Assembly: GCA_937899905.1 (NCBI GenBank)
Contig: CALCCF010000041.1
Coordinates: 43,605 to 107,604, forward strand
Reading direction: 5' to 3'
Origin: an uncultured Phycisphaeraceae bacterium
Lineage (GTDB): Bacteria > Planctomycetota > Phycisphaerae > Phycisphaerales > UBA1924
Length of the DNA stretch: 64,000 nt
This document shows, piece after piece, positions 1 through 64,000 of this stretch. The notes beneath the pieces are model-generated. The model worked only from the letters and a program-made list of their open reading frames with translations, did not search any database and was not told where the DNA came from. Numbering within the stretch: position 1 is the stretch's first letter; each line of letters opens with the position of its first letter. Made by a program: the position numbers and the translations under genes.

Positions 1-1433
1 GTGGGCATGTGGAGGCCGAAGATCTCGTGCTCGACGAAGTGGGCCTTGGCGAGCTCGCCGCTGAGGATGGCCGAGACCATCGCTCGGGTGTAACCCAGCT
101 TGAAGCGGCTGCCCACGCCGTGCGGGCCGCCGGTCCAGCCGGTGTTCAGCAGCCAGACGTTGGCGTCGTGCGTCTTGATCCGGTCGGCGAGCATCGCCGC
201 GTATTCGGCGGGCGGACGCGGCATGAACGGCGCGCCGAAGCATGCGCTGAAGTTCGGCTGCGGCTCGGTGACACCGGCCTCGGTGCCCGCGAGCTTGCTG
301 GTGTACCCGTTGATGAAGTAGTACATCGCCTGCTCGGGCGTCAGCTTGCTGACCGGGGGCATGACGCCGAACGCATCGGCCGTGAGGAAGATCACGTTCT
401 TGGGGTGCTGGCCGACCGAAGGAATCACGGCGCCGGGGATGAAGTCGACGGGGTAGGTGACACGCGTGTTCTCGGTGATCGTGTTGGCGTCGTAGTCGGG
501 CTCGCGGCTGTCGTCGTCGATCACGACGTTCTCGAGGACGCTGCCAAACTTGATGGCGTCCCAGATCTGCGGCTCGCCTTCCTTGGAGAGCTTGATGCAC
601 TTCGCGTAACAGCCGCCCTCGAAGTTGAAGACGCCCTTGTCGCTCCAGCCGTGCTCGTCGTCGCCGATCAGGGCGCGATCCTCGTCGGCGCTCAGCGTGG
701 TCTTGCCCGTGCCGCTCAAGCCGAAGAAGAGCGCGACGTTCGAGCTGTCGTCCTTGGCGACGTTGGCCGAACAGTGCATCGGGAAGACGCCCACCTCGGG
801 CATGTCGAAGTTCATGGCGTAGAAGATGCTCTTCTTGATCTCGCCGGCGTACTCGGTGCCCAGGATGACCACCGTCTTGCGCTCCATCGACTGCGCGATG
901 ATGATCGAGCCCTTGACGCCCAGCTGCTCGGCCTCCTCGGCGGTCAGCTTGTGGCGGCCGGCGTTGAGGATCGTCCAGTCGTGCTTCCAGTCGGTCGAGC
1001 CGCTGGCGGCGCGGGTGCCCTGGCGGATGAACAGCGTGCTGGCGAAGAGGTTGTGCCACGCTTGCTCGGTGACGACGCGAACCCCCAGGCGATACGCCGG
1101 GTCGGCACCCGCGAAGCCCTCGAAGCAGTAGACCTTGTCCTGCTTGTTCAGGTGCTCGGTCGCGATGCGCTCGGCCAGCTCGAATCGCTCAGGCGTCAGC
1201 GGCTGGTTGACCTTGCCCCAATCGATCTTGCCGTGGATGGCAGCGGTGTCCTCGAGGTACTTGTCGGTGGGGCTGCGGCCGGTACGCTCGCCGGTCAGGC
1301 ACACCATCGCGCCGTCGGCGGCTAATCGGCCCTCGCCTGCGGCCAGAGCGTGCTCGATGAGGCGGGCCGGCGGCAGGTTTCGGAGGGTGCGATCGGCGGA
1401 AAGATCAAGGGAAGCGAGCGTCTGGCTAGACAT
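1..1433 (-). CDS. pckA: Phosphoenolpyruvate carboxykinase (ATP), 3' end outside window
   Basis: Reverse-strand translation starting MSSQTLASLDLSADRTLRNLPPARLIEHAL contains LTGERTGRSPTDKY, GLSGTGKTTLSADEDRALIGDDEHGWSDKGVFNFEGGCYAK and NVWLLNTGWTGGPHGVG, all diagnostic of ATP-PEPCK. Antisense ORF 9..1325 is spurious. Confidence 0.95.
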   Translation of the reverse strand, partial: MSSQTLASLDLSADRTLRNLPPARLIEHALAAGEGRLAADGAMVCLTGERTGRSPTDKYLEDTAAIHGKIDWGKVNQPLTPERFELAERIATEHLNKQDKVYCFEGFAGADPAYRLGVRVVTEQAWHNLFASTLFIRQGTRAASGSTDWKHDWTILNAGRHKLTAEEAEQLGVKGSIIIAQSMERKTVVILGTEYAGEIKKSIFYAMNFDMPEVGVFPMHCSANVAKDDSSNVALFFGLSGTGKTTLSADEDRALIGDDEHGWSDKGVFNFEGGCYAKCIKLSKEGEPQIWDAIKFGSVLENVVIDDDSREPDYDANTITENTRVTYPVDFIPGAVIPSVGQHPKNVIFLTADAFGVMPPVSKLTPEQAMYYFINGYTSKLAGTEAGVTEPQPNFSACFGAPFMPRPPAEYAAMLADRIKTHDANVWLLNTGWTGGPHGVGSRFKLGYTRAMVSAILSGELAKAHFVEHEIFGLHMP

Positions 1434-1612
1434 CGGCGGTGCATCTCCGGGCCGGCGGGAACGGTGCGTCTTGGGCTCAAAAACGGTAATGGGAAGGGTA
1501 GGTCGCCGGCCATCGCGGGGCTAGGTGGAAGCGGCGCTTGCCACGGGCCGCTCGCGTGCTAGCGTTATCGCTCGCTCGGTCCGGCGAAGGTCGTACCGGA
1601 CGGCACCAAGAC

Positions 1613-1687
1613 GGTGGCTGTAGCTCAGTTGGTTAGAGCACCAGGTTGTGGTCCTGGGGGTCGCGGGTTCGAATCCCGTCAGTCACC
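1613..1687 (+). tRNA. tRNA-His (anticodon GTG)
   Basis: GGTGGCTGTAGCTCAGTTGGTTAGAGCACCAGGTTGTGGTCCTGGGGGTCGCGGGTTCGAATCCCGTCAGTCACC: cloverleaf with G-1/C73 typical of tRNA-His, anticodon GTG, T-loop GGTTCGAATCC; CCA not encoded. Confidence 0.95.
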
Positions 1688-1717
1688 CTTTCCCGTCAGC
1701 ACGCCGCGATCGGCCAG

Positions 1718-2593
1718 TCAGCGAGGAGCCCGGGACAACGCCCGCTCCATCGCGGCGACCGCACGCTGTCCGTATCCGCCGCCGAACAGCACGGCGTGGA
1801 CTAGGAGCGGGTAGATCTGGTACATCTCACGGCGGTGCTCAAAGAAGCCCTCGGCGATGGGCCGCAGCTCGTGGTAGCGGTCGTAGAACGCCCTGCCGAC
1901 GCAGCCGAAGAGGCTCATGAATGACAGCTCGATCTCTCGGTCGGCGTAGTAGATCGCCGGATCGATGATGCCCGTGATGCGCTGGCCGTCGCTGAGGAAG
2001 TTTCCCGACCAGAGATCGCCGTGGATGAGCACGGGGCGCTCGTCGGGGGCGACGAACGCCCACGGGGCTCGCTCCATCGCCTCCGCCAGCCGGTGCGCGG
2101 TCCGAAGCCCGCCCGGCGGAAGCGCACGGCGCTGTTCGGCGAGCGTGGCGAAGTGCACGACCCTCTGGTGCGCGAAGAACGCGGCCCATGTCTCAACGGA
2201 TCTGTTGGGTTGGCTCAGCGGGCCGATGAGCGTGTCGCGTTCGTAACCGAAGCTCGGACTCTCGATGCCGTGCAGGTCGGCCAGGAGTTCCGCGAGGTGG
2301 GACTGGGCTGTTTCCGAGGCACCTGGGCTCCCCGGCAGGCGCTGCATGACGAGGAGGTCGGAAGCGGAATGCAAGACGTGTGGTACGGGCAGCGAGGTCA
2401 GCCGCGCGAGATCCACGAGCATGCTCGCTTCGATGCGCAGGTCGCCCGAACTGTCACCGATCTTGGCGACCAGCGGCCCGCTGCGCTCGCCTTGGCAGCC
2501 GACCACGCGCGCGATGCAGCCACCGTTCAGATCGTGCACGCTGGCGACCTGCTCGTTTATGGCGTTCGAGATTCGCTCGGCGACGCCCTGCAC
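1718..2593 (-). CDS. Fructosamine kinase family protein
   Basis: GCIARV, DTLIGPLSQPN, WAAFFAHQRV, PVLIHGDLWSGN, IDPAIYYADREIELSFMSLFG, LLVHAVLFGGGY motifs. Confidence 0.9.
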   Translation of the reverse strand: MQGVAERISNAINEQVASVHDLNGGCIARVVGCQGERSGPLVAKIGDSSGDLRIEASMLVDLARLTSLPVPHVLHSASDLLVMQRLPGSPGASETAQSHLAELLADLHGIESPSFGYERDTLIGPLSQPNRSVETWAAFFAHQRVVHFATLAEQRRALPPGGLRTAHRLAEAMERAPWAFVAPDERPVLIHGDLWSGNFLSDGQRITGIIDPAIYYADREIELSFMSLFGCVGRAFYDRYHELRPIAEGFFEHRREMYQIYPLLVHAVLFGGGYGQRAVAAMERALSRAPR

Positions 2594-2630
2594 ACAGGAT
2601 TCTGGCAGGGCGCGAGTTCGCGTCGAGCCC

Positions 2631-3779
2631 TCAGGCAGCCGTTTTCGCGTGGCGGCACATCGAAGTGAGGGTGTTGATAGCCTCTTGGGCGCTCTCGATG
2701 GAGCCAGAGTTCTCGAGGATCGCGAGCACGTTCGATGCCGCCTCCGCGATGGCGTCCTGCCCGAGCAAGGGGCCGGTGCCGCGGATGCGCGCGCAAATGT
2801 AGCGAAGGCTCTTGTCGTCGTCTTGCTTCACGGCGACGGCGATCTCTTCGGAGAATTTTTGCAGATCCTGGGCGAAGAGTTCGGCGAGGGCCTTCAGCGA
2901 GGGGTCGGTTTCTTGGGGAGCCTGTGGCGTGTTGCTTTCATCCTCGGCACCGCGATCCAGGATGATGTACTCGGCCAAGGCCCGCAAGAGTGCGCTGCGA
3001 TCGATGGGCTTGGGGACGAATGCGCTGGCACGCGCTTCGCGGATGGCGTCGCGCGCGTTGACGGACTTGTCCCCCGAGATTGCGATGACCGGTGTGGCAT
3101 GCCCTGCGGCACGCAACGCCTGCACTTTCTCCTGCGCGGCGGTCGCATCCATGTCGAAGTCGATGAGCACGACGTCGAAAGGTTCGTTGAGCTGGGAATC
3201 CGCCTCTTTGTATTTCTCGACATGCACGAGGCGAAGCTTGGTCTCGGCGAGGTAGACCTCGATGAGCTTCTTCTCGATCTCGCTGCCAGTGACGAGGAGG
3301 ATGCGGCCGCTCAGTTCTCCTGGATCCACGTGTTCCAGAGAGAACGACTCGCTCAGTGGATCGAGCCGCACGTAGTCGTTAACGTCGATCTCTTTCGTGA
3401 ATCGCATACCCACGTCATGCACGCGGCCTGAAACGTGGCGACACTGGACGACGCTTGCGACCAGCCACTGATCGCCCCGGTCCTTGTGCCGCAGCTTGAC
3501 GCGGCACTTGGTGCCCACGTGCATGTAGGAGCTGTGTAGCACGCTCATCCCGCCGCGCGAGATGTTGCGGCACGCGACGCAGAAGCCGACGCTGCCGCCG
3601 CTCGGCTGGTAGACCTCGACATCAACGGCGTGCCGGCGATACTCGAGCCGGGCGTGGCTGCGCCGGGCCGTGCTGCCCTGGCTCATCTGGTCGAGCTCGT
3701 CCATGAGGACGCTGAGCCGATCGGCGGAGAGATGGAGTGTGTTGTCTTTGTTGTCCATACCGGACCCAACGCTCGGCAT
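2631..3779 (-). CDS. PilZ domain + response-regulator receiver + Hpt-like domain protein
   Basis: N-terminal RRSHARLEYRR...NISRGGMSVL...RFTKEI (PilZ-like), central ILLVTGSE...VVLIDFDMD...PKPID (REC-like), C-terminal helical SLRYICARIRGTGPLLG resembling Hpt. Confidence 0.7.
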   Translation of the reverse strand: MPSVGSGMDNKDNTLHLSADRLSVLMDELDQMSQGSTARRSHARLEYRRHAVDVEVYQPSGGSVGFCVACRNISRGGMSVLHSSYMHVGTKCRVKLRHKDRGDQWLVASVVQCRHVSGRVHDVGMRFTKEIDVNDYVRLDPLSESFSLEHVDPGELSGRILLVTGSEIEKKLIEVYLAETKLRLVHVEKYKEADSQLNEPFDVVLIDFDMDATAAQEKVQALRAAGHATPVIAISGDKSVNARDAIREARASAFVPKPIDRSALLRALAEYIILDRGAEDESNTPQAPQETDPSLKALAELFAQDLQKFSEEIAVAVKQDDDKSLRYICARIRGTGPLLGQDAIAEAASNVLAILENSGSIESAQEAINTLTSMCRHAKTAA

Positions 3780-3895
3780 CGCTCGTCCCCTCGGCCTTGC
3801 CGAATATCGGCCCGAGGAGCGAGCATCTTGCGTCGAACCCGGCTCCCGAGTGTCAATAGTCTCGGTGCCAGCGAGTCGATCCCCGAAACAGGGGG

Positions 3896-8007
<4,112 letters not shown>

Positions 8008-8085
8008 GCGTCCTCCGTGCGTCTGGCGGCGTGCCTTGTGGCACCCGCAACGAAATCCTTTTCGCGACCGATCAGCGTAGCCGTC

Positions 8086-8745
8086 TTAGGACCGGCTTTC
8101 GGCCTCGAGCACCGCGGCGATGCGCGGCCCGTTGAACTCCAGGAGCCGGCGCTCGGTGGCCAGCGCGTCCAGTCGTGCGTCATGAGGCTCGGTGGGCACA
8201 CGCGGGGCGACCTGGGCCTCGAACCCGTAGCCAAGCGACAACCCACGACGGCGGGTGTCGGCAAGGAATCGGTCGTAGAAGCCCGCGCCGCGGCCGAGCC
8301 GGAACCCGCGCAGATCGAAGGCTAACGCCGGCACGAGCACGACGTCCACGGTCTCGATGGCCACTCCCGGCGCGTGCGGGGCGGGCTCGGGCACACCCAG
8401 CCTGCCTTCGACCACATCGGTCATCACGTCGCCAATCTCGGCTGGGCTGATGGGCCGAGCGTCCCAGTCCACCCGTGGACCGACCACCGAGATGTCTGCT
8501 TCCAGGAGACGCTCGATGAGCGCGCCCGTGCCCGCTTCGCCGACCATGGAGAGGTACACCATGACGCGGCGGGCGCTGGCCATCGGTGCCCAGGCCAGGA
8601 CGCGTTCGGCGAGTGCTTCGGCCTTGCGCTGCGACTCTTCCTCGGTGAGCGATTCCATGGCCTGACGCATCTGCGCGCGCAGGGACGACTTCTCGCGGGT
8701 GAGGTCGTCGGCTGGTGTGCCGCTATCCGGCTTGAGTGAGGGCAT
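8086..8745 (-). CDS. 5-formyltetrahydrofolate cyclo-ligase
   Basis: KSSLRAQMRQAMESL, VDVVLVPALAFDLRGFRLGRGAGFYDRFLA, SLGYGFEAQVAPRVPTEPHDARLDAL; ORF start at 9258 is over-extended, true start near MPSLKPDS. Confidence 0.9.
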   Translation of the reverse strand: MPSLKPDSGTPADDLTREKSSLRAQMRQAMESLTEEESQRKAEALAERVLAWAPMASARRVMVYLSMVGEAGTGALIERLLEADISVVGPRVDWDARPISPAEIGDVMTDVVEGRLGVPEPAPHAPGVAIETVDVVLVPALAFDLRGFRLGRGAGFYDRFLADTRRRGLSLGYGFEAQVAPRVPTEPHDARLDALATERRLLEFNGPRIAAVLEAESRS

Positions 8746-8972
8746 GCTCGGCCCCCTCCGCGGGGTTGGGCCCAGGCGCGTGTCGTTGGGCTGTCGTGCG
8801 ATAATGCTCACACGAAGCCTATCGGAACGAGCCGGGGGGTGACTCAAGCCAACCTGGTGCCGAGTGCGGATTCTGAGCGCAATTTGGCTCAAGCGACGCA
8901 AGCCGACGGCGGTCGACATCGAGCGACACGAATCGACAGGTGGGTCTGCCGCTGCCGGGTCGTGGATCGTGG

Positions 8973-9035
8973 CGGAGCGGCGATCCCAAAGAAAAGCCCC
9001 CGGCCAGCTCCTCCGCCAGTCGGGGGACCGCTCCG
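8973..9035 (-). ncRNA. Candidate structured RNA element in the lepB/5-FCL intergenic region
   Basis: Two nested stems: CGGAGCGG (8973-8980) with CCGCTCCG (9028-9035) and CCCCCG (8997-9002) with CGGGGG (9021-9026); minus strand reads CGGGGGCTTTTCTTT. Identity unknown. Confidence 0.35.
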
Positions 9036-9181
9036 CGATCGCTGAGCAACCGGGTTTCCCGGTAGCCGAGCGTGGTCGCGCAGCTCTCTCGGCCGACTCT
9101 AGCCGGTCTGCCGCCGGAGAATGCCCAGAAGTGGCGGGTTTTGCGAATTCTTGAGGAATTCGGACGGACCCTATCGGATCA

Positions 9182-10867
9182 CTACCAGATGAACCGCAGG
9201 CGGCCGAATCCGGGGATTGGCACCGGCCCACGCCGTTCGACGGCTGGGAAGTAGACAAAGAAGGCCCGCCCGATCATGAGCTCGCCGGGCACGATGCCGG
9301 CCGGGGCGTCGAGCTCGGCGACCCATGGACTGGGATCGTTGAGCAGGCGGCTGTCCTGGCTGCTGGCCGAGTTGTCGCCGCAGACGAAGAAGTGGCCCTC
9401 GTTGAGCACCGCGAGTTCCAGCGCCGGGTGGCTGCCGCGGACGGGCAGCTGGCTGTCCCGGCCGCCGCGAGTCGTCTGGTAGTACAGGTCGCGGTCGAGG
9501 CCGAGGCGGTGCAATCGAGCGGGCCCGGTCAGTTCGATCGCGGGGCTGGCTGGCGAGTACGCGGTCGCGGGGGCGATGACCGGCGCTTGGGCGTCGAGCG
9601 GCAGGCCGGTGGCGAGTTCGTACCGCTCGATGGGCCCCCAGTCGTACTCGGCGTAGGCCACGCGCGATCCGCCGACGTAAAGCCACAGCGCCTGGTCGGC
9701 GTGCCAGAACTCAACCTCGGTGACTTGGCCGGCCGGCAGCGCGCCGATGTTGGCCTCGTCCATGGTGGTCCATGCGTCGGAGTCCAACCCATCGAGCGGG
9801 CGCATCTGGATGCGCGCGGAGCCGTTCTCGATCACCGCGCGGAACTCGTGGCCACGCGTGTTCACGTGCATCGCGAAACGCGCGAGATCCTGGGCGACGG
9901 GCTCGACGCCAGTGCGCACGCGGATGTCACCGACGCCGAAGGTCGGCGGCATGAGCGGGTCGAGCCGCTGGCCGCTGCTGCGGTAGCGTTCGTTGTAGGG
10001 ATAGTGGTCGACGATGGGCCATGCCTCACCGTCCCACGACAGGCGCGTCGCGCCGGGGCCGGTGTGCTCGGGCGTGCGGCCGTCCAGGCCCTGCCAGCTC
10101 GAAAGCGAACCGCCGTCGATGCCCACCGCGCGCCACGGCGGCCTGTACCAAACGAAGCCGTTGCGCACCGGATCGAGCGGCGCGCGTGTGGTCTCGTGGA
10201 TTGGCATCCACACGGCGCGCTGGGCCTCTTCGGGCTTGCGCGCAATGGTCCAGCCGTCCATGGCCCACGTGCCGCCTCGGCCGTCGAGATCGGCGCCGCT
10301 TGGGCGCGAGCTGGTCGGCCGCGTGAAAATGTCGCCATCGACGATGGCGAGTTGCTCGCCGGGCAGCCCGGTCAGGCGCTTGATGTAGTTCTGCGTCGGA
10401 TCGGTCGGGTTCTTGAAGACCACGACATCGAACCGCTCGGGCTCGAACAGGATCGGCAGGTACTTGAGCACCAGGATGCGGTCGCCGGCGCGCAGCCGAT
10501 CGATCTGGGCGTTGATGCGGTCGGCCGGCAGCCTCGATTCGGTGGCACCCAGCTCGAGCAACGCGGCCGGGGCGCTGGTGGTCATGGGGTCGGTGATGGT
10601 GACGCGTGATGCTGCGGGGCTGCCGCTGCTGGGGTCGCCCCACGGGCCGACCTGCCAGCGGTGGCCGGTCTGCTCGCCGACGAACTCCATGTGCTGGCCG
10701 AGGAGCGTGGGGGCCATCGAGCCGGTGGGGATGACGAAGGCCTCGATGATGAAGGCCCGGAAGATGAACGCCATCGCGAAGGCGATGATGACGCTGGAAA
10801 AGGTCTCGCGGATCGAGAACTTGTGCGCGTCTTTGGGGGGAGCCTTCTTCGCGGGGGTTTCGGCCAT
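9182..10867 (-). CDS. lepB: Signal peptidase I with large insertion
   Basis: TM followed by VIPTGSMAPTLLGQ, DVVVFKNPTDPTQNYIKRLTGLPGEQLAIVDGDIF, FFVCGDNSASSQDSRLL; 561 aa with a long insert between catalytic boxes. Confidence 0.9.
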   Translation of the reverse strand: MAETPAKKAPPKDAHKFSIRETFSSVIIAFAMAFIFRAFIIEAFVIPTGSMAPTLLGQHMEFVGEQTGHRWQVGPWGDPSSGSPAASRVTITDPMTTSAPAALLELGATESRLPADRINAQIDRLRAGDRILVLKYLPILFEPERFDVVVFKNPTDPTQNYIKRLTGLPGEQLAIVDGDIFTRPTSSRPSGADLDGRGGTWAMDGWTIARKPEEAQRAVWMPIHETTRAPLDPVRNGFVWYRPPWRAVGIDGGSLSSWQGLDGRTPEHTGPGATRLSWDGEAWPIVDHYPYNERYRSSGQRLDPLMPPTFGVGDIRVRTGVEPVAQDLARFAMHVNTRGHEFRAVIENGSARIQMRPLDGLDSDAWTTMDEANIGALPAGQVTEVEFWHADQALWLYVGGSRVAYAEYDWGPIERYELATGLPLDAQAPVIAPATAYSPASPAIELTGPARLHRLGLDRDLYYQTTRGGRDSQLPVRGSHPALELAVLNEGHFFVCGDNSASSQDSRLLNDPSPWVAELDAPAGIVPGELMIGRAFFVYFPAVERRGPVPIPGFGRLRFIW

Positions 10868-10944
10868 GGGCGGAGGGTAGGGGGGCGGTTGGGACGCGTG
10901 GGGTGGTCCCGGGCTGGTGCTTTGGTCGCGGGCCGCTGACCGAC

Positions 10945-11274
10945 GCCACGGCGCGGCGGCGGACCGCCGCGCCGTGGCTCGACCAATGGGGTTGTTTTAT
11001 GGCGCTCGCGGTGCTCGCTTGCGGCCTGGCGGCCGGGCGTCGGGGACGCCTCGCGGGGACATGCGCCGCGGCGCCCGCGAACGGGCTTGGGCGGATGTCC
11101 CCGCGCCGTTGCGCTGCGCTGCAGCATCCGCCCAAGCTGTCCGCAGCGCCGGGCGCATGCGGAGGCGAGGCCGCTTCTGCGGCCCGGGCGAAGCCCGCAA
11201 GCGAGCGGAGCGAGCGCCATAAAGCAACCCCGTTAGGCGAGCACGGGCGCAGTCGTCTTCGACTCCGCCCGTGC
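10945..11274. repeat. 330-bp quasi-palindromic element bounded by two 34-nt hairpins
   Basis: Hairpin L 10945-10978 (15-bp perfect stem, CGGA loop); hairpin R 11241-11274 (15-position stem with 1 mismatch, TCTT loop); inverted arms starting GGGGTTGTTTTATGGCGCTCGC (10988) and ending GCGAGCGCCATAAAGCAACCCC (11231); inner 12-bp perfect IR CTTGGGCGGATG (11086-11097) / CATCCGCCCAAG (11125-11136). Confidence 0.85.
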
Positions 11275-11346
11275 GTCAAACACCCTTCATCTCTGGACGC
11301 GCAACGCGAACTCCTTTCGCGCACCGCATCACGAATTCATGCAGGC

Positions 11347-12045
11347 TCAGGCCGCCTCCATCTGCCCACCGGTCTGCCCGCTCTGGACTTCGTTACTGGG
11401 CACGCCCAGGCTGATGACAACAGTCGCCGTCCACGGGCTCACGCGCGTGTCGGTGCCGGCCTTGCCCACGCCCGACGCCGGGCGCTTGGCGCGGATGCGG
11501 TAGCCGGCCTGGGCCGTGCCCGCGGGCACGCCGCCGTCGAGCAGTTCGCGCGTGGTCACGGTGTCGACGGCGGTCCACGTCTGCTGGCTGTCGAGCGATC
11601 GCTGGACCTCGTAGTACGTGCCCAGTGCGAGCGAGCCCTCCCAGCGCAGCTCGACCAACCCCTGCGGGCGCAGGCCAATGGTGACATTCGTTGGCGCGAC
11701 GGGGTCGGGGCTGGGCGTCGGCTGGGCGGGCGGCTCCAGGCCGGCGGCGGCGTACACGCCAGGGTCGCTCTCGGCGCGGGCGTAGGCCCAGATGGTCGCG
11801 ATGAGCCCAGACGCGAACGCGCGCATGTCGCCGATGGCCTGGTCGCGCGTGGACAGGGCGTTCTCGGCGGCCAGCGCGGCCGCCTGCTGGCTCGCGTACG
11901 AATCGCGGGCGGCCTGCGTAAGAACGGTCGCCGCGTTGACCTGCTCAACCGATAACCCCACGGCCGCGGGATCGGCCGCCCACAGGGGCAGGCGTTCTTC
12001 GAGGTACTCGATGGGGGCGACGATGGGGCTCTTGGGGATCGACAT
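11347..12045 (-). CDS. FN3-like domain protein, paralog of 34634..35290
   Basis: MSIPKSPIVAPIEYLEERLPLWAADPAAVGLSVEQVNAA... helical N-terminus, Pro-rich linker, FN3-like C-terminus VELRWEGSLALGTYYEVQRSLDSQQTW...VPAGTAQAGYRIRAKR; clear match to the 34634 ORF. Confidence 0.75.
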   Translation of the reverse strand: MSIPKSPIVAPIEYLEERLPLWAADPAAVGLSVEQVNAATVLTQAARDSYASQQAAALAAENALSTRDQAIGDMRAFASGLIATIWAYARAESDPGVYAAAGLEPPAQPTPSPDPVAPTNVTIGLRPQGLVELRWEGSLALGTYYEVQRSLDSQQTWTAVDTVTTRELLDGGVPAGTAQAGYRIRAKRPASGVGKAGTDTRVSPWTATVVISLGVPSNEVQSGQTGGQMEAA

Positions 12046-12177
12046 GCGCGACTCCGTTCCGGTGCGCGGCGTGCGCCGCTGGGTTTCGTGCGGGCGCCGT
12101 GCCCGCATTTACCCGAGCGTCGGCGACCGCGCCAGACGGCTTCACCGTTGCAATCCGCAAAACCCGCCCCGATGTGC

Positions 12178-12471
12178 ACCGCGCGTCCGGGAACAGCCCG
12201 CGCGCGTCCGACAACCGCACCAACACGACCGAAAACCGCGAGCGAGCGCCGGGCGGACGCGGGCTCCCCCTCGGGAGTTTGCGATTGCCGGCCTGCGGAC
12301 GGGGATTGCCGGCCCGCGGGTGGCAATTGCCGGGCTGTATTCTCGGATTGCGGGCCCGCGTTTTGTGATTACTGGCCAGCAGATTTCGATTGCAGCCCCG
12401 GAAGATCGGGTTGGCAAGCCGCACGTTGCGATCGCGGACGCGCGACCGGCGGTCAGGGCTGCCGCCAGATG
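12178..12471. repeat. Array 1: degenerate 21-bp tandem repeats
   Basis: Clear consecutive 21-nt units from 12283 (gattgccggcctgcggacggg / gattgccggcccgcgggtggc / aattgccgggctgtattctcg / gattgcgggcccgcgttttgt / gattactggccagcagatttc / gattgcagccccggaagatcg / ...); weaker 21-nt periodicity upstream (GCGCGTCCG at 12181 and 12202; AAC[CA]GC at 12192, 12213, 12234). Confidence 0.85.
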
Positions 12472-12959
12472 GCCCGGATGGTGGGGGGGATGAGCCAGAC
12501 GAGCCTGTCGAGGAACCAGACGCGGAGGCAGTCGAGGTAGAGGAGGATGATCTTGAGAATGAAGCATGTATTGAGAAATGCGCGGGCGCCTTGGGAACGG
12601 TATCGCCTGTAATAAGCAATCCGGTCTTCACGCAACTCTTCAAGGGTCGGTTCAAAGCACCTCTTCCGAATCGACTTCGGAACGAGAAACGCGGCAAGAC
12701 GCGCTCCCCGTTCAATCTTGTTGTGATCGGAGGACGCAAGAAATCGAACTGCGTTCCTGCCAGCTGATAACATAAGCCTGCGGTTTACGGTGTGCGCCCT
12801 GCACTCGACACTAGAGACAAGAAGACCTTGACTGCTGAATCGATCCATGCGTCGTTTGATCCGTGATGGACGGTCAAGACCCCGATAGCTTCGCTCCATA
12901 GAGGACCCGTCAGGACGGACCAGCGTTACGCGCATGCTGTACCACATAATTCTCAGCAT
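12453..12959 (-). CDS. PadR-coupled small membrane protein, unknown function
   Basis: Start ATG coupled to the stop of the upstream PadR gene (ATGCTGA); hydrophobic C-terminus TCFILKIILLYLDCLRVWFLDRLVWLIPP. Confidence 0.6.
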   Translation of the reverse strand: MLRIMWYSMRVTLVRPDGSSMERSYRGLDRPSRIKRRMDRFSSQGLLVSSVECRAHTVNRRLMLSAGRNAVRFLASSDHNKIERGARLAAFLVPKSIRKRCFEPTLEELREDRIAYYRRYRSQGARAFLNTCFILKIILLYLDCLRVWFLDRLVWLIPPTIRAIWRQP

Positions 12960-13315
12960 GTCGCTACCCCCGGCATCGCCACTAACGGCCGCTCAAAGAA
13001 GTCCCGCGTGCGCTCGGACGCCAGGTGCCCCTCGCCGGTCACCTTGAACACCTTCCGCCGGTACGTCTCGCCGTCCTCGAGCCACTCCTCCCAGTCGCCC
13101 TCGAGCAGGCCGGCGTCGACCATGCGGGCGAACAGCTGGTAGGCCGCGGCCTTGGTCTTGTGGGCGCCCCGGACCTTCATGGCCTCGCGGATGTCGCGGC
13201 CGGACATCTTCTTGGGTCCCATGATCGCGATGATCAGGAACTGGAGGTGCGGCAGCGGCTCGCGCTGGGGCTTCGGCTGGCAGCCGGTCTCGGTAGGTGA
13301 TGGTGCCTCTGGCAT
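12953..13315 (-). CDS. PadR-family transcriptional regulator
   Basis: QFLIIAIMGPKKMSGRDIREAMKVRGAHKTKAAAYQLFARMVDAGLLEGDWEE...YRRKVFKVTGEG winged-helix pattern. Confidence 0.8.
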   Translation of the reverse strand: MPEAPSPTETGCQPKPQREPLPHLQFLIIAIMGPKKMSGRDIREAMKVRGAHKTKAAAYQLFARMVDAGLLEGDWEEWLEDGETYRRKVFKVTGEGHLASERTRDFFERPLVAMPGVATC

Positions 13316-13316
13316 G

Positions 13317-13365
13317 GGTCAAGGCTACCTTAGACCGGCCATGGGAGTCAAGGCGGCCTTGACTC
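13317..13365 (-). promoter_or_regulatory. Putative PadR promoter with two operator-like dyads
   Basis: Perfect 10-bp-arm dyad GAGTCAAGGC g GCCTTGACTC (13345-13365) and imperfect GGTCAAGG cta CCTTaGACC (13317-13336); minus-strand TTGACT (-35) and TAGCCT (-10) spaced 18. Confidence 0.65.
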
Positions 13366-13441
13366 ATGCCATCTGGGGCCGCTCTGAGCCTGCACTGGGC
13401 TCGGCGGCGGCCCCGGCCCGGGCCACGCTAGCGTTCGCCCG

Positions 13442-14062
13442 ATGGCCCGCGATCCTCAAACCCATCCCCCGGCGGCCAAGCCCCAACTGATCGCGGCACG
13501 CATGGTCCTGACCAGCCTCGCGCTCGGGCTCGCGCTCGCGGTCGCCAGCGTGCCGGTGCTCGCGTGGGCCGCCGGTTTCGTGCCCGAGTCGTGGCAGCGC
13601 ACGACGGTCAACGATGCTTTGCACAACCAGGATCACATCGTGCTCACGCAGCGGACCGAGGCGGTGGTGTCGACCCTGTGGTTCACGGTCAGCGAGCCGC
13701 TGGGGCAGAGCGCGACGACGCTGCGGCTGGCGTGGTTGGAGGATGCGCGGCACGCGGAGGAGGATTTGCGCCCGATGCGTGTCCGCACGGCGCTCGATGG
13801 TCGGCATCGCAGCCGATCCGAGTGGCGCGTGGGCTGGCCGTGGCGTGCGGCGTACGGCCAGACGGACCAGCTGATGGGCCCGGACCACGCGGCCCAGTCG
13901 CGCGGGCTGTGGGCTGGGAACCTCTACGGTCGCGCGCTCAGCGTGCCGTACTTTCCGATGTGGCCAGGGCTGCTGGGCAACGCGCTCGTGTTTGGCGTCC
14001 TGGTGCTCGCCGCGCGGGTGTGCTGGCATTGGCGCCTCATGCGCACGCTGCCAACGGAGTGA
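13442..14062 (+). CDS. Hypothetical membrane protein
   Basis: Intact ORF with N- and C-terminal hydrophobic segments; antisense ORF 13364..14362 is low-complexity. Confidence 0.55.
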   Translation: MARDPQTHPPAAKPQLIAARMVLTSLALGLALAVASVPVLAWAAGFVPESWQRTTVNDALHNQDHIVLTQRTEAVVSTLWFTVSEPLGQSATTLRLAWLEDARHAEEDLRPMRVRTALDGRHRSRSEWRVGWPWRAAYGQTDQLMGPDHAAQSRGLWAGNLYGRALSVPYFPMWPGLLGNALVFGVLVLAARVCWHWRLMRTLPTE

Positions 14063-14063
14063 G

Positions 14064-15458
14064 CTAAGCGTTGGGCGCGGACGGGGGCGTGCCGCCCTCG
14101 CCGCGCGGCTTGCGTCGGCGTCGGCGTTTCTTCTTCTTCGGTGCCGCAGACGCGTCGTCGGCGGGCCGATCGCTCGATGGTCCCGATGTGGGCTGCCCAT
14201 CGGTCGTTGGTGGCGCGTCGCTCGATGGCTTCTTCTTGCGGCGACGCTTCTTCTTTTTGGCCGGCGCGGCCTCGCCGGCTTGGGGCTCGGGCGCGGCTGC
14301 CTCCGTGCTTGCGGGCTTCTTCTTTCGCCGGCGCTTCTTGCGCGTGGTCGTTGCCTCGCCATCGGCGGTGCGTGCGCGGGCTCGGGCTTCCCTTCTCTGC
14401 TCGGCCGCGATCGCGCCGGGGGCGGGGGCGTCGCTCGGATCGATGAGTTCCTCGACCGGGACGGCGACCTCGCGGCCGTCGAAGTCGAGCTTGACGAGCA
14501 CGAGCTGGGTGAGGATCTGGGTCTCGAGCACGAGTCCGATGCCCTCGGGCGTGCCGACGGTGGTCTTGCGCTTGGGCAATCGCGCCGCGAGTTCGCGATA
14601 GCTCTCGTCCTCGTAGCGCAGGCAGCACATGAGGCGGCCGCAGCGGCCGGAGATCTTCAGCGGGTCCAGGGTTGCCTTCTGCTGCTTGGCAGCGCGCATG
14701 GGCACGGGCTTCAAGACCTTCAGGAAGTTCTTGCAGCAGCAGTGCTGGCCGCAGCGCTCGTAGTCGGCGGTGAGCCTCGCCTCGTCGCGGGCACCAACCG
14801 GGCGGACCTCGACGCGTGTGCCACCCGGTCCCGATGAGTCCGCTTCGCGTTGCATCGCGTCGCGGAGTTTGCCCGCTTGGAGGCGCGGATCCGGGCCACG
14901 CTTCTGCTCTTGCTTCGGCTGGCCGGGGAGCACGGCGTCCTGCTGCTCGGCCAGGTAGTAGTACGAGAGCGTCTCACCGCCCAGGATGCGCTCGGCTTGC
15001 ACGACGCGGATGTTCAGGCCGAGTTCCTCGGCGACCTCGCGGGCCCGGAGCTTGAGGCCGTGGGCCGATTGCTCGCACTCGGCGTGCGCGTCGAGGTCCT
15101 CGTGCGTGGCGACGCGCAGCACCCGGCCCTTGTCGTAGAACGGGAAGTCGCGTCCGCCGCTGGCGTCGATGTACTCGAGCATCTCCTTGCGTGAAATGCT
15201 CTTGCCGCAGCCGCTGTTGGGGCAGGTGCTGGTGAGCATCTCGCCCATCTCGATGCCGCGGAACGTGTGGACGATGAGCTTGCTGCCGCAGCCGGGAGTC
15301 TCGTCGAGGCGATACCGGAATTCGCCGATGAGCTTCATCGAGCCGAAGCGGCACACGACCGTCTTGGGCGGCGTCAGCCGCTCGCGAGCGAGGCGGTCCT
15401 GTTCCTCGGTGTACTCGGCGAGGTCGGCCTCAAATTGTGGCAGCGGGACGATCGGCAT
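14064..15458 (-). CDS. ricT: PSP1-domain protein (RicT/YaaT family) with polybasic C-terminal extension
   Basis: GGETLSYYYLAEQQ, ARLTADYERCGQHCCCKNFLK, KISGRCGRLMCCLRYEDESYREL; tail RKKRRRKKK...KKKKRRRKKK...KKKKRRRRRK. Confidence 0.88.
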   Translation of the reverse strand: MPIVPLPQFEADLAEYTEEQDRLARERLTPPKTVVCRFGSMKLIGEFRYRLDETPGCGSKLIVHTFRGIEMGEMLTSTCPNSGCGKSISRKEMLEYIDASGGRDFPFYDKGRVLRVATHEDLDAHAECEQSAHGLKLRAREVAEELGLNIRVVQAERILGGETLSYYYLAEQQDAVLPGQPKQEQKRGPDPRLQAGKLRDAMQREADSSGPGGTRVEVRPVGARDEARLTADYERCGQHCCCKNFLKVLKPVPMRAAKQQKATLDPLKISGRCGRLMCCLRYEDESYRELAARLPKRKTTVGTPEGIGLVLETQILTQLVLVKLDFDGREVAVPVEELIDPSDAPAPGAIAAEQRREARARARTADGEATTTRKKRRRKKKPASTEAAAPEPQAGEAAPAKKKKRRRKKKPSSDAPPTTDGQPTSGPSSDRPADDASAAPKKKKRRRRRKPRGEGGTPPSAPNA

Positions 15459-15527
15459 GGGCGTTGAGCGAGCTCCGTCTTCGATGAAGCGAGTGTGCGG
15501 CCGGAGGCCGCTACGGAGCGATACGGA

Positions 15528-15881
15528 CTACCTTCCGCCGCCGCCCGCGGCCGCACGGGCCTGGGAGAACACCCGCGCCAGATCCTCGCTGCGCTGGAGC
15601 ACGATGTCGCGCTGGTTCTCGACGCGGTAGACCATCAGCCGTTCGGCACGCTGGTCGAGGACGTACAGCAGCTCTTCGCTCGAGCTCTGGCCCTGCGTGG
15701 TCATCGCGGCGTACCCGCCGGAAACCGCCGCCATCTCGGCGAGTGCGGCGCTCGGTGCAACGGGCGAGCTGTCGCCGGTTCGTCCGGCCTGGAAGAGGAT
15801 CAGCGCGGCGATTACGAGGACGCTGGCGATGAGCGGGATCGTGCCGCGACGGCTCGGTTCGATCTGGGAACTCTGGTTCAT
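15528..15881 (-). CDS. Small TM-anchored hypothetical protein
   Basis: TM segment IPLIASVLVIAALILFQ plus LLYVLDQRAERLMVYRVENQRDIVLQRSEDLARVF; overlaps next ORF by 4 nt. Confidence 0.55.
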   Translation of the reverse strand: MNQSSQIEPSRRGTIPLIASVLVIAALILFQAGRTGDSSPVAPSAALAEMAAVSGGYAAMTTQGQSSSEELLYVLDQRAERLMVYRVENQRDIVLQRSEDLARVFSQARAAAGGGGR

Positions 15882-16210
15882 CGCCCACCTCCCCGCCCGG
15901 TTTGGGCGTCTAGCCGCAGGTTGCTGTAGCCGATGCCCTGGAACGCCTTGTTGGCCTGATCCCAGCGCAGCGTGACCATCTCTTGGTTGGAGGTGTCGAT
16001 GACGTGTACCGCGCTCGTGGGTGCTCCGGTCATCTGCCCGCCGAGCACGATGTACTCGCCGCGTGGCCGCTGCGACTGCTGGGCGTCGGCGGTGGGGGCG
16101 AGCGTGACGACGCCGAGCACGAGCAGCAGCGCCACGTTGGCAGCGACGAGCGCCACGCGCGGGTCGGCCAGTTTGGCCGCGCGCGGTGGGCGTGGGGTAT
16201 CGGTGTTCAT
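15878..16210 (-). CDS. Small exported/TM hypothetical protein
   Basis: VALVAANVALLLVLGVVTLAPTADAQ signal/TM; translational overlap with 15528..15881. Confidence 0.55.
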   Translation of the reverse strand: MNTDTPRPPRAAKLADPRVALVAANVALLLVLGVVTLAPTADAQQSQRPRGEYIVLGGQMTGAPTSAVHVIDTSNQEMVTLRWDQANKAFQGIGYSNLRLDAQTGRGGGR

Positions 16211-16268
16211 GGGTTCCTCCGGGGCTCCATGTCTCTTGAGGGAGCCGCAGGTGGGGTGGGCGGTGTGG

Positions 16269-16502
16269 TCAGTCCTGGTGGCCGCGCTTCGCGGGGATCA
16301 CCGTGGCCGCGATCATGCTGATGAGCACGACGCCGGCGATCAGGAAGTTGGCGATGACCGGCGGGTTGGCCGGCTGCGACGGCGCGGGCGGGCGCAGCGA
16401 TTGGCCGGCCTGGGCAAGGGCGATGTCGGGCATCGCCGCGAGGGCGAGGGCTGCCAGAGCGCCGGCGGCCACGAGAAGGGTTCGGGTAGCGAAGCGAGGC
16501 AT
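16269..16502 (-). CDS. Small membrane hypothetical protein
   Basis: MPRFATRTLLVAAGALAALALAAMPDIALAQ signal peptide then NFLIAGVVLISMIAATVIP TM segment. Confidence 0.5.
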   Translation of the reverse strand: MPRFATRTLLVAAGALAALALAAMPDIALAQAGQSLRPPAPSQPANPPVIANFLIAGVVLISMIAATVIPAKRGHQD

Positions 16503-16619
16503 GGCAACTCCCAGCGGGTGCTCGGTCGGGTCTTCCCAGGCAGTACCGCGATTCGGGCCTGGGCGTTGCACAGTGTACGGCGGTGGCCTCGGCCGGGCCG
16601 CACGCCGCTACAGTCCAGG

Positions 16620-17066
16620 ATGACGCCCAACAAATGCCGTTCGTGCGGGTTGCTCGCGGTGATGCTCGCAGCACTCACCGGTTGCTCGATGTCAAATGGT
16701 GCCGGGGAGGCCAAGGAGCGTGCCTCCGAGCGCGAGGATGTCGCTTCGATGCAATCACCTGCCGAGTCTCTTGTGGGGCGCTGGCAGGTCGACCTGCGTC
16801 CTACGCCTGATTCGGATCCGTCGTACCAGGAGTTCGTCGTCGAGTCGGTCGAGGGCAACACTTTTACCGGCACGTTCTATGGCTCACCGATTTCCGAGGC
16901 CCGGCTGAACACCGACTGGGGCGCGGTCCACTTCTCCTTCATCTCGATGGATGGCTCCGGTGCGTACCTGCACGCCGGCGTGCTGCGCGATGGCCGGCTC
17001 GAAGGCACGAGCAACGCGACTGGGCGTGGCTTCTTGTCGGTGTGGACTGGAGAGCGGAGCCAGTAG
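16620..17066 (+). CDS. Hypothetical lipoprotein
   Basis: MTPNKCRSCGLLAVMLAALTGCSMS lipobox (LTGC). Confidence 0.65.
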   Translation: MTPNKCRSCGLLAVMLAALTGCSMSNGAGEAKERASEREDVASMQSPAESLVGRWQVDLRPTPDSDPSYQEFVVESVEGNTFTGTFYGSPISEARLNTDWGAVHFSFISMDGSGAYLHAGVLRDGRLEGTSNATGRGFLSVWTGERSQ

Positions 17067-17070
17067 GCCC

Positions 17071-17700
17071 TTAGTTCAGGCGTTCGTCGAGCGAGTTTCG
17101 GACCGCCGGCCACTGTTCGGGTGTGATGCTGTACATCACGGTGTCGAGGCATTCGCCGTCGGGCATGATGATGTGGTTGCGCACCACGCCCTCACGCGTG
17201 GCACCGAGACGCTCGATCGCCCGCTGTGACGTCGCGTTCTTCAGGCGGGTCTTGATCGCAACCCGGAGCGCCGGGCCGCCGCGGTGGAACCCGGCGGGCG
17301 GGAACAGCGGCGACTCGAACGCGTGCGCCAGGAGCAGCCTTTTCATCTCGGGATTTGCTTTCGTGCCACGATGGTTGGGCGAGATGAACGTCCAGCCGAT
17401 CTCGAGGCCGCGGTGCGCCAGGCGGATGTCCAGGTAGCTGGTCATGCCGATGATTCGTCCTGGCTTGCCGCCGCTCTCAACCAGTCGGAGCGTGAGCGGC
17501 CCGACGTCGGGCTTGTCGATCAAGCGCTGGACATAGCTCCGCATGCCGATGGCATCGAACGGGTCGGGGGCCTTACTGAACCAGCGGAACGTCTCCGGTG
17601 TGCCGGCGGCGGCGATCAGCCCCGGTGCGTCGTCGATTGTGCAAGGGTCGAGCCGGACCGTCGTGCCAATGAGCGGTCGCGAGACGAGCGCGTCGCCCAC
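17071..17700 (-). CDS. GNAT family N-acetyltransferase
   Basis: IIGMTSYLDIRLAHRGLEIGWTFISPNHRGTKANPEMKRLLLAHAFE...RVAIKTRLKNATSQRAIERLGATREG. Confidence 0.85.
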   Translation of the reverse strand: MGDALVSRPLIGTTVRLDPCTIDDAPGLIAAAGTPETFRWFSKAPDPFDAIGMRSYVQRLIDKPDVGPLTLRLVESGGKPGRIIGMTSYLDIRLAHRGLEIGWTFISPNHRGTKANPEMKRLLLAHAFESPLFPPAGFHRGGPALRVAIKTRLKNATSQRAIERLGATREGVVRNHIIMPDGECLDTVMYSITPEQWPAVRNSLDERLN

Positions 17701-17703
17701 GGC

Positions 17704-18504
17704 CTAGTTCCCACCGATCATGTCACCCAACCCGCCCAGCACGCTGCCCTCGCCGGTGCGCTTGCCGCCTTGCGATGGTGCAGCCGCGATCACGCGGTCG
17801 GCCAGGCGGCTGAAGGGCAGGGTCTGGAGCCACACCGTGCCCGGGCCGGTGAGGGCCGCGTAAAAGAGGCCCTCGCCGCCGAAGATCTTGTTCTTGATGC
17901 CCTTGACGAATTCGATGGTGTAGTCGACGCTGCTATCGAGCGCGACGAGGCAGCCGGTATCGACGCGCAGCTTCTCGCCGGGCGCGAGTTCTTTCACCAG
18001 CGTGGTGCCGCCGGCGTGCAGGAAGGCCTGGCCCTGGCCGGTGTCGCTGCTGAGCTTCTGCATGATGAAGCCCTCACCGCCGAAGAAGCCGACGCCCAGC
18101 TTCTTCTGGAAGGCGATGTCGACCGTGACGCCCCGGGCGGCGCACAGGAAGGCGTCCTTCTGGCAGATGAGCGTGCCGCCGTGGTCGCCGAGCTCGATGG
18201 GCACGACGTGGCCGGGGTACGGCGCGGCGAACGCGCAGTCGCGGCGGACGCTGGCGTGGTTGTGGAAGTACGTGATAAAGAAGCTCTCGCCGGTGACGGC
18301 GCGCTTGCCGGCCTCGAACAGCTTGCCCAGGAGCCCGCCGCCCTCCTTCATCGACAGCTGCGTGGCCATCTCGATGTCGGGCTCCAGGTACATCATCGCC
18401 CCCGCCTCGGCGACCATGGCCTCGTTGGGGTCGAGTGTGACGATGACGGCCTGCATGTCGTCGCCGATGATGCGATAGTCGATGATGTCGGGGCTGGTGG
18501 GCAT
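17704..18504 (-). CDS. TIGR00266/AIM24 family protein
   Basis: YRIIGDDMQAVIVTLDPNEAMVAEAGAMMYLEPDIEM, FFGGEGFIMQKLS, VDTGCLVALDSSVDYTIEFV, LFYAALTGPGTVWLQTLPFSRLADRV. Confidence 0.9.
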   Translation of the reverse strand: MPTSPDIIDYRIIGDDMQAVIVTLDPNEAMVAEAGAMMYLEPDIEMATQLSMKEGGGLLGKLFEAGKRAVTGESFFITYFHNHASVRRDCAFAAPYPGHVVPIELGDHGGTLICQKDAFLCAARGVTVDIAFQKKLGVGFFGGEGFIMQKLSSDTGQGQAFLHAGGTTLVKELAPGEKLRVDTGCLVALDSSVDYTIEFVKGIKNKIFGGEGLFYAALTGPGTVWLQTLPFSRLADRVIAAAPSQGGKRTGEGSVLGGLGDMIGGN

Positions 18505-18576
18505 GGCGGGTTCCTCCTTGGGGCCTCTGTCCGGGGGCGTATTGGGAGGATACCCGTTGGGCTTACGGAACGCGGT

Positions 18577-20436
18577 TTAGGGGCACCCGGCGTCGAAGGC
18601 GTTCTGGAACCCCAGGAAGTCGAACAGCGTGAAGCGGCCATCGCCGTCGAAGTCGGCGGCCGGGTCCCGCGCGTCGAAGAAGTTCTGGAAGGCCAGGAAG
18701 TCGGCGACGTCCAGGCTGCCGTCGCCATTGAGATCCGGCGCACAGGCGACCGGGTCGCGACCGTACACGATGGAGCACTCGCCGCTGGCGTCAAGCCCGC
18801 CGCCGTCCGCTCGCGGCGCGGCGATGATCATGTCGTCCCTGCCGTCGCCGTTTACGTCGCCGGCCGAAGCCAAGGCGGCGGCGCTCTGGGTGAACTCGCC
18901 CGTGCCGTTAAGCTGGAAGCCGGTGGATTGTTCGAGATCGCTCAGGCGAACGATCGCCGGGAAGCCCGCCCCCGACGCGCCGTCGCGGCCATAGACCACG
19001 TACGACTCACCCGCCCACTCGTCGCCCCCCGGATCGGCAGTCACGGCCCCGATGATCACGTCATCCAGGCCGTCGCTGTTCACGTCGCCCGCGCCCGCCA
19101 CGGTCCAGCCCGCAAAGTCCCCCGGGTCGATGCCATCGATGCGGAACCCCGTCGTGCCGTCCAAGGTGTCCAGCCGGATGGCCGGGGGGAATGGCCCAGA
19201 GACGGAAGCGTCCTGGCCGTACAGCACGTAGCTCGAGCCGGTCTCGGTTCGTCGATCGGGGCTGGCGACGGGCGCGCCCACGATCAGGTCGTCGATGCCG
19301 TCGTTGTTGAGGTCCCCCGCGCCGTCGACCGAGCGGCCGCTCAGATCGAACGCGACCGCGCCGTCGAGGCGGAAGCCGTCGATGCCGTCGAGATCGGCGA
19401 GCTGGATGACCGGCGCGAACGTTTCGCCCGCGCCCGAATCGCGACCATGGATCACGTAGGTCGACCCCGCCTCGGGCCGACCGCCCGGACTGGCGCGCCA
19501 GGCGCCGATGGCGATGTCGTCCAGGCCGTCGTGGTTGAGGTCCCCCGCCGGGGCAACCCAGCTGCCGCTCTGGTCGGTCTCGCGCTCGCCGTCCAGGCGG
19601 AATCCGGTCGTGCCGTCAAGGTCCGACAGCCGCACCTCCGCAGGGAACGCGGCGCCCGACGACGACCGCCGACCAAAGAGCACGTAGGTCGAGCCGGCCT
19701 CGAACCGCCCGCCCGGGGAGGCGCGGAACGCCGAGATCACGACATCGTCGATGCCGTCGCCGTTGAGATCTCCCGCGGCGGACACCGACGTACCGGCGAA
19801 GTCGAAGTCGGTGGTGCCGTCGACCCGGAAGCCGCTGACGCCATCGAGGTCCGCCGGGGTCATGGCGGCAGGGAATGGCTCGCCCGCGCCCGCATCTCGG
19901 CCGTAGATCACGTACGCCGATCCGGCCCAGATGCGTCCACCGGGACGGTCGTTGGGTGTCCCGATGATCACGTCGTCGATGCCGTCGCCGTTGACATCGC
20001 CCGCGCCGGCGACGGAGGTTCCCAGGTTGCCAAACTCGGTGACGCCGTCGATGCGGAACCCGTTGGTCCCGTCCAGATCGGCCAGCGACGGGGCGGCGGG
20101 GAAGCCGCCGGCGGCCGCGCTCCGCCCGAAGATGACGTAGGCCGAGCCGGCCAGGGTCACGCCACCGGCATCGGCCCGGCTCGCGCCGATGATCAGGTCG
20201 CCGATGCCGTCGCCGTTGATGTCGCCCACCGACGCCACCGACTGGCCCAGCCGGTCCTCGGATCGCTCGCCCGCCACGCGGAACCCGATCTGGCCGTCGA
20301 GCGTGTCCAGTTCGAGGGCCTTGGGGAACGGCCTGGTGAGCGGGTCGGTCTGGGCGAACGCCTGAGACGCACAGAGGACCGGCAGGCCCGCGGCCGCGGT
20401 CAGCAACAACACTTGGAGACTCCCTCGCTTCATCAT
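18577..20436 (-). CDS. FG-GAP repeat secreted protein with C-terminal GC-type dockerin-like module
   Basis: Repeated VASVGDINGDGIGDLIIGAS-type FG-GAP units; ends CAPDLNGDGSLDVADFLAFQNFFDARDPAADFDGDGRFTLFDFLGFQNAFDAGCP. Confidence 0.9.
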   Translation of the reverse strand: MMKRGSLQVLLLTAAAGLPVLCASQAFAQTDPLTRPFPKALELDTLDGQIGFRVAGERSEDRLGQSVASVGDINGDGIGDLIIGASRADAGGVTLAGSAYVIFGRSAAAGGFPAAPSLADLDGTNGFRIDGVTEFGNLGTSVAGAGDVNGDGIDDVIIGTPNDRPGGRIWAGSAYVIYGRDAGAGEPFPAAMTPADLDGVSGFRVDGTTDFDFAGTSVSAAGDLNGDGIDDVVISAFRASPGGRFEAGSTYVLFGRRSSSGAAFPAEVRLSDLDGTTGFRLDGERETDQSGSWVAPAGDLNHDGLDDIAIGAWRASPGGRPEAGSTYVIHGRDSGAGETFAPVIQLADLDGIDGFRLDGAVAFDLSGRSVDGAGDLNNDGIDDLIVGAPVASPDRRTETGSSYVLYGQDASVSGPFPPAIRLDTLDGTTGFRIDGIDPGDFAGWTVAGAGDVNSDGLDDVIIGAVTADPGGDEWAGESYVVYGRDGASGAGFPAIVRLSDLEQSTGFQLNGTGEFTQSAAALASAGDVNGDGRDDMIIAAPRADGGGLDASGECSIVYGRDPVACAPDLNGDGSLDVADFLAFQNFFDARDPAADFDGDGRFTLFDFLGFQNAFDAGCP

Positions 20437-20478
20437 CTCGCCCCTCCATTGCTCGTGATCTGGCCCACCGATGGGAAT

Positions 20479-20507
20479 AAGTTACCAGAAACCGGCGAGG
20501 CTGTCAA
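20479..20507 (-). promoter_or_regulatory. Sigma70-type promoter for the 18577..20436 gene
   Basis: Minus strand TTGACA - 17 nt (GCCTCGCCGGTTTCTGG) - TAACTT, 43 nt upstream of the start codon. Confidence 0.75.
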
Positions 20508-20575
20508 GGGCGAACACCGAACGCGGAGCCGCTGTGTGGCTTCCTTGCGAGGCGATCGCGAAGACCCACGCCGCG

Positions 20576-20764
20576 ACCTTGCGGGCCCACAACGCCTCGA
20601 TGCAAGGCCGCAAGACGATGGCGGGCATGCACGACACGGCATCGCGGGCCCACATCACAGCAATGCGGGCCCGCGACACGGCATTGGAGGCCTGCGCGAC
20701 GGCGTCGCAGGCCTGCACGACCATGTCGCAGGACTGCAGAACCGTTTTGCAGCGGCGTTATCCG
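20576..20764. repeat. Array 2: nine consecutive degenerate 21-bp repeats
   Basis: accttgcgggcccacaacgcc / tcgatgcaaggccgcaagacg / atggcgggcatgcacgacacg / gcatcgcgggcccacatcaca / gcaatgcgggcccgcgacacg / gcattggaggcctgcgcgacg / gcgtcgcaggcctgcacgacc / atgtcgcaggactgcagaacc / gttttgcagcggcgttatccg, all exactly 21 nt. Confidence 0.9.
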
Positions 20765-20863
20765 GTCGTGCGGTCGCGAGTTTGTGCCGGTTTGCCGCGA
20801 GAGTTGGGTGGTGTGCGGGGTGCGCGTGCGGTGAGGCTTCGGGCGGGCCCACACACCGGTGGG

Positions 20864-21883
20864 TCATTGGCGGGCGGTGTCTCGCATGGCCACCAGCGAC
20901 GCGATCCGCGCCGGATCCAGCCCGGCGGTGAGCTCGGGCGACTGGCGTTGCGTGTCCCAGGCCGCGGTGTCTCGCGCAGTGTCGGCGAGCGGGCGCAGCC
21001 GGAGCCCATGGTCGAGCGCGCGGGCGTTCGAGGCGCGGTGGAGCGACTGGGAGTCTTCGGCGAGCCACACCGGGATGTCGCGCCAGGGCTGGACGTCCTG
21101 TTCGAGCAGCCAGGGCTCGGGCGCCGCGACGAGTTCGGTTTCGCTCTGAAGCGCCGCGTGGGCCTGCCGGGCGAAGTCGGGCAGCGTCAGGCGCTCCGAG
21201 GGGCCCGCGGCGTTGTAGACGCCCGCGTGATCGTGCTCGAGGCAGTGGAGGTAGAACGCGGCAAGGTCCCTCGCATCGATGAACGTGGCCGCGCCCCCCG
21301 GCTCGGGGACCGGCACGGCCGACTCGGTGCGCAGCACGCGCGTCCACCACGTGAATCGGTCTGTCGGATCGTTGGGCCCCACGATGAGCCCCGGACGCAC
21401 GATGCACGAACGCTGGTCGCCAAACGCCCGGCGTACCTCGTCCTCGCACAGCGCCTTGAGGCCGCCGTAGGCCTCGGCCGAGTTGATCTCCTCGGTCGTG
21501 GGATCGTCCAGCTCGATGACCGGCGCATTCTCATCGGGAGCGCCATCGGCCGTGATGCGGTACACCGACACGCTGGACACGAAGAGGTAGCGGCCGGCCA
21601 CGGGCGCCAGCAGCTCGCAGCTCGCGCGCACGACGCGCGGCACGAACCCGCACATGTCGACCACCGCGTCGAAGGTCTGGCCGGAGGCGATCAGGGATTC
21701 GAGCTGCGCGAGCCCGTCGCCCTCGTTCGGGTCTCGGCTGCCCACCAGGCGGCGGGTGATGCCCGCGATGCCGGGATCCTCGGCCGAGCGGTGGAGCAGC
21801 GTGACGTCGTGGCCGTTGCGGACCGCGTGCTCGGTGAAGGCCCTGCCGCTAAAACGTGTCCCGCCCAACACAAGGATGTTCAT
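20864..21883 (-). CDS. NAD-dependent epimerase/dehydratase family protein
   Basis: MNILVLGGTRFSGRAFTEHAVRNGHDVTLLHR, SVSVYRI, EAYGGLKALCEDEV, CIVRPGLIVGPNDPTDRFTWW. Confidence 0.88.
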   Translation of the reverse strand: MNILVLGGTRFSGRAFTEHAVRNGHDVTLLHRSAEDPGIAGITRRLVGSRDPNEGDGLAQLESLIASGQTFDAVVDMCGFVPRVVRASCELLAPVAGRYLFVSSVSVYRITADGAPDENAPVIELDDPTTEEINSAEAYGGLKALCEDEVRRAFGDQRSCIVRPGLIVGPNDPTDRFTWWTRVLRTESAVPVPEPGGAATFIDARDLAAFYLHCLEHDHAGVYNAAGPSERLTLPDFARQAHAALQSETELVAAPEPWLLEQDVQPWRDIPVWLAEDSQSLHRASNARALDHGLRLRPLADTARDTAAWDTQRQSPELTAGLDPARIASLVAMRDTARQ

Positions 21884-22815
21884 GCGCCAGCGTACCCCCT
21901 TCGAGCACCGAGGTCGTCTCGCCTGCGCCACGCGCTCGGCGTCACGCCCATGTGATCGTGGAACGCCTTGGTGAAGTGGCTGTGGCGGCAGAAGCCGGTG
22001 CGCAGGGCGACCTGGGCGAGCGGCATGCCGCCCTCCATGAGGTCCATCGCGGCGGCGAGCCGCAGCTGCGTGAGGTAGCGGTGCACCGTCCGCCCGGTCC
22101 AGTGGCGGAACACGCGCGCGAGGTGGAAGGGCGAGCACTCGAGCTCGTCGGCCAGGTCGTCGAGCGTGAGTCGTTCGGCGAAGCGCGCGGCGAGCACGTA
22201 GCGGGCGTCCTCGGCCAGGCGGCGGTGCGTCTCGCGTGTCGGTGCGCGCGTGGTGGCGGCGCGGCGTTGGGTTGCCGTCTGAGCGGGCTCGAGCGCGCGC
22301 TGGAACACGCCGAGGATCGCCTCGTCGATTTCCATAGGGTCGAGGTCTTGCCCGGCGTCGATCGCCGCGGCGAGGGCGTCGGCCAGCTGCCGCTGATCGC
22401 GATACAGGTGTGTCGCGCACCCGGTGTGCGAGAACGAGAACAGCGATGCCGGGTCGTCGCTGTCGATGCCCATGTCGCGGGCGATCGCGAGCGCGTCATC
22501 CGGGCGCACGCAGTACCACTCGCACCGGTCGCCTCGCGGCGAGATGGCCTCACGCGTGTACTCCGTATGCGCGTTATAGACGACGATCGTGTTCGCGTCG
22601 GCGACGAGCGGCTCCCGGTCGGCCTGGGTGATGCTCACCGCCTCGCGCGGGAAGACGATCGTCGGCCAAGCCATCGGCCCGGTCTCGCGAAAGTCGGGCG
22701 CGTCGATGGGCAGCCGCCAGCGGCCGTGCTGCCAGCGATCCGTGCGGACGGTCAGCGCGTTCCAATCCGTTGACTGGTCATGTGCTCGGTGTTGGAGCGT
22801 GTCCGAGAACTCCAT
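21880..22815 (-). CDS. AraC-family transcriptional regulator
   Basis: C-terminal RLTLDDLADELECSPFHLARVFRHWTGRTVHRYLTQLRLAAAMDLMEGGMPLAQVALRTGFCRHSHFTKAFHDHMGVTPSAWRR; 4-nt overlap with epimerase start. Confidence 0.9.
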   Translation of the reverse strand: MEFSDTLQHRAHDQSTDWNALTVRTDRWQHGRWRLPIDAPDFRETGPMAWPTIVFPREAVSITQADREPLVADANTIVVYNAHTEYTREAISPRGDRCEWYCVRPDDALAIARDMGIDSDDPASLFSFSHTGCATHLYRDQRQLADALAAAIDAGQDLDPMEIDEAILGVFQRALEPAQTATQRRAATTRAPTRETHRRLAEDARYVLAARFAERLTLDDLADELECSPFHLARVFRHWTGRTVHRYLTQLRLAAAMDLMEGGMPLAQVALRTGFCRHSHFTKAFHDHMGVTPSAWRRRDDLGARRGYAGA

Positions 22816-22954
22816 GTCGGCCTCCGGTTCCCTTGCTGGCGCGTTGTCGTGTGCGGGTGGGCGTGCAACAACCCTGCTCGTTCGATACCCGCGAATCCAC
22901 CAGCGGTTGCATCCGTGGCACAATGGATCAGACACCACACCACGGAGACCGGCC

Positions 22955-24349
22955 ATGACAACGATCGATCGCCTTCCAATTGTCGCCCTCGTTGCGGTAG
23001 CGCCCGCAGCCCTCGCCCAGTTTGCCGAGCCCGGCGTGATCGTGCACCAGGAGTTCACAGGTGCCGGGCAGTTCGGCTGGGCCGTCTCGGAGCTGACCGA
23101 TATCGACGGCGACGGCGCGATGGAAGCCATCGTGACCGCGCCCTCGGCTCCCGGTGGCGGCCGCGTCGTGGTGTACAGCGGCGCGACGGGTGATGTGCTC
23201 ATGGACCTTGGGCCCGAGGGCGCGGGCGAGAGCTTCGGGTGGTCGGGCGCGGACGCGGGCGATGTCAACGGCGATGGCGTGCACGACGTGATCGTGGGGG
23301 CGCCGGCGCGCGGCGGCAACGCTGGGGCGGTGTACATCTTCTCGGGGGCTGCGGCCGAGCGCGGCATGCTGATCCGACGTGTCGACAGCGTCAGTGGCAT
23401 CGAACGCTTCGGCTCGGCGGTCTCCTGGCTCGGCGATGTCGACGGCGACGGCTTCGGCGAGGTGGTCGTCGGTGCGGGGCAGAGCGATGTGACCGATCCG
23501 GGAGATCCGACGTCCAACGACGGACGCTCGTACGTCCTCAGCGGGAGCGACGGCTCGGTGATCCACACCATCGATGGTGCCGAACCCGGAGCACAGATGG
23601 GCGCCGGCTTGGGCGGGCTCGAAGACGTTGACGGCGATGGCGTTCGTGACTTCGCCGTAGGGTCAACCGGTGCTTCCCGAGCCGACGTGTTCTCGGGCGC
23701 AACTGGCGACCCCATCATCGGCCCGCTCGAGCCGACCGAGCGTGCGGCCTCGTTTGGTACGTTCTTCACCGGCCCGGCGGGCGACACGAACGCCGACGGC
23801 ACGCCCGACGTCTACGTGGGCGACTTCAGCGGCGGCATCGGTGGGCACTTCTACGTCTACAGCGGCGCCGATGGCTCGGTGCTGCACAGCATCTCGTCCA
23901 CGACGCCCGGCGTCGGTTTCGGGCTGGGCTGCGGTCGCGGCGCGGGGGACGTCGACGGCGACGGGCACGACGACGTCATCAGCGGCTCGTATCTTGGCAA
24001 CCAGGCGACGGTGTTCTCCGGTCGCACGGGCCAAGTCATCCGCTTCATCACGTACACGCGGCCGGGATCGCAGTTTGGCTTCGATGCCGTCGGCATCGGA
24101 GACGTGACCGGAGATGGCCTGATCGATTTCCTCGTTGGCGCCGCCACGGGCAACAGGGCGCTCATCATCAGCGGCGCTGTGTGCGCGGCTGACCTTGATG
24201 GAGATAGCGACCTGACGCTCTTCGACTTTCTGGAGTTCCAGAACCTCTTCGACGCCGGCGACCCCATCGCCGACTTCGACGGCGACGGGACGCTGACGCT
24301 CTTCGACTTTCTCGCATTCCAGAACGCGTTCGACGCCGGATGCGCTTGA
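22955..24349 (+). CDS. FG-GAP repeat secreted protein with GC-type dockerin-like module
   Basis: MTTIDRLPIVALVAVAPAALAQF signal peptide; FG-GAP repeats; ends CAADLDGDSDLTLFDFLEFQNLFDAGDPIADFDGDGTLTLFDFLAFQNAFDAGCA. Confidence 0.9.
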   Translation: MTTIDRLPIVALVAVAPAALAQFAEPGVIVHQEFTGAGQFGWAVSELTDIDGDGAMEAIVTAPSAPGGGRVVVYSGATGDVLMDLGPEGAGESFGWSGADAGDVNGDGVHDVIVGAPARGGNAGAVYIFSGAAAERGMLIRRVDSVSGIERFGSAVSWLGDVDGDGFGEVVVGAGQSDVTDPGDPTSNDGRSYVLSGSDGSVIHTIDGAEPGAQMGAGLGGLEDVDGDGVRDFAVGSTGASRADVFSGATGDPIIGPLEPTERAASFGTFFTGPAGDTNADGTPDVYVGDFSGGIGGHFYVYSGADGSVLHSISSTTPGVGFGLGCGRGAGDVDGDGHDDVISGSYLGNQATVFSGRTGQVIRFITYTRPGSQFGFDAVGIGDVTGDGLIDFLVGAATGNRALIISGAVCAADLDGDSDLTLFDFLEFQNLFDAGDPIADFDGDGTLTLFDFLAFQNAFDAGCA

Positions 24350-24565
24350 AGGATTGTTGTTGCGCCAGTGCGGAACACGTTGTTGTGCGCGAGATGTTTG
24401 GTGTGGTGAATGCCTTCCGTACAAAGGAACCTATTTGTAAAATTATGTTCCAAATCATGAGCACTGGCATTATCGCAAACCGTGCATCGTGTACACTCGA
24501 AGTGGTATCCGTCGTGTGCGTCGAATATCGACGCCGCGCCCTGAGTGGTATCACTGGAGACGACG

Positions 24566-26884
24566 ATGCGAAGTATGAGCGGCGTATGGGTGTGCCTTGT
24601 TTCGGTTGGTACGGTGGCCTCGGTTGCGGTCGGTCAGGCGTGCCCTGGGTCGGCCTACTCGGCACAACGGCTGCTCAGCGGTCTCGCTCCATCGGCCGTA
24701 GCCGCTGGAGACTTGGACGGCAATGGAGCCGTCGATCTCTTCGTCGCGAACTTTGCTGACTACACCGTGCTGCTGCGCGACGCTGATGCGCAGCCCGTAT
24801 CCGACACCACCGCCTATCCGCCTTCGTTCCAACGCCCGAGCCAGGTCGTGCTCGGAGACATCGACGGTGATGGTGATCTCGATGCCGCCCTCGTTGCCGT
24901 TGGTGTGGACGACGTTGGCCTGCTGATCAACCGCGGCGATGGCTCGTTCGAGCGCATGGACTTCACGGCTGGCACACCGCGGGCCGCGGCGATCGCCATC
25001 GATGATCTCGATGAGGACGGCGACCTCGATCTCGTGATCACCGAGCAGACCTTTATGTCCTCAAGAGTCGGAGTGCTTCTCAACGACGGGTCGGGCCAGT
25101 TCGACGATCCCGAGTTGTTCGAGGTCGGTGAGCGGCCCGAGGATGTCGCGATCGTGGACCTCAACGGTGACAGCGTGCTCGACATCGTGACTGCGAACAT
25201 CGAGGACGACACGGTCGGTGTGCTGCTGGGCGATGGTGGGGGCGGATTCGGTCCAGAAACGAGGTTTGCTGCCGGCACGAGGCCGGGAGCGTTGGACCCC
25301 GGAGATGTTGACGGAGACGGCGATGCGGATCTCTTGGTCACAAGAGCTTTCGGGCAGGGCCTGGGCTTGCTCTTGAATGACGGCTTCGGTAGCTTTGGCG
25401 TGCCAACTTCGATCCCCCCGGCCGATGCGGTGTTGCGCGATGTGGCGCTCGGAGACCTCGACACCGATGGTGATCTAGACGCTATCGCTGTCGACGGGTT
25501 CAACTCGGAAGCGATCATCTTTGCGAACGACGGTTCGGGGGCGTTCGTGCAGGGCGGCATAGTCCTCACCGGCACGCGGCCTTCGGGGCTCGTCTTGGCT
25601 GATCTGGATGCCGATGGTGGTCTAGACGCCGCGGTGAGCAACGAGTTCAGCGCTGATGTAAGCCTGTTGTTTAATGACGGAGCCGGCGACTTCGTTGTCC
25701 CAATCGAGTTTGGGATCGGTGGCGCTCCCGATGACGCGACGCTCGCGGATGTCGATGGCGATGGCTTGCTCGACCTCGTGTTCGTTGATGAGGATGCGAA
25801 CGCCGCTCGGGTCGCCTTTGGAATCGGCGATGGCACGTTCCGGGCCCCGGCGCGATATGCCGTGAGCGGCGGGCCTAGCGAAGTAGCCGTCGGTGATCTG
25901 GACGGTGATGGTGATCCGGACGTCGCCATTGGCACAAGGTTCGGTCGTGGTGGGGCAACGCTCTTTAACAACGGCGACGGCACGTTCGGTCCGGCCACGA
26001 TGTTCGATGCTGGCTCCCTTGTCGGAGGTGTGGCCCTCGTCGATATGGATGGCGACGGCGATGCCGACTTCGTATCAGTCAGCCGCGTTGGGGATGATGC
26101 GCGCATCCTGTTCAATGACGGTTCTGGAACGCTGGCTTCGGCGAGGCTCTTTCCGGCTGGAGAGCAACCCGTCGCCTTGGCGGTTGGAGACCTGGATGGC
26201 GATGGCGATCCTGACGTCGTGACAGCCAACGAGGACAGTGACGACGTGAGCGTCCTGCTGAATGCGGGTGATGGCTCGCTTTCGGATGCGACAAACTATG
26301 CCGCGGGACTCTCGCCCCAAGACGTAGCACTCGGGGACCTCGATCGCGATGGTGATCTGGACTTGGCGGTGGCTTCACGCTCGAGCGTTGTACGGATCTA
26401 TGCAAACGACGGGACTGGCGTCTTCACCGACGTCGAGGCGCTACCCGTGGGCGACCAGCCGATCGGCCTCGCACTCGAAGACGTCGACGGCGACGGCGAC
26501 CTCGATGTTGTGACTGCGAACGAGACCCACTCCGACGCGAGCGTACTCCTCAACGAGGGTGGGCTGGCTTTCACAGAGGAGGTGCGCTTCCAGGTCGGCC
26601 GATCGCCCAGCGGGATCGTGGTGCGGGACCTCGACGCAAGTGGTACCGCTGACATCCTCGCCTTCAGTGAGGACACCAGGCGTGCCAGCGTCTTGCTCAA
26701 CGGGTGCGAACCCGTGTGCCTCGTCGATCTCGATAGCGATGGCGAAGCAACGCTGTTCGACTTCTTGGAATTCCAGAACCTCTTTGACGGCGGTGACCTG
26801 AGAGCCGACTTTGATGGCAGCGGCGACCTGACGCTGTTCGATTTCCTGGAGTTCCAGAACCTCTTCGGCGTCGGCTGCCCATAG
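24566..26884 (+). CDS. VCBS/FG-GAP repeat secreted protein with GC-type dockerin-like module
   Basis: Multiple VALGDLDTDGDLDAIAV...NDGSGAF units; ends CLVDLDSDGEATLFDFLEFQNLFDGGDLRADFDGSGDLTLFDFLEFQNLFGVGCP. Confidence 0.9.
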   Translation: MRSMSGVWVCLVSVGTVASVAVGQACPGSAYSAQRLLSGLAPSAVAAGDLDGNGAVDLFVANFADYTVLLRDADAQPVSDTTAYPPSFQRPSQVVLGDIDGDGDLDAALVAVGVDDVGLLINRGDGSFERMDFTAGTPRAAAIAIDDLDEDGDLDLVITEQTFMSSRVGVLLNDGSGQFDDPELFEVGERPEDVAIVDLNGDSVLDIVTANIEDDTVGVLLGDGGGGFGPETRFAAGTRPGALDPGDVDGDGDADLLVTRAFGQGLGLLLNDGFGSFGVPTSIPPADAVLRDVALGDLDTDGDLDAIAVDGFNSEAIIFANDGSGAFVQGGIVLTGTRPSGLVLADLDADGGLDAAVSNEFSADVSLLFNDGAGDFVVPIEFGIGGAPDDATLADVDGDGLLDLVFVDEDANAARVAFGIGDGTFRAPARYAVSGGPSEVAVGDLDGDGDPDVAIGTRFGRGGATLFNNGDGTFGPATMFDAGSLVGGVALVDMDGDGDADFVSVSRVGDDARILFNDGSGTLASARLFPAGEQPVALAVGDLDGDGDPDVVTANEDSDDVSVLLNAGDGSLSDATNYAAGLSPQDVALGDLDRDGDLDLAVASRSSVVRIYANDGTGVFTDVEALPVGDQPIGLALEDVDGDGDLDVVTANETHSDASVLLNEGGLAFTEEVRFQVGRSPSGIVVRDLDASGTADILAFSEDTRRASVLLNGCEPVCLVDLDSDGEATLFDFLEFQNLFDGGDLRADFDGSGDLTLFDFLEFQNLFGVGCP

Positions 26885-26970
26885 TCCCCGCTTCGTCGGT
26901 CTCGGCGCACACTATCATCGGATGCATCCATGAGCCTGCCTCGGGCTGGTAGGTATTGTCGGAGGATCCG

Positions 26971-29406
26971 GTGGTCTTGCGATTTACACATCTCTTCGTA
27001 CTCGTCGCGATCATTGTGTCTGGATCCGTCGCGAGTGCTGCCGGTGACGACCCCATCGCCGACCTGAGCGCCTTGGATCGTGCTACGCAGCTGGCCGCCG
27101 TCGACGCGCTCATCGCGTCAGACGAAGACCCCAAGATCGGGCTGCTTAGGCTGTGGCGCACGACCGATCGATCCGACGTGCGGGCGATGGTGGCGCGTGT
27201 GCTCGCACGCCGGTCCCACGACGGCGTGGACACCCTGCTCGCGATCGCCTCGATCAGGGGTCCTCAATGGACGGAAAGACACCCCGAGATGATCGCGTGG
27301 GCGCTCGCACCCCACGGCGAGCCGGGCGTGCTGGCATTCGTCGATGCTGATCCGACGGTCGCTTCAGCGGCCGGTCGGATTGCGGTGACAGCCGCAAGCA
27401 TGGCGGGTATGGACCTCCGGGATCTTGTAGCTGACATGATCTCCTCGAAGGATCCGAGAAGGCAAGCGTTCGTGCTACGACAGTTCCGTTGGAGCCTGGA
27501 TGCGCCGCAGACGTCGATGTGGGTAGTGGAGATGTGCCGTCGCGGCGATCTGCAAGCGCAAGGGGCCGCGGCGCGGGCGCTCCCGGTCTGGACCGCCGAG
27601 CAGCGCGAGGTCGATCCGCGTGGATTTAGAGAGTACCAGCGAGCCCTGGAAGCGCTCTTGAGCCCGCAAGATGCTCCCATCGCGATCTGGGTCATGGAGG
27701 CTCTTGCAAAGAACGGTGGGGCGACGCCGAATGCCGCGGGGCGGCTGAAGAGCATCGCGGAAGACCCGTCGGCAGGCGAGAAAGAACGGACGGCAGCGAT
27801 GCGCTTGTTGGTTGCCATCGATCGTGCCCCAGAGGCTCAGGCCGAGTTCAACGAGTATGTCGTTGCGCAGCTTGAGCAGATGCCAAGGGCGGTGGGGCGG
27901 TCACTGGCGTTGCTCGATCCTGACATGATCAGCGATGAGATTCTCCGTCTCCTCATCGAGTCACCCGACCGTGGTGCTCGCAATGACGCGTTCAATGGGC
28001 TTATGCGCCCGTTCGGATCAGATCGACAGAGTGACCTTTCCCGGCAGGTCGAACTCTCGCGGCGTTTAGCTCCGCTACTCATCGAGCAGTTGCGCCGCGG
28101 GGGCGATGATGCTTCTAGTGCCGCCGCGATGCTGGGCTGGCTTCGGCGGCCTGGGCCCGAGGTTGTGGAGGCGCTGCTCGTGGCCGATAGCGACGCAAAC
28201 GGGCATCAGTGGGCAGCGCTGTTGAGGTTTGCTCCAGATGATCCAAGGTTTCGTGCGGTGATCGAGAGCGCGTTCCGGCCCGAAGTTGCTCGAAACCAGC
28301 CCCCGAAGGGTGCTCAGAAATTCATCATGGCGCTGCGGATGCATCATGGTAACTCGGCCGAATGGATCGGCCAGTTGTTGCGGCCGGTAGCCCAAAACCC
28401 CGATCACCCCTGGCGTGAGCTTCTAAGTTTCATCCCATCGCCCGACGTGCTGATCGCTATGGACGGCTACTCGGGACTCGTGATCCCCGCGATCGTCGAT
28501 GACAGCCAGCGACGGGAGTGGCAGCGATCTGCAGGTCGTTCCAGGAATCCCAACACATCCCTCTTGCTCACCGAGCGGGAGCTGCGGAAGAATGCGGCGG
28601 AGGCAATCCGCAAGCACCCATTACCATCCAGTGAGGAGATCGATGCCCTGCTCGAGGCAATCTTCAGGATTCCTCTCGACAAGCCGACGCCGAGAGCGGC
28701 TTCCAGGGCCGTGCTGAACAACCCACGGTACCGAGCGACGCTGGAGGCCAACCTATATGACTTCCAGGTTGGTCAAGCGATGGCCCGGGCTCTGGCCCAA
28801 GCGTTGATGCGACGGCCGCAGAGCATCGAGCCTGCAATCCGAGCGCTCGCGAACCGACCGACCGCGCTGGCCTTGACCCTTGCGGCCCGAGTCAAGGACG
28901 CCGACGGTGACGAGGCGGCGTTCGTGCCCGTGCCAGTCGGGCTCGATGACCGGCTGCAAGCCGCGGTCTTCAGGGCGCTATCTCGGGGTATGGATCGGCA
29001 CGGAAAGGAACGGTACTTTCGAAACCAAGCGTTCGCTGTCGCCTTGGCTAGGGCACCGCTCACAGATCCGGCGATCCTCGCTCGGCTGCTATCCGACGCG
29101 CGCACGGCTTCGACCTACGACGCCATTAACGATGCGGTCCAGGCATTGGGCCACTATCGGCCGGTGACTCCTGACGCGATCGAGACGATCCGCGAGGCGG
29201 TGATCGGGCCGCCTCGTGGCAATCGCGTCGCCGCAATTCAAGGCGCTGCGGCACTGGGGCCAGAGGGCCTGCCACTACTCGAAGACCTCATGGCCGCCGC
29301 CCGCAAGACGTACACCCACGGCCACCTCGAGCTCAACGCGATACGAGCGATCGCGCCCGACGATCCTCGGATCGACCAGATCGCGACAGAGCGAGGATTG
29401 CATTAG
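26971..29406 (+). CDS. Secreted HEAT-repeat-like hypothetical protein
   Basis: GTG start after GGAGG; signal VLRFTHLFVLVAIIVSGSVASAAG; alpha-solenoid-like helical repeats over about 800 aa. Confidence 0.55.
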   Translation: MVLRFTHLFVLVAIIVSGSVASAAGDDPIADLSALDRATQLAAVDALIASDEDPKIGLLRLWRTTDRSDVRAMVARVLARRSHDGVDTLLAIASIRGPQWTERHPEMIAWALAPHGEPGVLAFVDADPTVASAAGRIAVTAASMAGMDLRDLVADMISSKDPRRQAFVLRQFRWSLDAPQTSMWVVEMCRRGDLQAQGAAARALPVWTAEQREVDPRGFREYQRALEALLSPQDAPIAIWVMEALAKNGGATPNAAGRLKSIAEDPSAGEKERTAAMRLLVAIDRAPEAQAEFNEYVVAQLEQMPRAVGRSLALLDPDMISDEILRLLIESPDRGARNDAFNGLMRPFGSDRQSDLSRQVELSRRLAPLLIEQLRRGGDDASSAAAMLGWLRRPGPEVVEALLVADSDANGHQWAALLRFAPDDPRFRAVIESAFRPEVARNQPPKGAQKFIMALRMHHGNSAEWIGQLLRPVAQNPDHPWRELLSFIPSPDVLIAMDGYSGLVIPAIVDDSQRREWQRSAGRSRNPNTSLLLTERELRKNAAEAIRKHPLPSSEEIDALLEAIFRIPLDKPTPRAASRAVLNNPRYRATLEANLYDFQVGQAMARALAQALMRRPQSIEPAIRALANRPTALALTLAARVKDADGDEAAFVPVPVGLDDRLQAAVFRALSRGMDRHGKERYFRNQAFAVALARAPLTDPAILARLLSDARTASTYDAINDAVQALGHYRPVTPDAIETIREAVIGPPRGNRVAAIQGAAALGPEGLPLLEDLMAAARKTYTHGHLELNAIRAIAPDDPRIDQIATERGLH

Positions 29407-29439
29407 CCTCGATTCATGACTTCGTACCGTCCTGCGGTT

Positions 29440-30156
29440 TCATTGCTTGCGCACGAATATTGGTGGCGGGTACTCGGCGGCAACCGGCGGCGGCGCGCCC
29501 TCTCGTTCGAGTTGCTCGTGTAGATGGGCGGCGTAGCCATCGAGCGTGGCGGCCCGCTGCTCATCGTCGAGGTGCGCCGGGGCCCAGGCTATGTACGGCT
29601 CGAGCACGCGCATGCCCGTGAACCAGAAGACGCCGTGGTGGACCGGCGCCATGATGCTGCTCAGTGGCGGGTTCAGCCCCTCGTAGCCCTCGGGAGCGAC
29701 ATACATCGGCTCGGGCCCGCCGGTGGTCATCGCGACCATGCCGCGTTTGCCGCTGAGTGCGCCGCTGTCGAACCACTTGCCCCCGCCGTACATGCGGCCC
29801 ATCGCGAGCACGCGGTCGACCCAGCCCTTGAGGATCGCCGGCATGCCGAACCACCAGAGCGGGTACTGGAAGATCAGCAGGTCGCACGCGTCGAGCTTGT
29901 CCATCTCGGCCGAGATGTCGGGCGCGAAGCCGCCGTTGTCGTGCGCGTGCTGCTCTTCCCGCTGTTGCTTGAGATAGTCACCGTTGGCCACGGTCGTGAA
30001 GTTGCGCCGATCGCTGACCGGGTTAAACCCCATCGCGTATAGGTCGCTGACGACGACGGTGTGACCCGCGGCCTCGAGCTCTTTGGTCGCCCGCGCCGTC
30101 ATGGCGCCGTTGAAGCTCTTGGGTTCGTGGTGGGCGTGGACGATCAGCACGTTCAT
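29440..30156 (-). CDS. NAD(P)H-dependent oxidoreductase (flavodoxin-like fold)
   Basis: MNVLIVHAHHEPKSFNGAMTARATKELEAAGHTVVVSDLYAMGFNPVSDRRNF, LIFQYPLWWFGMPAILKGWVDRVLAMGRMYGGG. Confidence 0.9.
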   Translation of the reverse strand: MNVLIVHAHHEPKSFNGAMTARATKELEAAGHTVVVSDLYAMGFNPVSDRRNFTTVANGDYLKQQREEQHAHDNGGFAPDISAEMDKLDACDLLIFQYPLWWFGMPAILKGWVDRVLAMGRMYGGGKWFDSGALSGKRGMVAMTTGGPEPMYVAPEGYEGLNPPLSSIMAPVHHGVFWFTGMRVLEPYIAWAPAHLDDEQRAATLDGYAAHLHEQLEREGAPPPVAAEYPPPIFVRKQ

Positions 30157-30222
30157 GGTGGGGCCTCCTGTGTCGGGCTTGCAGCGTAGCCCGACCCCGG
30201 CCCACCATTCGGCGAGCGATGG

Positions 30223-31719
30223 CTATGGACACCCCGCGTCGAACGCGTTGCTGAATGCCAGGAAGTCGAACAGCGAGAGCCGGCCGTCGCCGTCGAAGTC
30301 GGCCTGGCAGGGCACGCGCACCGCGATCACCGCCGCCTCGCTCGCGGCGCTACGGAAGGGGTTGGTGACGACGACGTCGTAGTTCGCGACGTCCTCGACG
30401 GTGGCGTCAATCGTGAGCGTGGGCGTAGTGGCGCCCGAGACGCCGCCGCCGTCGACGAGGTCGACCCCGTCGCGCCGCCATTGGTAGCTGAGCGGCGGCG
30501 TGCCGGCCGCGACAACGCTGAACTCGGCCACGCCCCCGCCGGCGGGAAGCAGCACGACTGGCGTCGGCTGCGTTGGGAAGGAGGGCGACGTGAAGCACGT
30601 GGCCAGCAGCACGCTGACGTTATCGCTGAAGCTGTTGCCCACGACCAAGTCGTTGTCGCCGTCGCTGTCCAGATCGCCGATCACCACGGCCGCGGGGTCG
30701 CGATCGGCGGGATAGACCACCTCGCTCCCAAACGTGCCATCGCCGTTGTTCAGCAGCACGCTGATGCCGTCGCCTTCGGGGATAGACAGCCCCGAGAAGT
30801 TCGCCGCGGCGAGGTCGATATCGCCGTCGCTATCCAGGTCGCCGATCGCCACGTCCCGGGGGACACTGCCGACTTCGTATCGCACTTGCGCCGCGAAGGT
30901 GCCGTCGCCGTTGTTCAGCAGCACGCTGACGTCCCCACTGGCCCGGTTCCCCGTGACCAGGTCGTTGTCGCCATCAGCGTCCAGGTCGCCGATGACCACG
31001 GAGTCGGGACTGCTGCCCGTGGCGTAGCTCACATCGGGTCCGAAGGTGCCATCCCCGTTGTTGAGCAGGACGGTGACTGCGTTGTTCACCGCGGCCAGGT
31101 CGAGGTCGCCGTCGCCGTCGAGGTCGCCGATCGCGATCCGCGTCTCAAAGAAGCCGGTACCGAACACCACCGGGGGCGCGAAGGTTCCGTCGCCGTTGTT
31201 CAGCAGCACAACATTCGACGCGGCCAGGTCGTTGTCGCCGTCGCCATCGAGGTCGCCGATCGCCACGGCTTCGGTCGAGCCGGGCATGGCGTAGAGCACA
31301 TCGGGCGCGAAGGTGCCGTCGCCGTTGTTGAGCAGCACGCTGAGGTTCTCGCTGGTCCGATTCGCGGTGACCACGTCGTTGGCACCGTCGCCGTCCAGGT
31401 CGCCGATCGCTACGTCGATGGGCTCGCCGCCCTCGCCTACGGACACTGCCGGCGCGAGGGTGCCGTCCCCGTTGTTGAGCAGCACGCTGATGTCGTCGCT
31501 GGCCCGGTTCGACGCGACCACGTCGTTGACACCGTCGCCGTCCAGATCACCGATGGCGATGTTCCGGGGGTCGTTACCCGCGTCATAGGTCACCGTCGGC
31601 GCGAAGATGTCGGTGGGGTCGCAGTCCTGGGCGTGTGCCAATGTGGGCAGGGTGAAGGCGGGGAGGGCGAAGGCCAGCGCGGCCACGATGGGTTGGTGCA
31701 CGGGGCGGGTGTTGGGCAT
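30223..31719 (-). CDS. VCBS-repeat secreted protein with Ig-like domain and single-repeat GC-type dockerin module
   Basis: Tandem VAIGDLDGDGANDVVTANRTSENLSVLLNNGDGTF units; Ig-like PLSYQWRRDGVDLVDGGG; ends CQADFDGDGRLSLFDFLAFSNAFDAGCP. Confidence 0.88.
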   Translation of the reverse strand: MPNTRPVHQPIVAALAFALPAFTLPTLAHAQDCDPTDIFAPTVTYDAGNDPRNIAIGDLDGDGVNDVVASNRASDDISVLLNNGDGTLAPAVSVGEGGEPIDVAIGDLDGDGANDVVTANRTSENLSVLLNNGDGTFAPDVLYAMPGSTEAVAIGDLDGDGDNDLAASNVVLLNNGDGTFAPPVVFGTGFFETRIAIGDLDGDGDLDLAAVNNAVTVLLNNGDGTFGPDVSYATGSSPDSVVIGDLDADGDNDLVTGNRASGDVSVLLNNGDGTFAAQVRYEVGSVPRDVAIGDLDSDGDIDLAAANFSGLSIPEGDGISVLLNNGDGTFGSEVVYPADRDPAAVVIGDLDSDGDNDLVVGNSFSDNVSVLLATCFTSPSFPTQPTPVVLLPAGGGVAEFSVVAAGTPPLSYQWRRDGVDLVDGGGVSGATTPTLTIDATVEDVANYDVVVTNPFRSAASEAAVIAVRVPCQADFDGDGRLSLFDFLAFSNAFDAGCP

Positions 31720-31745
31720 CTCTTGAGATCTCCTTCTCTCAAGAG
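31720..31745 (-). promoter_or_regulatory. Leader hairpin presenting the Shine-Dalgarno in its loop
   Basis: Minus strand CTCTTGAG AGAAGGAGAT CTCAAGAG directly before ATG: perfect 8-bp stem, loop contains AAGGAG. Confidence 0.7.
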
Positions 31746-31772
31746 CATACCGGATTGTGCCCGCACACGCAA
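31744..31772 (-). promoter_or_regulatory. Sigma70-type promoter for the 30223..31719 gene
   Basis: Minus strand TTGCGT - 17 nt - TATGCT. Confidence 0.6.
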
Positions 31773-31824
31773 GAGCAAATCGGGCGGGACGCTCGGTCTT
31801 GTGTGAAGAGGGGCGGTCTGCCTG

Positions 31825-32646
31825 CTACGGGCAGCCGGCGTCGAAGGCGTTCTGGAAGGCGAGGAAGTCGAAGAGCGTGAGGCTGCCGTCACCGTCGAAG
31901 TCGGCGATAGGGTCGCCGGTGGCGAAGAGGTTCTGGAACTCCAGGAAGTCGAACAGTGTGAGTTCACCGTCACCATCGAGATCGGCCGCGCACGACTCGA
32001 TCCGCTGGCCCTCCGCCACGATGACCCAGTTGCACTCACCGACAAAGCCGCAGTCGATCTCGATTGGTTCTGGAACGCCGCATGCGTCCGAGGCGATGTA
32101 GCTCGGGCCGGTGCTGCCAAATGGGTTTCCGCCGATGAAGAATCGATCGCCGAGTAGCCCGCCGGCCAGGACGGCGAGGTCCTCGACCGCGATCTCAACC
32201 ATCAACGCGGTGCCGGATTCGACGGTGGCATCTACATCGACGGACAAGACTTCAAGAACCGGCAGGACCGGCGCGATGAGGGTCAAGACCGTCGAGCCGA
32301 TAAGGTCGGCACCCGTTACGGGAGGGCTGCCAGCTGGGATTTGGTAGAGGTTGATGGTGACATCGACCGTGTCCAAGGACTCCAGCGCGACAGATTCCAC
32401 CCCGAACTCGACGGCGCGGATCTCCACGGCGGTTTCGACGCCAAAGTCCGTGAGCGTGAAGGACCTCGACCACCGGGTGTCGCCGGTCGTCATCGGATCG
32501 GGAGAAACGGCGCACGCCACGCCGGCCCCGGCTACGACGACATCCTCGAGGCTGTGCGAGAGCCGGACCTGGGCGACAGCGGTTGCTGGGACGAAAGCGC
32601 TCGCGAAGACAACACTACCGGCGAACGTGATCAAGCGCGCTGGCAT
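31825..32646 (-). CDS. Secreted protein with GC-type dockerin-like module
   Basis: Signal peptide MPARLITFAGSVVFASAFVPATAVAQ; ends CAADLDGDGELTLFDFLEFQNLFATGDPIADFDGDGSLTLFDFLAFQNAFDAGCP. Confidence 0.85.
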   Translation of the reverse strand: MPARLITFAGSVVFASAFVPATAVAQVRLSHSLEDVVVAGAGVACAVSPDPMTTGDTRWSRSFTLTDFGVETAVEIRAVEFGVESVALESLDTVDVTINLYQIPAGSPPVTGADLIGSTVLTLIAPVLPVLEVLSVDVDATVESGTALMVEIAVEDLAVLAGGLLGDRFFIGGNPFGSTGPSYIASDACGVPEPIEIDCGFVGECNWVIVAEGQRIESCAADLDGDGELTLFDFLEFQNLFATGDPIADFDGDGSLTLFDFLAFQNAFDAGCP

Positions 32647-32666
32647 CGGGACCTCCCATTGCCAAC

Positions 32667-32695
32667 AGCTTACCAAAAACCACCCGCGCATGCAA
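32667..32695 (-). promoter_or_regulatory. Sigma70-type promoter for the 31825..32646 gene
   Basis: Minus strand TTGCAT - 17 nt (GCGCGGGTGGTTTTTGG) - TAAGCT. Confidence 0.6.
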
Positions 32696-32724
32696 GAGCA
32701 AACTTATGTGCCAGTGAGCGCGCG

Positions 32725-34029
32725 CTACGGGCAGCCCGCGTCGAACGCGTTCTGGAAGGCGAGGAAGTCGAAGATGGTGAACTCGCCGTCGCCGTCGAAG
32801 TCGGCGATCGGATCGCGTGCGTCGAACAGGTTCTGGAACGCCAGGAAGTCGAAGATGGTCAGCGAGCCATCCCCGTCGAGGTCGGCGGGGCAGGGCGAGT
32901 CAACGCACTGGTTGAGCAGCACGCTCGCTTCGCGGCTGCCCTCGACAGCGGCGGCGACGTCGATGGCGCCGTCGCTATTCAGGTCCGCGGCCACCACGCC
33001 CACGGGTCGCGCTCCAACCAGGAAACTCCGCTCCGCGTCAAACCTGCCGTCGCCGCGACCGATCAGCACGCTGACGTCGAGTCCACGCCCGTTGGCAACG
33101 ACCAGATCTGGAATGTCGTCGCCATCCAGATCGGCGATGGCGATGTCCATCGGCGCCGTGCCGGCGGCAAAGCTCTGGCGGGGTTGGAACGAGCCGCCGC
33201 GTCGGCCGAGAAGCACACTTGCCGTCCCGCCGTCATCGTTCGCAACGGCGATGTCGAGCACGCCATCGAGGTTCAGATCACCCAGCGCTAGGCCCTGGGG
33301 CTCATCGCCCGCGGCGAACGTTGCCTGATCCTGGAACGTGCCATCGCCGCGGCCGAGCAGCAGGCTGATGTCGTTGCTCTCCTCGTTGGACACGACCGCG
33401 TCGAGGTTGCCGTCTCCATCCAGATCGGCCAGCGCGACGTCCTGGGGCACGCGGCCCACGCGGACGCGTGCCAGCGTGTCGAACGTGCCGTCACCCTTCC
33501 CGATCAGGATGCTGGCGTCGTTATCGTCTTCGTTGGCAACGATCGCGTCGAGCGCGCCGTCACCGTTGAGGTCGCCGAGCGCGACGCCTTGTGGCGTTGT
33601 GCCGACGCTGAAGAGCTGCTGGCGCGCGAACGTGCCGTCGCCCCTGCCGAGCAGCACGCTGACGTCGCGACCCTCTTCGTTGGTTGCGACGATGTCGAGC
33701 ACATCGTCGCCGTTGAGATCACCCAGCGCGACGCCCTGTGGATCGCGACCGGCATCGAAGCGAAGCTGCTGCTCGAATGTGCCGTCGCCGCGCCCAAGGA
33801 GCACGCTGATATTGTCGGTCTCTCGGTTCGTGACGACCAGATCCGGGTTGCCGTCACGATTGAGGTCCCCGACGGCGATGTCCTGTGGCAGTGTGCCAAC
33901 GTCGTATCGGACCTCGTCGCCGAACAGCGCGTCGGGATCACAGTCCTGGGCGAGTAGGGCTGGTGGCAGGATTACCGGAACTGCCAGTGTGGCGATCCTG
34001 ATGCGGCGCGTGGCATGTAGTTGGGGCAT
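32725..34029 (-). CDS. VCBS-repeat secreted protein with GC-type dockerin-like module
   Basis: Tandem VALGDLNGDGALDAIVANEDDNDASILIGKGDGTF units; ends CPADLDGDGSLTIFDFLAFQNLFDARDPIADFDGDGEFTIFDFLAFQNAFDAGCP. Confidence 0.9.
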   Translation of the reverse strand: MPQLHATRRIRIATLAVPVILPPALLAQDCDPDALFGDEVRYDVGTLPQDIAVGDLNRDGNPDLVVTNRETDNISVLLGRGDGTFEQQLRFDAGRDPQGVALGDLNGDDVLDIVATNEEGRDVSVLLGRGDGTFARQQLFSVGTTPQGVALGDLNGDGALDAIVANEDDNDASILIGKGDGTFDTLARVRVGRVPQDVALADLDGDGNLDAVVSNEESNDISLLLGRGDGTFQDQATFAAGDEPQGLALGDLNLDGVLDIAVANDDGGTASVLLGRRGGSFQPRQSFAAGTAPMDIAIADLDGDDIPDLVVANGRGLDVSVLIGRGDGRFDAERSFLVGARPVGVVAADLNSDGAIDVAAAVEGSREASVLLNQCVDSPCPADLDGDGSLTIFDFLAFQNLFDARDPIADFDGDGEFTIFDFLAFQNAFDAGCP

Positions 34030-34334
34030 TGGTCTCTCCTCATCCTCGTCTTCGAGTCTCAAGATTATCGCAGGCATCGGTGATTTCTTATGTGTGCGAG
34101 GGGTATTGACTACGACCCGTCCCGCAGACTTCGCACCAACTTCACACTCGCGTGCAACGAGCCAAGTGAATCACGAGCGTGGTGGATTGAGCGGCTCGAG
34201 CGCTTGGCCGAACATCATGGCCGCCCGCTCGGACGCGAAGATCGATCAGTTGGTTGCGATGCTGGGCTGATCCTTCGTCATATCTGGCTGGGCTGCGATC
34301 ACCAACGGCCGGCCCGCCGTGACCATCGGCCAGT

Positions 34335-34461
34335 GTTCTGGGACGCACGTCACGGTTCTGGGACGAGACCCATGCAATTCTGGGACGCAACGCTCATGTT
34401 CTTGGACCGCCAGCACAGATTGTGGCGGTTGGCGCGATCGCAACGCTGCAGGTTGCGGTGC
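34335..34461. repeat. Array 3: degenerate repeats of about 21 bp
   Basis: ttctgggacgcacgtcacgg / ttctgggacgagacccatgcaa / ttctgggacgcaacgctcatg / ttcttggaccgccagcacaga / ttgtggcggttggcgcgatcg; unit starts 34336, 34356, 34378, 34399, 34420 (spacings 20, 22, 21, 21). Confidence 0.75.
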
Positions 34462-34633
34462 TTCGAGACGACATGGAATGCGGACATGGCCGATTGTCGG
34501 CTGCGTTTTCGGACGGACTCAGGCTTTCGAGGTTCACGATGAACTCACGCCCCATCGACGTGGCATCGCCCATCTCACCCAGCACGGCCGTGACCGTGCG
34601 CACGGACTCGGCCGACCGGGAAGGCGGTGCATC

Positions 34634-35290
34634 ATGAGCGTCATACCCGACGGCCGCAGCGAGGCGATCGACTGGTTCACCAATCGCCTAGCCGCGTGGC
34701 AGGCCGATCCTTCGGCGATCGGTCTCACGCCCGAACTCATCAACGATCTGGCAACAGCTGCCGCCGATGCTTCGTCGGCTCGGCAGACGGCCGAGCAGGC
34801 TAAGTTCGTCAAGCTCGCCGCCTCGCAGGCGTACCGCAACAAGGCCGACGCGATGCGCACCATCGGCGTCGGACTGGTTCAACAGATCCGCGGATATGCC
34901 AAGGCGACGGGCGACGAATCGGTCTTCTCGACGGCGTTGTTGCCCGATCCCGCACGACCCGAGCCCACCCCGGCCCCCGGCACGCCGTACGACTTCGGCA
35001 TCGAGCTTCGCCAGGACGGTTCGGTGGAGCTGAGCTTCAAGTGTGACAACCCGGGGAACGTTGCAGGCGTGACTTACGACGTGTCGCGACAGGACGACCC
35101 TCAAGGGGAGTTCGAGTATCTGCTCACCGCGGGCGAGCGCCGCTTTACCGATGCCACCGTGCCCGCTGGGACGGCCGTGGCCACCTACCGCGTCCAAGCC
35201 CGCCGCTCGACGCAGACAGGCGACCCGGCCCTGTTCTCTGTGCGCTTCGGCGTCGGCGGGAACGGCCAGGCGATGGCCGAGGCGGCGTAG
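34634..35290 (+). CDS. FN3-like domain protein, paralog of 11347..12045
   Basis: MSVIPDGRSEAIDWFTNRLAAWQADPSAIGLTPELIND...PDPARPEPTPAPGTPYDFGIELRQDGSVELSFKC...VPAGTAVATYRVQARR aligns end to end with the 11347..12045 protein. Confidence 0.75.
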   Translation: MSVIPDGRSEAIDWFTNRLAAWQADPSAIGLTPELINDLATAAADASSARQTAEQAKFVKLAASQAYRNKADAMRTIGVGLVQQIRGYAKATGDESVFSTALLPDPARPEPTPAPGTPYDFGIELRQDGSVELSFKCDNPGNVAGVTYDVSRQDDPQGEFEYLLTAGERRFTDATVPAGTAVATYRVQARRSTQTGDPALFSVRFGVGGNGQAMAEAA

Positions 35291-35391
35291 CCGAGTCAGC
35301 TCCGCGAAGTATCAGTCAGACCGTGAGTCACACAGACGTCTCCCCGGTTTGGTTGCGCTCATGAGGTGGACGGAGCTCCTATCCTCGATCC

Positions 35392-36456
35392 ATGACGAAC
35401 GGCCCGGACACCGCCTCACACTTCCTTGCAACCCTCGACGCCCTCCAAGCCGACGGCTTGGCCGAGCTCGATGCCGCCGGCGATGCGAACGCGCTGGAGG
35501 CATGGCGTGTCGCGTTCCTCGGGTCCAAGGGCCGGCTCAAGGCCGCGATGGCCGGCATGAAGGACGTGCCCAAAGAAGGTAAGCCGGCCGCGGGGCAGAA
35601 GGCGAACGCGGTGAAGACGGCCCTTGAGGGGGCGTTTGAGACCAAGGTCGGTGCGCTCGCCGGAGGTGGTGGCGCGAGTGGTGGAGCGATCGTCGACCTG
35701 ACCGAGCCAGGGCTGCACACGGCCAGTGCGCTCGGGCGGCGGCACATCCTGATGCAGGTGCGTGAAGAACTCGTCGAGGTCTGCGCACGCCTGGGCTTTG
35801 CGGTCGCGCACGGCCCGGAGCTCGAGGACGACGAGCACAACTTCGTGAAGCTCAACATCCCTGCCGATCACCCGGCCCGCGATCCGATCGACAACTTCTA
35901 CGTCGACGACCCCGCCAAGAGCGAGCGGCCGCGCATGCTGCGGAGTCAGACCTCGACCGTGCAGATCCGCACGATGGAGCGCGCGGTCAAGGAAGGGTGG
36001 GGCCCGCCGCTGAAGGTGATCTCGCCGGGCCGCGTGTACCGCCCCGACACCGTCGACGCGACGCACTCGTTCATGTTCCACCAGCTCGAGGGCCTGTACA
36101 TCGACGAGGGCGTCTCGATGGTCGACCTGAAGACCACGCTGCTGCAGTTCGCCGAGGCGTACTTTGGCAGCGGTGCACAGATCCGCCTGCGGCCTAGCTT
36201 CTTCCCCTTTACCGAGCCGAGCGCGGAATTCGACATGATGATCGCGCTGCGCCCGGGTGACGAGCCCGACTGGATCGAGCTGGGCGGCTGCGGCATGGTC
36301 GACCCCAACGTGCTCGAGGCCTGCGGTATCGACCCCGAACGCTGGAGCGGCTTCGCCTGGGGCTTCGGCATCGAACGGCTGGCCATGGGTAAGTACGGCA
36401 TCCCGGACATCCGCATGCTGTTCGAGAACGATCTGCGGTTCCTCAAGCAGTTCTGA
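35392..36456 (+). CDS. pheS: Phenylalanyl-tRNA synthetase alpha subunit
   Basis: FLGSKGRLKAAM, RTQTS-like LRSQTSTVQIRTM, GRVYRPDTVDATHSFMFHQLEGLYID, FRPSFFPFTEPSAE-like region, WSGFAWGFGIERLAMGKYGIPDIRMLFENDLRFLKQF. Confidence 0.96.
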   Translation: MTNGPDTASHFLATLDALQADGLAELDAAGDANALEAWRVAFLGSKGRLKAAMAGMKDVPKEGKPAAGQKANAVKTALEGAFETKVGALAGGGGASGGAIVDLTEPGLHTASALGRRHILMQVREELVEVCARLGFAVAHGPELEDDEHNFVKLNIPADHPARDPIDNFYVDDPAKSERPRMLRSQTSTVQIRTMERAVKEGWGPPLKVISPGRVYRPDTVDATHSFMFHQLEGLYIDEGVSMVDLKTTLLQFAEAYFGSGAQIRLRPSFFPFTEPSAEFDMMIALRPGDEPDWIELGGCGMVDPNVLEACGIDPERWSGFAWGFGIERLAMGKYGIPDIRMLFENDLRFLKQF

Positions 36457-37004
36457 TGGCGGTTGGCGACGACGGCATCGAGGTGCGCCGTTTGGGGCCA
36501 GAGCACGCCGAGGCGTACGTCGAGGTCCGACAGCGCATGCTCCGCGAAGAGCCGTGGTCGTTTGGGTCAAGCCCGGCGGACGATCTCGATCGTGAACGGC
36601 GAGTCACTCGCGATCTGCTGACCAGTGCCGATTGGGCATATGTAGCTGCGGTGGACGCCGATGCCATCGTCTCGACGGCGAGGCTGTTCCGAACGAACCG
36701 ACCCAAGCAGGCCCACGCGGCAGCGATTGTGAGCGTGTGGACGGATCCCGCATATCGTGGCCGCGGCCTTGGCAAACGCGTCCTGCTCGAGGCGTTCGAA
36801 GTGGCGCGTGGCTGGCCTGGTATCGAACGGATCGAGTTGAGCGTCAGTGCGCGGTGCGATCCGGCCCGGAGGCTGTACGAGTCTCTTGGATTCAAGTGTT
36901 GGGGCGTGCAGCCCGACGCGATGCGGGTGGGCGGCGAGTCGGCGGCGGAGTACTACATGCAGGTGGCGCTCAAGTCCGTCGTTCGCTCCCCAAGCCGACC
37001 ATGA
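36456..37004 (+). CDS. GNAT family N-acetyltransferase
   Basis: VSVWTDPAYRGRGLGKRVLLEAFEVA...LSVSARCDPARRLYESLGFKCWG; start overlaps pheS stop. Confidence 0.9.
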   Translation: MAVGDDGIEVRRLGPEHAEAYVEVRQRMLREEPWSFGSSPADDLDRERRVTRDLLTSADWAYVAAVDADAIVSTARLFRTNRPKQAHAAAIVSVWTDPAYRGRGLGKRVLLEAFEVARGWPGIERIELSVSARCDPARRLYESLGFKCWGVQPDAMRVGGESAAEYYMQVALKSVVRSPSRP

Positions 37005-37094
37005 TGGTGCGAAAGAGGCCGCCGACCACGCCGAATAAGCGACACTGGTGGGCCAACCCTAAACTGGCCTGAACAGAAGCGGAGGGGCCACCCG

Positions 37095-37670
37095 ATGGAC
37101 GAACAGCAGGACAACGCTCCAAAGACCGACGCACCCGAGGACAGCAAGCCCGAACGCGTCGATCGAGCCGCCGCCGCGGGCCTGCCCAGCGAGCACGGCC
37201 CGGAGGTGCGCGTGATCAAGCTGCGGCCGGCGATGTTCCGCGCCCGGCCGTTCTCGTTCATCGGGCTCGTGCTGCTGATGACGGCGGCGGGCGTGCTCGC
37301 GCTCTACGCGGCGATCCGCGACGCGCCAATCTGGCCGGCCGATGGCTTCTGGCTGATTGTCTGCCTGCTCGTGTTTGTTGGGGCGGCCATCACGATGTTC
37401 GTGTGGTACCTGCTGAAGCTGAGTGCATCCCTGGAGATCACCACCAAGCGCACGACCGAGAGCCACGGGCTGTTTAGCAAGGCCACCAGCGAGGTGCTGC
37501 ACGACAACATCCGCAACATCGCCGTCACGCAGAGCTTCATCGACCGCGTCTTCAATGTCGGCAAGCTCGAGATCTCCAGCTCGGGCCAGTCGGGCGTCGA
37601 GATCACGATGAAGGACGTCAAAAACCCACACGGTGTACGCGAGACCATCGACAAGTACCGCGAGCTGTAA
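37095..37670 (+). CDS. Bacterial PH-domain (YdbS/YdbT-like) membrane protein
   Basis: Two TM segments then LEITTKRTTESHGLFSKATSEVLHDNIRNIAVTQSFIDRVFNVGKLEISSSGQSGVEITMKDVKNPHGVRETIDKYREL. Confidence 0.8.
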   Translation: MDEQQDNAPKTDAPEDSKPERVDRAAAAGLPSEHGPEVRVIKLRPAMFRARPFSFIGLVLLMTAAGVLALYAAIRDAPIWPADGFWLIVCLLVFVGAAITMFVWYLLKLSASLEITTKRTTESHGLFSKATSEVLHDNIRNIAVTQSFIDRVFNVGKLEISSSGQSGVEITMKDVKNPHGVRETIDKYREL

Positions 37671-37715
37671 AGCCCACGGCACTCTGGTAGCACAGGGAAT
37701 ACTGGGCGGCGTCGA

Positions 37716-39911
37716 CTAGCGGCTGGCCAGCCTTCGGGCGATGTCGACGACCACGCCGATCTGCTCGCGGGTCAGGCCGAGCCGCTGCAGGTACTTAGCC
37801 GTGCGGGGGTCGAGCTCAAAGCTGCGGCCCTCTCGGCGGATCTCCTCGACGATGCGCGGCAGCACGTCCATGACGGCCCGGATGTCTTCGCGGTCGATGC
37901 CCGCGTCGAGCAGTGCGCGGGCGATCCGCTCACGGACCATCCGACGCTCGTCGCCCGGGTCATCGACGCCACGCTCGCTGTCTTTGGCCATCTTCTGCTG
38001 CAACTCGACGAGCTTGGCCTCGGCCTCCTCACGGGTCAGGTCTCCGCTCTCGACGGCGGCGTTCAGACGCGCAATCACGCCCCGCCAGTCGACCTCTTTG
38101 CTGTCCTTCTTGTCAGCGGCCTCGCGCTTCATCGCCTCGAGCTTGTCCGCTGCTTGTTCACGCGTGAGGTCGCCGCTGTCGACCGCGGCATTCAGCCGGG
38201 CCAAGATGCCGTCCCAGTCCTTTTCTTCGTCTCGCTTCGCTTGGTAGAGGTCCTTGCCTGCCATGCGGCGCATCTCGCCGCGCTTGGCGTTTGCGTCTTC
38301 TCGGCTGAGCTCGCCCTTCTCGACGAGGGCGTCGAGCTCTTGGGAGGCTTCACGCATGCGGATTCGGAGTCCAAGGCTGCGCTCGAACTCCATGTACCGG
38401 GCCTTGCCGGCCTCTTCGGTCATCTCGCCGGCCTCGATGGCCTTGGCGATACGTTGCCAGGCCTTCTTGGCCTCACGCTCGTACTCCTTCTTCAGATCGA
38501 TGCCGCGCTCCATCTCGGCGAGCTTGGCATCGGCTTGCTCCTGCGTGAGCTTGCCGGCCAAGACCTCATCCGCCAGGTCCTCACGCACGATCTGGAGGTA
38601 GGCCTCGCCTTCGGTCAGGCCCATGACGTCCATTGCGAAGACCATGTCGATCTTGTCGTCGATCTCGTCGCGCACGTGGGCGAGCTTGGCATCCGCGTCC
38701 TCACGGCTGAGCTTGCCCGCATCGACGGCCGAAGCGAGCTCCGCTTCGGTCTTGGCCAGCCACTCGCTGGTTTCACGGGCCAGGTCTGAGCCCGGGAAGA
38801 CGGTGAGGTCGTAGAGGCTGCGCAGGTCTTCGGCGGGCGTGCCCACGAGCGCGGCCTTGCGGAGCACCTCGAGGGCCTTGTCTCCGTTCGAGAGCTCGTT
38901 GCCGGCGTAGGCGAGGCCCACAGCGCCGATGATGCAGCCCGCGGCGGCACCGATGGCCAGACGCCTCGAGCCGTGGCGCCGGGGCGGGCTCACGCCCATG
39001 ATTCGTGCGATGCGGTCCATGAGTGGTCCTCCGGTTGCCGCTAGCGCGGCGCGTTGCAGGGATTGGAGTTGGCCGTTCTGGCGACGCTCGAGCCGATCGG
39101 CTTCGAGTTGGGCCAGCGCCTCGGCGAGTCCTCGCGGGCTTGTGAGCTCGGCGGCGATGCTGTCGCAGCAATGCTCGCGCTCGTAGCGGATCTGTCGGCT
39201 GAGCCACCAGGTGGCGGGGTGGAAGAACAGCAGCGACTCGGCGATGGCCTGGAGCGCGTTGACGATCGGGTCGTAGCGGCGGATGTGCGCGAGCTCGTGC
39301 ACCAATACCGCGCGGAGCTGCTCGGGCGTGAGGGAGGCCATCGCCGAAGCGGGGATCAACACGACCGGCGCGAGCCAGCCGACGACCATCGGTGCGTGCA
39401 CCCTGGCGCTGACCAAGAGCCGCGAGCGTGCGGCCACGCCCATCGCTTGAGCGAGGCGGTCGAATTCCGCCTGCAAAGCCAACGGAGCGGTGTCAACGCG
39501 GGTGTGTCGCAGGCTCCACGCGTGGAGCCACTGCAACGCGAGACGAGCAAAGAGTGCGACAACGCAGGCAAGCCAGAGGCAGCCAACCCACCACTCGAGG
39601 TTCAGGCTCGATGGCGTCGCCGAGTTCAAGACTGCCTGGCCTGCTGCCGGCAAGCCCAACCCGACTCGCGGAGTGGTCGGGGTCCCGGTGCTCGCGGCGA
39701 CGGTCGTAAAGAGTGTCGCGACGAAGAGCAGCACGCTAAGCAGCATGGCGCCGCAGCAGACCCAGTACCGCGTCCGGCTCGCGTTCTGTCCCAAGATGCC
39801 GAGGATGAGCCAGGCAATGAGCCCGACAAGTGCGCCCTGCCACAGGAAGTGCAGCACCGCAACGCCAAGGCCCTGTGCCATCGATCCAAGTCCGAGCGGC
39901 TCGAGCATCAC
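37716..39911 (-). CDS. M56-family (BlaR1/MecR1-like) metallopeptidase with C-terminal SHOCT-like helical repeats
   Basis: APMVVGWLAPVVLIPASAMASLTPEQLRAVLVHELAHIRRYDPIVNALQAIAESLLFFHPATWWLSRQIRYEREHCCD; C-terminus with about six SGDLTREEAEAKL-type repeats. Confidence 0.9.
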   Translation of the reverse strand: MMLEPLGLGSMAQGLGVAVLHFLWQGALVGLIAWLILGILGQNASRTRYWVCCGAMLLSVLLFVATLFTTVAASTGTPTTPRVGLGLPAAGQAVLNSATPSSLNLEWWVGCLWLACVVALFARLALQWLHAWSLRHTRVDTAPLALQAEFDRLAQAMGVAARSRLLVSARVHAPMVVGWLAPVVLIPASAMASLTPEQLRAVLVHELAHIRRYDPIVNALQAIAESLLFFHPATWWLSRQIRYEREHCCDSIAAELTSPRGLAEALAQLEADRLERRQNGQLQSLQRAALAATGGPLMDRIARIMGVSPPRRHGSRRLAIGAAAGCIIGAVGLAYAGNELSNGDKALEVLRKAALVGTPAEDLRSLYDLTVFPGSDLARETSEWLAKTEAELASAVDAGKLSREDADAKLAHVRDEIDDKIDMVFAMDVMGLTEGEAYLQIVREDLADEVLAGKLTQEQADAKLAEMERGIDLKKEYEREAKKAWQRIAKAIEAGEMTEEAGKARYMEFERSLGLRIRMREASQELDALVEKGELSREDANAKRGEMRRMAGKDLYQAKRDEEKDWDGILARLNAAVDSGDLTREQAADKLEAMKREAADKKDSKEVDWRGVIARLNAAVESGDLTREEAEAKLVELQQKMAKDSERGVDDPGDERRMVRERIARALLDAGIDREDIRAVMDVLPRIVEEIRREGRSFELDPRTAKYLQRLGLTREQIGVVVDIARRLASR

Positions 39912-40336
39912 AACGCCTCCCCGGATCCGCCCGGATCCTGGTCGGTCTCAAGGCGGTCCAGGAGTTCACGGATCTCACGGAGTTCATCGGGCGACGATGC
40001 CCGCAGCGACAGCGCTTGCAGCACCAGGTTGCCCGGCGAGCCCTGGAACGCCCGTTCGACCAAGTCGCTCAACAGCAGCTTCTGCGTCGAGTTCTTCGGT
40101 GTGGAGGCGCGGAAGACCTGTGGCCTCACCTCGGCGTTCTTCAGCAGAAGGCCCTTCTCGGTCATGATCTGCATCAGCTTGAGCACGGTCGTGTACCCGA
40201 CGCGCTGGCGCGCACTCATCGTGTCGTGCACCTCGCGCACCGTGGCCGAACCGCGGTCCCAGATCACGGTGAGGATGGCGAGTTCGGCCTCGGTGGGCCT
40301 TCGGCTGGTCTCTTGTGGCTGCGACATGTCAGGCAA
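39908..40336 (-). CDS. BlaI/MecI/CopY family transcriptional repressor
   Basis: PTEAELAILTVIWDRGSATVREVHDTMSARQRVGYTTVLKLMQIMTEKGLLLKN; 4-nt overlap with the M56 gene. Confidence 0.92.
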   Translation of the reverse strand: MPDMSQPQETSRRPTEAELAILTVIWDRGSATVREVHDTMSARQRVGYTTVLKLMQIMTEKGLLLKNAEVRPQVFRASTPKNSTQKLLLSDLVERAFQGSPGNLVLQALSLRASSPDELREIRELLDRLETDQDPGGSGEAL

Positions 40337-40363
40337 GCACCCTCACTGAGTAATCTCGGCCAG

Positions 40364-40390
40364 ATTATACGAAGGCTTTCGTCAGATCAA
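40364..40390 (-). promoter_or_regulatory. Putative promoter/operator of the BlaI-M56 operon
   Basis: Minus strand -10 TATAAT (40364-40369) abutting dyad ACGAAAGCCTTCGT (40369-40382). Confidence 0.55.
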
Positions 40391-40612
40391 GTGCCCAACG
40401 AAAGCCGATGTGTTCGCTCTATTTTAGGGGGGTCGTCCAGGCGGGTCCGTTCCATGGCCCTGGTTGTACGCCCAGGGCCTTCAACGTTCTCGTGTATCGC
40501 GAGGAACGCCGCGTTAGGTTCAGCCCTTGGCGAAGGGGTCCCGGACGCGAAGAAGCCGAACCATCGTCGGCGAGCCTTCACCGCCGAATCCGGACTCGCA
40601 GCTCCGGTTCGT

Positions 40613-40921
40613 TCAATCGTCTGAGGGTTCGCGCGGAACGAGGAGGCCTGCGATCGCACCCAAGGCTGTCGTGCCCATCGCGGTGACGACCTGGTTTGGC
40701 CCGTTCTCGCTCGTATCGAAGCCGGCGAACAGCAATGCGGTGATCGCGATGACCACCAAGCCCGCGATCACGATCCGGTAGAACACGCGATCGGTCATGT
40801 ACGCCGACTGCGAGAACTCTTCCATGGCGCGAACCGGATCGTCCTGGACGCGCAAGAGCAGCTTCTTGTCCGCACGCATCTCTCGCGCGAGCTGTCGTGT
40901 CGTTGCGATCCGTCGACGCAT
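40613..40921 (-). CDS. Small single-pass/two-pass membrane protein
   Basis: MRRRIATTRQLAREMRADKKLLLRVQDDPVRAMEEFSQ...FYRIVIAGLVVIAITALLFAGF...VVTAMGTTALGAIAGLLVP. Confidence 0.55.
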   Translation of the reverse strand: MRRRIATTRQLAREMRADKKLLLRVQDDPVRAMEEFSQSAYMTDRVFYRIVIAGLVVIAITALLFAGFDTSENGPNQVVTAMGTTALGAIAGLLVPREPSDD

Positions 40922-40961
40922 GAATAACTCCCCAGGGAACGAAGTCGCTCTCGTACTCGAC

Positions 40962-41222
40962 CTACTGCGCTTCGATGGCCCCAGATACCCGGGTGCGCAC
41001 CCGGACGCCATCGATCTCGGCCGGAATCTGATCCTTGGCATTCGCATTTCGAAGCAACACGAGGATGGCCTCTTCGCCCGAGGCGTCGGGGGCGATCATG
41101 CACCCCTGGACGCCCGCGATGCGAAGGAGCGCATCTTCATGCCGCGCGAGAACGCTGGCGGCATACGACACGGAACCCGCGTCATCCTGTTCAGGATCGT
41201 ATTCGATGCCGCCGCTGGTCAT
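40962..41222 (-). CDS. Small protein resembling the domain associated with trypsin-like (Nal1-type) proteases
   Basis: ASVLARHEDALLRIAGVQGCMIAPDASGEEAILVLLRNANAKDQIPAEIDGVRVRTRVSGAIEAQ; good SD (AGAAGGAGAT). Confidence 0.5.
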   Translation of the reverse strand: MTSGGIEYDPEQDDAGSVSYAASVLARHEDALLRIAGVQGCMIAPDASGEEAILVLLRNANAKDQIPAEIDGVRVRTRVSGAIEAQ

Positions 41223-41268
41223 GCTGATCTCCTTCTCTCTCTTGAGAGTCAGATTCTAGGAGAACCGC

Positions 41269-42432
41269 TCAGGTGTACAACTGCACGTTGAGCGCGCGAA
41301 GGACGCGATTGATCTTGTTACCGAAGGTGATTCCGCCACCGCCGGCGAACAGGAGCCCGACAGGCTGGCGCTGCCGATCCCAGTTCCAGATCAGCGAACC
41401 CGAATCGCCGCCCGCGCTGAAGGGGCGGCTGCCGTTGCCGCGAACGGCCATCTGATCCGTGAACACGCCCACGCGACCGCCCCCAAAATTGACGCGGATC
41501 GTCGCGTTCGTGCTGATGACGCGACCGGCCGTGAGCTGGGTGGTCCGTCCGCTCTTGCCGACGAGCTTGCCCACAACCGGGTTCGCGGGCCTGCGTGAGA
41601 CCCGGAAGAACCGCCGCCGGCCTCGGTAGATGCACACGAGCTCTCGCCGTACGAGCCTCGGGCTGGTCCATCCCAGGGCGCAGTCGACGTAGTTCTTCTT
41701 GCCGGTGAAGTCGATCTTGACCCACTTCTGGAGCATGGCGATACGGTCTCGCGGATCGCGCCCGCCATCGGCCGGGCCGGGCTGGAGGAGCATGTCTCCT
41801 ACCTTGGCGTTGTTGCTGTTGGCCAGGACGTGATTGTTGCTGAGGATGTACAACCGTCGACGGTCGCGAACCAGGCACCCGAGGGTTCCCGCGGTGATTC
41901 GCGGGTGCCCGACCGACACGCCGCCGGGAGCCGGACGAATCCTGAAGCGATGCGCCTCGGCGTCGATCACGCCAGTCGTGATGGGAACCACCGGGAAAGA
42001 GTCGTCCGAGGCTGCGCGCACGGACATGTCATCGAAGAGCGATCGGCGGAGAGACTCCTCGTCGGTCTGTTCGACGGTGAACACGCCCAGCGCGGCCTCT
42101 CCGGGCGGCACGAGCTCGTCTCCCAGCGGCTCGGCGATGGCACCGGCACCAACAACGTTTCCGGGGCCTTCGATGTCCTCAAGCGACTGCACACCGGTTC
42201 CACCGTTCTGCTGGAGGCGCATCGTGATCTGATCGAGGGCCTGCCGGATTGCGGGTGTCGCGGTGTCCTCATCGGCTTCTGTCTCAGCGCCCGCATTGCT
42301 CTCGGCTTCGCTGTCGAAGTCGGCCGAATCGTCGTCGAGGTCGGGTTCCTCGAACGCGTCGTCTTCGAACTGATCGCCCGGCAGGTCATCGGGCAACTCG
42401 AACGCGCCCGTGTCTTCGGTGCTCTTGCTCAT
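41269..42432 (-). CDS. Trypsin-like serine protease with acidic N-terminal region
   Basis: Triad-like LYILSNNHVLANSN, NYVDCALGW, FSAGGDSGSLIWN; N-terminal Asp/Glu-rich FELPDDLPGDQFEDDAFEEPDLDDDSADFDSEAESN. Confidence 0.75.
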   Translation of the reverse strand: MSKSTEDTGAFELPDDLPGDQFEDDAFEEPDLDDDSADFDSEAESNAGAETEADEDTATPAIRQALDQITMRLQQNGGTGVQSLEDIEGPGNVVGAGAIAEPLGDELVPPGEAALGVFTVEQTDEESLRRSLFDDMSVRAASDDSFPVVPITTGVIDAEAHRFRIRPAPGGVSVGHPRITAGTLGCLVRDRRRLYILSNNHVLANSNNAKVGDMLLQPGPADGGRDPRDRIAMLQKWVKIDFTGKKNYVDCALGWTSPRLVRRELVCIYRGRRRFFRVSRRPANPVVGKLVGKSGRTTQLTAGRVISTNATIRVNFGGGRVGVFTDQMAVRGNGSRPFSAGGDSGSLIWNWDRQRQPVGLLFAGGGGITFGNKINRVLRALNVQLYT

Positions 42433-42766
42433 GATCTTTGTTCTCCTGGTACGTTTCGCGGTCTCTCCGGCCGGGCGACACCGCCCCGCCAGCCCGCTCC
42501 AACCACCGCAATCCGCAGGGCTCGGTGTTGGCCTCGGTGCCAGCAAACGCACTTTTTTCCTAATAGCTCGCGCAGCAGGCGGCGGGCCGGGTGTCCAGCC
42601 TCCGGGCGGGGACGCGTGGTGTCGGGGTCTCGCCCGGGTTCGGCAGGGAGCCGCACCGCCTGGCCCAGAGCGGCACTTCGGCTCGGGGGAGCGGGCGGAT
42701 TTCCTGGGCTGGGAAGTTGGGCTGGGGACTGCTCAGGCCGCGCTCGGGCCCCTATACTGGCCGCCT

Positions 42767-43645
42767 ATGGCCAAGACCCGTGAGATCAAGAAGCGCATCA
42801 AGGCGGTCAAGAACATCCAGCGGATCACCCGCACGATGCAGATGATCGCGACCAGCAAGTTCGCCAAGAGCCAGAGCCGGGCCGAGGCGACCAAGCCCTA
42901 CACCGAGGGCATCTTCGAGCTGGTGCAGGAACTGGCCGCCACAGCCGGAAACGTAAGCCACCCGCTGATCGAGGGTCCCGTGGGCGGCTTCAAGGACGAC
43001 GCCCGGCCGCTCACACTGGTCATCACCAGCGATCGCGGCCTCTGCGGCCCGTACAACGGTTCGGTCCTCCGCACGGCCATCAAGCAGCTGCGGGCGGACG
43101 ACGCCGCCGACCCACGGGTCGAGGTTGTGGGCAAGAAGGGCGTCGCGTTCATGAAGTTCAACGGTGTAAATGTGCACCGCCACCACACGCAGTTCGGCGA
43201 CCGTCCCGAGTTCGAGGACGTCCAAGAGCTGGCCCAGCACTACATCGAGCTGTTCGAGGCCGGCCGGATCACCGGCGTCAACCTGATCTACATGCGGTAC
43301 ATCTCGGTCGCACGCCAGGCCCCGACGATCGTGCCGCTTCTGCCGCTCAAGCCGCCGGCCGTCGAGAAGCAGGAAGAGGGCTTCTCGGCCCAGTACGAGT
43401 TCAGCCCCGACGCCGAGGGCCTGCTTGCCGAGTTGTTGCCCGAGACGGTCAAGACCACGCTCTTCCAGGCGTTCAACGACGCGGTGGTCAGCGAGAACAT
43501 CGCCCGCATGGTGGCGATGAAGGCCGCGACGGACAACGCCGGCAAGATGGGCAAGGCCCTGAAGCGCAAGTTCAACCGCGCCCGCCAGGCCCAGATCACG
43601 ACGGAGCTGAACGAGATCGTGTCGGGTGCTGCGGCGCTGGGGTAA
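42767..43645 (+). CDS. atpG: F0F1 ATP synthase subunit gamma
   Basis: MAKTREIKKRIKAVKNIQRITRTMQMIATSKFAKSQ, LVITSDRGLCGPYNGSV, ASENIARMVAMKAATDNAGKM-like C-terminus. Confidence 0.96.
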   Translation: MAKTREIKKRIKAVKNIQRITRTMQMIATSKFAKSQSRAEATKPYTEGIFELVQELAATAGNVSHPLIEGPVGGFKDDARPLTLVITSDRGLCGPYNGSVLRTAIKQLRADDAADPRVEVVGKKGVAFMKFNGVNVHRHHTQFGDRPEFEDVQELAQHYIELFEAGRITGVNLIYMRYISVARQAPTIVPLLPLKPPAVEKQEEGFSAQYEFSPDAEGLLAELLPETVKTTLFQAFNDAVVSENIARMVAMKAATDNAGKMGKALKRKFNRARQAQITTELNEIVSGAAALG

Positions 43646-43663
43646 TACCGACACCAGATCAAC

Positions 43664-43738
43664 GAGCCCTTCGCGCGAGCGAGGGTAATGGACATGCGGA
43701 TACCCAGTCCCCTCGCTTGCGCGAGGGGCTCGTTTTTA
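43664..43738. terminator. Bidirectional terminator / nested inverted repeat between convergent atpG and rsmD
   Basis: ACGAGCCCTTCGCGCGAGCGAGGG ... CCCTCGCTTGCGCGAGGGGCTCGT (22/24 matches) then TTTTT on + strand; each arm is itself a small hairpin. Confidence 0.7.
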
Positions 43739-44488
43739 TGCCCTCTGATACCAATGCACCGCCGTCGTCCCGTACTCGTGGGTCTCCGGCCCAACCGCGC
43801 CCTCGATCTCCAGTGAACCCTCGACGAACTTCGGCTCGTCGTCGTCTTCGATGACCTCGCCCGCGGCGATCGCCTCGAACATGGCCTCGATCTCGTCGAT
43901 GTCTTGCGACTCCAGCGAGCCGTCGTCCAGGCTGAGGGAAATGACCTCTTCTTGCTCCGGCTTCCGCTTCGAGGGCTCGGGCCGCTCGCCCTCGGGCACT
44001 TGCAAGAACGGCCAGGGCGTGCGGAGCAGCAGGTAGCCGTCGTCGCTGAGGCGTTGCACGAGCCGGCTTGCTTGGGACAGCACGCGCTGCCAGGCCTTGG
44101 GGTCTCGGGCGAGCTTGTAGGGCGGGTCCATCATGACGATGGTCACCGGGCTGGGGCATCGTGCAGAGGCCAGAGGGCCCAGCGCATCGCCCTCGACGAT
44201 CTCGCTCATCGTCGCAGCGTCGAGGCGATCGATGTTGCCGCGCAGGACCTCGCGGATGCGCCGGTCACGCTCGACGAAGACCACGCGCTCGGCACCGCGG
44301 CTGATGGCCTCGAGCCCGAACGAGCCCGTACCGGCGAACGCATCGAATACGCTCGGGCCCTCGACCATGTGCCCTTGCAGTATGTTGAAGATCGACTCGC
44401 GCACGCGATCGGGTAGCGGTCGCGTGGTCTTCTGGTCCGGTGGTCCTTGCAGGACGGTCCGCTTGTATTGCCCGCCGATGATGCGCAT
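43736..44488 (-). CDS. rsmD: RsmD-family 16S rRNA methyltransferase
   Basis: MRIIGGQYKRTVLQGPPDQKTTRPLPDRVRESIFNIL, VFDAFAGTGSFGLEAISRGAERVVFVERDRR, IVMMDPPYKLARDP. Confidence 0.92.
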   Translation of the reverse strand: MRIIGGQYKRTVLQGPPDQKTTRPLPDRVRESIFNILQGHMVEGPSVFDAFAGTGSFGLEAISRGAERVVFVERDRRIREVLRGNIDRLDAATMSEIVEGDALGPLASARCPSPVTIVMMDPPYKLARDPKAWQRVLSQASRLVQRLSDDGYLLLRTPWPFLQVPEGERPEPSKRKPEQEEVISLSLDDGSLESQDIDEIEAMFEAIAAGEVIEDDDEPKFVEGSLEIEGAVGPETHEYGTTAVHWYQRA

Positions 44489-44525
44489 GAGCGAGCAAAG
44501 CGCCCAGCGGATCGCGAGTCAAGGG

Positions 44526-45896
44526 CTACTTGGCGTTCGTCGATTCGCCGGCGTCCGAGCCGCCGTTGGCGACGCCCGCCGGCTGCTCGACGAGCTCGAG
44601 GCGAACCCGCCGCACGCGCGTCTGCTCGGCGCTGATGACGATCAGCCGGACGTCTCCCTCGACCCAGGTATCGCCAACGTCGGGGATGCGGCCGAGCCGG
44701 GTCGATACGTAGCCACCCACGGTGTCGTAGTCGTCCTCTTCTGGTAGCTCGACGTTGAGCGGACGGAGCGCATCGTTCGCATCGTCGATGTGGGACTGCG
44801 CGTCGATGATCGCGGAGCGCTCGTCCATGTTGAGCTTCACTTCGGGCTCGTCCTCGGGGGCGTCCTCGTACTCGTCGTGGATCTCACCAAAGACCTCCTC
44901 GACGATGTCCTCGATGGTGACCAGGCCCGCGGTGCCGCCGTATTCGTCGGCGACCATCGCGATGTGCACCCGGCTCTGGATCATCTCGCGGAGCAGCTCG
45001 CGGACGGTCTTGGTCTCGGGGATGAACAGCGCGTCTCGCAGGATGTTCTGGAGATCGAAGTTCTTGGGCTCGCCGTTCTCGGGCTCGGCGAGCCACTTGA
45101 GCAGGTCCTTCGCGTACAAGAAGCCGGCGATCTCATCGAGGTTCTCGCGATACACCGGGATGCGGCTGTGGTGGCTGTCGCGGATGTACTGCTTGACGCT
45201 ATCAAGATCGTCGGTGTACTCCAGCGCTTCGATCGCGGTGCGCGGCGTCATGATCTCGTCGACATCGGTCGAACGAAACTCCACGACTGCCTCGATCATG
45301 TCGCGCTCGGTCTCGTCGACGCCGCCGAAGCGCTCCGCCTGCTCGACGGCGCTGAGGATCTCCGCTTCGGCGCGATCGGTATCTTGCCCGTCGGCGCCCG
45401 CGAGCCGACGGACAACCTCGTCGAGGAAGCGGTAGATGCCCGCGAACGGCCGTAGTGGCACCATCAGGCCACGGATGATCGGGGCGGTCGTGCGGAGTGT
45501 CGCGCCCCAGGCGTGCCGGGCGATCGCCGCGGGCAACGCCATGTTCGTGACCCAAAGCACCGGCGTGGCGATCGCGATGCCCAACACCATGGACAGCCAG
45601 CCGATCTCCAGCCCGTCGCTCGGGTCGCCATCGAGCAGCAAGGCCAGGTGCAGCACGAGCGCGACCGGCACGAAGAGGCTGCACGCGATGCGTGGCAGAG
45701 CGATTGCGCCGGCTGAAACATCGGCCGAGTCCAGGATGACACGGATGGTCTCGCGTCGCTTGTCGTCGGCGATGCTCCGCAGCCAGTCCTCGCCCGCCAC
45801 GCGGTGCGCGTGCCGCAGCACCTGATGCAAGACCGCAAACACGCAGCCGGCCAGTGCAGAAGCTACGGCGATCCAGAACCAAACCACGGCACTCAT
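44526..45896 (-). CDS. CNNM/CBS-domain hemolysin-CorC family protein
   Basis: FRSTDVDEIMTPRTAIEALEYTDDLDSVKQYIRDSHHSRIPVYRENLDEIAGFLYAKDLLKWL, MVADEYGGTAGLVTIEDIVEEVFGEIHDEYE, VGGYVSTRLGRIP. Confidence 0.93.
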   Translation of the reverse strand: MSAVVWFWIAVASALAGCVFAVLHQVLRHAHRVAGEDWLRSIADDKRRETIRVILDSADVSAGAIALPRIACSLFVPVALVLHLALLLDGDPSDGLEIGWLSMVLGIAIATPVLWVTNMALPAAIARHAWGATLRTTAPIIRGLMVPLRPFAGIYRFLDEVVRRLAGADGQDTDRAEAEILSAVEQAERFGGVDETERDMIEAVVEFRSTDVDEIMTPRTAIEALEYTDDLDSVKQYIRDSHHSRIPVYRENLDEIAGFLYAKDLLKWLAEPENGEPKNFDLQNILRDALFIPETKTVRELLREMIQSRVHIAMVADEYGGTAGLVTIEDIVEEVFGEIHDEYEDAPEDEPEVKLNMDERSAIIDAQSHIDDANDALRPLNVELPEEDDYDTVGGYVSTRLGRIPDVGDTWVEGDVRLIVISAEQTRVRRVRLELVEQPAGVANGGSDAGESTNAK

Positions 45897-46480
45897 GGCT
45901 TGGCCTCCGAGTCACGATTGCCAACGGCGAACGTCCGACCAACGCCAATGCGCTCGAGGATCTCGTCCTCAAATGCGTGCATACGGGCATACGAATCGTC
46001 ATCGTGATCGTCGTGGCCAACGCAGTGAAGCATGGCGTGCACGACATAAAGCAGCAACTCGCGTTCTACCGGGTGGCCCAACTCGGATGCTCGGCGGGTG
46101 GCCTCATCGACACACACGTGCGCGTCCGCGTCCATGGGCTTGCCTTCCGCGGCCGCACCATTGGCGAGGTCGAATGTCATCACGTCGGTGGTCGACGCGT
46201 CTCCGAGATGCTCTTCGTGCAGCTTGGACATCTCGGCATCATCGATGACTCGAACTCGCATCTCACCGGCGAGCTTCAACTCTCGGCCGGCCAGTCGCGC
46301 GTGTTCGATGATCCAGGCGATGCCGGAACTATCGACGCGATGAGATACCTTGGGCGAGAGGGCCACGCCGACGGATAGCTCGTTGTTCGATAGCGCGCGT
46401 TCAGGAGGATCGTCGCACGGACTCGCAGGCTCTGGTTCGTCCTGGCTCGATGGCGATGCTGGATCGAGGTTCACTGTCAT
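45893..46480 (-). CDS. ybeY: rRNA maturation RNase YbeY
   Basis: VRVIDDAEMSKLHEEHLGDASTTDVMTFDL, ELLLYVVHAMLHCVGHDDHDDDSYARMHAFEDEIL; 4-nt overlap with CorC gene. Confidence 0.92.
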   Translation of the reverse strand: MTVNLDPASPSSQDEPEPASPCDDPPERALSNNELSVGVALSPKVSHRVDSSGIAWIIEHARLAGRELKLAGEMRVRVIDDAEMSKLHEEHLGDASTTDVMTFDLANGAAAEGKPMDADAHVCVDEATRRASELGHPVERELLLYVVHAMLHCVGHDDHDDDSYARMHAFEDEILERIGVGRTFAVGNRDSEAKP

Positions 46481-46543
46481 GATCCGCTGGGGACCTCCTG
46501 GGACAAGTTTACCATATGTCCGGCGGTCGCGAAGGGCCTTTTC

Positions 46544-47617
46544 TCAGGCCGCCATCGGCGGGTCCTCGCCGTGCTCGTCCGAGCCGCCCCATTGGTCAAT
46601 GGGCACGTGGCGGTGATGGACGCGGATGATGCGGGCCAGTTGCTGGGCGAGCAGCTCGCTGATGACGCCCAGGCGTTGCATCGTTCGGACATCGAACGGA
46701 TCCCGATCATCGCGGAACAACGCCACGGCGGCCAGCATCTCGCCATCGTGCTCGGCCGCGAAGGTCACAGCCTCGCAGCCGGTCAGCCACGCGGCGTGCT
46801 CGCCCATCAGGTCGTCGAGCGCTTCCTCGCCGCGGTGCAGCCGCATGCTCGGGTCGGCCTCGATGGCCGGCGCGACAGACGCGGCCACGTGGTCGAGCAG
46901 CATGTCCACGCAGTCGCGCGGACAGTCGTAGTTGACGTATGCGCCGAGCGTAAAGTCCTGGCCCGAGGTCGGCAGGAAAACGGCCGCGTTGGTCGGCCCG
47001 ATCTTGTGCAGCACGTACTCGAGCGTCGTGCGCAGCAGGCTCTCGACATCGAGCTCCAGGCGAGCGAGCACACCGAATTCGGCGCGCACCGTGACGAGGT
47101 CCATGTCACCGTTCTGCGCGTGGCTCATGTCGGCAGGCACGAGCGCCAGCGGCCGCGGAGCCTCATCCTCGGCTTGCCGACGCGTGCGGCGCACAAGGTC
47201 GGTCACGCACCGGGCAAGTGCGCGCTGCGAGTCGTCCAGCACGAGCAGGTCGACCATCCCGCGTCGCATCGCGTCGGCGGCGTCATCGATGGTGGGGGAT
47301 TCGGCGGCCAGCGCCATGTCGAACTCATCCTGGAACTCGCGAGCGATCGATCGCCAGCGACCATGATCGTCGGCGACGAACACCACAAGATCGGGACGAA
47401 GCGCGATGAGGTCGTCCGAGTGTTCATAGGCGAGCATCACAGGCGCGAGCCCGAGCGTGGCCTTCACCATGCCGGAGACGAGCACGCCGTAATCATGGTT
47501 GTCAGTCACGATGGCAACGCCGCTGCTGGCTGTCGCAGCCGTTGACGCAGCCAGATTCGACGCCTGTGAGCGGCGGTTCTTCTTGGGTTCGGGGCTAGCT
47601 TCGGCCATGGGAGACAC
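46544..47617 (-). CDS. Hypothetical protein, possible GAF-like C-terminal region
   Basis: VRAEFGVLARLELDVESLLRTTLEYVLHKIGPTNAAVFLP...AVALFRDDRDPFDVRTMQRLGVISELLAQQLARI pattern. Confidence 0.5.
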   Translation of the reverse strand: MSPMAEASPEPKKNRRSQASNLAASTAATASSGVAIVTDNHDYGVLVSGMVKATLGLAPVMLAYEHSDDLIALRPDLVVFVADDHGRWRSIAREFQDEFDMALAAESPTIDDAADAMRRGMVDLLVLDDSQRALARCVTDLVRRTRRQAEDEAPRPLALVPADMSHAQNGDMDLVTVRAEFGVLARLELDVESLLRTTLEYVLHKIGPTNAAVFLPTSGQDFTLGAYVNYDCPRDCVDMLLDHVAASVAPAIEADPSMRLHRGEEALDDLMGEHAAWLTGCEAVTFAAEHDGEMLAAVALFRDDRDPFDVRTMQRLGVISELLAQQLARIIRVHHRHVPIDQWGGSDEHGEDPPMAA

Positions 47618-47724
47618 TCCGTCGTCGAAAGCGTGGCGAGCCGGCCCTCATGGCCAGCACCATTGCAGCCTTTCGATCGGACGGTTCTTGGGGCTAATCC
47701 AGCGTTTGTCGCTCGTGCGAATCG

Positions 47725-50034
47725 CTAGCCGACGGCCTCGGGATGCTGGCTGATGCCTAAGTCAATGTTGTTGATCGACTTAGATCGTTTCCAGGCCGGC
47801 AGAGAAAGCGTTGCGATGGCTCCAGCAGTTCGACCATTTGCCAGTGTGAGCGTGCCGTTGAGCAACTCGGCCAGCTTCCTGGCCCGTGCCAATCCCAGCC
47901 CGGGCTGGCGTCCGGCGGGCTTCTCTGAGAAGAACGGATCAAACGCCCGGCTCGTCGCATGCTCGCTCAGCCCGGGGCCCTGATCCACGACTTCGAAGAC
48001 CAAGCCCTCATCCATCGTGTCGATGCGGGCGACCAGCGACACCGGCGAGCCGGTCTCGGCGGCGTTGACCACCAATTCGGCGAGGATTCGCGAGACGAGG
48101 CCCTGGTCGAGACGAACATCTGCCGGAGCGCCGGACAAGTCAGTTGAGAGATCGAGCCCCGAGCCGAGTCGATCCCGTGCGATCTGCGCCATCGCGCGAA
48201 CGACGGACTCCAATTGGACGTCCTGGGCCTCGGGCGTTGGAGGGTCGGCAAAGACGTGCAGCGCGGTAATAAGGTCCGACAGCCGGTGGCTGTTGTCAAC
48301 GATCGCCGATGCGGCGCTAAGCACCGATTCCTCAGCCGCGGTCTCGAGCATCAGCTGGGCCCGACCACTGATGACCGTCAGCGGGTTGTTCATCTCGTGC
48401 GCGGCGCCGGCGGCCATCTGGCCCAGCCGCGCCATCGCGTCGGCTTCGGCGAGTCTGTCCTGTGCGGCGCTCAGTGCGCGGTTGGCCTCGGCCAAGCGCT
48501 CGCCAAGCCGTCGTGCCGAGTCGTGTCGTGCCGCCGCGGCCACCGCCGCCGACCACGCTCCCACGAGTGCTCCCTGGTGCGGTTGAGCCGAGGCTCCGTC
48601 ATGGATGAGCACAACGACCGGTGCGTCATCGATGCGCCCGGGTGTCAGAGGCACGACACGGGCCGTCGAGTCCGAGCCCGCCTTGTTCCTCCAGGTCTCG
48701 CCCAGCCACGGGGCGAGGGCCGAGTCCTCAAGCGCAACATCCAGGTGGGCGGCAGTGTCGGCGAGCGATCGCACGACGTTCCCTGCCTCTTCGGGCTCTG
48801 GCAATGGCGCGGTGCTGAAGGTCTCCCCGCCGGGCGAGATCCAGTTCAGCCGCCACGGATCGCCCGCGCTGTGCTTCACCAGCGCCGCGATGGTGCGAGG
48901 CTCAAGCAGTGCCGTGGCCGACCGTGACGCTGCGCCGATCGCACTCACAAGCCCACGTCCCTTGGCCTGATCGGCGTAGAAGCTGGAGATCGCTTCCAGC
49001 GTCTGCTGGCAGCTTCGCGCGACCTCGGCTTGCTTTTCCAATCGTCCGTGTGCGCGACCCAGCCACGCGTTGGCCTGCGCGATGGAGTCGAAGAGCAGCG
49101 AGGGGTCGTTGGCCGATTCGAGCCCAAGATCAGAGCACCGGCTGGTGACCGTCTCGTGCAGCGTGAGTCCGATGGTGTGCAGCTTCTCGGCGTCCACCCC
49201 ATAGTGCTCGGCGATGCGATCGAGGCTCGGAACCGGCCCCCCTTCGCCGCTCCACCCCAGGTGCAACGAACGAGCAAGGTTGTGCGCAACACTGACCACG
49301 CCGACGATGGCCTTGTTGCGCAGCTCGGCCATGCCCTCGGGTGGCTGCCCGTACAGCCACATCGCGTCCTGGATCTGTAGGGGCAGGTTCCAGTGCTCCG
49401 CCAGCCGCTTGCCGGCGACATGGTGGTCGATGCCGATGATGCGGTGGGCAGCGTTCGATGAGGTCAGCCCTCGCTCCTCGGCGAGCTTCATCACCTTGCC
49501 GTAGGTGCGTGGCAGCACAAGCTCGAGTGCGAGCTTGCCGAGATCGTGCAAGAGCCCGGCCACAAACGCCTCGTCCGGCGAGACCTTGAGACTCGGATGC
49601 GCCCGAGCGATCTCGTCGGCCGCGCACGCCACGGCCACGCAGTGGCGCCAGAATCCATCGTGCCGAAAGCCCTCGGCGCCATCACGCCCTTCCAGTTGGG
49701 CCGCATGGTGCGTCATGGCGTCGTACACCGCCACGCTCAGGATCGCCGCCCGGACCGCCTCGAAGCCCAGCATGACCACGGCGCGATCGACTGTGGTCAC
49801 CCGGTCTCCGAGCCCATGCTCGGCCCGCTGGCACATGGACAGGATCCGCGCTGTGAGTGCCGGATCGCTCTGGATGATGCGCACGATGTCTTGGAGGTCG
49901 GCTTCGGCCGCGCTGCCGAGGTTGAGCACGCGCTGCGCGATGGGCGACAGCGTCGGAAGCTGGTCCATCTGCTCGAGAACGAGCTCGACCTGTCGAGTTC
50001 GTTGGTCTGTGTGGTCTTGGTCGCGTTTGCCCAT
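47725..50034 (-). CDS. HDOD domain-histidine kinase fusion
   Basis: HDOD: LPTLSPIAQRVLNL...AFVAGLLHDLGKLALELVLP; kinase: QMAAGAAHEMNNPLTVISGRAQLMLE, ELVVNAAET, VFEVVDQGPGLSE, AFDPFFSEKPAGRQPGLGLARARKL. Confidence 0.88.
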   Translation of the reverse strand: MGKRDQDHTDQRTRQVELVLEQMDQLPTLSPIAQRVLNLGSAAEADLQDIVRIIQSDPALTARILSMCQRAEHGLGDRVTTVDRAVVMLGFEAVRAAILSVAVYDAMTHHAAQLEGRDGAEGFRHDGFWRHCVAVACAADEIARAHPSLKVSPDEAFVAGLLHDLGKLALELVLPRTYGKVMKLAEERGLTSSNAAHRIIGIDHHVAGKRLAEHWNLPLQIQDAMWLYGQPPEGMAELRNKAIVGVVSVAHNLARSLHLGWSGEGGPVPSLDRIAEHYGVDAEKLHTIGLTLHETVTSRCSDLGLESANDPSLLFDSIAQANAWLGRAHGRLEKQAEVARSCQQTLEAISSFYADQAKGRGLVSAIGAASRSATALLEPRTIAALVKHSAGDPWRLNWISPGGETFSTAPLPEPEEAGNVVRSLADTAAHLDVALEDSALAPWLGETWRNKAGSDSTARVVPLTPGRIDDAPVVVLIHDGASAQPHQGALVGAWSAAVAAAARHDSARRLGERLAEANRALSAAQDRLAEADAMARLGQMAAGAAHEMNNPLTVISGRAQLMLETAAEESVLSAASAIVDNSHRLSDLITALHVFADPPTPEAQDVQLESVVRAMAQIARDRLGSGLDLSTDLSGAPADVRLDQGLVSRILAELVVNAAETGSPVSLVARIDTMDEGLVFEVVDQGPGLSEHATSRAFDPFFSEKPAGRQPGLGLARARKLAELLNGTLTLANGRTAGAIATLSLPAWKRSKSINNIDLGISQHPEAVG

Positions 50035-50057
50035 GCTCCGCCCTCGCCGTGCGGCGT

Positions 50058-50684
50058 CTACCGCTCCGCCGGGCTGAGCTCCAGCAGGCGTGCGATCTCG
50101 TCGAGCAGAGAGCCGACGGTGAAAGGCTTCTTCAGGAATCCATTGCCACCGGCCCGGAGCAGGCGATCGATCCGATCACGCTCGATCACTCCGGAAACGA
50201 ACAGGATCTTGGTGTCCTTCAGGTCCGGGTTGTCGCGGATGCGCTCGCATACCACGTCGCCGTTGATATCTGGGAGCATGTAGTCCAGCACGATCAGGTG
50301 CGGCCTGAATCGCTCGGTCAGCAAGCCCGCGTCATATCCGTTGGAGGCCGACTCGAGCTCGAAGCGCGAGTCCCGACGCAGCATCTCCTCGAGCAACTCG
50401 ACGATCTGCGGATCGTCGTCCACGATCAGCAGACGCCGGCGCGAACCCTCGAGCGCATCGGTAGGGATGCCGTTCTCGCGCATGAAACGCAGCAGCTCGT
50501 CACGCGGGATGCGGCGGAACTTGGAGCCGGGCACGCGGAAGCCGTGCAGGCGACCGTTATCGAAGCAACGGATAATGGTCTGCTGGCTCACGCGACAGAC
50601 CGAAGCGGCCTCACCGGTCGTGAAGACCTTCTTCTCTGCCCAGTCCGTTTGTTGGTTCTGGTCCTGCGTACCCAACCTGCACAC
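50058..50684 (-). CDS. Response regulator with N-terminal MerR/excisionase-type HTH and C-terminal receiver
   Basis: VFTTGEAASVCRVSQQTIIRCFDNGRLHGFRVPGSKFRRIPRDELLRFM then LLIVDDDPQIVELLEEML...HLIVLDYMLPDINGDVVCERIR...LKKPF. Confidence 0.88.
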   Translation of the reverse strand: MCRLGTQDQNQQTDWAEKKVFTTGEAASVCRVSQQTIIRCFDNGRLHGFRVPGSKFRRIPRDELLRFMRENGIPTDALEGSRRRLLIVDDDPQIVELLEEMLRRDSRFELESASNGYDAGLLTERFRPHLIVLDYMLPDINGDVVCERIRDNPDLKDTKILFVSGVIERDRIDRLLRAGGNGFLKKPFTVGSLLDEIARLLELSPAER

Positions 50685-50804
50685 TCCCGGTCATGTGACT
50701 CACCGGTCGAAGCGTCTATCGGCGCAGGCTTTGCCCAACTTCACACCCGCCCGGCCGTCCACTGCCTGGAGCGCGGTTCGCGGGCCCGAATAACAGCACT
50801 CGTC

Positions 50805-51521
50805 TTACGAATCGCCCGGTGCACGCCCATGCCGGGCGCGCCACTGCGTGACCGCGTCGGGCTCGCGGGGGTATATCGGACGCAGATCGCCCGCATCGAC
50901 GAGCGAAGCGAATTCGCGCGAAGCCAAGAGGCCCGATGCGGAGAGGCGAAGGGCGGCGCGGGTGACGCCGGATTCTGTAGCGGCCGTCTCGAACGAGTCG
51001 GGCAATCGCCCATCATCGAGCAGCACATCGTGGTGCGTTAGCATCGCGCGAAAGGCGTCGGCCCCAATGGATCGGCCGAGCTGGCGTGCGTGGGCGTTGT
51101 CCCCCCCGAAACACGTGATGAACGACTGCTCGCCCTTGCTTGCCAGCGCGACGACGACGGATCGTGCTTCTTCTTTGTCCGTGAGCGACGAGCGCCACCC
51201 AACAACAGCCGTCGGTACGGCGAGCATGCGTGCCCCTCCGACCTCTGCGAGCATCGCGGCGGCCACGCACGCCAGCCGTGTCGCGGTGAAGCCACCCGGC
51301 CCGATCGAGACGAGGATGTCGTCGAGGTCGCGCGGCGTGGCACCACACTCGCCGAGCACATCAGAGATCGCCGGCAGCAGGAGGTCATCGTGCCGTCCCT
51401 GCGAGACCAGCGCCTTCTCGGCCAGCACACGACCATCCCGGGCCAGCAGCACGCCGGGCGTGGGAATGTTGGGATTGGTGGCTTCGATCGCGAGCGTGAG
51501 CACGCGACGAGGATAGATCAC
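50805..51521 (-). CDS. tsaB: tRNA threonylcarbamoyladenosine biosynthesis protein TsaB
   Basis: TLAIEATNPNIPTPGVLLARDGRVL, LDDILVSIGPGGFTATRLACVAAAMLAEV. Confidence 0.88.
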   Translation of the reverse strand: MIYPRRVLTLAIEATNPNIPTPGVLLARDGRVLAEKALVSQGRHDDLLLPAISDVLGECGATPRDLDDILVSIGPGGFTATRLACVAAAMLAEVGGARMLAVPTAVVGWRSSLTDKEEARSVVVALASKGEQSFITCFGGDNAHARQLGRSIGADAFRAMLTHHDVLLDDGRLPDSFETAATESGVTRAALRLSASGLLASREFASLVDAGDLRPIYPREPDAVTQWRARHGRAPGDS

Positions 51522-52003
51522 TCCTGACCATCGCGACCGCTGCGGCGCCGCTTGCGCTCCCCGGTTCGCCTCTTGGCTTCAAGTCTTCGCTCGTTGGACC
51601 GCCTCGACGGCTTCGTGGGGATCCGTCGCTTGGGCTCCACCATGGCTTGGCGGACCAGTTCCTTGAGCCGCTCCATCGCGTCTTCCTGGTTGCGGCGAGC
51701 AGAACGGGTCTTTTCGCAAACGAGGATCAGTACGCCATCGGCGGTCATGCGCTCACCCGCGAGGTCGCGCAACCTCTTTCTAGCGCGGACCGGCATGCGG
51801 ATGTCCAGGATCGCCACGCGCAGCTCGGCCCTCGTGTGCCGGCGGTTGACGTGCTGCCCGCCCGGGCCCGACGACGGGCTCTGGCGGAATCGCAACGCCG
51901 ACTCTGCCACGGTCGCCCCCGGCGCCAGAACGACCGCGTCCTGGCCATCGGCCGGTTCGCCGCCTGGCGGCGTGCCATTGGTTGGAGAGTTTGGGTGCTG
52001 CAT
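51518..52003 (-). CDS. arfB: ArfB/YaeJ-like peptidyl-tRNA hydrolase (GGQ domain)
   Basis: LRFRQSPSSGPGGQHVNRRHTRAELRVAI plus Lys/Arg-rich C-terminus; 4-nt overlap with tsaB. Confidence 0.85.
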   Translation of the reverse strand: MQHPNSPTNGTPPGGEPADGQDAVVLAPGATVAESALRFRQSPSSGPGGQHVNRRHTRAELRVAILDIRMPVRARKRLRDLAGERMTADGVLILVCEKTRSARRNQEDAMERLKELVRQAMVEPKRRIPTKPSRRSNERRLEAKRRTGERKRRRSGRDGQE

Positions 52004-52121
52004 GGCTCGAAGATGGGGTGCCAAGCCAGCGGGCCCGACACGCGTGGTGATGGTACCCTGCCGTTCGGTAGCCCCATTGCATGGGGCTCGCCCAGTCCAC
52101 AGCCAACGCCAAGGAGCCGGC

Positions 52122-53024
52122 GTGTACCGTCACCGCATCATCCCGATCGTGATCCTCGCGATCCTCGCCGGAGTGGCGAGCGCGAGCGAGGGCGGTGTCC
52201 TGCGTTTCGTCTACCAGGACGGATCCGCCGGTGCGCCAGCCACAGCGGAGGATTTGCTCGCGACAGACCAGCCCGTTGGCTGGCACGTGCAGATCGAGCC
52301 CATGGTGCGGTACATCAGCCCGTCCGGCGACCTGACGCTGCCGGGCACGAGCGCATCGGTCGAGCCCGTCGACCTCGCCGACGTCAACCTCAACGCGCCA
52401 CGCCTGATGCCGGGCTTCGACCTCAGCTTGCGCTACGACGAATGGCGTCTGAACGCCATCGGCTTGTTCTACGATATCGACGGCCAGTTCGCCACGGCCG
52501 ATGAAGCGTTCACACTGGGCGGCGTCGACTTCGCCGCCGGGCAGCGATCCAGCGTGGCGCACACGTACACGCAGCTCGACTTCCGGCTTGCCCGAACGAT
52601 CATCGATCGGCCGTTCAGATCGAGGCTGAATCCCGAGCGTTTTCCAGCCCGCTTCCGCCTCGACGTTGAGGGCGGCCTGCGTTTGTATGACTTCGAATTC
52701 GAATTCGAGAACCTGGACACGGGCGACCGTGGCTCGGACGACCGGACGTTCTTCGAGCCCCACGCGGGCGTGAAGGCAGGCCTCACGCTCTACGACGAGC
52801 TCACGATCGACCTATACACCAACTTCGGGTTCTGGCCGACCGATGCCGAGGCGTTCAGCTGGGACATCGGCGTGGGCTTCCAGTGGCGGCCGACCGAGAA
52901 CGTGGGCCTGCAGATCGGCTACCGCAGTACGATCTTCCGGCTGAACGAGGGCAGCGGCTCGCGAGAATTCGAGTGGGAGGGCTCGTACCAGGGCCTCTAC
53001 GCGGGCCTCCAGTTCCGCTTCTAG
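52122..53024 (+). CDS. Outer-membrane beta-barrel-like protein
   Basis: Signal-like VYRHRIIPIVILAILAGVASA; alternating strands ending VGLQIGYRSTIFRLNEGSGSREFEWEGSYQGLYAGLQFRF; GTG start after AAGGAG. Confidence 0.65.
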   Translation: MYRHRIIPIVILAILAGVASASEGGVLRFVYQDGSAGAPATAEDLLATDQPVGWHVQIEPMVRYISPSGDLTLPGTSASVEPVDLADVNLNAPRLMPGFDLSLRYDEWRLNAIGLFYDIDGQFATADEAFTLGGVDFAAGQRSSVAHTYTQLDFRLARTIIDRPFRSRLNPERFPARFRLDVEGGLRLYDFEFEFENLDTGDRGSDDRTFFEPHAGVKAGLTLYDELTIDLYTNFGFWPTDAEAFSWDIGVGFQWRPTENVGLQIGYRSTIFRLNEGSGSREFEWEGSYQGLYAGLQFRF

Positions 53025-53100
53025 CCGCCCGCGGCGACGCCCAATCGTCCAGGCTTTCCTACTATGCCAGCCGCGCGTTTCCGCCGAGACCGAGGCCCCG

Positions 53101-56100
53101 ATGACCCAAGCCACCACCACGCCCAGCACCCCTGCACACCGCTACAACGCGGCCCTGGCCAACGCCATCGAGCCCAAGTGGCAGCAACGTTGGCAGGACG
53201 CCGGCGTGTACCACCGGCCCAACCCAGGCGAGCCGGGCTTCGACGCCTCCAAGCCCAAGTACTACCTGCTCGACATGTTCCCGTATCCCTCGGGCGCGGG
53301 GCTGCACGTCGGCCACCCCGAGGGGTACACGGCCACCGACATCCTGGGCCGCTATCGCAAGATGGCGGGCTCCAACGTGCTCCATGTCATGGGCTGGGAT
53401 GCCTTCGGGCTGCCCGCCGAGCAGCACGCGATCAACACGGGCGAGCATCCGGCGACCTTCACCCGCGGCACGATTGATACGTTCCGTCGCCAGTTGCAGC
53501 GTTTCGGCTTCGCGTACGACTGGTCGCGCGAAGTTGCCACGATCGACGAGTCGTTCTATCGCTGGACGCAGTGGATCTTCTTGAAGCTCTATGACTCGTG
53601 GTTCGATCCCTGGCAGAACAAGGCCCGGCCCATCGCCGAGTTGCGACAAGAGCTCGAGGGGGGCGACCTGCGTATCGCCCCCGATGGCGAGCTGGTGCAT
53701 GTTGGACGGACCGCCAAGACGCTCATGGCCATCGGCGGCGAGGCCGGCACGCAACGCCGCTGGCACGAGCTGTCCGAGCGCGAGCAGCGCGAGGTGATCG
53801 ACGATCAGCGCCTCGCGTACGTTGGCGAGCAGACCGTCAACTGGTGCCCGAAGCTTGGCACCGTGCTGGCCAACGAAGAGGTCATCGACGGCCGCAGCGA
53901 GCGCGGCAGCCACCCGGTCTTCCGCAAGCCGCTGAAGCAGTGGATGCTGCGCATCACGTCCTACGCGCAACGCTTACTCGATGGGTTGGAGACCGTCGAC
54001 TGGCCCGACGACACGCTGACCAAGCAGCGCAACTGGATCGGCAAGAGCGTGGGTGCCGAGGTCGACTTTGCGCTCGACATCGACACCGACGATCCCGAGA
54101 TCGATGCCGACTTGCCGCCGGTGCTGCGTGTGTTTACGACGCGGCCGGACACAGTCTTCGGCGCGACGTTCATGGTGATCGCCCCCGAGCACCCGGTGGT
54201 CGACGCCGTCTTGCGTACACCGAGGCCCGAGACGCCAACGGACGAGTTGCGTGCATACGCCGAGAAGGCCCGGAACACCGCCGACGTCGATCGCCAGGCC
54301 GCCAAGGAGAAGACCGGCGTCTTCACCGGGCTGCACGCGATCAACCCCGTGACGGGCGAACGCGTCCCCGTGTACGTCGCCGACTACGTGCTTATGGGCT
54401 ACGGCTACGGCGCGATCATGGCCGTGCCGGGTCACGACGATCGCGACTACGCATTCGCCGAGAAGTTCGATCTGCGCATCCGCGATGTGGTCTACCCGCT
54501 CGCGATCTCGGCGATGGCGTACTACGCCAGCCACGCTGCCGCTGGCGAGACCGAGGACGAGACCTGGGTCGTCGTACTGGCCGACATGCTGGGTTACGTC
54601 ACGAGCAATGAGGTTGCGCCAGCCGACTTCGACAATGCCCTGACACACGTCCGCATGAACCGCCGCGGTGAGAAGCCCGTGCCCGATGATCGCAAGGCGA
54701 TCATCGACGTCAGCCCGTCGGACTTGGCGGACACCGCACGCTGGCGCGGTGCCGTGCGTGCGCAGTGGGTTGACACGATCGAGAGCCTCTTCGGCGAGAG
54801 CTTTGACAAGCTAGAGCGTGTATTCGCCGACGGCGGGTACTTTGCCAACCAGGGCCGCTGCTACGAGGGCGCGGGCTACGCGACCAACTCGACTGCGACG
54901 GTCGAGGGCAAGTCCGTCTCGCTCGATGGCATGCCGACAAGCAAGGCAAAGGCGGTTATCACAGATTGGCTCGACGAGACCGGCATCGGCCGCAGCCGCG
55001 TGAACTTCAAGCTGCGCGACTGGCTCTTCAGCCGCCAGCGATACTGGGGCGAGCCGTTCCCCATCGTGTTCACCGAGGACGGCGACCACTACCCGCTCGA
55101 CGAGAGTGCCCTTCCGCTGACGCTGCCCGACATCGCCGACTACGAGCCCGCCGAGAGCGAGGACCCCCAGCCGCTGCTTTCCAAGGCGACCGACTGGGTG
55201 CGCACGACCGCGGGCGAGGCCGGCTGCTCGGCCCTCGATCCCAACACGGTGGTCCACCGCGAGACCAACACCATGCCCGGCTGGGCCGGCAGCTGCTGGT
55301 ACTACCTGCGCTACGCCGACCCGCACAACGTCGAGGCGTTCTGTTCGAAGGAAGCCCAGCAATACTGGCTCGGCCAGGGCGGCGTCGACCTGTACATCGG
55401 CGGCTCCGAGCACGCCGTGCTGCACCTGCTGTACGCCCGCTTCTGGCACATGGTGCTCTACGACCTGGGCTACGTCGATTCGCCCGAGCCGTTCCGCAAG
55501 CTGTTCCACCAGGGGTTGATCACGGCGTTCAGCTTCCAGCGGCCCGACAAGACCCTCGCGCCCAACGACACCGCCGAGGAGGTCTCCGAAGGCGAGTACG
55601 TTGAGAAGGGTACGGGCGTGAAGCTCACACCGGTCGTCGCCAAGATGAGCAAGACGCTCAAGAACGTGGTGAACCCCGACGACATCATCGCCGAGTACGG
55701 CGCCGATACCTTCCGCATCTACGAGATGTACATGGGCCCGCTGGACGCGTCCAAGCCCTGGAACACACGTGACATCATGGGCCTGCACCGCTTCTTGCAG
55801 CGGCTGTGGCGGTTAATCATAAACGAAGAGACCGGCTTGCCCCGATTGGCCGACTCGGCGGATGCCGACGTCGAGAAGCAGCTGCACCGCACGATCGCCA
55901 AGGTCGAGGGCGACATCGAGCGGCTCGGCTTCAACACGGCCATCGCCGCGATGATCGAGCTGGTGAACCTGGCGACCACCAAGGCGAGCTCCGGTGCCGT
56001 CTTCACCGAGCAGCAGGCCCGGCGGTTGGCGGCCATCCTCGCGCCGTTCGCGCCACACACGGCCGACGAGCTCCACGAGCGACTGGGCGGGGTCGACTAC

Positions 56101-56361
56101 GCCGGCCAGTCGGTTTCGACGCTCTACAACAGCACCTGGCCCGAGTACGACGAGCGCCAACTGGTCGACGACGAGGTCGAGGTCGCCGTCCAGATCCTCG
56201 GCAAGGTCAAGGCGCGCATCATGGTGCCCGCCGACGCCGACCCCAAGCGTCTCGAGTCGATCGCGCTCGAGCACGACGAGATCAAGCCTTTGCTCGAGGG
56301 CAAGACCGTGCGCAAGGTCATCGCCGTTCCGGGACGGCTGGTGAACATCGTCGCCAACTGA
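53101..56361 (+). CDS. leuS: Leucyl-tRNA synthetase (long form)
   Basis: YYLLDMFPYPSGAGLHVGHPEGYTATDILGRYRKM, NVLHVMGWDAFGLPAEQHA, MPGWAGSCWYYLRY, KMSKTLKNVVNPDDIIAEYGADTFRIYEMYMGPL. Confidence 0.96.
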   Translation: MTQATTTPSTPAHRYNAALANAIEPKWQQRWQDAGVYHRPNPGEPGFDASKPKYYLLDMFPYPSGAGLHVGHPEGYTATDILGRYRKMAGSNVLHVMGWDAFGLPAEQHAINTGEHPATFTRGTIDTFRRQLQRFGFAYDWSREVATIDESFYRWTQWIFLKLYDSWFDPWQNKARPIAELRQELEGGDLRIAPDGELVHVGRTAKTLMAIGGEAGTQRRWHELSEREQREVIDDQRLAYVGEQTVNWCPKLGTVLANEEVIDGRSERGSHPVFRKPLKQWMLRITSYAQRLLDGLETVDWPDDTLTKQRNWIGKSVGAEVDFALDIDTDDPEIDADLPPVLRVFTTRPDTVFGATFMVIAPEHPVVDAVLRTPRPETPTDELRAYAEKARNTADVDRQAAKEKTGVFTGLHAINPVTGERVPVYVADYVLMGYGYGAIMAVPGHDDRDYAFAEKFDLRIRDVVYPLAISAMAYYASHAAAGETEDETWVVVLADMLGYVTSNEVAPADFDNALTHVRMNRRGEKPVPDDRKAIIDVSPSDLADTARWRGAVRAQWVDTIESLFGESFDKLERVFADGGYFANQGRCYEGAGYATNSTATVEGKSVSLDGMPTSKAKAVITDWLDETGIGRSRVNFKLRDWLFSRQRYWGEPFPIVFTEDGDHYPLDESALPLTLPDIADYEPAESEDPQPLLSKATDWVRTTAGEAGCSALDPNTVVHRETNTMPGWAGSCWYYLRYADPHNVEAFCSKEAQQYWLGQGGVDLYIGGSEHAVLHLLYARFWHMVLYDLGYVDSPEPFRKLFHQGLITAFSFQRPDKTLAPNDTAEEVSEGEYVEKGTGVKLTPVVAKMSKTLKNVVNPDDIIAEYGADTFRIYEMYMGPLDASKPWNTRDIMGLHRFLQRLWRLIINEETGLPRLADSADADVEKQLHRTIAKVEGDIERLGFNTAIAAMIELVNLATTKASSGAVFTEQQARRLAAILAPFAPHTADELHERLGGVDYAGQSVSTLYNSTWPEYDERQLVDDEVEVAVQILGKVKARIMVPADADPKRLESIALEHDEIKPLLEGKTVRKVIAVPGRLVNIVAN

Positions 56362-56382
56362 GCGAGTTCTGCGAGGTTTGCG

Positions 56383-58509
56383 TTAGCCGCGAATCTCGGC
56401 GCCGACCGCCTGCTTGAGCGCCTCGATCGCACGCTCCATCTGCGGGTCGACCTCTTCGTGCCGCAACGTGCGCTCGTCATCGCGGTAGGCCAGCCGGAGC
56501 GTGACGCTCTTCTTGCCCGCCCCGACCTGCTTGCCGGCATACGTGCCCACGAACCCAACGTGCTGCAGCCGCTCGAGATCGAGACCAAGCACGGCCTCCT
56601 CGATCTTCGCCCAAGGCGTGTCTTGGGAGACGACAACCGAGAGGTCGCGCTCGATCCCCGGGAACGCCGGCAGCGCATGCACACGCGGCGTGGGGGGGTA
56701 GGCCACGAGCAGCGGTTCGAGCTCGAGCTCCGCGACGATCACCGGCCGATCGAGGTCGAACGTGGCCAGGGTTGCTTTGGACGGGAGCCCGAAGTATCCA
56801 AGCGGCACGGGCGCATGGCCGTCGCCCGGATCGACGGACACCCGCCCCGCGTTGGCCGCATCCATCGCCGGCGGCAGGTCGCCGCCCGTTTCGACCCGCA
56901 CGCGTGCGCCATGCCCGAAGCACAGCGAGACCATCGCCTCGATGCCGGCCTTCGCCACACGCACGCCTTGCTGGATGTCCTCGGGCTTGGCCTTCGCACC
57001 GTCGCCGCCGGCGTCGACGACCATCGAGAGCTTGCGCGATTCCTCGTTGGTGCCCGCGCCCTTCGACCAGTACGTCGCCGCGACCTCGAACAGCCGCAGG
57101 CCGCCCGCTTGCTGGACCTGCGCGTCGCGATTCACGCGACGACACGTCAGCAAGCTCGGCAGCAGGCTCGGCCGCAGCGTCGGCTCCGCGCCACGCCGAT
57201 CATCATCGACGTTGACGATGGACCCACCTGCGGGCAAGAACGGCTCGGCCTTGTCCGGGCTCGTAAAGCTGAAGGTCACTGTCTCGAAGAAGCCAAGCCC
57301 GGTGAGCGCGCTGGAGATCGCCTCCATCGCGCGCTCCTCGGGTTGCGGCGGCTGGGCCTTGATGGCCAGGCGTCGCGCCAGCGGCACCGCGTCGAACCCG
57401 CGGAGCCTGGCGATCTCTTCGATGAGATCGATCTCGCGCGTCAGATCGTGGGCCCGTTGCGGCGGTGGGGTGCACGCCAGCGCGTCGCCCTGGACGCCAA
57501 CGGCGATGTCGACCGAACGCAGCAACCGAACGATCTCGTCCGCCGGCGTCTCGATGCCGAGCACCGCCGCGCATCGCTGCGGCCGTAGCGTGATGGCCCT
57601 TGCCTCGGGCATCGGTGCGCCCTCGACCAAGGCGCCCTCGCAGAGCGTGCCGCCGGTCAGCTGCGCGATCAGCCGAGCCGCGATCTCTGCCGCCGGCAGG
57701 CACGTCCGAGGATCCACGACACGCTCAAACCGATGGCTCGCGTCCGTCCGCACGCCATGCGCTCGGCTGGCGGCGCGAACCCGCGCGGGGTCCCAGGTTG
57801 CGACCTCGAGCACGATGTTGGTGGTCGCCTCGCTGACCTCCGAATCCTTGCCGCCGATGACGCCCGCCAGCGAGGTCGCTTTCGCGCCGTCCGCGACGAC
57901 GATCTCGCCAGCCTTCAGCTTGCGATCCGCGGCATCCAGGGTCGTCAGTGGCTCACCATCCACCGCCTCGCGGATGACCAGGCGCCGGCCGTCCAACGTA
58001 TCGAGATCGAACACGTGGCTGGGGTTGCCCATCTCAAGGTTCAGCCAGTTTGTGACGTCGACCGCGTTGTTGATCGAACGCTGGCCGACACTCTCGAGCA
58101 GCGACCGCAGCCAGTCCGGGCTTGGTCCGATCTTTGCATTGATGATCACATGGGCCGTGAACGTGGGGCACGCAGGCCGGTCGCCCGCGGAACACTCGTT
58201 GACCAGCGTCAGGTGGTCGGCCACCGACGGGCCGCGCGGCACCTCATCGATCGCTCGCGGCTTTAGCATCCGCCCGGTCAGCGCCGCGATCTCGCGGGCG
58301 AGGCCGAGGTGGCTCAGGCAATCGCCGCGATTGCTGGTGACCTCAACGTCCAGCAGGGCGTCGTCGCCCTTGGGCTCGATGCCGTCCAGCGGGAAGCCGG
58401 CCGCGGTCAGCGCGGTGTCGACCTCGTCGGCCGTAAGCGGCGAATCGGCGTTCTCACCCCCCGCGCCCTGGTCGAGCAGGGAGGCGAGCCATCTGAGGCT
58501 TGCGTCCAT
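56383..58509 (-). CDS. pheT: Phenylalanyl-tRNA synthetase beta subunit, apparently lacking the N-terminal EMAP/OB tRNA-binding domain
   Basis: LLDVEVTSNRGDCLSHLGLAREIAALTGR, RSINNAVDVTNWLNLEMGNPSHVFDLDTL, GVRTDASHRFERVVDP, ferredoxin-fold anticodon C-terminus FPGIERDLSVVV. Confidence 0.93.
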   Translation of the reverse strand: MDASLRWLASLLDQGAGGENADSPLTADEVDTALTAAGFPLDGIEPKGDDALLDVEVTSNRGDCLSHLGLAREIAALTGRMLKPRAIDEVPRGPSVADHLTLVNECSAGDRPACPTFTAHVIINAKIGPSPDWLRSLLESVGQRSINNAVDVTNWLNLEMGNPSHVFDLDTLDGRRLVIREAVDGEPLTTLDAADRKLKAGEIVVADGAKATSLAGVIGGKDSEVSEATTNIVLEVATWDPARVRAASRAHGVRTDASHRFERVVDPRTCLPAAEIAARLIAQLTGGTLCEGALVEGAPMPEARAITLRPQRCAAVLGIETPADEIVRLLRSVDIAVGVQGDALACTPPPQRAHDLTREIDLIEEIARLRGFDAVPLARRLAIKAQPPQPEERAMEAISSALTGLGFFETVTFSFTSPDKAEPFLPAGGSIVNVDDDRRGAEPTLRPSLLPSLLTCRRVNRDAQVQQAGGLRLFEVAATYWSKGAGTNEESRKLSMVVDAGGDGAKAKPEDIQQGVRVAKAGIEAMVSLCFGHGARVRVETGGDLPPAMDAANAGRVSVDPGDGHAPVPLGYFGLPSKATLATFDLDRPVIVAELELEPLLVAYPPTPRVHALPAFPGIERDLSVVVSQDTPWAKIEEAVLGLDLERLQHVGFVGTYAGKQVGAGKKSVTLRLAYRDDERTLRHEEVDPQMERAIEALKQAVGAEIRG

Positions 58510-58568
58510 AGGGGCCAAGGGTATGGCCGCGCCCTTCCCGCAGGGGTCGAGCGGTGGTACGCTCTGCC

Positions 58569-59183
58569 ATGCCACGACCGGCCCGGTGCTGCCAACTCGC
58601 GACGATCCTGCTATTGACTGCCTTGCTGTGCGCGGTGACAAGCCTTCCTGGCTGCGGCGGCCAAGCCTTGATCACACAAGACGAGGCCCCTTCCGCCCCC
58701 GCCTCGGCGGTCGCCCCCGCCGGGCTGAGCGTCCGGGCTGAGGTCCACGTCCGCGACACCATCGCCGCCCGGCGGTACACCTCGGGTGTCTACCTGCTCG
58801 AGCCCGATGGCACCCTCAGAGCGGGCGGGCCCCAGCCCCGCTCGGCGGACGATCCGATGCCCGCCCTGCCGCAGTACCCGCCCATCCTGAGGCGGCTCGA
58901 TCCCTCGGACGTCAACCGCGTGTGGCGGCTCATCGGCGGCACGACCCTCGCCGACCCCGACAGCCCCGAGCGCATCCCGCCGATCCAGGACTGGGCGCCG
59001 CTGCCGAACCGTTCGATCGCGCTGGTCCAGATCCGCGACCGCAACGGCACGCGTCGCTTCGCCGTCTCGCTCACCGGCGCCACGCCCGCCGCTATCGAGG
59101 CCCAGGCGTTGGTCGAACGCCTCCAGGCCCTCGCGTGGAACACGCCGCAGCCATTGACCCCAACGAGCACAACCGGCCGGTAG
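58569..59183 (+). CDS. Hypothetical lipoprotein
   Basis: MPRPARCCQLATILLLTALLCAVTSLPGCGGQ lipobox. Confidence 0.65.
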   Translation: MPRPARCCQLATILLLTALLCAVTSLPGCGGQALITQDEAPSAPASAVAPAGLSVRAEVHVRDTIAARRYTSGVYLLEPDGTLRAGGPQPRSADDPMPALPQYPPILRRLDPSDVNRVWRLIGGTTLADPDSPERIPPIQDWAPLPNRSIALVQIRDRNGTRRFAVSLTGATPAAIEAQALVERLQALAWNTPQPLTPTSTTGR

Positions 59184-59203
59184 CGAATCGCTAGCCTTCG
59201 CCA

Positions 59204-61183
59204 ATGGACGAGACCGCTACCGGCAAGACCGACCCGATCATCGGGATCGACCTGGGGACAACCAATTCTCTGGCCGCCTTCGCCGACGAGCGCGGCCCGC
59301 GCGTCCTGGGCGATAGCGCGAGCGGGTCGGGCATCGTCCCCAGCGTGGTCCGCTACGAGCCCCAGGCCGACGGCTCGTTCGAGACGATCGTCGGCCTCGA
59401 TGCCCGAGAGCGGGCCGTCGAGTTTCCCCAGCACACCGTCGCCAGCGCGAAGCGGCTGATGGGCCGATCGCTTGAGGACGCCGCGGGCGACGCGCCGTAC
59501 TTGCCCTACCAACTTATCGCGGGCCCACGAGACATGGCCGCCGTCGCGATCCCAAGGCAAGGCGGCGAGCCGCTCGTCGTCACGCCGCAGCAGGTGTCAG
59601 CCCAGATCCTCCGAGCCGTGCGTGACAAGGCGGAGCAGGCGCTAGGAATGCCCGTGGGGCGCGCGGTGGTCACCGTGCCGGCGTACTTCGACGACGGCCA
59701 GCGCCAGGCCACGCGCGACGCCGGCCGCCTCGCGGGTCTCGAGGTCGTCCGCATCGTCTCCGAGCCCACGGCCGCCGCGCTCGCCTACGGACTGGGCTCG
59801 GCCCAGCGATCCAAGCAAGAGCCCACGACCGTCGCGGTTTACGACCTCGGCGGGGGCACGTTCGATATCTCCATCCTGCGGATCACGCCAAGCCCAACGG
59901 AGGGCGCGCCGGCGATCTTCCAGGTGCTCGCCACCGACGGTGATACGCGACTGGGCGGCGATGACGCCGACCACACGCTCGTCGCGTTGTTCCTCACCGA
60001 GATTAACGAGAGGTTCGGCCTGGGACTACCCGAGGACATCGCCCAAGGGCTCGCAGCATGCCCTCCGCAGACCCGCCGCGCACTGCTTACGTTCGCCCAA
60101 GACGTGAAGCATCGCTTGAGCGAGGAGGACAGCGCCGCCGTCGCGATCGATCTCGGGGAGGGCCGCGTGTACGACCGCACGATTGCGCGCACCGAGCTCG
60201 AGGAGCGCATCGAGCCCTGGATCGCCCGCTCGCTGGCCGCCTGCGATCGTGCCAAGCGGCAAGCCGCCAAGCAGCCCGGCGGTGAGACCATCGACGCCGT
60301 GGTGCTGGTCGGTGGCTCGACGCGCGTTCCCGCCGTCCGCCGCGCCGTGGGCGACTTCTTCGGCATGGAGCCCTACACCGCGCTCGACCCCGATCGCGTG
60401 GTCGCGTTGGGCGCCGCCGTGCAGGCCGCCACGCTCGCGGGCGTGAGCCGCAACAGCCTGCTGCTCGACGCCATACCGCTGAGCCTGGGCATCGAGACCG
60501 TCGGTGGCGCGGTCGCCAAGCTCATCCACGCCGGCGCGACCGTGCCCGCGCGCGCCAAAGAGACCTTCTCCACCAGCGTCGACAACCAGACCGCCATCGA
60601 GTTAAAGGTCCTGCAGGGTGAGCGCGAGATGGCCGAGGACTGCCGCGCGCTCGGCGAGTTCCGCCTCCGTGGGATTCCGCCCATGCCCGCCGGCGTGCCG
60701 CAACTGCAGGTCGAGTTCCTGGTCGACGCCAACGGCGTGCTCAACGTATCCGCGATCGAGCAGCGCTCGGGCGAGACCGCCACGCTCCAGATCATCCCCA
60801 ATCACGGGCTGACGCGCGACGAGGTCGACTCGATCGAGGCGGAAGCCATCGAGCACGCACGCGACGACATGACGCGGCACCGCATCGTCGACCTGGTCGC
60901 GCACGCGGCGCTCGACATCAAGTGGATCAATGATGCCATGGTGCGCGCTGGTGAGGCACTCGATGTCGACACTCGCGCGCGAATCGAGGGAGTTGTCCGA
61001 GAGGTCTCCGAGCTCGCCGAGCGCGCAAAGGCCGACTGGCGATCGATTGACGCCGACGCGTTCTATCGGGCGAAGCAGGCGATGGACGAAGCCAGCGTGC
61101 CGCTGCACGAGGCCGCGATCTCGCAATCCCTCAAAGGCCTGCCAAGCGACGCGACCGGACCTCGGCAAAACCCCGATCGGTGA
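59204..61183 (+). CDS. Hsp70 family chaperone (DnaK/HscA-like)
   Basis: [91 protein letters not shown]. Confidence 0.95.
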
Positions 61184-61321
61184 CGGGCTCTCAGTCGCCG
61201 GGCATCCATGCAGATGACCGCAGGATTCGAGGCTCTCTCCGGCTGCCGTTCATTCCGGGAAGAGTCTGACGCCAGGACCACCGCCCACGCGCAAACCGAT
61301 GGTGCTCCCGCACCCCGGGGC

Positions 61322-61349
61322 TTGCGGTGTGGCCAGAACGAACTAAACT
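61322..61349 (+). promoter_or_regulatory. Possible sigma70-type promoter of the type II secretion operon
   Basis: TTGCGG - 16 nt - TAAACT, about 70 nt upstream of the 61421 start codon. Confidence 0.4.
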
Positions 61350-61420
61350 CCGATGAGGACCGTGAGAGGGCGGCCCAAGGCTGTCGCCACAGCCGCACAG
61401 AAGATCCAAACGGAACACGA

Positions 61421-62632
61421 ATGTCTAGAGCCGCCAAGGGACCATCTCCATTCCTCTTCCTGGCCAGCGGGCCTGCAGGGGGCAAGCGCCTGGGCGTCCG
61501 CAGCGCCGCCAGCGAGCGGGCCCTCGCGTCCGTGCTGGGCCGCGAACGCCGGGTCCTGGTCTGGTCCCGCCGCCTGCCGGCGTGGATCGGTAGCTCGGGG
61601 CAGATGGGCCTCAAGGACCAGGCCCAGTTCAACGCCGTGTTGGGTCAACTGATCTCACGTGGTGTGCCACTGGTTGAAGCGCTCGACGTCACCGCCTCGG
61701 CGGTCGACGCCTCGCACGCCGATCGCATCCGCCGCGTGCGCGCCCAGGTCGCCGGCGGCGCGATGTTCGCCGACGCGTGCGCCAAGGTTGGCGTCGTCGA
61801 TCCGGTGACCTCGGCGGTCTACCGGGCCGCGGAGCGTACCGGAGACCTCGGCGGGGCGTGCGCGCAGATCGCTCGGACGGCCGAGCGACAGGTCAAGGTG
61901 CGCAGCCAGGCGATCACGCTCATGTTCTACCCGATCATCGTGCTGGGCGTCAGCGTCCTCGCGGGCTGGGCCATGCTCACGTTCATCGTCCCGATGATCG
62001 GGAAGAGCTTGGAGCGCATGAACAGCGACCTGCCGTGGATTACGACCGCGATGATGGGCACCGGCAAGGCGATCCAGTCGAACCTCGGACTCTTCTTTCT
62101 CGGTGTGCTCGCACTGGTCATCGCCATCATCGTGCTCCGCCGTGCGGTGTTCTCGATTGTCTGGAACGTGATCCGCCGCCTCCCCGGCATGCGCGAGCTT
62201 GTTCTTGCCCAGGAGACGACCCGCTTCTTCTCGGTCATGGCCGCGATGACGCGTTCGGGCGTGACGCTCGCGGATGCGCTGGTCGTCGGCTATCGAACCG
62301 TGAGCCACGGAAAGCTGCGCAAGCAGCTGCAGACGCTCCAGCGCAAGCTGGTCGAGGGCGGCCAGCTCGCGAAACTGATCGAAGACGTCCACGCTCTTCC
62401 ACTGCCCGTGCGCAAGCTGCTCATCGCGGCGGAGCGTTCGGGCGACCTGGAAGACGCGTTCGATGGGCTGGCCGATGACATGGCCGACGAGGTCGAGCGC
62501 CGCAGCACGCGCGCGCTCGCCGTGCTGGAGCCGGGGCTGATCATCTTTATGTTCCTGATGATCGGCTCGATGGTCTTGGCCATCATGCTGCCGCTCTTTA
62601 CCGCAACCGCAGATCTGAGCGCGGGGGGCTAA
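61421..62632 (+). CDS. Type II secretion system F family protein (GspF/PilC-like)
   Basis: LGQLISRGVPLVEALDVTA, VYRAAERTGDLGGACAQIA, FFSVMAAMTRSGVTLADAL, LLIAAERSGDLEDAFDGLAD, LEPGLIIFMFLMIGSMVLAIMLPLF. Confidence 0.93.
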   Translation: MSRAAKGPSPFLFLASGPAGGKRLGVRSAASERALASVLGRERRVLVWSRRLPAWIGSSGQMGLKDQAQFNAVLGQLISRGVPLVEALDVTASAVDASHADRIRRVRAQVAGGAMFADACAKVGVVDPVTSAVYRAAERTGDLGGACAQIARTAERQVKVRSQAITLMFYPIIVLGVSVLAGWAMLTFIVPMIGKSLERMNSDLPWITTAMMGTGKAIQSNLGLFFLGVLALVIAIIVLRRAVFSIVWNVIRRLPGMRELVLAQETTRFFSVMAAMTRSGVTLADALVVGYRTVSHGKLRKQLQTLQRKLVEGGQLAKLIEDVHALPLPVRKLLIAAERSGDLEDAFDGLADDMADEVERRSTRALAVLEPGLIIFMFLMIGSMVLAIMLPLFTATADLSAGG

Positions 62633-62701
62633 CGGGATTAGCCCAGCCGCGCATCGACGTATCGAAGAGTTCGACTCGAGGGACCCCAAGGAAAGACGAT
62701 C

Positions 62702-63109
62702 ATGACACACCGCACAACACAACCACGGCGGAACGCGCGACGCGGCTTCTCGCTGCTCGAACTCACGCTGGTGATCCTTATCATCGGCGTGCTCATGGGC
62801 GTTGCCGCCGTTGCCTTCGGCCCTGCGCTCGTGCGCGGCAAGACCACGGCGACCAAGGCGAGCATGACCACGCTCAAGCGCTCGATCACCGAGTTCCAGG
62901 GCATCAACAACCAGTACCCCGCGGTGCTGACGGCACTCGATCCGGACTTCGTTGACCCACTACCCGACGATGGTTGGGGCAACCCGTTCTACTACGCCGC
63001 ACCGGGCACGGGTGGACGCCCGTTCGACCTCATCAGCGCGGGGGAGGATGGCTCGTACGGCACGGACGACGACATCGATGTCTGGACCATGGACGAGGAA
63101 GACGCGTAG
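62702..63109 (+). CDS. GspG-like major pseudopilin
   Basis: RRGFSLLELTLVILIIGVLMGVAAVAFGPAL prepilin signal; DPLPDDGWGNPFYYAAPGTGGRPFDLISAGEDGSYGTDDDIDVW. Confidence 0.9.
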   Translation: MTHRTTQPRRNARRGFSLLELTLVILIIGVLMGVAAVAFGPALVRGKTTATKASMTTLKRSITEFQGINNQYPAVLTALDPDFVDPLPDDGWGNPFYYAAPGTGGRPFDLISAGEDGSYGTDDDIDVWTMDEEDA

Positions 63110-63115
63110 TCAGCC

Positions 63116-63730
63116 ATGGCTCGCCGCATAGTCCATCCCGGCCCGAACCGGCGGCGGCAATTCCGTCGCGGCATGAGCTTCCTCGAGGCGGTGCTCGCGT
63201 CGGCGCTGCTGGGCATCGTGTCGATGGGCGTGCTAAGCTCGCTCAACTACCTCGTGCTCCAGCAGAAGCGGGCCGAGCAGATCGCGGGCGCGGCCGAGGT
63301 TGCCAACCGCGTCGTGGTGATGTACCTGGATGATCCCGACGCAATGCCGCCGGGTGGGCGTCCGATCCCTTACGGCCGGCATCTCTACCGCTGGGCGTAC
63401 GAGGCGCAGCCGATCGACGTGTTCGACCCAAACGCGACCGATGAGCCCACGCCGCTCTCGCTCACGAGGCTGCAGGAGCTGACCGTGAGCGTGTGGCTGC
63501 ACGAGGACAGCGGCGGCGACTTCTCGCCCGATGCTGGCACGCCGAGCATCGTGGTTCGACGCATGCTGGACCCGCTCGCCACGCGCAATCCCGACTCGTT
63601 TGAGCGCGCGATCATGGGTGGTGGGTTTCTCGAGGGCATCACCGGTGGCGATGGTGGGTCTCGCCGATCGGGCGGCTCGCAGTCACCCAGCGGTGGGGGC
63701 GGGGGCGGCAGTCTTGGTGGGGGGAGCTGA
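63116..63730 (+). CDS. Prepilin-type protein (GspI-like minor pseudopilin position)
   Basis: RRGMSFLEAVLASALLGIVSMGVLSSLNYLVLQQ prepilin N-terminus; Gly/Ser-rich tail. Confidence 0.75.
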   Translation: MARRIVHPGPNRRRQFRRGMSFLEAVLASALLGIVSMGVLSSLNYLVLQQKRAEQIAGAAEVANRVVVMYLDDPDAMPPGGRPIPYGRHLYRWAYEAQPIDVFDPNATDEPTPLSLTRLQELTVSVWLHEDSGGDFSPDAGTPSIVVRRMLDPLATRNPDSFERAIMGGGFLEGITGGDGGSRRSGGSQSPSGGGGGGSLGGGS

Positions 63731-63732
63731 AC

Positions 63733-64000
63733 GTGCGCGCGCGTCCGGGCTTCACGCTGATCGAGCTCTCGATGGCCATGGTCATCGGCCTGATCGTGGT
63801 GTTCGCGGCGATCAGCATGTTCCAGACCATCCAGCGCGCCGACGCCATCGCGGATGTCCGAGCCGAGGAGATCTATCAACTGCGTCGCTCCCAGGCGGTC
63901 GTCAGCCGCGCGATGGGCTCGCTGCTCGTCATGTCCCGAGACGAGCAGGCCCGCGCAGATCAGGCCCGTGAACGGCGGGACAGCGCCGAGGAGCAGCTGC
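63733..64000 (+). CDS. Prepilin-type protein (GspJ-like position), truncated by window end
   Basis: VRARPGFTLIELSMAMVIGLIVVFAAISMFQTIQRADAIADVRAEEIYQLRRSQ. Confidence 0.8.
   Translation, partial: MRARPGFTLIELSMAMVIGLIVVFAAISMFQTIQRADAIADVRAEEIYQLRRSQAVVSRAMGSLLVMSRDEQARADQARERRDSAEEQL

Follow-up and report, generated by a model that had tools for sequence, protein, structure and literature searches.

Certain uncultured planctomycete bacteria carry arrays of 21-bp repeats that look like an unrecognised kind of multi-site control element. The arrays are paired with a family of FN3-like genes at the level of both loci and genomes, hold a strict phase, contain dyads in about half of the cases, share a loose centred pattern and turn over in sequence from locus to locus. 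The starting point was a 64,000-nucleotide stretch of the genome of an uncultured Phycisphaeraceae bacterium (hereafter, the window), with the following features:

10941–11300, no strand assigned: foldback element with terminal hairpins and a long stem, immediately 3' of the gene of locus 1
11347–12045, minus strand: FN3-like gene of locus 1 (232 aa; ATG start, GGAG upstream)
12046–12179, minus strand: presumed promoter and 5' UTR leader, from array 1 to the start codon, assigned by position only
12180–12413, no strand assigned: array 1, 21-bp units with a consensus near GCGGGCCCGCAATC plus 7 variable bases
18577–20436, minus strand: secreted FG-GAP protein with a dockerin-like C-terminus, whose sigma-70-like promoter (20481–20509) adjoins array 2
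20548–20824, no strand assigned: array 2, the same 21-bp element type, with a dyad-symmetric unit and no FN3-like gene
32725–34077, minus strand: secreted FG-GAP protein whose gene lies beyond array 3 and points away from the paralogue
34250–34440, no strand assigned: array 3, weak, located upstream of the paralogue and built of TTCTGGGACG units at 21-bp intervals
34634–35290, plus strand: paralogous FN3-like gene (the window's locus 2), 37% identical to the locus-1 protein

The FN3-like gene and the arrays of the window

The locus-1 protein comprises a long helical N-terminal domain, a Pro-rich linker, an FN3 domain and a C-terminal tail ending in -AA. The initial annotation had proposed a helical N-terminus, a Pro-rich linker and an FN3-like C-terminus for a protein of about 230 aa, and the AF2 model (mean pLDDT of 90) agrees with this, placing helices at residues 9–24 and 33–92, followed by the linker, the FN3 sandwich and a tail of low confidence. 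An FN3 beta-sandwich is confidently modelled, as judged from the AF2 prediction together with PDB matches: a profile built from 86 relatives matches solved Fn3-like domains (E = 1.4e-7), and Foldseek matches to the locus-1 model cover the FN3 part only. The Pfam fn3 cut-off is passed by two distant family members, with the locus-1 protein (P0001) scoring below it; searches of Pfam, NCBIfam and Rfam returned zero matches above cut-off for this protein or its locus, and the sole PHROGs match was a weak one to an FN3-containing tail protein. The ortholog in genome G004 is 75% identical, and a search for plasmid relatives found none. At the C-terminus, an A[AGS] ending is conserved in 113 of 123 family members (54 of 866 long ORFs) and resembles C-degrons of the ClpXP type, an analogy that suggests controlled turnover of the FN3-like protein. 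Family members often end in LAA, RAA or DAA, recalling ssrA-like ClpXP degrons.

Array 1, already placed upstream of this gene in the initial annotation, is real; it has a period of 21 and is most regular at 12281–12390. TRF detects only 12281–12337 and misses the rest because the units are degenerate. Of the periods from 14 to 42 tested across the window, 21 and its multiple 42 alone gave segments above threshold; the period-21 segments are arrays 1 and 2. Array 3 also has 21 as its best lag, with a match of 0.48–0.49 that is below the threshold of the genome scan; of the two gene–array pairings originally described, both exist and the second is weak. In the leader region, 9–12 of 95 paralogues show an enriched TCGGACCAAAGTC motif at around −120, which is not evident at locus 1.

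Array 2 begins 39 bp upstream of the −35 element of a TTGACA-17-TAACTT promoter belonging to the secreted FG-GAP gene, and no FN3 gene was found within 8 kb of it. Like array 2, array 3 adjoins a secreted FG-GAP gene. When all ORFs around the loci were clustered, the FN3-like gene (131 loci) was the only family common to them. The second genuine family, of secreted FG-GAP/dockerin type, was present at around a dozen loci, frequently in divergent orientation on the opposite side of the array and with a TTGCA-N17-GGTATGCT promoter. A promoter clearly adjoins the array at array 2 and at about 15 loci, and at many others this is not clear. No reverse transcriptase, recombinase, nuclease, Cas protein, transposase or other partner recurs among the ORFs at the 131 loci.

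Co-occurrence of arrays and gene family across Phycisphaerae

The two FN3-like genes of the window are indeed paralogous, as first annotated, and represent 2 of about 24–27 copies in this genome (24 matches to the locus-1 protein, 27 to the family profile). Genus relatives hold 2, 21, 37, 41, 45 and 67 copies and many sister genera have 0; across the class, a match at E 1e-5 occurs in 78 of 398 genomes, partly representing a more distant subfamily. Members of that subfamily, about 205 aa long and ending in ...SNTVAVVL, are arranged as pairs of tandem genes in those genomes of the class that have few copies (L157, L158, L160, L162, L164, L165 and L168). The FN3-like genes are under purifying selection, with dN/dS values of 0.17–0.75. 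These genes also come and go between genomes: a G004 locus comprising an FN3-like gene, an array and a divergent dockerin-type gene (L058:2895–5078) is absent at the corresponding place in the window (59152–59234). A mobile cassette was considered for this case and is not claimed, as neither a target duplication nor a transposase is visible. One copy is internally deleted (L024 in G000:C105, 119 aa) and several copies elsewhere contain in-frame stops, a pattern pointing to birth-and-death turnover.

Defining a strong array as a best lag-21 match of at least 0.55 over 120 bp, and considering the 100 copies with 700 bp of upstream sequence, we found strong 21-bp arrays upstream of 57 of 100 copies and downstream of 0 of 102. 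More distant flanking windows contained them in 1–5% of cases (1–4 of 75–101), and lag 21 was the best of lags 12–40 in 71 of the 100 copies. In these tests, loci were treated as independent although some are orthologous. The pairing is class-wide: arrays were also detected in further families, where unit identity is higher (0.93 in L145, 0.95 in L146 and 0.96 in L148), and beside two members of the distant subfamily (L161 and L163). The view that the gene–array pairing is no coincidence, originally based on two loci, stands, and homologs of the gene do not mostly lack neighbouring 21-bp periodicity.

Across 800 kb of one complete chromosome (G004), 21 segments of period 21 were recovered and 0 at periods of 19, 20, 22, 23, 25 or 26. 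Nine or ten of them lie at most 400 bp upstream of one of the 15 FN3-like genes in this sequence; of the remainder, about ten are stand-alone arrays and one or two appear to be coding sequence. With about half of the segments away from FN3-like genes, the pairing is enriched, not exclusive, and the objection that such arrays might be equally frequent beside unrelated genes holds only in part. Array density reaches 26–30 per Mb in G004 and G005 (6 arrays in 200 kb of the latter), whereas array-like segments were not found in 800 kb taken from G002 (300 kb; a member of the same genus with 2 copies), G284 (300 kb; 0 copies) and G249 (200 kb; 1 match), the two period-21 segments of G284 being glycine-codon repeats; small samples of G003, G006 and G016 contained 0–1 arrays each. 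Thus, arrays and FN3-like genes are found together, both locus by locus and genome by genome, and either can occur alone, the comparison including few array-free genomes. Consistent with this, the G002 ortholog of the gene adjoining array 2 has no array in its flanks, a single case from an array-poor genome.

The foldback element 3' of the locus-1 gene (about 350 bp; MFE z of −12.15) follows the same gene family. In the 800 kb of G004, 8 of 8 copies (including L066:3798–4170 and L059:3808–4171) lie within 1.5 kb of an FN3-like gene, against 0.56 expected (0 of 1,000 random draws), six of them on its 3' side; in the genome of the window, the element is 3' of an FN3-like gene at 3 of 4 places. 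Six copies retain the fold, and in 13 pairs both partners have changed in a compensatory way (0 of 500 shuffles). It is present in five genomes of the genus and was not found in G002, G006 or nine other genomes searched, which makes it an add-on and not a requirement. In G004, a second copy between the gene and the array of the locus-1 ortholog (L062) suggests that the element moves; it could be a MITE-like element, a terminator or a structured RNA.

Phase, symmetry and turnover of the units

Arrays have a median of 10 units and a median position of −490 to −264 relative to the start codon, and the gap between array and start codon varies between some 65 and 600 bp. In the pooled set of 84 arrays, the match reaches 0.648 at lag 21, 0.639 at lag 42 and 0.598 at lag 63, against about 0.28 at the remaining lags, 20 and 22 included. 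Profiles of each array's own unit matched 705 times in phase and 48 times off phase inside arrays, and in the flanks 30 times at phase 0 and 4–11 times at each other phase; array detection was ungapped and favours phase-kept arrays, a bias that the off-phase test removes only in part. Orthologous leaders record 108 indel events against 498 substitutions (0.22 indels per substitution), and unit pairs within arrays differ at about 7 of 21 bases. At such a rate, free drift predicts more than one indel per junction, so that the 21-bp phase is either selected or maintained by the mechanism that makes the units. A coding explanation was discarded, 3-base periodicity being absent from unit variation (z of 0.16 ± 0.11), as was a general origin of 21 as 3 × 7, with lag 7 barely raised (0.30, compared with 0.65 at lag 21) and true 7-bp arrays found beside a few homologues only. 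These 7-bp tandem arrays, some with inverted partners, lie downstream of the gene in L142, L176 and L158 and upstream in L164, and are possibly a related element with another period near distant homologues; beside the L158 array is a four-helix-bundle gene that we take to be 23S rRNA IVP-like.

In many arrays (L078, L098, L161, L134, L170 and others), the reverse complement of the unit profile matches the array at a single, constant phase. Self-complementarity exceeds that of column-permuted versions in 53% of 102 arrays (p ≤ 0.05; 5% expected; mean z of 2.0), a significant dyad being absent from about half. Arrays also fold better than pseudo-arrays of random genomic 21-mers (z of −1.34 ± 0.17 and +0.04 ± 0.12, respectively), and this excess is equal for both strands, which favours DNA dyads over RNA. 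Centred on the dyad, the arrays share a loose common pattern with A at −6 to −2, S at 0 and T at +2 to +6 (for example, GATGGGAAATCGTTTCCGATC); the centred profiles of three array sets, from the genus, from other families and from stand-alone arrays, correlate at 0.41, 0.63 and 0.61, with random-rotation fractions of 0.010, 0.001 and 0.002.

Unit sequence is locus-specific and, by comparison of orthologs, replaceable, the period remaining constant. The unit GGGCGCAGGAA is kept across L057, L079 and L096, and ACCGCGCTGC across L078 and L098. Elsewhere the unit is wholly replaced at the orthologous site and the period is still 21 (L066/L134, L001/L062 and L128 versus L057).

Models for the arrays and known systems

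Among the functions initially suggested for the array, a regulatory one is best supported, and we give roughly even chances to its specific form, a cooperative, two-turn-phased multi-site operator for a putative dimeric DNA-binding protein. Under this model, about 8–19 weak dyad-symmetric sites would all face one side of the helix, their centres being exactly 21 bp apart. A putative dimeric protein, encoded elsewhere, would fill them cooperatively and thereby set the activity of promoters at the array edge, driving the FN3-like gene and, at some loci, a divergent secreted FG-GAP/dockerin gene as well. The binding protein, its cooperativity and the regulation are what we infer from the combination of two-turn phase, dyads, weak consensus, many sites and promoter-edge position, which matches cooperative dimers on one DNA face. 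With affinity carried by spacing and site number, drift would be tolerated, and units could drift and re-amplify locus by locus with the 21-bp phase kept. Weighing against the model are the roughly half of arrays that lack a significant dyad, the looseness of the common pattern, the variable distance to the start codon and those arrays that do not obviously neighbour a promoter.

Complete unit replacement at orthologous loci, the stand-alone arrays and the inverted units of L110 and L011 would fit a neutral or selfish satellite, in which a replication or repair mechanism always duplicates 21-bp (two-turn) blocks and arrays accumulate in permissive intergenic DNA beside fast-turnover accessory genes. 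We consider this unlikely in view of a phase that persists despite about 7 of 21 base differences with no excess at ±1, of dyads and a centred pattern shared across families, and of the upstream–downstream asymmetry (57/100 versus 0/102). That the FN3-like gene is the only family common to the loci, that array density follows gene number and that arrays are locus-specific could instead mean that the FN3-like protein, or a complex containing it, binds its own array, each pair being a separate specificity and stand-alone arrays being remnants of gene loss. This we judge improbable: the protein is acidic on average (net −2.3), structure comparison found no DNA-binding fold in it, one centred pattern is common to arrays of different loci, and a lost gene was not detected at stand-alone arrays within limited data. 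A broader variant, for which we see only a slim chance, is a chromosomal address system in which gene and array form a locus-specific recognition pair, up to 67 per genome, rewritten by unit amplification, with an invariant phase and the sequence as the address.

The initial annotation had also raised a small-RNA source and a diversity-generating locus, neither of which is supported. Arrays do fold better than column-permuted versions, as RNA hairpins, small RNAs or extruded DNA cruciforms would; yet the excess is the same on both strands, as dyad DNA sites predict, and Rfam matches and a coding signature are absent, leaving little probability for this reading. Many paralogues of varied sequence, with repeated units beside each gene, might evoke a guide array or a cassette feeding variation into the protein. 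However, neither a reverse transcriptase nor Cas nor another partner recurs, units are alike within an array and lack spacers, and the genes are under purifying selection (dN/dS 0.17–0.75), so that we regard this as extremely improbable. A CRISPR array (homogenised 21-bp units without spacers, no recurring cas gene) and a diversity-generating retroelement (no recurring reverse transcriptase at the 131 loci) were rejected on these grounds.

Plasmid iterons, direct repeats of about 20 bp upstream of a gene with near two-turn spacing, bind an adjacent Rep at the origin. An iteron requires an adjacent replication initiator, whereas the protein adjacent to the arrays is helical plus FN3 without a Rep match, and the copies are chromosomal and dispersed; this assignment was rejected. 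The TAACTGA heptamers of Beggiatoaceae likewise make up numerous tandem arrays between genes, frequently upstream of a start codon (PMC4679880), but they are 7-bp units of fixed sequence only a few bases away from it, compared with 21-bp units of free sequence hundreds of bases upstream here, and a 7-bp unit is incompatible with the lag values given above. A survey of prokaryotic satellites records few such species, with 18 bacteria above 4 satellites per Mb (PMC6749651); the repeats are tandem and intergenic in both cases, and the portion of the survey drawn on here makes no mention of dyad arrays phased at 21 bp and linked with a gene family. In ParB/parS of pSM19035, contiguous short repeats, direct or inverted, are each weak and work only as an array (PMC9499535). 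There, the repeats are 7-bp heptads that follow a single fixed consensus, and the plasmid encodes its own ParB, whereas the present arrays are locus-specific in sequence and have no linked binder.

The closest worked example, by analogy, is BvgA~P on the Bordetella promoter Pptx. On Pptx and Pfha, BvgA~P occupies tandem head-to-head dimer sites spaced by 22 bp, or two turns, on one DNA face, and on Pptx six dimers fill mostly weak, poor-consensus sites in an array that abuts the −35 element (PMC7250471). The likeness lies in two-turn spacing (21 bp here, with the register not lost), weak head-to-head sites (dyads in 53% of 102 arrays, not all) and, for array 2 and about 15 loci, promoter-edge position. 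By contrast, the arrays described here have a 21-bp spacing, usually 8–19 sites and locus-specific homogenised units, number dozens per genome and are often paired with one paralogous gene family, and their regulator is only putative.

The gene–array pairing was not found described in the open-access literature, subscription papers being outside the search, and the element as observed is new in kind, no known family matching it; should the operator model be proven, it would fall among phased multi-site operators. In bacteria, control elements are normally identified through the conservation of their sequence. What is conserved in the present arrays is spacing and symmetry, and annotation based on sequence therefore misses elements of this kind. 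If that model holds, binding across a whole regulon would be coded by phase and site number, with the sites themselves freely turning over, and the arrays would offer a way into a large and uncharacterised family of Phycisphaerae genes.

Follow-up and report, generated by a model that had tools for sequence, protein, structure and literature searches.

A gene for a small FN3-like protein and the repeat array upstream of it, found twice in the window (the whole 64,000-nt stretch of DNA analyzed here), are part of something much larger: tens of gene copies, two placements of the array, inserts of defense genes and a conserved C-terminus. Within this multigene family each array is private to its gene and locked to one period, the arrays are placed on one side of the gene, and the protein ending is conserved. 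Foreign genes, many of them anti-phage, lie on the upstream side of the FN3-like gene, and this cargo varies among species while the gene, often with its flanks, stays constant. We tentatively read the loci, with a confidence that falls a little short of even, as fixed defense hot spots, each combining a presumably short-lived FN3-like protein with a phased array. Together, the array, gene and defense loci point to an undescribed organization of a bacterium's changeable defenses; no matching description was found in the literature searched, the coverage of which was limited.

The Gene and Array Pair in the Window

The features of the window are collected in Table 1. The proteins encoded at 34634-35290 and 11347-12045 had been predicted to be homologous, which pairwise alignment bears out with 37% identity over residues 12-191 (E=4e-28). 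The former is predicted to consist of a three-helix N-terminal domain, a proline-rich linker, an FN3/Ig-like domain and a flexible tail. In the AF2 model, built on a three-sequence alignment, the three-helix unit is predicted confidently and the C-terminal FN3/Ig-like beta-sandwich at low pLDDT. The family profile matches the solved FN3-like structure 3mpc (1.2e-5), and this match, together with the low-confidence predicted sandwich, supports the earlier description of the protein as FN3-like and its placement in the seven-stranded FN3 fold; Foldseek searches with the predicted model return Ig/FN3 folds only at E>=0.03. Nothing above the curated cut-off is found for the window protein in Pfam or NCBIfam. 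Counterparts of the divergent secreted-type gene adjoin the orthologues of the FN3-like gene in the related genomes G004 and L225 (the latter being the MAG 'Phycisphaerae bacterium isolate 3_bin.40').

Table 1. Features of the window discussed in the text
Feature	Position	Strand	Basis or remark
FN3-like family gene, 218 aa	34634..35290	+	ORF, homology, profile, predicted structure
C-terminal Glu-Ala-Ala codons of this gene	35279..35287	+	-AA/-AG ending typical of the family; putative ClpXP degron
~21-nt array, four units TTCT(G/T)GGAC, ~215 nt before the 34634 gene	34336..34419	+	conserved in G004, G005, L225
Stretch that aligns to the end of the G004 orthologue's array	34319..34386	+	74% over 70 nt; shares bases with the first units; the end of an older array, now decayed, lies within it
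Divergent secreted-type gene on the opposite side of the array	32725..34077	-	FG-GAP-like and dockerin-like repeats (by eye)
Second family copy, 232 aa, C-terminal -EAA	11347..12045	-	ORF, homology
21-nt array upstream of the 11347-12045 gene	12264..12402		53/84; shared part of the unit, on the gene's strand, ~GGCCGGCAATC
21-nt array without adjacent FN3-like gene	20598..20801		lies 162 nt upstream of a 619-aa gene on the minus strand

The array before the 34634 gene consists of TTCTGGGAC at 34336, 34356 and 34378 and TTCTTGGAC at 34399. The original prediction placed a 21-nt period at 34335-34461; this stands as a periodicity significant against shuffles but not as a strict spacing, since the units are 20, 22 and 21 nt apart and thus only about 21. 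In the 556-nt intergenic region 34078-34633 a 10-mer occurs three times, which none of 3000 dinucleotide-shuffled versions of the region reproduced; at lag 21 the region scores 43/84, whereas no shuffle scored above 42. This short array ranks among the weaker ones of its genome and falls just under the threshold of the 86-locus count given below. We regard it as real because TTCTGGGACG-type units, two or three at ~21 nt, occupy about the same position upstream of the orthologue in G004, G005 and L225. Orthologues of the window gene are 77% and 80% identical in two same-genus genomes and 71% in L225. In G004, G005 and L225, a stronger second 21-nt array stands ahead of the TTCTGGGACG-type units, and of this array only the end can be aligned in the window. 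Homology, upstream placement and period therefore confirm the predicted second gene/array pair. A scan of the window array for terminators and sigma-70 promoters gave no match, nor did an Rfam search of the tested stretch.

Two further observations concern the other arrays of the window. The unit of the strong array at 20598-20801 resembles by eye that of the array at 12264-12402 (GCATTGCGGGCC versus GATTGCCGGCCC). Past the array of the 11347-12045 copy, the minus strand of 12453-13315 holds a 120-aa gene that is PadR-like by eye and a low-GC gene of 168 aa.

A Gene Family with Private, Period-Locked Arrays

The genome-wide check called for by the original prediction yields ~23 family copies in the window's own genome (3.63 Mb, 113 contigs), with arrays private to each paralogue. 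In the same genus, two finished genomes have 42 (G004) and 21 (G005) copies, and the count elsewhere reaches 51; an ad hoc codon model supplied the gene calls throughout. Beyond the taxonomic family, copies are few or absent: full-length relatives are seen in that family and in one genus of a neighboring one, and elsewhere in the phylum matches are at the level of FN3 only. The same layout of gene and array is seen in other genera (G012, G014, G025 and G026).

Some features of genome layout were noted in passing. In G004, 0.8 Mb (2.81-3.61 Mb) is without an FN3-like gene, and the remaining chromosome has about one per 65-70 kb. Two of its loci, L125 and L129 (1821725 and 2000882), look like a duplicated block: in both, the array is followed by one of two paralogous secreted-type genes (610-626 aa), then by one of two paralogous genes of 408-410 aa, then by the FN3-like gene. 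In the window's own genome, many family copies lie ~1 kb or less from contig ends (C39, C56, C6, C20, C14, C61 and C100), as though the loci break the assembly.

Across 86 loci in three species, an intergenic lag-21 array lies less than 900 nt upstream of the gene in 46 and 0.9-6.9 kb upstream in 20; the other 20, some with truncated genes and some at contig ends, have none at the threshold on which these counts depend. In the first kilobase upstream of the gene there are 0.48 arrays per kb; the density peaks again, at 0.08-0.09 per kb, between -3 and -5 kb and is near zero downstream. The median array comprises ten units and spans 213 nt. Several stand without a family gene nearby. Averaged over 61 arrays, self-identity reaches 0.562 at lag 21 and 0.545 at 42; at all remaining lags from 4 to 47 it stays at 0.27-0.30. 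A half-helical period of 10-11 is absent from this lag spectrum and was rejected. Coding heptapeptide repeats were likewise set aside, as the codon-phase shares equal those of the shuffled control. Dyad symmetry of the units gives a signal against shuffled columns that is gone against genomic 21-mers (3/61 at p<0.05), and a repeat-plus-spacer architecture fails as a general description, with conserved and variable columns scattered over the unit. An array made by reverse transcription, as in a diversity-generating retroelement, was rejected, there being no RVT_1 match in any of the genus's seven genomes.

Arrays of orthologues (>=60% protein identity) exceed the 99th percentile of unrelated pairs in 36% of cases (p=4e-9), as against 1% for arrays of paralogues. 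Orthologue arrays are thus often alike and paralogue arrays are not, which means that each gene lineage has its own array, inherited and slowly replaced. The original prediction that each copy has its own repeat with the same period and a similar placement accordingly holds across the 86 loci.

Arrays and family also occur together on the scale of genomes, as judged from samples rather than whole genomes. In G004, 36 noncoding arrays are found in 731 kb around family genes versus 5 in 460 kb far away, and samples of three genomes without the family (G056, G051 and G021) contain no arrays. The same-genus genome G002 has two genes of the family, one of them with a TAG inside its reading frame, and no genuine array in the 480 kb sampled, the exceptions there being a (GGGCATC)n tract and one low-complexity stretch. 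In this genome, the gene family and the arrays have been lost together. A heptamer tract, (GGGCATC)n/(GGGCAAT)n at L193:7461-7655 of G002, is a different repeat that mimics the 21-nt period.

Foreign and Defense Genes on the Upstream Side

Of 77 loci, 29 have low-GC genes in the 3.5 kb upstream of the FN3-like gene, compared with 6 of 58 for the 3.5 kb downstream (p=3e-4); where the array is distant, such genes occupy the interval from array to gene. Foreign genes lie between array and gene at about fifteen loci and past the array at about ten; the array is therefore not a strict border. A complete CBASS operon, with cyclase (3e-82), E2 (2e-33) and phospholipase effector (5e-96), stands between the 21-nt array and the FN3-like gene at locus L206 (G005:C2:1518500-1533500). 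The same interval holds KAP NTPases in G004 and G005 (4.8e-17 in Pfam; 5.8e-30 in PADLOC), an HATPase with a type II methyltransferase (restriction-modification) and an NB-ARC-TPR protein. Further inserts in this interval are an EruA-related NACHT protein (8e-55, below the curated cut-off) and a SIR2_2 protein, also below cut-off, accompanied by an M78 peptidase; TcmP- and DUF2806-type genes stand immediately past the array at two loci. The remaining inserts have no known domain or are secreted-like, and some that are linked to arrays are ordinary secreted proteins. Relative to the FN3-like gene, the cargo has either orientation. Beside FN3-like genes at L210:6863-11617, L205:8971-12555, L106:10983-13004 and L121:12411-13666, low-GC inserts have no Pfam or PADLOC match; these large inserts are candidates for an unknown defense system.

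At one syntenic site in three species (G004_1918439, G005_1167921 and G000_C20), the flanks and the FN3-like gene are kept and the inserts are unrelated. The left flank is 82-86% and 70-74% identical, the right flank 84% in the two species that can be compared, and the family gene 56-74%, and the inserts encode three unrelated proteins of 1123, 1195 and 1000 aa, of which that of G005 is without a recognized domain. This site thus shows what defines a defense hot spot, constant flanks with differing cargo at one place. No recombinase, direct repeats or sharp junctions were found at the loci; tyrosine recombinases are present in all 37 of the 37 genomes searched and are consequently not discriminating, whether as phage integrases or as a sign of integron cassette arrays, which are defined by an IntI-type integrase with attC sites.

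A Conserved C-Terminal Ending

The family proteins end in -AA or -AG in 79 of 88 cases (Ala-Ala in 61, Ala-Gly in 18), compared with 8.4% of other genes (5.0% and 3.4%, respectively). The tail is otherwise variable and unalignable, the codons of the ending vary, and the representatives from other genera all end in AA, mostly as LAA, VAA or MAA. An -AG ending also acts as a ClpXP-type signal, as in TacA. The C-terminal motifs of ClpXP substrates resemble the ssrA tag, and the degron of CtrA ends in NAA (PMC8138137). The family carries the C-terminal -AA, or similar, of such substrates, which makes its ending a candidate ClpXP degron.

What the Loci May Do

In the hot-spot reading, a family of Phycisphaerae would have expanded a single small gene until it occupied tens of fixed sites on the chromosome. 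Each site would encode a cytosolic protein that is helical at its N-terminus, carries an FN3-like domain and terminates in Ala-Ala or Ala-Gly, and the gene would stand downstream of a private noncoding array of about ten 21-bp units. The array would be a protein-bound DNA element, presumably copied and homogenized through tandem duplication, and as its units are two helical turns apart, the sites would lie on one face of the helix. Because arrays persist across 3-6 kb of cargo in either orientation, they are probably not ordinary promoter sites, and their job would be local to the slot, as a boundary, a silencer or a recombination junction. The FN3-like protein would be short-lived through a ClpXP-type C-degron, so that its level would report ongoing expression in the cell. 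In the weakest step of the scheme, it may restrain or license the neighboring defense genes, to which it is linked by position only.

The alternative that fares best, although we consider it unlikely, is that each array serves its own gene as an ordinary operator or upstream activating site, where a regulator specific to the paralogue would bind phased sites near the promoter. The median distance from the end of a near array to the gene is 254 nt, the period is two helical turns, the motif is inherited with the orthologue, and the TTCTGGGACG units are kept in four genomes, all of which such a site would explain. It accounts poorly for the twenty arrays that lie 1-7 kb off, across cargo in either orientation, since these remote arrays are no weaker than the near ones (median 60 vs 52.5, p=0.10), or for the arrays found between convergent genes. 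There is, moreover, no linked regulator gene, and dozens of distinct regulators would be required.

It is also doubtful that the arrays are neutral minisatellites of long intergenic regions in which foreign genes accumulate because insertion there is harmless. Identity is 0.58 between neighboring units and declines to 0.44 between units eight positions apart, a pattern suggesting that the arrays grew by local tandem duplication, as expected of a minisatellite, and the conserved columns are barely contiguous (longest run 4.3, versus 3.6 when shuffled). However, 21 is the only period, and control lags not divisible by three return almost no arrays. The lack of arrays in 480 kb of the same-genus G002, the motifs kept by orthologues and the strongly one-sided placement argue against neutrality as well.

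That array and gene form a mobile cassette hopping between sites is very improbable. At a few sites the family member present does differ between two species, but family orthologues are as syntenic as other genes (8/11 vs 52/60, p=0.36), so that the idea failed this control, and the window protein queried against phages, plasmids and viral contigs gave no match. Least probable of all is transcription of the arrays into small guide-like RNAs that, as in CRISPR or TIGR systems, would act together with the FN3-like protein, a reading that the strict period, private arrays and link to defense genes might suggest but against which stand units that are diverged copies of one sequence rather than constant repeats with unique spacers, the lack of an Rfam match in the tested stretch or of the array motif in the viral contigs searched, and the fact that no Cas or Tas gene was noticed among the genes seen in the loci.

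Returning to the hot-spot reading, we offer one speculative extension, which is more likely wrong than right by a wide measure. The arrays may be address labels, that is, locus-specific, helically phased nucleoprotein sites for accepting, keeping and exchanging defense modules at dozens of slots, and the degron-tailed FN3-like protein would be their labile partner, whose disappearance, for example when infection halts host expression, would release the local defense genes.

The lineage seems to have built tens of hot spots from one gene family, with a private repeat of exact length at each. Why a unit should be locked in length yet free in sequence is a well-defined question of mechanism. From the conserved -AA/-AG ending follows a prediction about protein turnover that can be tested, and the interval between a 21-bp array and an FN3-like gene gives a rule for where to search for new defense systems.

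Comparison with Known Systems

CRISPR and TIGR arrays are likewise regular arrays near defense genes. The loci here are not CRISPR arrays, as they have a period of 21 and no constant repeats separated by unique spacers. A TIGR array has ~36-nt units and a linked Tas (Nop domain) protein, and was rejected on account of the period of 21 and the FN3-like nature of the linked protein. Iteron arrays beside plasmid rep genes share with these arrays the ~21-bp direct repeats specific to the lineage of the neighboring gene, but the present loci are chromosomal and their arrays degenerate along the whole unit; an iteron/rep module was also rejected because the adjoining gene has no initiator domain in Pfam. 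Like ssrA-like ClpXP C-degrons such as that of Caulobacter CtrA, the family has a free C-terminal -AA (or -AG) after a flexible tail; unlike them, the putative degron, here read from sequences, is conserved throughout a multigene family.

Hot spots for defense systems beside conserved genes are already known. Defense islands and integration hot spots flanked by conserved genes resemble the present loci in their fixed flanks and variable, low-GC cargo rich in anti-phage genes. Unlike these, the present loci number tens per genome, each marked by its own 21-bp array and by one gene from a single family, and the sites examined showed no integrase, tRNA or prophage.
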